A stretch of DNA of 21,354 nucleotides, taken from IMG/VR virus record IMGVR_UViG_3300042549_003611, positions 1-21,354 of that record. One strand, given 5' to 3'. Of the stretch, positions 1-21,354 are shown one piece after another. Source of the stretch: a virus. The notes under the pieces were generated by a model, which saw only the letters and a list, made by a program, of their open reading frames with translations, ran no database searches and was not told the origin of the DNA. The translations under genes were made by a program, and so were the position numbers. The stretch's first letter is position 1, and each line of letters opens with the position of its first letter.

Positions 1-102
1 AGCGCGCCGACGCTGACCTCGACCGGGACCGACGAACTGGCCTTCGTGACCTACAACGCGGGCACGAACTGGCACGGTCGCCGGGCGTGGGCAAGCGCAT
101 GA
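1..102 (+). CDS. 3' end of a virion structural protein (partial)
   Basis: An open frame enters from the left edge in frame 1 and ends at a TGA at 100-102. It gives a 33-residue C-terminus containing DELAFVTYNAGTNWHG. The stop overlaps the ATG of the next gene in an ATGA, which is the coupling style used throughout this window. The tail 'aGTnWhG' resembles the C-termini of phage tail or fibre proteins of the kind found next to DUF7483-type proteins, but the piece is too short to assign. Start, length and function lie outside the window. Confidence 0.7.
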   Translation, partial: SAPTLTSTGTDELAFVTYNAGTNWHGRRAWASA

Positions 103-1082
103 TCCCGTTTTTCCAAGGGGCGGCGGGCGGGGCGCCGGTCGTTTCGCAAGTGTTCGCCACGACGCTCTACACGGGCAACGACGTCACTCGCTCTTTCGTT
201 AATGGCGTCAACCTGTCAGGAGGCGGACTTGTCTGGGTCAAGTCCAGAACCAGTGCAGACGATCACACGCTGTTTGACTCAGGGCGTGGCGGCGACAAGT
301 ACCTTGTAACCAACAAGACGGACGCAGAGTCCACCTTCAGTTACCTGACTTTCAACTCAAACGGATTTTCGTTTACGCAGAACGGGGCCTTCAGCCAGCT
401 TAACTCTTCGCTGCGAACATACGTCGCATGGTCCTTCGCCCGCGCCGCCCGCTTCTTTGATGTGGTGACGTACACGGGGACGGGATCGGCCCGAACGGTC
501 GCGCACGGCCTCGGCACGACGCCGGGAATGATTATTGTCAAGCGACGGGACTCAAGCGACAATTGGGCAGTGTATCACCGTGGAAACACCGGGACTCCTA
601 AAGATAATGCACTGCTCCTCAATCTTGCGGACGCTACTGCCGACAACAACACTTATTGGAACGACACTGCTCCGACGTCTTCTGAATTTACACTCGGGGA
701 CAACACCGCTGTAAACGCCTCGGGCGGCACCTACGTCGCCTACCTCTTCGCCCACGACACGGCCTCGGACGGCATCGTGCAGTGCGGGAGTTACACGGGC
801 AACGGGGCGACCGGGCAGACGATTACGTTGGGGTGGGAGCCCCAATTCTTGCTCTCCAAAAGCACACTTAATATCGACCCCTGGAGGCTGCAAGACTTTG
901 CTCGTGGATTTTCGACCGGCTCCAGTAACGGTGTGGAGATAAGGCCAAGCGAGTCAAATGCTGAGTTCACCGGCCTAAATGCCCCGAGGCCATCAGCGAC
1001 TGGCTTTTACGTTGATAACTCCACAACCGGTTGGAACACCTTGACCGAAGTTTACGCGTACCTTGCAATCAGGAAGCCCTGA
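99..1082 (+). CDS. DUF7483-type repeat protein, putative tail/appendage component
   Basis: The 327-residue product is made of three tandem divergent repeats. Each starts with a YTG(T/N) strand, and the first two end in TYVAWSFA or TYVAYLFA: roughly residues 18-112, 115-220 and 223-327. The middle repeat has the clearest signature, VAHGLGTTPGMIIVKRR, then NWAVYHRG, then a W-x-(N/D)-(D/T)-xxPTSSxFTLG block. This is the pattern I associate with DUF7483, a beta-sandwich-like domain common in tail-associated phage proteins. There is no signal peptide or membrane segment. I chose the ATG at 99 because it forms ATGA with the upstream stop; a GTG at 87 is in frame but overlaps more. Role as a surface or fibre component is inferred from the family and from its place at the left of the structural genes. 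Confidence 0.72.
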   Translation: MIPFFQGAAGGAPVVSQVFATTLYTGNDVTRSFVNGVNLSGGGLVWVKSRTSADDHTLFDSGRGGDKYLVTNKTDAESTFSYLTFNSNGFSFTQNGAFSQLNSSLRTYVAWSFARAARFFDVVTYTGTGSARTVAHGLGTTPGMIIVKRRDSSDNWAVYHRGNTGTPKDNALLLNLADATADNNTYWNDTAPTSSEFTLGDNTAVNASGGTYVAYLFAHDTASDGIVQCGSYTGNGATGQTITLGWEPQFLLSKSTLNIDPWRLQDFARGFSTGSSNGVEIRPSESNAEFTGLNAPRPSATGFYVDNSTTGWNTLTEVYAYLAIRKP

Positions 1083-1085
1083 CCC

Positions 1086-1520
1086 ATGACCATGCACGTC
1101 ATCGTGGAGGACGGCGCGGTCGTCGCCGAGTTCGCCGGCTGGAACCCCGCTGCCGTCGCGGCCATGCTCCATGCGCGTGGGCACAACATCAGCCCGCCGA
1201 GCGTGCCGCCCACCGGGGCGCTGGTCCTCGGCCCGCTCACGGCGCTCCCGGCCACGGATACGGGCGCGAGCCCCCCCAAAGGCAAGATCACCACCGGACG
1301 GGCGTGGACCATCGGCGCCAACAGCGCAACGGCATCTTACACCTACGGCGATCCCCCGCCCATGACGGCGGAACAGGCCCGCGCCGCGCTCGCCATCACC
1401 GATGGACAGTTCGAGCCAAGGTGGATCGAAGACATCGCGGCCGGCAATGAAATGCCAGCCCGATACACCGCATGGGCGGAACGTCGCGCCACCCTGCGCG
1501 CCATCGTGAACGGAGGCTAA
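1086..1520 (+). CDS. hypothetical phage protein
   Basis: The 144-residue protein is not recognised. It begins three bases after the preceding stop, with AGGAAG about ten bases upstream of the ATG; a second in-frame ATG lies at 1092. The N-terminal ~40 residues read as a small alpha/beta unit (MHVIVEDGAVVAEFAGW). The middle is rich in Pro, Gly and Thr, and the C-terminal 60 residues look helical and charged (MTAEQARAALAITDGQF, then AWAERRATLRAIV). Its place directly after a probable tail-fibre gene suggests a fibre-associated or fibre-assembly role, but no motif proves that. Coding is supported by tight packing between two supported genes and by the absence of a better frame. Confidence 0.7.
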   Translation: MTMHVIVEDGAVVAEFAGWNPAAVAAMLHARGHNISPPSVPPTGALVLGPLTALPATDTGASPPKGKITTGRAWTIGANSATASYTYGDPPPMTAEQARAALAITDGQFEPRWIEDIAAGNEMPARYTAWAERRATLRAIVNGG

Positions 1521-1521
1521 C

Positions 1522-2136
1522 ATGCTCACTCAGGACCAGCTTAACGCGACCTATCGCGAAGTCCTGGGGCGCGATGCCCCCACGTCGGACCTCGCGGCGT
1601 GGAACAACGTCGGCGGCAGCATCAACGATTATCGCAATGCGCTGATTGCCACGCCGGAATTTTCGGATCGTTACGGCGAGGCGCGGCGGTCCATGTCGCC
1701 TGACGATCCCCGGCTTAACCCGGCGGGGTTCGATCCGATTGCGGCGCGGCAGGGACCGGCATTCACGCAGACGGTTACGGGGCAGCCGCTTCCGTCCGCG
1801 CAGCCCCCCGCGATGCAGCCGCCAGCGTTTCAAACGCCGCGCCAGCAGATCCCCACGCAGATGCCCAACACGGGCGGCCAGCCGGATTGGCTCGGCGGCA
1901 TCCTTGGGCAGTTGTTTGGGGGCGGCATGGGGAGCCCGAACATGCTCGGGCGTCCTGCTGCGGGCGGCGGAATGGCCCGCCTTGGCGACCTCTTCGGCGC
2001 CTCGCCCGGCCAGTTCGGGTCCGGTGCCACGGGCGCGCAGCAGACCAACGCCATGAGCAACCCGCTCAGTGCATCGCCCTTCGGCCGGAACTTCTCGACC
2101 CGCCAGATGGGCATCCCCGCGCGGACGATGATCTAA
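1522..2136 (+). CDS. DUF4214-like N-terminal domain with Pro/Gly/Gln-rich tail, hypothetical structural protein
   Basis: The 204-residue product starts at an ATG preceded by GGAGG (about 6 bases). Residues 4-45 contain YREVLGRDAPTSDLAAW followed by IATPEFSDRY. This matches the 'lYr.vLGR.pd..gl..W......eF' pattern of DUF4214-type helical repeats, of which one copy is present. From about residue 70 the chain is low-complexity: PAMQPPAFQTPRQQIPTQMP, then Gly-rich runs and several Asn-Pro and Ser-Pro steps. Its TAA stop overlaps the next ATG by one base (TAATG), so it is probably co-translated with the large structural gene that follows. A virion role is inferred from position only. Confidence 0.72.
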   Translation: MLTQDQLNATYREVLGRDAPTSDLAAWNNVGGSINDYRNALIATPEFSDRYGEARRSMSPDDPRLNPAGFDPIAARQGPAFTQTVTGQPLPSAQPPAMQPPAFQTPRQQIPTQMPNTGGQPDWLGGILGQLFGGGMGSPNMLGRPAAGGGMARLGDLFGASPGQFGSGATGAQQTNAMSNPLSASPFGRNFSTRQMGIPARTMI

Positions 2137-4172
2137 TGCCCTACGCGCGCCTCCAATTCCAGCCGGGCATCGTCAAGGACGAAACGGAGTTGGCAAGCCG
2201 CCCCCGGTGGACGGACGGCGACAAGGTGCGCTTCTACCGTGGACTTCCCCAGCCCATCGGCGGGCGGGAACTGGCGGGCATCAGCACGTTCGTCGGGCGA
2301 TGCCGGGGCTTGCTCCCGTGGTCGGACAACGCCGGAAACTCGTATTGCGCGGTCGGCACGTCGAAGAAGCTATACGCCTACTACGGCGGCCGGCTCTATG
2401 ACATCACGCCCATCCGCCTATCGGCCACGCTGGGCACGGACCCCATCGCGACGACGAACGGATCGTCAACCGCGACGGTCACATGGACGACGCACGGGCT
2501 ATCGCCGGGCGATTACGTCTATATCCACACGCCCGCCGGAGCGGTTAACAACCTCACGGTCGGCGGCGACGACGCCACGCTTTCCAGCCCGTTCACCACT
2601 GTTAGCGCGTCGGCGGCGGTCGAGGTGACGCAGACCGCGCATGGCTTCGTCACGGGCGAAATCGTCAACTTTTCAGGCGCATCGGCGGTCGGCGGGATCA
2701 CAATCTCAGGCGATTACACGATCACCGTTCTAACGGCAGACGTGTACCTGATCTATCATTCGGCCGTTGCCACGTCATCGGCCACGGGCGGCGGCGCGAG
2801 CGTGGTGGCGCGGCACTTCAAGAGCTACGTCGTCCAGACGGTTCCGACGACTGGCACGTTCACCGTCACCGGCGTGGGCACGGCGAACGCATCGTCTTCG
2901 GGCGGCTCAACGACCGTCCAGGCGAAAGCGGAAATCGGCGTCGGAAACGACGACAGCCTCGGAGGTGGTGGATTCGGCGTCGGCGGGTTTGGGTCCGGTG
3001 GCTTCGGCCTTGGCGGTGGTGCCCAAGAGAACCAAGCGCGGACATGGAGCCTTGCGGCGTGGGGTGAATTTCTCCTCGCTAATCCCCGATACGACGGCCT
3101 GTATCAATGGCAGCTAAACCCGTCCCAACGCGCGGCGGTCGTGAGCAACGCCCCGGCTCAGATTGGCTATATGTTCGTCACCCCCGAAAGGCATGTCGTG
3201 TGCGTGGGGTCCACGAACCTCTCTTCGGTCTACGATCCTCGGCTAGTCCGGTGGTCGGACCAAGAGGACAACACGGCATGGACGGCGAGCGACACGAACC
3301 AATCGGGCGACTTCACGCTCGCCATCGGGTCCGAAGGCATTTGCGGCAAAGCGTCCGTCGGGCAAAATCTAATCTGGACCGATCGCGCCCTTTACGCCAT
3401 GCGCTACACGGGCGAAGGGACGTTCGTGTTCTCGTTTCAGCCCCTCGGGACGGAGTGCGGCATCATCGGGCCGCGCGCGTTCTCTGAGCAAGATGGGCGG
3501 GCATTCTGGGTCGGGCAATCCCGGCAGTTCTTCCTTTACGACGGCAGCGCCCCGAAGGCGATCGACTGCCCGGTTCGGGACTACGTGTTTGACACGCTGT
3601 CCCCGGTGCAAGATGTCAAGATTTACACCGGGTCGAATAGCCAGTTCACGGAACTGTGGACGTTCTATCCGACCGGAACCGACAACCTCGAATGCTCGCG
3701 ATACGTGACGTGGAACTATGTCACGGGCGAGTGGAGCATCGGGACGTTCGACCTTACAGCGTGGGCGGATCGTTCCGGGGTCGGAAACCCGATAGCCGCA
3801 ACCGACGACGGCAACCTCTTCTTCATGGAAAGCGGGACCGGCGACAACGGCGCGGCCTACTCGGAAGTCTACATCGAATCGTCCCCCGTCGAACTTGGGG
3901 AGGGCGAGCCCTTGATGGACGTGTTCCGTTGGGTGCCCGACTTCAAGGACATGGCGGTCGGCGTCAATTTCTACCTTTTGACCCGCGACAAGCCCCAAGG
4001 TGTAGAAACGACGGAGGGGCCGTTCCAAGCCGGGCCTTCCACTGAGGACGTGACGATGCGCGTGCCCGCCCGACAAGTCCGGGTCCGCATCGAAAGCCTG
4101 CCCGACCCGGCGACGACTTGGCGTCTGGGGGCGGTGCAGCTTGAAATTCAGCCGGCCGGCGGGCGGAGGTAA
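2136..4172 (+). CDS. large virion structural protein, P22 gp10/T7 gp12-like tail protein (putative)
   Basis: The 678-residue protein starts at the ATG of TAATG; a longer open frame upstream is a shadow of the previous gene. The N-terminus reads FQPGIVKDETELASRPRW, then DKVRFYRGLPQPIGG. This is the typical opening ('f.pGi..e......g.w.d.dkvRFr.G.peKiGGw') of a phage structural family placed with tail tubular or packaged-DNA-stabilisation proteins. Residues ~110-270 hold two similar beta-rich units (TTHGLSPGDYVYI and TAHGFVTGEIVNF). Residues ~275-295 are a Gly-Phe-Gly linker with repeated GGFG. The C-terminal ~380 residues are rich in W, Y and G strands (RYDGLYQW, RLVRWSDQED, GRAFWVGQSRQFFLYDG), consistent with a beta-propeller-like fold. 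The tail role is family knowledge plus context. Confidence 0.75.
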   Translation: MPYARLQFQPGIVKDETELASRPRWTDGDKVRFYRGLPQPIGGRELAGISTFVGRCRGLLPWSDNAGNSYCAVGTSKKLYAYYGGRLYDITPIRLSATLGTDPIATTNGSSTATVTWTTHGLSPGDYVYIHTPAGAVNNLTVGGDDATLSSPFTTVSASAAVEVTQTAHGFVTGEIVNFSGASAVGGITISGDYTITVLTADVYLIYHSAVATSSATGGGASVVARHFKSYVVQTVPTTGTFTVTGVGTANASSSGGSTTVQAKAEIGVGNDDSLGGGGFGVGGFGSGGFGLGGGAQENQARTWSLAAWGEFLLANPRYDGLYQWQLNPSQRAAVVSNAPAQIGYMFVTPERHVVCVGSTNLSSVYDPRLVRWSDQEDNTAWTASDTNQSGDFTLAIGSEGICGKASVGQNLIWTDRALYAMRYTGEGTFVFSFQPLGTECGIIGPRAFSEQDGRAFWVGQSRQFFLYDGSAPKAIDCPVRDYVFDTLSPVQDVKIYTGSNSQFTELWTFYPTGTDNLECSRYVTWNYVTGEWSIGTFDLTAWADRSGVGNPIAATDDGNLFFMESGTGDNGAAYSEVYIESSPVELGEGEPLMDVFRWVPDFKDMAVGVNFYLLTRDKPQGVETTEGPFQAGPSTEDVTMRVPARQVRVRIESLPDPATTWRLGAVQLEIQPAGGRR

Positions 4173-4175
4173 TCC

Positions 4176-4745
4176 ATGGCATCCATGCTTGACGTGCTGG
4201 TCGGCCTATTCGGCGCCGATCGCGTGAGGGGCTATTCGCCCCCGTCGAAGGTCCAGGCCACAGAACAGAAGCCAGCCGATGCGGCGACGATCCCCCGCGT
4301 TGACATGCCGATTGAGACGCGCGGCGCCGAAGACGGCGGCATGGGTATGCCTGATGCAGCGGGACGGTCGGGCCGCAACATCGTCGGCGGGACGCAGTAC
4401 GGGCTAGGCGGCACGGTCCTGGGGGCGCTGATGGGCGTTCCCGGCTTGGGAACGGCGAGCGGCGTCGGGCTTGACGTTCGCGCGGCGAACGCGGGGTTGA
4501 AAGACCTCGGCTTGCCGGAAACCGTTGAGTACGGCCCCGCTCTTGCCGCCGCGCTGTCCATGGGGATGTTCGGGGACAGCACGTTTGATCAGGCCAACAC
4601 TGGATTTATGAACGCCTACGACAGCCGCAACGCAGCCTTCGGCCCCTACGACAATGTGGGCGGTGGCGGTGGCGATCAGGGCGGCGGGTGGCAGGGATCG
4701 CCGTCGGCCGAATGGTCCGACAGCAATGACATGGGGGTGTGGTGA
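4176..4745 (+). CDS. hypothetical small structural-region protein
   Basis: The 189-residue product is not recognised. GGAGGT lies six bases before the ATG, the strongest ribosome site among the structural genes. Residues ~65-135 are Gly/Ala-rich and hydrophobic (GGTVLGALMGVPGLGTASG, then ALAAALSMGMFG), so the chain could touch a membrane. The C-terminus is Gly/Asp/Ser/Trp-rich and ends DSNDMGVW. It lies between the large tail protein and the GAFGGSR-type protein. By context it may be a minor virion or ejection component, but this is not shown by sequence. Confidence 0.68.
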   Translation: MASMLDVLVGLFGADRVRGYSPPSKVQATEQKPADAATIPRVDMPIETRGAEDGGMGMPDAAGRSGRNIVGGTQYGLGGTVLGALMGVPGLGTASGVGLDVRAANAGLKDLGLPETVEYGPALAAALSMGMFGDSTFDQANTGFMNAYDSRNAAFGPYDNVGGGGGDQGGGWQGSPSAEWSDSNDMGVW

Positions 4746-4746
4746 T

Positions 4747-5742
4747 ATGAGCTGGCTTGGAAACCTGTTGGGGACCGGGAAGCAGACCACCACGGCGACG
4801 CAGGGCGTTCCCGGATGGGTCGAGGATGCCGGCCGGCGGAACTTGATTACCGCCGAACAAATCGCGGCCGGCGCATACCCGGAAAACATCGGGCGCCCGA
4901 TCCAGTACACCGGGCCGCGCGTCGCGGGGCTCACGCCCGACGAAATGCAGGCTCGGGCAAGCGCACGGGGCGTTACCGGCAACCCGTTCCTAGGCGAAGC
5001 GGCGGGGATGGTGCGCGGCGCGGCCGGCGTGGACAGCGGCGGGCGGGGCGTGGCCCTTGCCTCCGGCCAGCGGTTCAAGGACAGCGACACCGAAGCCTTT
5101 ATGAACCCCTACATGGACGCCGTGTTCGGGGAAATCGAGCGCACGGGCGATCGGAACCTCAACGACATTCGCGCGCGCGCGGCGAAGGCCGGCGCGTTCG
5201 GCGGGTCCCGGCAGGCGGTTGCGGAGAGCCTTCAACGCGACCAGACGCAACGGCAGGTCGGGCAAGTCGCATCGCAGGCTTTCGAAAGCGGACAGCAACA
5301 GTTCAACACGGAACAAGGTCGCGGGTTGCAGATCGCGCAGTTGCTTGACCAGATTACCAACGCCGGAGCCAATCGAGACCTTGCGTCGGGCCAAGCGCTT
5401 GCGAACCTCGGCCAAGCGGGCTTCGGAAACGAAATGGCGATCATTCAAATGCTCAACCAGCTTGGCGGGCAGGAGCGCGGCATCGCGCAGGGCATCTTTG
5501 ACACTCAGTATGGGGATTTTCGCGAGGCTCGCGACTACCCCATGCGGATGCAGCAATACCTTCAGTCGGTGCTCGCCGGGACGCCTTTCGAGCGGACCAC
5601 GACGACGACGGCACCGGGCGCGAGCCTTATGTCTCAGGTGATCGGTGCCGGCGCCACGGGCGTCGGGATCGCCGGGCCTCGTGGGCTTGGCTGGCTCGGC
5701 CCCGGCGGCACTGGCGTCCCCGGCTTTCGCAATCAAGGGTGA
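4747..5742 (+). CDS. putative internal virion/DNA-ejection protein with AGAFGGSR motif
   Basis: The 331-residue product is taken from the ATG at 4747, one base after the previous stop; the open frame continues upstream but only as a shadow of the preceding gene. Residues 118-160 carry the recurring phage signature FMNPYMDAV ... RNLNDIRARAA ... AGAFGGSRQAVAES, followed by a long Gln-rich helical region (about 160-280; e.g. FESGQQQFNTEQGRGLQIAQ). The C-terminal 40 residues are Gly-rich and weakly hydrophobic. Proteins with this motif occur among virion proteins of podovirus-like and marine phages next to ejection-type proteins. The Ala/Gln-rich helical build fits a protein released with DNA. 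The function is inferred. Confidence 0.7.
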   Translation: MSWLGNLLGTGKQTTTATQGVPGWVEDAGRRNLITAEQIAAGAYPENIGRPIQYTGPRVAGLTPDEMQARASARGVTGNPFLGEAAGMVRGAAGVDSGGRGVALASGQRFKDSDTEAFMNPYMDAVFGEIERTGDRNLNDIRARAAKAGAFGGSRQAVAESLQRDQTQRQVGQVASQAFESGQQQFNTEQGRGLQIAQLLDQITNAGANRDLASGQALANLGQAGFGNEMAIIQMLNQLGGQERGIAQGIFDTQYGDFREARDYPMRMQQYLQSVLAGTPFERTTTTTAPGASLMSQVIGAGATGVGIAGPRGLGWLGPGGTGVPGFRNQG

Positions 5743-5745
5743 CCT

Positions 5746-7077
5746 ATGACTGGCATGATCCCCGGCGCCGAAGACGAAGTTGGCGCACTGGACACCGGCG
5801 CTCTTGAAGCCCTGTTGACGCAATTTGGCGGGGCGGGTCCGCGCCGACGTGCGCCCGCCGTGTTCCCCGAACTGACGACGGAGGCATATGAGCAGGCCGT
5901 TGAGCAGGACCGCGCCGCGCGACCCTACGACCTCTTGCTGCAACTCGGCCTTGGCATGATGGCGAGTAGGTCTCCGTCCTTGTTCGGAGCCATCGGAGAG
6001 GCGGGGAAAACGGCTCTCGCCAACGTCGAAAAGACGGGCAATCAGAACGTCCGCGAACTGGTCCAAAAGGCTCAGATCGGCGGCCAGATCGCGGCGGGCG
6101 AACAACAGCGCGCGACCCGGCAGGCGTTGCGGACGGCGCTTGACGCCGATGCCAAGCTGACGCCCGCGCAGAAGCAAATCATCCTTGCGGACCCTGATGG
6201 CGCGGGGCGGACCTATCTGTCGGCGTCAATGCAAACGCCTCGCCCGTCGCCGACCGTTACGGTCAACGGCGGCGTTTTTGAACGCGACGTCAACGCGCCC
6301 GGCGGCCTGGGTCGTCGCCTTGGGGACGCCCCGAACAACGCGCCTCAAGTTGTCCTTCCACGCGCAGAGACGGCTTACGAGGCGGCGCGTGGCAAGGACA
6401 TTGCGACGGAGGTTCAGGCCGCAAGTGATGCGGCGTCCAAGGCGCGGGACACCATAGCGTCGGTCGAAACCCTGTCCGGGCTTTTGGGGCAGATTGAGAC
6501 CGGGGCGCTGGCGCCAAGCATCGCGACCCTTGGCGGCGCGATGCAGAGCGTCGGCATTAACCCTGAGCGTTTCGGCATTGATCCGAAGCTACCCGCCACG
6601 GCGCAGGCGGCGCGGTCAATCATCAGCCGGCTTGTCATGGACCAGATCGGCGCTGGCGGCATCCCGGCAAACGGGTTCTCGAATGCTGACCGTGAGTTCC
6701 TTGAGAAGGCGCAGGTTAGTCTAAGCAACCGCCCTGAGGCGAATGAGCTAATTCTTGAAGTTGCCCGCCGGAAGGCGCGACGGACAATTGAGTATCAGCG
6801 CGGATTGGCGAGGGCCGACGCCGAAGGGTTCGACGCGGTGCGCCGGTTCCGCCAAACGTGGGACGAGTACTCTGAGAAGAACCCGGCCTTCGCAGGGCTC
6901 ACATTGCCGGGCGGCCGGCAAGCGGGCGGCGGGTCAGACACGCCCCGCGTGACGTACACGCCTGAGCAGGAAGACCAAATCAAGCGAGCGCGCGCCGCGA
7001 TCGCGAGGGGCGCTTCCAGGGATGCCATTGCAAAGCGGCTGCGCGATCTTGGGGTTGAGCCTCCGGGAGATTTGTGA
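5746..7077 (+). CDS. putative internal virion protein
   Basis: The 443-residue product starts three bases after the previous stop with AAGGGTG as ribosome site; an ATG at 5755 is an alternative. Residues ~61-91 form a hydrophobic/Gly segment (YDLLLQLGLGMMASRSPSLF then GAIGEAGKTAL). Most of the rest is helical. Residues ~300-365 contain ANGFSNADREFLEKAQVSLS and a basic helix ARRKARRTIEYQRG, a pattern I have seen in internal virion proteins of short-tailed and marine phages. The C-terminal ARAAIARGASRDAIAKRLRD resembles a small helical hairpin. It lies between two other ejection-like genes, and its TGA overlaps the start of the next. The role is family- and context-based. Confidence 0.72.
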   Translation: MTGMIPGAEDEVGALDTGALEALLTQFGGAGPRRRAPAVFPELTTEAYEQAVEQDRAARPYDLLLQLGLGMMASRSPSLFGAIGEAGKTALANVEKTGNQNVRELVQKAQIGGQIAAGEQQRATRQALRTALDADAKLTPAQKQIILADPDGAGRTYLSASMQTPRPSPTVTVNGGVFERDVNAPGGLGRRLGDAPNNAPQVVLPRAETAYEAARGKDIATEVQAASDAASKARDTIASVETLSGLLGQIETGALAPSIATLGGAMQSVGINPERFGIDPKLPATAQAARSIISRLVMDQIGAGGIPANGFSNADREFLEKAQVSLSNRPEANELILEVARRKARRTIEYQRGLARADAEGFDAVRRFRQTWDEYSEKNPAFAGLTLPGGRQAGGGSDTPRVTYTPEQEDQIKRARAAIARGASRDAIAKRLRDLGVEPPGDL

Positions 7078-9035
7078 TGGCTGGCGAGTTCGATGACCTG
7101 ATCCCTAACGACGAGTTCGCGGACCTTATCCCGTCGCGCGGCGACCGCATCAAGGCGGGCGTTGTCGCGGGCGGCGAGGCGGCGGCCAGTGCCCAAGAAA
7201 TTGCGTCGGGCGCCGCGCTTCGGGGCGTTTCCAATCTTATCGGCTTGCCGAACGCGATTGACCAATTGATCGCCGCTGGCGTTCGCGCGGGTGGCGAGGC
7301 GATTGGCCTTCCCCCGGCGTACAACGCCCCTCCGATGGCGCTTCTGCCGTCGTCGGAAGCCGTTGCCGGGTTTCTTCAAAGCATTGGGTTGCCCGTAAAC
7401 CGCCGGCCAGAAAGTGTCGCTGGCAAGATCGCGGCCGGTGCAATCGAGGGCGCGGCCAGTTCGCCGTTCGGGGCTGGCGGCATCATCGCCGGGGCCTTGG
7501 GAGGTGGCGGCGCCGAAGCCGCTGGGCAGGCTTTGGAGGGCACGCCTTACGAGCAGGCCGGTCGCGTCGCGGCGGGCGTTACGCTCCCGCTTCTCGCTGG
7601 CGGCGTTCGATCCATCCCGGCAACGTCATCGTCCATCGCGCGGGATGCCCTAGAGGGCGTCACCCCGTCTCAGGTGGAGATGGCGCAGCGGCTCATTGAA
7701 ACGGCGCGCGGGAAAGGCATTGATCTGACGGTGGCCGAGGCGCTGGCCCAAGTCACGGGGCGCACGCCGTTGCAGGACGTTCAGCGCGTTGTGGAACAAT
7801 CGCGCGGCGGCGGCATCATTATGCAGGACCTCCTCAATCGCCGGCCCGGGCAGGTCCAGGGCGCGGTGACGCGCGAACTGGATGGCATCGGCCCGGCTGT
7901 CGCGGACCCGAGCGAAATCCCGCCGCGCCTTCAAGCCGCCGCGCAAGGCGTCATTGACGACGCGGTGAGGGCGCGGACGCAGGCGGTCAATCCGCTGTAT
8001 CAAGCCGCCGACACCGTGAGCGTTCCTGACGAAAAGGTGCGTTCTCTGGTCGCCAATCTCGACATGATCATGGCGTCCGATAAAACGGGGTATTTGTCTA
8101 GCGGGCCGCTACGCAATCTTCGGGATCGCCTTATGCCCGATGGCGAGCCTATCACGGACATTGCCAATCTCGACCGTTTGAGAAAGGCGGTTCGCGACAC
8201 GTTGGACCGACCTGATCTAAGCGGCCCGGCCATTTCCAAGGAAACCGAGGCGCGCGTTAATGAGGCGCTAGACTACCTTCGAACGCGCATGGAAAGCAGC
8301 AGCCCCGAATTTGCGAAGGGGCTTAGGTCATACCAGGAAATTACGGAGAACGTCGTCAACCCGGCCGTCCGGTCGCCTGTCGGGCAGCTTGCCGCAACCG
8401 ACCCGCTGGACCCCGGCGCCTTTGCCAAGCAGCGCCAAATCCTGTTCCCCGCGAAGCCTGAGACGCTGACGCCGAACGCCGTGCGCCGCGCGATCCTTGA
8501 AGTCAACGAGAAGGACCCGACTGCCGCTCGCGACCTCACGCGCCAGTTTCTTCAAAACGCCTTTAACGATGCGTCCAAGAAGCAATTGACGAATGCCGAG
8601 AACGCCGGGGCGCGGTTCCGCGTCCTTGTGGCGGGCAACCCCCAGCAGGAACGCAATCTTGCCGCCGCTCTAGAGGCATTGGACCCGAAGAACGGCACAT
8701 CAATCCGGCAGGGATTTGAAAACCTGCTTCAAGTCCTTGAAGCCACTGGACGCCGGCAAGCCCCTGGGTCTCAGACCGAGTTCAATCGTCTTCTGACGCG
8801 CGAGATGGAACAGGGCGGAGCGGCGCAGGCGCTGAAGCCCAAGCAGACCATTGACGAGTTCATTCGGCGCGCCCGGTACAAGCGCAACGCCGAAGAACTG
8901 GCGGACATTCTGACGGACCCCAACGCCATTGACCGTCTTAAGCGCCTGTCGGTTCTCGCACCCAACAGCGAGCCGGCCGTCGCCATCGTGGCGTCAATGA
9001 TGGCGCTTCCCCGCCCCGGCCAGACCGGCGAATGA
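7077..9035 (+). CDS. large internal virion (ejection-type) protein
   Basis: The 652-residue protein is the largest helical protein of the virion cluster. It opens with two short repeats, FDDLIP (residues 5-10) and EFADLIP (13-19). That N-terminal signature is common on large ejection or peptidoglycan-hydrolysing virion polyproteins. Residues ~25-65 and ~110-180 are Gly/Ala-rich and hydrophobic (GAGGIIAGALGGGGAEAAGQ), candidates for membrane insertion during genome delivery. The remaining ~450 residues are charged and helical. I see no lysozyme or transglycosylase catalytic block. The ATG at 7077 overlaps the upstream stop by one base (TGATG); a GTG at 7074 is possible. GGGAGA sits about 8-9 bases upstream. 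The last 42 bases overlap the convergent small membrane gene. Confidence 0.73.
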   Translation: MAGEFDDLIPNDEFADLIPSRGDRIKAGVVAGGEAAASAQEIASGAALRGVSNLIGLPNAIDQLIAAGVRAGGEAIGLPPAYNAPPMALLPSSEAVAGFLQSIGLPVNRRPESVAGKIAAGAIEGAASSPFGAGGIIAGALGGGGAEAAGQALEGTPYEQAGRVAAGVTLPLLAGGVRSIPATSSSIARDALEGVTPSQVEMAQRLIETARGKGIDLTVAEALAQVTGRTPLQDVQRVVEQSRGGGIIMQDLLNRRPGQVQGAVTRELDGIGPAVADPSEIPPRLQAAAQGVIDDAVRARTQAVNPLYQAADTVSVPDEKVRSLVANLDMIMASDKTGYLSSGPLRNLRDRLMPDGEPITDIANLDRLRKAVRDTLDRPDLSGPAISKETEARVNEALDYLRTRMESSSPEFAKGLRSYQEITENVVNPAVRSPVGQLAATDPLDPGAFAKQRQILFPAKPETLTPNAVRRAILEVNEKDPTAARDLTRQFLQNAFNDASKKQLTNAENAGARFRVLVAGNPQQERNLAAALEALDPKNGTSIRQGFENLLQVLEATGRRQAPGSQTEFNRLLTREMEQGGAAQALKPKQTIDEFIRRARYKRNAEELADILTDPNAIDRLKRLSVLAPNSEPAVAIVASMMALPRPGQTGE

Positions 9036-9233
9036 GGACCTGATCACCATCCACGCCCAAGTGAAGAGAAAGGCGCATAGCCACCCGACAAAGCCGGCGG
9101 CCAAGGGGTTCGTCGTGGTGACCTGAGTTCCGCCGTACAACAGGAACCACGTCACATAGATCACGATTGCCAACTGTACGATTTTTAGCATCCGCCCATT
9201 ATAGCGGGCGGCGCCCTCTACATCCATACCCAC
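8994..9233 (-). CDS. small two-helix membrane protein on the opposite strand (moron-like)
   Basis: This short gene runs against the late operon and fills the only gap in it (9036-9246). The core from residue MLKIVQLAIVIYVTWFLLYG onward holds two strong membrane segments, the second being GFVGWLCAFLFTWAWMVI, and it ends in a basic tail GKRHH. The start is uncertain. GGAGGG (reverse complement of 9241-9246) is seven bases before a GTG at 9233, giving 79 residues. ATGs at 9248, 9227 and 9191 are also in frame; the last would give 65 residues. Its second half overlaps the 3' end of the ejection gene by 42 bases. Small membrane proteins placed this way in phages are often independently expressed extras, for example superinfection exclusion, but nothing in the sequence proves a role. 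Confidence 0.6.
   Translation of the reverse strand: MGMDVEGAARYNGRMLKIVQLAIVIYVTWFLLYGGTQVTTTNPLAAGFVGWLCAFLFTWAWMVIRSSFAGLAGAGKRHH
9192..9211 (-). promoter_or_regulatory. hairpin containing a TATAAT hexamer (possible -10 box)
   Basis: CCGCCC (9192-9197) pairs with GGGCGG (9206-9211) across an eight-base loop. On the - strand the loop contains a perfect TATAAT (9203-9198), a rare AT-rich spot in this G+C-rich region. The A of the in-frame ATG at 9191 is the seventh base after it, where a sigma-70 transcript would be expected to start. The -35 match at 17 bp is weak (TGGATG). There is no T-run after the hairpin on either strand, so it is not an intrinsic terminator. Confidence 0.25.
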
Positions 9234-9235
9234 AT

Positions 9236-9246
9236 AGGAGCCCTCC
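9236..9246. promoter_or_regulatory. bidirectional ribosome-binding element between divergent genes
   Basis: The eleven bases aggagccctcc form an imperfect palindrome. On the + strand AGGAG lies six bases before the ATG at 9247. On the - strand the other arm reads GGAGGG, seven bases before the GTG at 9233. One short element therefore offers a Shine-Dalgarno sequence to both divergent genes. That each arm is used is inferred from spacing. Confidence 0.45.
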
Positions 9247-9534
9247 ATGAGGCCAGCGGTCTATGCCGCTGCGGTCGCGCTCGCTTTCGTGTCGAGCCCG
9301 GTCGCGGCACAAGTTCGGCTTCCGTGTATGCCCATAGATCGGGCGGTCGAACTGCTAAAGGCGATGAAGGCGGCCCCGGTGGCTGAGTTCACGGACGGAG
9401 ACGGCGACGTGTGGGCATTGGTTCGTCTGCCCGACGGCAAGGCGGCGGTGATGATGCTATCTCCCATGAGGGGCGTGGCGTGCGGGGTCGAGGGCAGCAG
9501 CCTTCGGATCCATCTTGGCGGGGACCCGTCGTGA
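9247..9534 (+). CDS. secreted/periplasmic hypothetical protein
   Basis: The 95-residue product has a clear N-terminal signal peptide: MRP, then a hydrophobic run AVYAAAVALAFVSS, then PVAAQ with likely cleavage after Ala21. The mature ~74 residues hold two cysteines (in RLPCMPIDRAVELL and GVACGVEG) that could form a disulfide in the periplasm. There is also a strand-rich DGDVWALVRLPDGKAAVMML. There is no lipobox. AGGAG is six bases before the ATG. It opens the block that leads to the lysis genes and overlaps the next gene as GTGA. I do not recognise the family. A lysis accessory or envelope function is possible from context only. Confidence 0.68.
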   Translation: MRPAVYAAAVALAFVSSPVAAQVRLPCMPIDRAVELLKAMKAAPVAEFTDGDGDVWALVRLPDGKAAVMMLSPMRGVACGVEGSSLRIHLGGDPS

Positions 9535-9767
9535 ACGCGGGCGATGTCACCCCCATCCTGGGCCTCGGCGTCGTGACGCTGGCCCATCTTGTCGGCTTCG
9601 TGTGGTGGGCGTCACGCCTCACGACCCGCGTGGATCACATCGAACGCTGGATTAGCCAGAATGAGCAAACGAGCACGCGGCTAACCGAGTTGGAGGTCCA
9701 GCTTCGATCGGTAGGGGAAAGCCTCCATCGGATCGAGCAGCGGCTGGATAAGATGGGCGGCTCGTGA
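9531..9767 (+). CDS. N-terminally anchored coiled-coil protein
   Basis: This 78-residue protein starts at the GTG of a GTGA overlap with the previous gene; GGGGA lies just upstream. A longer open frame upstream is a shadow. Residues ~8-28 form one membrane helix (ILGLGVVTLAHLVGFVWW). After it comes an amphipathic heptad-like region with RVDHIERWISQNEQ and VGESLHRIEQRLDKM, giving an inner-membrane anchored coiled coil. This is the topology of i-spanins and also of several small phage coiled-coil families. No partner lipoprotein is evident next to it, so spanin identity is only a possibility. Confidence 0.68.
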   Translation: MNAGDVTPILGLGVVTLAHLVGFVWWASRLTTRVDHIERWISQNEQTSTRLTELEVQLRSVGESLHRIEQRLDKMGGS

Positions 9768-10786
9768 TGTCCGGTCGCGAGCTTGAAGATAACTGCGTTC
9801 GCACCCGCATCGAAGCGTGGCTGCGGAACGATAAATCCGTCGTTCGTGCGGCGGAAGAATTGGGCATCAACACAAAAACGTTGGGAAGTACGATCTACTC
9901 GGCCGAGGGCCGGCGGGTAGCGGCGGAGTTGACGCAGGACTTCGGGGCGCCGGTTCCCGACCTCGCGCCGCGCGAGGCGCCGAAGTACCGCAAGATCGGC
10001 CCGCCGGATGGGGTGGTGAGGGTTATGGTCATCGGGGACGCGCACGACGATCCGCGCATTCCCGATAAGTCCCGGTTCGCGTTGATGGGGGCTCATGCCG
10101 AAGCGACCCGGCCCGACGTAATCCTGTCCATCGGGGACTTCCTCGACTTCGCGAGCCTGTCCACGCACGAACGCGAGGACACGTATAAGGCGCGTGGGAA
10201 GCCATCGTTCATGGAAGACATGGCGTCGGCGGTGGATGCGTTACGGGTCTTTGAGGCGCAGTTGTCGCCCGACTACCATCCGCGCAAGCACATCACGTTC
10301 GGGAACCACGAAGAAAGATGCGAGCGCGCTGAAGATATCGACCCCAAGGCGCGGGGCATGTACGCCGGCCAACGCGACACGCTATTTGAAAGCCACGGCT
10401 GGACGCACCAAGCCTATCGCCACTGGACGGTGATCGGGGGCGTTGGCTTTACCCACGCGCCGCAATCAATCATGGGCAAGCCGCTAGGTGGGAAGAACGT
10501 CGAGAACACCATCGCGAACGATACCACGTTTAGCGTCGTCTTCGGCCATACGCACCGCTACAACTACGTGCGCCGACCGAAGCAAGGCTACGCAAACAGC
10601 GTCACGGTCGTGAATGTTGGTTGCGCGATGCCGCACAACTACGTTCCGTCCTACGCCAGCGCGTTACCGACCGGATTTACATATGGCATCGTGGACATGA
10701 TGATTGAAGGTGGGGAAATTCTTTCCGCGCCCCTTCGGACGTTCCGCGAATTGACCCGGATGTACGGCGAGCCCCGTGACGCCTAA
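9767..10786 (+). CDS. HTH-linked calcineurin-like metallophosphoesterase
   Basis: The 339-residue product carries the full metallophosphoesterase motif set in order: GDAHDD (Asp91, His93), GDFLDF (Asp124), GNHEER (Asn180, His181), FTHAP (His230) and GHTH (His261, His263). These residues bind two metal ions and hydrolyse phosphomono- or diesters; the substrate cannot be told. Residues ~10-50 form a helix-turn-helix-like unit (VVRAAEELGINTKTLGSTI), which could hold the enzyme on DNA. The ATG at 9767 overlaps the previous stop (TGATG); a GTG at 9764 is the alternative. The gene lies between a membrane coiled-coil protein and the endolysin, so it may be expressed late. Phosphoesterases with an N-terminal HTH are known in other phages, but their substrate is generally unclear. 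Confidence 0.88.
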   Translation: MSGRELEDNCVRTRIEAWLRNDKSVVRAAEELGINTKTLGSTIYSAEGRRVAAELTQDFGAPVPDLAPREAPKYRKIGPPDGVVRVMVIGDAHDDPRIPDKSRFALMGAHAEATRPDVILSIGDFLDFASLSTHEREDTYKARGKPSFMEDMASAVDALRVFEAQLSPDYHPRKHITFGNHEERCERAEDIDPKARGMYAGQRDTLFESHGWTHQAYRHWTVIGGVGFTHAPQSIMGKPLGGKNVENTIANDTTFSVVFGHTHRYNYVRRPKQGYANSVTVVNVGCAMPHNYVPSYASALPTGFTYGIVDMMIEGGEILSAPLRTFRELTRMYGEPRDA

Positions 10787-10922
10787 GCGCGAGAAGCGCC
10801 CGAAGCGCCCGCCGCCGAAAGAACCCCGCAAACATCCCAAGGTCGAGTTTGCCCCGGAAGATGAGGGCGCAGACCCCCTTGATTTCGTCATCGACACGAA
10901 CTGGCCGCCCAAGCCGAATTGA
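10776..10922 (+). CDS. 48-residue basic/acidic small protein
   Basis: A short frame starts at a GTG within the last codons of the phosphoesterase gene (11-base overlap) and stops 10 bases before the endolysin ATG. The first 22 residues are strongly basic and Pro-rich (KREKRPKRPPPKEPRK). The rest is acidic (APEDEGADPLDFVIDTNW). It fills a 146-base gap in an otherwise gapless operon, and the amino-acid make-up is not that of random high-G+C frames. The ribosome site is weak and the product is not recognised. The basic half could bind nucleic acid, but this is guesswork. Confidence 0.5.
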   Translation: MTPKREKRPKRPPPKEPRKHPKVEFAPEDEGADPLDFVIDTNWPPKPN

Positions 10923-10932
10923 TGGAGGCGTC

Positions 10933-11448
10933 ATGTCTCTCTGGTCCCGCCTTGCGGAGCGGTTCGTCCGCGTGCGTGCGCCCGCCGCCCCTCCACCCGT
11001 CCCGACTGACCCGATCACCCTCGCGGTCAATGCCGCGCTCCCCGTCATTAAGGAGTTTGAGGGGTGCAGGCTGACGGCCTACCGCTGCCCAGCGGGCGTG
11101 TGGACGATCGGATGGGGGGCGACCGGGGACAACATCGTGGATGGCCTGACGTGGACGCAACAGCAAGCCGATGTGCGCCTTGCGGTTGACGCCCGACAGT
11201 TCGCCATCGCGGTTCGCCGCGCGGTCACGGTTGCTCTCACGCCTAATCAGCACGGCGCCTGCGCGAGCCTCGCCTACAACATCGGGGCCGGGGCGTTCGG
11301 GGCGTCCACCCTCGTCAAGATGCTCAACGCCGGGGACTACGCGGGCGCCGCTGATCAGTTCGGCCGGTGGACCAAGGCCAAGGGCGTCGATCTGCCGGGC
11401 CTTGTGCGCCGCCGCGCTGCCGAACGCGACTTGTTCGTGAAGGAGTGA
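10933..11448 (+). CDS. endolysin, GH24 (phage lysozyme) family
   Basis: The 171-residue enzyme cleaves the glycan strands of peptidoglycan at the end of infection. The GH24 signature E-8aa-(D/C)-5aa-T is complete: Glu43 in EFEGCRLTAY, Cys52 in YRCPAGVW, and Thr58 in WTIGWG. Cys instead of Asp at the second position is an accepted variant in this family. Further family blocks are LTPNQHGACASLAYNIG and RRAAERDLF at the C-terminus. The ~30 residues before the domain are basic and Pro-rich and show no signal peptide or SAR helix, so release should depend on the holin encoded next. GGAGG lies five to nine bases before the ATG; a longer upstream frame belongs to shadow coding. Confidence 0.92.
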   Translation: MSLWSRLAERFVRVRAPAAPPPVPTDPITLAVNAALPVIKEFEGCRLTAYRCPAGVWTIGWGATGDNIVDGLTWTQQQADVRLAVDARQFAIAVRRAVTVALTPNQHGACASLAYNIGAGAFGASTLVKMLNAGDYAGAADQFGRWTKAKGVDLPGLVRRRAAERDLFVKE

Positions 11449-11451
11449 CCC

Positions 11452-11961
11452 ATGCCCATCCCGCTGATCCCCCTCTTGGGGGCCGTGTTGCCGTACCTGA
11501 TCCCCGCCGTTGCCGAAAGGGTGGCGGGTCAGCCGGCCGGGGAAATCGCACAGAGGGTTGTCGAAGTCGCGCAGGCCGTCACCGGGCAGACCGATCCCGA
11601 TGCAGTGGCGCAGGCGCTTGCGGGCGATCCCGCGCTTGCGTCCCAACTCCGCACGCGGTTAGCGGAGATTGAGTTGGACGTGATCCGCGTCGACGCCGCC
11701 GACCGGGCCGACGCGCGCGCCCGTCATGCCGCTATGCGGGACTGGGCAACCCCGGCTCTAGCCTTCTCGATCACGATCGGCTTCTTCGCGGCGCTGGGGT
11801 TCGCCATGGCGTTCGGGCTGCCCGAGGCGGGGCGTGAACCGCTCCTCGTCCTCATCGGCTCGCTGGCGACCGCGTGGACCGCCGTGGTGGGCTTCTACTT
11901 CGGGACCAGCAACGGGGCGCGGCGGGCGTCGGACGCCATCAACGCGACGCTGCGCCGATGA
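11452..11961 (+). CDS. GTA-type holin (three-TM holin family)
   Basis: The 169-residue protein matches the 'holin of 3TMs, for gene-transfer release' family. A hydrophobic N-terminus (IPLIPLLGAVLPYLIPAV) is followed by a charged helical middle with ADRADARARHAAMRDW. Two membrane helices follow (about residues 100-122 and 129-150), and the end is FYFGTSNGARR, which corresponds to the family's yyfGSS-G tail. It should assemble in the inner membrane and let the adjacent signal-less endolysin reach the wall. AAGGAG precedes the ATG by about eight bases. Its TGA overlaps the next ATG (ATGA). The family was named from the Rhodobacter gene transfer agent and supports an alphaproteobacterial host. 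Confidence 0.88.
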   Translation: MPIPLIPLLGAVLPYLIPAVAERVAGQPAGEIAQRVVEVAQAVTGQTDPDAVAQALAGDPALASQLRTRLAEIELDVIRVDAADRADARARHAAMRDWATPALAFSITIGFFAALGFAMAFGLPEAGREPLLVLIGSLATAWTAVVGFYFGTSNGARRASDAINATLRR

Positions 11962-12233
11962 CCGACGACACGATCCGGGGCCGGACCCTTGCCGCTGCCG
12001 GCCGGGCTGTCCTGACCGACCGAAACAACGAATACGGCGGGCCGGAACAGTCCTTCGGCACCATTGCGGCGTTGTGGTCCGTGATCATCGGGCGCCCCGT
12101 CACCCCGGCGGAAGTCGCCTTGTGCATGGCGGCGGTGAAGATCGCGCGATTGACCGCCAATCCCACGCACGCCGATAGCTGGATTGATCTAGCGGGCTAT
12201 GCGGCGTGCGGGGCGGAAGTGGCGGGGTCATAG
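11958..12233 (+). CDS. DUF6378-like phage protein
   Basis: The 91-residue product matches the small phage family I know as DUF6378. It has LTDRNNEYGGPEQSFGTIAA (family: 'gdR...YG.pe.nf..ia.lW'), then RPVTPAEVALCMAAVKIARL, then HADSWIDLAGYAACG, all in order. The function is unknown; members are scattered in early or accessory regions of many phages. The start is the ATG of an ATGA overlap with the holin gene. It is the last + gene. Its TAG (12231-12233) interlocks with the last codon of the convergent operon, so both messages must read through or end inside the opposite gene. Confidence 0.82.
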   Translation: MTDDTIRGRTLAAAGRAVLTDRNNEYGGPEQSFGTIAALWSVIIGRPVTPAEVALCMAAVKIARLTANPTHADSWIDLAGYAACGAEVAGS

Positions 12234-12899
12234 GTTCCGGTACGCCGTCGCCAGTTGCTCGGTTTCGCGATCCAGTTCCGCAACGCGGGCGGCGGTCTGC
12301 ATCGCGTCCTGCCGGATCATGTCGCGCTCGGCTTGCGCGTTTGACAGCATCTCTCGCAGACGCGCGGCTTCCGCCGTGAGGGCGTCGACCCTTTCAGCCG
12401 CCGCGACGGCCGTTTCTTCATGCCGGTCCCGATCGGCGATGAGGTGGCAGACAAGCGATGCCAGCCCGGCCTTGCTTTGTCGGTTGCCGATCAACTTCAT
12501 CGCCGTCGCATAGCGCCGGTGGTTCTGGTGATTGGCCGACGGGTGATCGTCCCTTACCCGCTGGGTCCAATCGTCCGTCCGATCGCCCTCCTGCTGCCAG
12601 TGCCGCGCCTCCTGAGCGTCGTTCTCAGCATTGAATGCGCGGTCGTTCGCGGCCTTTAGGTCGGCCATCAGGGCGTCGATGTGGGCCAGCAGGGCGGGGA
12701 CGTCGGATCGGGCGCTCGCCACGAAGGCGGCGTTAGCGGCTGCGTTGCCGTAGCCTCGCGGCTGGTAGAACTCGCCGATCGCTTGGCCTTCCCCCTGTGC
12801 GTACAAGCGCGGGGCATCGTGGCCGACGGTGTGCCACGGTCCCGGCGTCGCCTTCTCGGCCCTCTCCCGGATCGCGGCGAGGTCGTCATTCGTCAGCAT
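12228..12899 (-). CDS. Ea22-like protein with C-terminal coiled coil
   Basis: The 223-residue product is the last gene of the leftward operon. The N-terminus has the Ea22-type pattern: AIRERAEKATPGPWHTVG, a strand region, then NAAFVASARSDVPALLAHID, which is usual in these phage proteins of unknown function. From about residue 85 the chain is a long charged helix and coiled coil (AEAARLREMLSNAQAERDMI). The ATG at 12899 is preceded by GGAGACCCCCG, and it overlaps the upstream gene by 14 bases; the open frame continues further upstream as a shadow. Its TGA (12228-12230) abuts the stop of the convergent gene. Confidence 0.78.
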   Translation of the reverse strand: MLTNDDLAAIRERAEKATPGPWHTVGHDAPRLYAQGEGQAIGEFYQPRGYGNAAANAAFVASARSDVPALLAHIDALMADLKAANDRAFNAENDAQEARHWQQEGDRTDDWTQRVRDDHPSANHQNHRRYATAMKLIGNRQSKAGLASLVCHLIADRDRHEETAVAAAERVDALTAEAARLREMLSNAQAERDMIRQDAMQTAARVAELDRETEQLATAYRNL

Positions 12900-13260
12900 C
12901 GGGGGTCTCCGTCGTGAGCCGGGCGCGTAGGGCGGCGATGCAGAGGGCGATGATTGGCAGTTCGTGTGGGCATTGCCGTCCGACAAGCTGGTTCATGCGC
13001 CACACAGAAGCATACGACCCTGGAGAACCATACCCTTCCGCCCGCCTGTCCGTAACGCTCCACGCCATGCCATTCGGAACGAGCGCTAGGGCGGCGTCGA
13101 GGGAGGCGGTGAAATTTACCTGACCGCGATACCGCGCTCCAGTCTGAGACCAGACATAGAAGTCCTCACGCCAAACGAGACCCACCGTCTCGCGAATGGC
13201 GGCATCAAGCCCCCGGTCTGGCCCCGTCGCGCTTTCCAGCCGGGCGATCAGGTCACGCAT
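12886..13260 (-). CDS. phage ABA-sandwich-like protein, copy 1
   Basis: The 124-residue product has the layout of a small phage family common in alphaproteobacterial phages: RDLIARLESATGPDRGLDAA at the N-terminus, YRGQVNFTASLDAALALVPN in the middle and LPIIALCIAALRAR at the end. I would compare it with the 'phage ABA sandwich' domain; the function is unknown. A related gene lies at 16136-16474, with the same DLIARLE start and IAALKAR end. GGAGACCCCCG, identical to the site of the next gene, precedes the ATG. It overlaps the upstream gene by eight bases. The C-terminus ETPDADE repeats the ETPDA ending of its upstream neighbour. Confidence 0.75.
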   Translation of the reverse strand: MRDLIARLESATGPDRGLDAAIRETVGLVWREDFYVWSQTGARYRGQVNFTASLDAALALVPNGMAWSVTDRRAEGYGSPGSYASVWRMNQLVGRQCPHELPIIALCIAALRARLTTETPDADE

Positions 13261-13525
13261 CGGGGGTCTCCTCTAGGGCGGCGGTGAGCATGGCGCGGAT
13301 GATGTAGAACGGGGCGCGGCCTCGTGCCGTCGCATTCAACAACGCCTCAACCATCCCGTCCGTCGGCTCCATCAGCGCGGCGATGGCGGCGCGGGCGAGG
13401 AGCGCATAGCCGTCTCGTTCGTCCTCGCCTGACCCGCTTTGCATGGGGTCGCCAGCTTGCTCCCAAGTGAACCCCTGCGCTTCGCACAAGGCCCGCGCGA
13501 CCCTCTCGATCATCGTGTCAGGCAT
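13253..13525 (-). CDS. MPDTMIERVARA-type small protein, short paralogue
   Basis: The 90-residue product is a paralogue of the 147-residue protein at 14128-14571. Residues 1-12 are identical and residues 44-60 differ at one position (ARAAIAALMEPTDGMVE), while residues 13-43 are unrelated but the same length. The rest of the family has the form 'iARA........ARAAIAAM.EPT..MveA' and is of unknown function. AAGGAG is eight bases before the ATG. That ATG lies in ATGCCTGA, the end of the upstream gene (eight-base overlap). Both start region and upstream junction are part of a 64-base perfect repeat. Confidence 0.78.
   Translation of the reverse strand: MPDTMIERVARALCEAQGFTWEQAGDPMQSGSGEDERDGYALLARAAIAALMEPTDGMVEALLNATARGRAPFYIIRAMLTAALEETPDA
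13350..13396. repeat. 47-base near-perfect repeat, copy 1
   Basis: It matches 14396-14442 at 46 of 47 positions. It encodes the ARAAIAALMEPTDGMVE region. The offset is again 1046 bases, so the 94 bases between this and the 64-base repeat have the same length in both copies. Confidence 0.92.
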
Positions 13526-13554
13526 CGTCGTTCTCCTTGTCCAGCCGGCCGGCG
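13491..13554. repeat. 64-base perfect direct repeat, copy 1
   Basis: The sequence is identical to 14537-14600 over all 64 bases. On the - strand it encodes the last residues of one gene (RLDKENDDA), the AAGGAG ribosome site and the first residues MPDTMIERVARA of the next gene. A whole gene junction is therefore duplicated. Confidence 0.95.
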
Positions 13555-13742
13555 AGCCGCAGAAACCCTACGCTGAACTCCGGGACTATGCCCGTCTGCG
13601 GTTGCAACTCTCCGAAGCGATCAACGCACGTTTCGCAGCGGTGAATTTCGCGATCGGGGGTCTGCGGGAAGCCGCTATAGACCATCTGCCACATCGCGCG
13701 CGGGGACGCTTTGAAGAAGCGGCCACAGCAGTCGCACTTCAT
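13518..13742 (-). CDS. small zinc-ribbon-like protein
   Basis: The 74-residue product has two CxxC knuckles, Cys3-Cys6 (KCDCCGRFF) and Cys36-Cys39 (HRCETCVDRF), spaced as in small zinc ribbons. That suggests a zinc-stabilised fold that could bind nucleic acid or protein. The C-terminus is AGRLDKENDDA, the same last 11 residues as the gene at 14564-14983, because both end inside the 64-base repeat. The ATG at 13742 overlaps the upstream TGA by one base and is preceded by GGAGGGGGAGTG. A longer upstream frame is a shadow. The function is unknown. Confidence 0.72.
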   Translation of the reverse strand: MKCDCCGRFFKASPRAMWQMVYSGFPQTPDREIHRCETCVDRFGELQPQTGIVPEFSVGFLRLAGRLDKENDDA

Positions 13743-14128
13743 CACTCCCCCTCCCGGTCGAGTCGGCCGGCGGCGGTGAGCCGATCCGGCGCGTGCTGTT
13801 GTAGCCACCGGTGACCGAGAAACGTCATGCCCGCCGCTTGGTCAGCGTTTCGAGGCATCGGAACCTCGTCATCGCGCACCACCGCCGCCTCCCCCTTGAG
13901 AATCGCGTCCGCCGCCACGTCGCCGACCCGGTTGAGGAGCGCGAGGGCGCGGGCGATGTGACTGTCAGTCGGCGCACGATCAAGGCCGGCCTCCAGAACG
14001 TCCGCGATCTCCGCGAGCGTGCCGGCCATCAGCATAGCCCCCTCGCACGGCCCCTTGTCCTTGGCAGCGGCTCGAAGCATCCCGACGCGGGTGCGCCAGT
14101 ACGCCTCGTTTCCCGGTTCCGTCCCCAT
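13742..14128 (-). CDS. hypothetical protein sharing an internal segment with the gene at 14564
   Basis: The 128-residue protein is not recognised. It looks helical throughout (YWRTRVGMLRAAAKDKGP, MAGTLAEIADVLEAGL). Residues ~62-76 (IARALALLNRVGDVAAD) are almost identical to a segment of the protein at 14564-14983, and this holds at DNA level (47 of 50 bases). Its C-terminus AAGRLDREGE is a variant of the AGRLDKENDDA ending seen twice nearby. The ATG at 14128 overlaps the upstream stop (TGATG) and has the same GGAGGGGGAGTG site as the next gene; a GTG at 14131 is an alternative. Probably a shuffled member of the local gene family set. Confidence 0.7.
   Translation of the reverse strand: MGTEPGNEAYWRTRVGMLRAAAKDKGPCEGAMLMAGTLAEIADVLEAGLDRAPTDSHIARALALLNRVGDVAADAILKGEAAVVRDDEVPMPRNADQAAGMTFLGHRWLQQHAPDRLTAAGRLDREGE
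13908..13957. repeat. 50-base internal gene repeat, copy 1
   Basis: It matches 14778-14827 at 47 of 50 positions and encodes IARALALLNRVGDVAAD within the gene at 13742-14128. The offset is 870 bases, different from the other repeats, so it is a separate event. Confidence 0.9.
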
Positions 14129-14571
14129 CACTCCCCCTCCTTCTTGATCGCGGTGGCCACGATGGGGCCGAGATCGGCCGCCCGCATTGCCCCGAGGACA
14201 TCGGACCGCACACGGTCGCGCTCGCTCACATCTCCGATGGCGTCGTGGATCGCGTCGTGGACCGTGTCGTCCAGATGGTCCCGCACCGCCTCCGCGACGC
14301 GCTGGGCGAGGGCGGCGCGGTAGGCGTGTCGCACGGCCGAATAGGCGTCAGGCGTCCGTTGCGGGTCCAGGGCGGTCTGCATGATCATCGTTTCCACCAT
14401 CCCGTCCGTCGGCTCCATCATCGCGGCGATGGCGGCGCGGGCTTGCCGAATGTAGATTTCGCGGACGCTAGGCGACTGCCATCCGTCAACATCGTCGTCG
14501 GCCACTCCGTCGTACTCGTTCATGTCCGCAAGCATCGCCCGCGCGACCCTCTCGATCATCGTGTCAGGCAT
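14128..14571 (-). CDS. MPDTMIERVARA-type small protein, long paralogue
   Basis: The 147-residue product shares its first 60 positions, without gaps, with the protein at 13253-13525, but with a diverged core (residues 13-43, acidic here: EYDGVADDDVDG). After that it has a ~70-residue extension the short copy lacks: YRAALAQRVAEAVRDHLDD, an Asp/His-rich DTVHDAIHDAIGDV, and GAMRAADLGPIVATAIK. The function is unknown. AAGGAG lies eight bases before the ATG, inside the 64-base repeat, and the start overlaps the upstream gene by eight bases. The histidine and aspartate run could bind metal, but no known site is formed. Confidence 0.76.
   Translation of the reverse strand: MPDTMIERVARAMLADMNEYDGVADDDVDGWQSPSVREIYIRQARAAIAAMMEPTDGMVETMIMQTALDPQRTPDAYSAVRHAYRAALAQRVAEAVRDHLDDTVHDAIHDAIGDVSERDRVRSDVLGAMRAADLGPIVATAIKKEGE
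14396..14442. repeat. 47-base near-perfect repeat, copy 2
   Basis: This is the partner of 13350-13396 with one mismatch. It encodes ARAAIAAMMEPTDGMVE in the longer paralogue. Beyond it the paralogues diverge. Confidence 0.92.
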
Positions 14572-14600
14572 CGTCGTTCTCCTTGTCCAGCCGGCCGGCG
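14537..14600. repeat. 64-base perfect direct repeat, copy 2
   Basis: This is the second copy of 13491-13554, at an offset of 1046 bases. It spans the end of the 139-residue gene and the start of the 147-residue gene. The genes on the upstream side of the two copies are otherwise unrelated. Confidence 0.95.
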
Positions 14601-14983
14601 GCGATGCCCTCGTGCAACGTAAAGTGCGCCAGCAAGTCTTGAGCGTCGTCCACTGGATTGCTCGCCCGCACCATCTCTATCGTGGGCTCCACCGGCACCA
14701 CCGCCGCTGTCCCGGCCTTCAGCCCTGCCCACGCCTCGGGGTTCCGGCGCGCCCACTCCACCAGGGCCGCGACGTCATCCGCCGCCGCGTCGCCGACCCG
14801 GTCAAGGAGCGCGAGGGCGCGGGCGATCTTTTCCCCGCGCTCCCGGACCTCGCGGTTCATCTCGGTGACCGTGAGCCCTTGCATACCGTTGGCAATGCAG
14901 ATGACCCGACGCCCCTGTGTGACCCACGCGCGGCACAACTCGCTGCCCGTGTTCATGAGATCGACCTTGTACGGCGCGCTCAT
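14564..14983 (-). CDS. hypothetical protein, source or recipient of shared segments
   Basis: The 139-residue protein is not recognised. It has a strand-rich start (YKVDLMNTGSELCRAW, then RRVICIANGMQG) and a helical remainder. Residues ~53-69 (IARALALLDRVGDAAAD) match the protein at 13742-14128. The last 11 residues AGRLDKENDDA match the protein at 13518-13742. A strong GGGGAGGAGGGCTG site precedes the ATG, which overlaps the upstream stop (TGATG). The open frame goes further upstream but within the previous gene. Its mosaic likeness to two different neighbours is the oddity here. Confidence 0.72.
   Translation of the reverse strand: MSAPYKVDLMNTGSELCRAWVTQGRRVICIANGMQGLTVTEMNREVRERGEKIARALALLDRVGDAAADDVAALVEWARRNPEAWAGLKAGTAAVVPVEPTIEMVRASNPVDDAQDLLAHFTLHEGIAAGRLDKENDDA
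14778..14827. repeat. 50-base internal gene repeat, copy 2
   Basis: This is the partner of 13908-13957. It encodes IARALALLDRVGDAAAD in the gene at 14564-14983. Confidence 0.9.
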
Positions 14984-15939
14984 CAGCCCTCCTCCCCGGT
15001 CACGCCGGTTAGCACGGCGGCGAGGTTGATGGCGTCCATCCTGTGATGGTTCCGGGCGTCGCCATACGTCCCGGTGACCGCCTGCTTGCACGCCTCCCGC
15101 ACCGCCTCGGCCACAGCGATGTCGCGGGCGGCGCTAAGGTACGCGCGAAGGTCGGCGGGATTGGAACCGGAGTTCAGGTCAACCGAGCCAGCGCGGTGCC
15201 TTCCCTGACCGCGGTCGAAGAAGGTGTAGCCGAGCCCATCATCGCCGCTGGACAAAAGCGCGTAGAAGGCGCTGCCCTCGCGGTTGCGCCCCCACTCGAT
15301 CCCGACTTCTCCCCCTTCCTCAGCCTTAAAGAGTCGCGCATCGGTGCCGGCGAGCGAGGCGACGACGCGCAGTAGGCCCGTCAGCCGCTCCACCTCGGCC
15401 TCCAGCTTCGTGACGCGCGCGGCAAGATCGGCGCGGCGGTCCTCCAAGCGAGCGGCGTGGGTCTCAGTCGTGCGGGCATAGCCGATCCAGTGATCCACCT
15501 GCCGCGTCAGCCGCTCCACCTCGGCCCGGAGGCGGGCGATCTCGGCGTCCTTGTCGCCCCGCTTGATGAACCGGCCGTACTCTCGGACGAGTTCGCGCAT
15601 TTCAGGGGTTGTCCCGAGCGGTGCCGGCCCCTCCGCCAGCGCCGCCCACCTAGCTGCCATCCGCTCCCCGTCGGCCAGCCCCGCTTTCCCGACCGGGACA
15701 CCCGCCATCTCCGGGCCGCTCTCGGGTGCGGGATTTTCCCGATCGGGGTGCCGCACGATGTCCACTCCGCCGGTCGAGTGCGAGAACGTCCAACCCGCCG
15801 CCTCAGCGCGCTGGATCATCTCTTCCATTTCCGCCCGCACGCAGCCAGGGCGGCCGGTGCAGGACGGATCACGCCACTCGCCCGGCCCGCCGGGGTCAAT
15901 GACGCGGATCACGCACGCCGGGCACTTCAGGTCGGTCAT
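14983..15939 (-). CDS. cysteine-headed coiled-coil phage protein
   Basis: The 318-residue protein begins with four cysteines in ~30 residues (Cys6-Cys9 in LKCPACV; Cys27 and Cys33 in SCTGRPGC), a probable zinc-binding head. Residues ~125-200 form a long coiled coil (EIARLRAEVERLTRQVDHW and AARVTKLEAEVERLTGLL). The last ~100 residues include GLGYTFFDRGQGRHRAGSV, YLSAARDIAVAEAVREAC and a helical end. GGAGGAGGGGGAGCC precedes the ATG, which sits in an ATGA overlap. The inner open frame upstream is a shadow. I do not recognise the family. The DNA contains two near-repeats around gtcagccgctccacctcggc, matching the duplicated coiled-coil residues EVERLT. Confidence 0.74.
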   Translation of the reverse strand: MTDLKCPACVIRVIDPGGPGEWRDPSCTGRPGCVRAEMEEMIQRAEAAGWTFSHSTGGVDIVRHPDRENPAPESGPEMAGVPVGKAGLADGERMAARWAALAEGPAPLGTTPEMRELVREYGRFIKRGDKDAEIARLRAEVERLTRQVDHWIGYARTTETHAARLEDRRADLAARVTKLEAEVERLTGLLRVVASLAGTDARLFKAEEGGEVGIEWGRNREGSAFYALLSSGDDGLGYTFFDRGQGRHRAGSVDLNSGSNPADLRAYLSAARDIAVAEAVREACKQAVTGTYGDARNHHRMDAINLAAVLTGVTGEEG

Positions 15940-16139
15940 GGCTCCCCCTCCTCCTCGCTGATCTTGATCTGCGTCGCCGACAGGTCGTAGCGGACCCACG
16001 GGCGTCCGCACGTCGGGCACTCGTCCTGTGGGTCTTCACACCACAGACGCCCCTCCCCGTTGTCCTCCAGCGTCCGAATACAGTCCGCGCACGCGGGCTG
16101 GAGGTAGATCGTCGCGTGGGTGGTCACGTCGCCGGTCAT
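15936..16139 (-). CDS. small zinc-ribbon-like protein
   Basis: The 67-residue product has five cysteines: Cys17-Cys20 (QPACADC), Cys34, and Cys41-Cys44 (CPTCGRPW). The two CxxC pairs separated by about 20 residues, the second followed by Gly-Arg, are typical of a zinc ribbon. GGAGG is six to seven bases before the ATG, and the gene overlaps both neighbours as ATGA. Its EEEGEP ending belongs to the same Glu-Gly-Glu tail type as two other genes in this operon. The function is unknown; binding of nucleic acid or of a host protein is plausible. Confidence 0.73.
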   Translation of the reverse strand: MTGDVTTHATIYLQPACADCIRTLEDNGEGRLWCEDPQDECPTCGRPWVRYDLSATQIKISEEEGEP

Positions 16140-16474
16140 CGCGGGCCTCCGTCGGCGGCACGCGCCTTGAGCGCGGCGATGCACATGGCGAGGGCGGGGG
16201 TGGCGGCGTGCGCCGCGTATACCTGACGGCTAATCGTCAGCACCGCGCATCCTCGCCTATGCGGTTTCTCGCGCGGGCTGAAGTACACCTCTTCGTCGGC
16301 CCCCTCCGGGACCAGCGTCAGGGCGGCGTCGAGGAACGCGCCCGACAGGATGAGGCGGATGATACGGAAATGCTCCCTCGCTGGCAGCTTGAGCGCGTCC
16401 ACAACCCACAAGAGGTCGTTGCTCTGCGTTTCAGCAGTCGCGGCCTCCAGCCGGGCGATCAGGTCAGCGAGCAT
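16136..16474 (-). CDS. phage ABA-sandwich-like protein, copy 2
   Basis: The 112-residue product is related to the protein at 12886-13260: LADLIARLEAATAETQSND at the start, AFLDAALTLVPEGAD in the middle, TPALAMCIAALKARAADGGP at the end. Between these the two differ strongly, and this copy lacks the YTASLDAAL-type aromatic run. The DNA encoding DLIARLE is identical over 21 bases (13235-13255 and 16446-16466). GGGAGGCCCC precedes the ATG, and it overlaps its upstream neighbour by 11 bases. The function is unknown. Duplication or separate acquisition of two family members are both possible. Confidence 0.74.
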   Translation of the reverse strand: MLADLIARLEAATAETQSNDLLWVVDALKLPAREHFRIIRLILSGAFLDAALTLVPEGADEEVYFSPREKPHRRGCAVLTISRQVYAAHAATPALAMCIAALKARAADGGPR

Positions 16475-17108
16475 CGGGGCCTCCCTCTGCGGGCGGGGTG
16501 GCGAGAGCGCGGATGGCTTCGGCGATGCGTCCGGCTAGATAGTCGTGATCCCACAGACGCTCTCCGCGCCGCGTCATGTCGTCCTCGACAACCCGCGCCG
16601 CCTCCTCAATCCCCTCTCGCCGGCCCCGCTCGACAAGCGCGGCGTCGCGGGCTGCGGCAGCGGCGGGGGTGTTGGTGAGGGCGGCGTCAGTTTCGCGCAC
16701 GAGGCAGAGAGTGAACCGGGGGTTGGCACTTCCGCAGTCACCCCGGCAGTCCGGGCAGCCCGTGCGATACCACCGATCCAACACCTCCCGCAGCGCCGCC
16801 TCTCGCGCCAGCGCCTCGTCGCGATGATTGGCTGCCGCTTCCAGTGCTTTCGCGATGTAGCGCGCCTGTGCGAGGGCCACGTCGCGCTCCCGCTCGGCTG
16901 CCTCGGCGCGGGAGAGGAGGGCGGCGACCTCGCTGCTCGGGGTGGTGTCGATGGTTTCGGCCAGCGCGTCCCAAGACGGCGCGCGCCACGCCATTGTGGT
17001 GTGAGACGTCTCGCCTTGAATGGTCAACCAAATCTTGACGCCACCTTCAAGTTCGGCGGCGTCAACGGACGCCCGTTGAGTCGGTACGGAGTTCGTGTCG
17101 ATAGTCAT
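16464..17108 (-). CDS. coiled-coil protein with cysteine knuckle
   Basis: The 214-residue protein has a strand-rich start (GGVKIWLTIQGETSHTTMAW), then a long helix or coiled coil (about residues 60-110, LLSRAEAAERERDVALAQAR). A cysteine cluster Cys118-Cys121-Cys125 plus Cys135 (GCPDCRGDCG ... FTLC) looks metal-binding. The C-terminal helix EGIEEAARVVEDDM and RIAEAIRALA resembles the closing helix of many small phage proteins. GAGGAGGCGAGGCT precedes the ATG, and the start overlaps the upstream stop as ATGA. I do not recognise the family. Confidence 0.74.
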   Translation of the reverse strand: MTIDTNSVPTQRASVDAAELEGGVKIWLTIQGETSHTTMAWRAPSWDALAETIDTTPSSEVAALLSRAEAAERERDVALAQARYIAKALEAAANHRDEALAREAALREVLDRWYRTGCPDCRGDCGSANPRFTLCLVRETDAALTNTPAAAAARDAALVERGRREGIEEAARVVEDDMTRRGERLWDHDYLAGRIAEAIRALATPPAEGGPDAR

Positions 17109-17374
17109 AGCCTCGCCTCCTCGGTCGGCACGGTGAACGTCAGGGCCTCAAGTTTCGCGATCCGCTTACGAAGCGAGGCGATCTCGTCGCGGCGGCGCTT
17201 TTCGGCGTTGGCGAGTGCAGCAGCCGGGTCCGCGAAGGCGTCGCGGTTGACGCGGAGGCTGTTGTAGTCCCGCGTGCGCCCATCAAAGACGTAATCATCG
17301 GACAGGCTGTGTTCGCGCACGGGAATGAGGATCACGCCCCCGGTCAGCGCATACTTCGTCACGTACATCTTCAT
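17105..17374 (-). CDS. conserved phage protein, MYVTKYALT type
   Basis: The 89-residue protein starts MKMYVTKYALTGGVILIPV, followed by DYVFDGRTRDYNSLRVNRDA. A basic helix closes it (KRRRDEIASLRKRIAKLEAL). This 'MyvTKYALt.Gi...' layout with a C-terminal coiled coil is common in phages and mobile elements of alphaproteobacteria and has no known function. GGGGAGACGAAGCG precedes the ATG at 17374, which overlaps the upstream stop (ATGA). The longer upstream frame lies inside the previous gene. Confidence 0.76.
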   Translation of the reverse strand: MKMYVTKYALTGGVILIPVREHSLSDDYVFDGRTRDYNSLRVNRDAFADPAAALANAEKRRRDEIASLRKRIAKLEALTFTVPTEEARL

Positions 17375-17844
17375 CGCTTCGTCTCCCCATCCATGCGCGA
17401 AAGAATGTGTCTGGCTTCGGGCGTGGCCTTGTTCCACGCCACCCGGTACAGCGCCCGGCGCGCGGCCTCGTCGTCGCCAGTGTGCCGCCAGAGAAGGTCG
17501 GCCAGCGTGATCGGGTCGAAGCCAAGCATGGCAAGCCTATCGTGCGGATTGGCGGGACCGTCCTCGGGACGGTGGGGCGTGGGAACGTGAAGCCAATGGT
17601 GTGTGATCCGGGACACGGGGATCGTCCACCGATCCTCGACCCGACGGCCGAGCGCGTGCCCGACGGCGTGCCCTTGAAGGTGGTGAGCTTCCCCACCGGC
17701 CGGCAGCTCGTAAACGTCTTCTCCCATGGCGATGGCGGCCACGTCGGGAAGGCTCCTCACGAAGCGCAGATGCGCCGCGCTGTCGCCTTCGCGCGCCTTG
17801 ACCCGCCGAGCCAGTGGCTCCTTCTCAATCCGGCGGGGCCTCAT
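17371..17844 (-). CDS. HNH-like (DUF968-type) protein lacking zinc cysteines
   Basis: The 157-residue protein keeps the skeleton of the phage HNH/DUF968-type nucleases: HLRFVRSLP (residues 25-33), AHHLQGHAVGHALGRRVEDR (His54-His55, Asp71), WTIPVSRITHHWLH (His82-His83, His86). In the usual family 'lPC.vCg' and 'vPLC..HH' supply the zinc-holding cysteines. Here these read LPDVAAIA and IPVSRITHH, and the whole protein has no cysteine. It may be a zinc-free or inactive version. The ATG at 17844 overlaps the upstream stop (ATGA). The ribosome site is weak (GGGGGTGTGGC); ATG at 17862 is an alternative. It lies near the recombination genes, where such nucleases are often found. Confidence 0.68.
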   Translation of the reverse strand: MRPRRIEKEPLARRVKAREGDSAAHLRFVRSLPDVAAIAMGEDVYELPAGGEAHHLQGHAVGHALGRRVEDRWTIPVSRITHHWLHVPTPHRPEDGPANPHDRLAMLGFDPITLADLLWRHTGDDEAARRALYRVAWNKATPEARHILSRMDGETKR

Positions 17845-18083
17845 GCCACACCCCCATCCCATCGCCGCACCATCCGGTAGCAGTGCGCGGGCAGCCGGCG
17901 GATGACGTCGCGGCCGAACTCGGCCTCCACGATCAAGGCGTTCCCGAGATACCACATGCCCTTGATGGTGCCCACGCCGATAGTCGGATCGTTGATGTTT
18001 TCCACATCGTCACCGATGCAGTATTCGACCAGCGGCCGGTGCATCGGGCGGCGATCGTCAAGGACGATGATTTGCGCGGTCAT
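17841..18083 (-). CDS. hypothetical small protein
   Basis: The 80-residue product is not recognised. It starts MTAQIIVLDDRRPMHRPL and continues with a strand-rich centre GVGTIKGMWYLGNALIVEAE and a basic end PAHCYRMVRRWDGG. It looks like a small beta-barrel-type protein (SH3-like strand spacing), which is only an impression. GGAGGGCTGC gives a good ribosome site for the ATG at 18083, and both ends overlap neighbours as ATGA. The longer upstream frame is inside the next gene. Confidence 0.68.
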   Translation of the reverse strand: MTAQIIVLDDRRPMHRPLVEYCIGDDVENINDPTIGVGTIKGMWYLGNALIVEAEFGRDVIRRLPAHCYRMVRRWDGGVA

Positions 18084-18532
18084 GCAGCCCTCCGTTCGCC
18101 AAGGATATCGTCCACGCGGGCCATGAGGTCGTCCCGGCCGGTGCCAGGGATCAGGTGCCCGGTGACTAGGGACAGCACACTTTCCATCCACCGGCTAAAC
18201 TCGGCTTCGTCCATGGCGTCAAACGACGTGGACCTGAGCCGCATGATATCCCGGCCGCGCACGGTGTAGGTATCGTAAAGTCCAAGTCCGATTTTGATCG
18301 CGTCGTGCATGGCCTCGGGCGTGGGGAACGTTCCGCCTTCCCCGCCTTGGGCGTCCCATGCGACCTGCATAACGGCCCAAAACATCCGGTGGCGACGGAG
18401 GTTGCGCGACTGCGTAATGCGCGCCCGCACGCGCACCCCCGGCCGGATGCTGTCCAAGGCTTCCAACGAAACCGGGTCGGCGGCCACAAAGCTGCCGTCC
18501 GGTCGCCGCACAAGGATGGCGTCGGTTGCCAT
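18080..18532 (-). CDS. DUF1367-like phage protein
   Basis: The 150-residue protein has the order of blocks I associate with DUF1367: a short strand region, RNLRRHRMFWAVMQVAWDAQ, then TPEAMHDAIKIGLGLYDTY, then MRLRSTSFDAMDEAEFSRWM, and LIPGT near the end. Members sit beside recombination and replication genes of phages and have no established function. The start ATG at 18532 overlaps the upstream TGA by one base with GAGGGG ahead of it. Its neighbours (ERF and YqaJ types upstream, HNH-like downstream) fit a DNA-metabolism block. Confidence 0.72.
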   Translation of the reverse strand: MATDAILVRRPDGSFVAADPVSLEALDSIRPGVRVRARITQSRNLRRHRMFWAVMQVAWDAQGGEGGTFPTPEAMHDAIKIGLGLYDTYTVRGRDIMRLRSTSFDAMDEAEFSRWMESVLSLVTGHLIPGTGRDDLMARVDDILGERRAA

Positions 18533-18894
18533 CAGTCCAGCCCCTCACCGGGGCGGTACGTGATCCACACGGGGACGCAGGCGATCGGCCCGTTGACGCC
18601 ATGATGAAACGTCGCGTCGTCTCGACTGCGGTAAAAGCGCTCCATATCCGGGTACACGTTCACCCACCGCGTCACCGTTATCGGCGGATCGGGGGCGTTG
18701 ATGATGTCCAAGTTAGAGGTGGCGACATTCGCGACATTCGCGACATACACCCCGCCAATCGTCCACGTCTCCGGGTCGAAGCCCCCATCAATCAAACCGA
18801 TAACCGGGTGCAGCGTGTCCGGCCCATCAGTGCAGAGCACCCGCACCTTCCGCCCGTTGCGCGTTTGAACGGGCTTCGTCCAGTCGATAGCCAT
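18532..18894 (-). CDS. conserved phage hypothetical protein with VAN repeats
   Basis: The 120-residue product starts MAIDWTKPVQTRNGRKVRVL and has CTDGPDTLHPVIGLIDGG and DLDIIN-like central strands, then VYPDMERFYRSRDDA. This '..p.qTRdGrkvRvlctD..' plan is a frequent phage and prophage family without known function. Residues ~50-57 read VANVANVA, encoded by a nine-base tandem repeat. The ATG lies three bases after the stop of the ERF-type gene. The ribosome site is weak (GGGGGATTGAGCC), so translation may depend on coupling. Confidence 0.75.
   Translation of the reverse strand: MAIDWTKPVQTRNGRKVRVLCTDGPDTLHPVIGLIDGGFDPETWTIGGVYVANVANVATSNLDIINAPDPPITVTRWVNVYPDMERFYRSRDDATFHHGVNGPIACVPVWITYRPGEGLD
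18722..18748. repeat. nine-base tandem repeat, three units
   Basis: Units of gcgacattc occur at 18722-18730 and 18731-18739, followed by gcgacatac with one mismatch. In the - strand gene they encode VANVANVA. The length keeps the frame, so copy number could change without breaking the gene. Confidence 0.85.
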
Positions 18895-18897
18895 GGC

Positions 18898-19719
18898 TCA
18901 ATCCCCCGCGTCAAGAATGGTGGTGTCGGCCGCGCCCTCGACGGGGGCGGGCATCTCGGCCAGCGCGATGCGCCGCTGGTCAATAAGGTTCGCAAGCCGC
19001 GCGTGCGCCTTCGGGTTCGCTTTGGACACTCCCCCCATCGCAACGGCGTTGTGACGCACCCACGCCTCTAGGTCGGCGGCATCCGTCGCCCCGTTGATGG
19101 CGGCGGCGTAACGCTGTCCCCACGCGATCCAGTCGGACCCTTCGCCGTCGCTCAGGACCGGCACGTCGATGCGATGCGGATACCTGTCGGGCGTGGGTTC
19201 CGGCTTCACCAAGCGCGGCGACGGCGGCGGGGCCGAGGGCTTGGGCGCGGCCGGCCCCTGCGGGCCATCGCCATCCGCGTCGCCGTCGTGCGCGGGCTCG
19301 CGGTAGTCTTCGCCCGTGGGCACTTGGAAAAGGCCCAGGATGAAGTACTTGCGCGCCGCCGTGTGGCACTTGTTGGCGGCCTTGTCGTCAAACCCGCCCT
19401 TCTGGTTGCGGCACCCGCTCATGCCGGTGTGGACCGGGCGCTCGGGCCACGTCTCGCCAGACGAGTGCGCCAGCGTGAACTGGTAGCGCACCGCCAGAAC
19501 CCGGCCGTCGTCCATGAACTCGCGGTCGATTTCGTGCTGGAAGATGACCAGCCCATGTTCGCCCATGAGGGGCTGGATACGGTCCAGCAGGTCCCCGATG
19601 GTGGCGTACTTGTAGCCGTGAAACGGGTTCTTCCCGCGCTTCTGGACGTAAATGTCACTCGCCATGATCGCGGAGATGGCCTTGATGATCTGCCCGGTCG
19701 GGGCGGCTTCGGCGTTCAT
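18898..19719 (-). CDS. erf: ERF-family single-strand annealing recombinase
   Basis: The 273-residue protein matches the ERF family, whose members anneal complementary single-stranded DNA during phage recombination and genome circularisation. The core is residues ~15-135: KNPFHGYKYATIGDLLDRIQ, PLMGEHGLVIFQHEI, VRYQFTLAHSSGETW, and KAANKCHTAARKYFILGLFQ. A Pro/Asp-rich linker (about 140-185) and a helical C-terminal domain follow (SDWIAWGQRYAAAINGA, HARLANLIDQRRIA), a usual plan. The ATG at 19719 overlaps the exonuclease stop (TGATG) with AAGGA upstream; a GTG at 19722 is possible. It follows a YqaJ-type exonuclease, making a two-component recombination system. Confidence 0.85.
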   Translation of the reverse strand: MNAEAAPTGQIIKAISAIMASDIYVQKRGKNPFHGYKYATIGDLLDRIQPLMGEHGLVIFQHEIDREFMDDGRVLAVRYQFTLAHSSGETWPERPVHTGMSGCRNQKGGFDDKAANKCHTAARKYFILGLFQVPTGEDYREPAHDGDADGDGPQGPAAPKPSAPPPSPRLVKPEPTPDRYPHRIDVPVLSDGEGSDWIAWGQRYAAAINGATDAADLEAWVRHNAVAMGGVSKANPKAHARLANLIDQRRIALAEMPAPVEGAADTTILDAGD

Positions 19720-20549
19720 CACGCAGCATCCTTCAGCTTGATGTGAACCGCGTTGTTCTTCGCGCGGCTGACCACGATGTCGGACCAGATTAGCTTACCA
19801 ACGTCGTCGGGCAGCAGATCCTTGATGTTCTTCGCGGCGTCCCGATTGGCCTTCGCGGCGGCTTCCGTGTTCGCCCAAAAGGTGAGGTGCGTCTGCATCG
19901 CGCCGACCCAATTCGGCAACGGGTCGCCGCGCTCCTGCATGACGTTGAGGTTGACAGTGCGCCACTTCTCCTGGGGCACCGGGGCGGCAATGGGAGCCGG
20001 GGGCGCGGGGTGCGTGAACGACTGCACGCAGCCCCAGAACCAGTCGATTCTTTCCCAAACCGCCGCCTCGTACTCGGGCGTCCATTCGAGGATGTGCAAC
20101 TCGGGCTCGTCCCCGCCCGACGAGACCAGCAGCGCCGCCGCCTCGGCACCGACGCACGCCCGCTGCACGACCATTTGAGGCGTGTAGTAGGCCAGCACGT
20201 CTGGCACCTTGCGCCACCGGCCGGGGGCCTTGGCGTCGATGACCAGCGATAGGGCCGTCTGCATCCCGTCGAGCGTCGCGCTGACATAGGGCCGGGTCGG
20301 GTGGGTGACGCTTTCGCCCCGGCGGGTGATCGCGTAGCCGCTCTTGCGTTGATGCCAGTCGAGGATGGCGGGCTCTAGGGCCACGCCCCGTTGCACGTCC
20401 CACACATCGGACAGGTCCACGACGACCGTCTCACCGACGCACACAAGCCACTGTTCCGTGATGCGCTTCTCGTTCCCTACCATGAGCGCGGGGACGAAGG
20501 ACGCCGGCACCTCACGGCGGGCGGCGGCCTGTTCGGGGGTGAGGGTCAT
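19719..20549 (-). CDS. YqaJ-type (lambda-exonuclease-like) recombination nuclease
   Basis: The 276-residue protein has the ordered motifs of YqaJ/lambda exonuclease: an N-terminal helix with PASFVPALMVGNEKRIT, GVALEPAILDW (Glu59), PYVSATLDGM (Asp94), LVIDAKAP (Asp105, Lys107; a D-xK form of the PD-(D/E)xK core) and YTPQMVVQRACVG. It should digest one strand of double-stranded DNA from ends, leaving the strand bound by the annealing protein encoded next. The C-terminal 70 residues (WANTEAAAKANRDAAKNIKD) may bind the partner, which is inference. GAGGA lies about eight bases before the ATG at 20549. The upstream frame is a shadow. Confidence 0.85.
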   Translation of the reverse strand: MTLTPEQAAARREVPASFVPALMVGNEKRITEQWLVCVGETVVVDLSDVWDVQRGVALEPAILDWHQRKSGYAITRRGESVTHPTRPYVSATLDGMQTALSLVIDAKAPGRWRKVPDVLAYYTPQMVVQRACVGAEAAALLVSSGGDEPELHILEWTPEYEAAVWERIDWFWGCVQSFTHPAPPAPIAAPVPQEKWRTVNLNVMQERGDPLPNWVGAMQTHLTFWANTEAAAKANRDAAKNIKDLLPDDVGKLIWSDIVVSRAKNNAVHIKLKDAA

Positions 20550-20671
20550 CGGATCGTCCTCGCAGGGCTGGCATCGGCCATGTGAACGGCCAGAAGCGCG
20601 GTGTTCAGCGGGGGATGGTTCGCCCACGGCGACGGCCGGCGGCGAAACAGCGCGAAAAAGCGGCGGATCAC
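20546..20671 (-). CDS. 41-residue basic small protein
   Basis: This very short frame starts at the GTG of a GTGA overlap with the previous tiny gene and stops in an ATGA with the exonuclease start. The product begins MIRRFFALFRRRPSPW and ends LAVHMADASPARTIR: basic, aromatic, and partly helical. A frame fitting exactly between two coupled genes with overlaps at both ends is unlikely by chance. It may matter mainly as a translational coupler. No family is recognised. Confidence 0.5.
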   Translation of the reverse strand: MIRRFFALFRRRPSPWANHPPLNTALLAVHMADASPARTIR

Positions 20672-20757
20672 GACAGGGCCTCCACAAAAACCCACGCGGC
20701 GTAAAGGACGGCGAACAGCGCGCCCATCGCCACGAACTCGATTGTCGCGCGGATCAT
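20668..20757 (-). CDS. 29-residue single-membrane-helix protein
   Basis: The frame starts at an ATG overlapping the stop of the HTH gene (ATGA) and ends in a GTGA. The product is essentially one hydrophobic helix (IEFVAMGALFAVLYAAWVFV) with Arg near the start and Glu near the end. A strong ribosome site is not obvious, so expression would rely on coupling to the upstream gene. Tiny membrane proteins occur in many phage early operons; no function can be assigned. Confidence 0.5.
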   Translation of the reverse strand: MIRATIEFVAMGALFAVLYAAWVFVEALS

Positions 20758-21083
20758 CGCGGCATCCTTTTCCGGCGCATGGGCACGCCAGCTACCTTGA
20801 CAAGCCGGGTCACCGTGTTGGCGCTAACCATGAGCCTCTCGGTAATGGACGCCAACGCCTCGCCATTAGCGTATGCGTCAACGACCGCGCGCACCACTTC
20901 CGGCTTGATCCGAGGGCCACCGCCCGCCGGCCGGGGCGCGTGCCCCGCAGCTTGCGCCAAGATGGAGACATAGCGCGGGTGCGTGCCGTGCGTCATGGCG
21001 ATGACGACCAGCTTCTCGCCGGCCACGTAGTCGCGGATGATCGCGGCCTTCGTCTCCGCAGGGATCGGGGTCCCGACCGGCAT
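20754..21083 (-). CDS. two-HTH DNA-binding protein
   Basis: The 109-residue protein carries two helix-turn-helix-like segments: residues ~12-46 (KAAIIRDYVAGEKLVVIAMT then RYVSILAQAAG) and ~61-99 (PEVVRAVVDAYANGEALASI then SANTVTRLVKVAG). They are joined by a Pro/Gly-rich linker, with a basic tail RRKRMPR. Both resemble the resolvase/transposase-type HTH 'i...y..Ge....ia..l.vs...V.rl...aG'. A regulatory or DNA-organising role in the early operon is inferred. GGGGAGGTAGCCTA is a good ribosome site before the ATG at 21083, whose A is shared with the upstream TAA. Confidence 0.78.
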   Translation of the reverse strand: MPVGTPIPAETKAAIIRDYVAGEKLVVIAMTHGTHPRYVSILAQAAGHAPRPAGGGPRIKPEVVRAVVDAYANGEALASITERLMVSANTVTRLVKVAGVPMRRKRMPR

Positions 21084-21354
21084 TAGGCTACCTCCCCGCC
21101 ATTCACCCACCCGCGCAGACGGGCCGTAGCCTCGATGTAATCTAGCGCCGCCAGCACCTCGCGCCGGTCGGGCTTCCCAGACCAATACTCACGACCCTCG
21201 GGGATCGTCTTGTCGCGGCACCCCACGCGGACCCGAAGAACGCCGTCTCGGACCCACCCGACGCAGCGCCAGCCGTCAGGCGTGCCCGCGTCGATGACGG
21301 CTTTGGCGCCGGCCAGATTGGCGTCGGCCAGATTGGCGTCGGCCAGATCGGCGC
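21083..21354 (-). CDS. pentapeptide-repeat protein, 5' part outside the window
   Basis: The frame enters from the right edge and gives 89 residues before a TAA at 21085-21083 that overlaps the next start (TAATG). The first residues ADLADANLADANLAGAK are pentapeptide repeats (A-[D/N]-L-x-x), which normally stack as a right-handed beta-helix. The rest is a small C-terminal domain (RCVGWVRDGVLRVRVGCRDK, YWSGKPDRREVLAALDYIEA). In phage proteins with repeats of this kind a similar Trp/Cys domain often follows. The number of repeats and the start cannot be seen. The function is unknown. Confidence 0.8.
   Translation of the reverse strand, partial: ADLADANLADANLAGAKAVIDAGTPDGWRCVGWVRDGVLRVRVGCRDKTIPEGREYWSGKPDRREVLAALDYIEATARLRGWVNGGEVA
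21311..21354. repeat. 15-base tandem repeat coding pentapeptides
   Basis: Units of ggccagattggcgtc run from 21311 to the window edge (two perfect units and a third with one change, cut by the edge). They encode the successive ADLAN-type pentapeptides. DNA identity between units suggests recent expansion. Confidence 0.85.

Follow-up and report, generated by a model that had tools for sequence, protein, structure and literature searches.

Reused ribosome-site junctions between overlapping phage genes and the probable exchange of genes together with them

Small overlapping genes and recombination functions in the operon

The window, by which we mean the whole stretch of DNA analysed (IMG/VR record IMGVR_UViG_3300042549_003611, 21,354 bases), contains an operon of 18 genes on the minus strand, and all genes and junctions of the operon described below lie on that strand. 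The recombination pair that a preliminary description of this DNA had placed in the operon is indeed encoded there, as an ERF single-strand annealing protein (18898–19719; Pfam PF04404, E 7e-15; phrog_155) and a RecE-like recombination exonuclease (19719–20549; phrog_434, E 8e-20, no Pfam match), the latter previously named YqaJ. These are accompanied by a NinB/Orf-like recombination mediator (DUF1367, 18080–18532; phrog_319, E 4e-22; PF07105). In the related contig L017, the N-terminal part of the ERF protein is replaced by a segment without a Pfam match and the C-terminal part is ~80% identical (1803–2666 of L017, compared with 18898–19719 of the window), which represents a swap inside the recombinase gene itself.

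Further along the operon lies g11 (14983–15939, weak match to phrog_13113), the anchor gene of a variable slot, with a C-terminus that varies among relatives. It is followed in the direction of transcription by the genes A, B, A', C, B', D and E, with successive overlaps from g11 to E of 1, 8, 1, 1, 8, 8 and 14 bases. A (14564–14983) is a small gene without assigned function, its product ending in AGRLDKENDDA, with a homologue in L012 that has another tail, and B (14128–14571) is a small gene with MPDTMIERVARA at its start and DLGPIVATAIKKEGE at its end. A' (13742–14128) is a patchy paralogue of A, and shows 98% identity to relative L023 in its second half, while B' (13253–13525) is a patchy paralogue of B with 46% amino acid identity. 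Between these two lies the small Cys-rich gene C (CDCC...CETC, 13518–13742). The small gene D (MRDLIARLE..., 12886–13260) is a paralogue of g9 (16136–16474), and E (12228–12899), the last gene of the operon, matches phrog_1667, a family of unknown function. Pfam searches assigned no function to the small genes. The operon resembles the nin region of lambdoid phages, and is best explained as a set of accessory early genes in a G+C-rich phage. At the edge of the window (21303–21354), a pentapeptide-like gene (ADLADANLAGA...) contains tandem 15-base repeats, which are far more numerous in contig L019 (8881–9195).

Recurrent junction sequences and stereotyped C-termini

The six consecutive junctions from A-B to D-E had been described as built from three recurring sequences in the order 2, 3, 3, 2, 1, 1, and direct reading of the minus strand confirmed this, with start codons at 14571, 14128, 13742, 13525, 13260 and 12899 (the positions given previously were the low ends of these ATGs). 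Type 2 is an exact 64-base repeat with sharp alignment edges, of which one copy (14537–14600) covers the end of A, the ribosome site AAGGAG and the start of B, and the other (13491–13554) the C-B' junction; in the alignment of B with B' all 64/64 bp are identical at the junction, with only patchy similarity outside. Among the relatives, the exact type 2 sequence was found only in the two that are nearly identical to the window (L013 and L014). Type 3 (GGAGGGGGAGTGATG, 12 identical bases plus ATG) is located at B-A' (14126–14140), where the common tail reaches ~48 nt upstream in L023, and at A'-C (13740–13754), with the same sequence in L023 and similar ones in L012 and L026. Type 1 (GGAGACCCCCGATG, 11 identical bases plus ATG) is located at B'-D (13258–13271) and D-E (12897–12910), and its support comes from the window only, none of the relatives being informative for D-E. 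Looser relatives of these types are present beyond this span, with GGAGGCCCCGATG at 16472–16484 and GGAGGGGGAGCCATG at 15937–15951. Integron-like sites were considered and set aside; the junctions fall within coding overlaps, and no distinct site separates the genes.

The reuse of junctions stood up to counting. Within the 18-gene operon, 3/153 junction pairs match over at least 11 bases directly before the start codon, compared with 0.05 expected from junctions resampled position by position (P 0.0008) and 0.22 from a first-order Markov model (P 0.004), the resampling pool itself containing the repeats. When type 2 was left out, there were two further pairs of at least 11 bases (P < 0.001); for type 1 or type 3 by itself the evidence is weak, the P value for one or more such pairs being 0.006–0.03. 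The control phages RcapMu, F116 and lambda together gave no matches in 1846 junction pairs, and Adephagia, a phage with start-associated sequences that served as positive control, gave 7/1378 in the same test.

The stereotyped C-termini noted earlier are also present, as GRLDKENDDA (twice), KEGE/REGE and ETPDA/ETPDADE. Because neighbouring genes overlap by 1–14 bases, the ribosome site of a gene falls within the last coding part of the preceding one, and in-frame translation of this site gives ends rich in KE, EG and GE. Glu and Gly were accordingly enriched in the tails of overlapping genes (39/144 versus 335/2405, 27% versus 14%, P 5e-5). This enrichment was weak or absent in two control phages, and thus also reflects the reuse of a few junctions. 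A gene that moves with its ribosome site replaces the C-terminus of the upstream protein, and the tails become stereotyped as a result; they are translated ribosome-site junctions, with nothing special to explain beyond the overlap.

Gene content and tails in related contigs

Contigs L013 and L014 are 99.3–99.6% identical to the window over the region of interest, and the presence of the same arrangement in these separate IMG/VR records argues against misassembly. The more divergent relatives (L011, L012, L017, L023/L024 and L026) are mosaic, and their genes were called by a simple script that had learned its codon usage from the window, a few starts being assigned manually. No relatives were found among annotated phages by DNA, nor by the E or exonuclease proteins, and searches of bacterial genomes gave no match. 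The related stretch of L012 is a 1.6-kb island of ~68% G+C (9990–11610) in a 62-kb contig of ~50% G+C, and the sequence at its left edge, GAGGCCCGCGATGA, resembles the junction of the window at 16139. It may be a chimera or a real transfer; since a chimera is possible, its outer edges were not used, and its internal joints were used with caution.

As the preliminary description had anticipated, gene content at the junctions varies among related contigs, and gene order is not fixed. The slot bounded by g11 and by K (MTKRYRQ...), the conserved gene that comes next, holds no genes in L011, one (C) in L026, two (A' and C) in L023/L024 and three in L012, and is replaced in the window by the run A-B-A'-C-B'-D-E, giving at least five arrangements across the relatives. 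Elsewhere in the operon, g9 is missing in L013 and L014, where homology restarts at GCCGACGGAGGCC, just ahead of the next start codon, and L014 and L017 lack g7 (17105–17374), the gap extending precisely from one ATGA to the next. Between the NinB homologue and g5, L017 carries an insert of three genes, bordered by GAGCGGAGGGCGGCGTGA and GAGCGGAGGCCGGCGCATGA, which are near-copies of one ribosome-site junction.

The three genes inserted in L017 (3475–5233) encode a queuine tRNA-ribosyltransferase-like protein (phrog_887), a Vut_1 transporter (PF02592) and QueC (PF06508). This set resembles that for 7-deazaguanine DNA modification in phages (PMC6884629), and by that analogy would have an anti-restriction role. 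A separate observation concerns L023, where a large-terminase-like protein (11157–13625) seems, on visual inspection of its translated sequence, to contain an intein-like insert.

Comparison of the variable slot among relatives established to which gene a tail belongs. The tail ALKESAP stays before K, whether behind g11 (L011) or behind C (L012, L023 and L026), with 22–23 bases matching exactly and 28–46 aligned. Similarly, IKKEGE stays before A', whether the gene that it terminates is B, as in the window, or g11, as in L023 (43/48 bases). The C genes of L012, L023, L024 and L026 match that of the window up to 13538–13539 and then have another tail, and only C of the window lineage, common to L013 and L014, runs on into the type 2 junction and B'. 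Hence ~12–48 bases ahead of the start codon go with the downstream gene, and become the C-terminus of the upstream one.

The preliminary description had further proposed that genes are exchanged by recombination at the shared junctions. This was upheld in that content differs, junctions follow the downstream gene and patch ends are enriched there: 51 of 159 distinct patch ends (not fully independent of each other) fall in junction zones, taken as -55 to +15 of the start codon, versus 20.8 expected, a 2.5-fold enrichment. It did not hold throughout, as the other 108/159 (two thirds) lie inside genes, and two of the joints discussed below are nearly without homology. Short protein segments are also common to otherwise different small genes, namely RAAIAALMEPTDGMVE (13340–13396 and 14386–14442) and IARALALLNRVGD (13908–13957 and 14778–14827), which points to shuffling within genes besides that at junctions.

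Origin of the joints and comparison with known systems

We consider it probable that a unit of ribosome site plus gene is exchanged, with many joints made by recombination at short tracts and a minority by illegitimate joining. Such a unit would comprise a ribosome site, the final codons of the preceding gene that go with it, and the gene that follows, and would be gained, lost and re-joined as a whole. Many joints may have arisen by homologous or homeologous recombination at tracts of ~15–50 bp immediately ahead of the ribosome site, probably with assistance from the ERF annealing protein and exonuclease that the phage encodes, and the remainder by microhomology. Illegitimate recombination at any position, with later selection of products in which the genes are intact and have a functional ribosome site, would also lead to carriage of the ribosome site, since genes without one are lost and junctions then travel with genes for that reason only. 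The individual joints, with parents inferred from present-day relatives, bear on this choice. Gain or loss of g7 has only ATGA exactly in common, C and K of L026 are joined at ~3 bp of microhomology (TGG), and many patch ends lie inside genes, all as expected from joining at random positions. At three other joints, however, both inferred parents share a short homology, which random joining should not produce: at C-B', C of L023 and A of the window both have CGCCGGCCGGCTGGAC (16 bp identical); in L012, A (97% identity with A of the window across 129 bp) leads into type 3 and C rather than type 2 and B, and the joint sits in a tract ~90% alike between A and A'; and ahead of A' the g11-A' and B-A' tracts agree at the 43/48 bases given above. 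Illegitimate recombination with selection as the general explanation is therefore rather unlikely in our view.

Exchange of ribosome site and gene at short tracts also accounts better for the patterns of similarity than a tandem duplication of an A-B block into A-B-A'-B' with later insertion of C, where the repeats would be remnants of paralogy. The paralogy of A with A' and of B with B', and the spacing of 1046 for the 64-bp and 57-bp tracts alike, would fit such a duplication, but similarity between B and B' is not uniform, with 46% protein identity next to a sharply bounded 64/64 match. Furthermore, L023 holds A' and C without A, B and B', the type 2 tail of C is unique to the window lineage, and types 1 and 3 link non-paralogous genes, which together make this origin very improbable. 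Least credible, and hardly to be expected, is a regulatory role of the repeats, in the manner of the start-associated sequences in cluster K mycobacteriophages, their likeness being maintained because a factor or the ribosome reads them. Their position at the ribosome site, and the same signature in the Adephagia control, agree with such a function; against it, each type has two copies only, the repeats reach into coding parts on both sides and vary among relatives with the identity of the following gene, and the joint patterns GCCGGCCGRCTSGACMRGGAG and ATCGTGGCCRCCGCGMTMAAGRARG are each confined to 5 IMG/VR contigs, all belonging to this group.

Given the ERF, exonuclease and NinB/Orf genes, single-strand annealing at the joints is plausible. 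The ERF protein of phage D3 with its exonuclease matched lambda Red in recombining DNA that was 78% identical, and the longest identical stretch in the nin-region substrate of that study was only 11 bp (PMC3945230). The exact shared tracts found here (12–16 bp) are below the efficient minimum reported for Red beta, 23–27 bp (PMC3945230). A more far-reaching reading would make the operon a dedicated cassette array free of recombinase sites, in which ERF annealing at ribosome-site junctions inserts, removes and re-orders small accessory genes, re-tails proteins as a by-product, and the junctions are kept for both translation and recombination; we regard this as distinctly doubtful.

The operon is a clear, multi-gene and well-resolved case of phage gene shuffling that is already known in kind. 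Lambdoid phages have short conserved boundary sequences (Clark et al. 2001, HK620; Susskind and Botstein 1978; both cited in PMC3029335), and, as far as these are characterised in that account, the likeness lies in exchange by homologous recombination at short sequences common to gene ends, here inferred, and also in the NinB/Orf homologue in the operon. Unlike the boundary sequences as outlined there, the shared sequence in the window takes in the ribosome site and encodes the C-terminus of the upstream protein, and several types recur in one operon. Another close parallel is gp67/gp68 of phage Island3 compared with Brujita, where the inserted gene and the upstream gene have the last 18 residues (~50 bp) in common, with gain or loss by recombination between the tails (PMC3029335); that was a single event, whereas here several junctions take part and the relatives show five or more arrangements. 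The start-associated sequences of cluster K phages have 11–19 copies of one 13-bp consensus, and are thought to be regulatory and not linked to gene turnover (PMC3203893). The window shares with them a repeated sequence at the ribosome site ahead of unrelated genes, but has three sequences with two copies each, and no many-copy consensus like GGGATAGGAGCCC was found. The junctions of the window also differ from elements of another kind in that the element here is a ribosome site within coding sequence: the mobile regulatory cassettes of T4-type phages, reportedly described by Arbiol and colleagues in 2010, are said to be junction elements thought to promote gene shuffling, and to carry a promoter or terminator.

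The present case adds that such junctions are used repeatedly within a single operon, where several joints can be given inferred parents and a product, and it adds a rule by which tails go with the gene downstream. From one operon and a handful of relatives, the exchange unit was shown to include the translated ribosome site, and the rule that C-terminal tails follow the downstream gene is testable. It also carries a warning for annotation, as similarity between the tails of small phage proteins need not imply homology.
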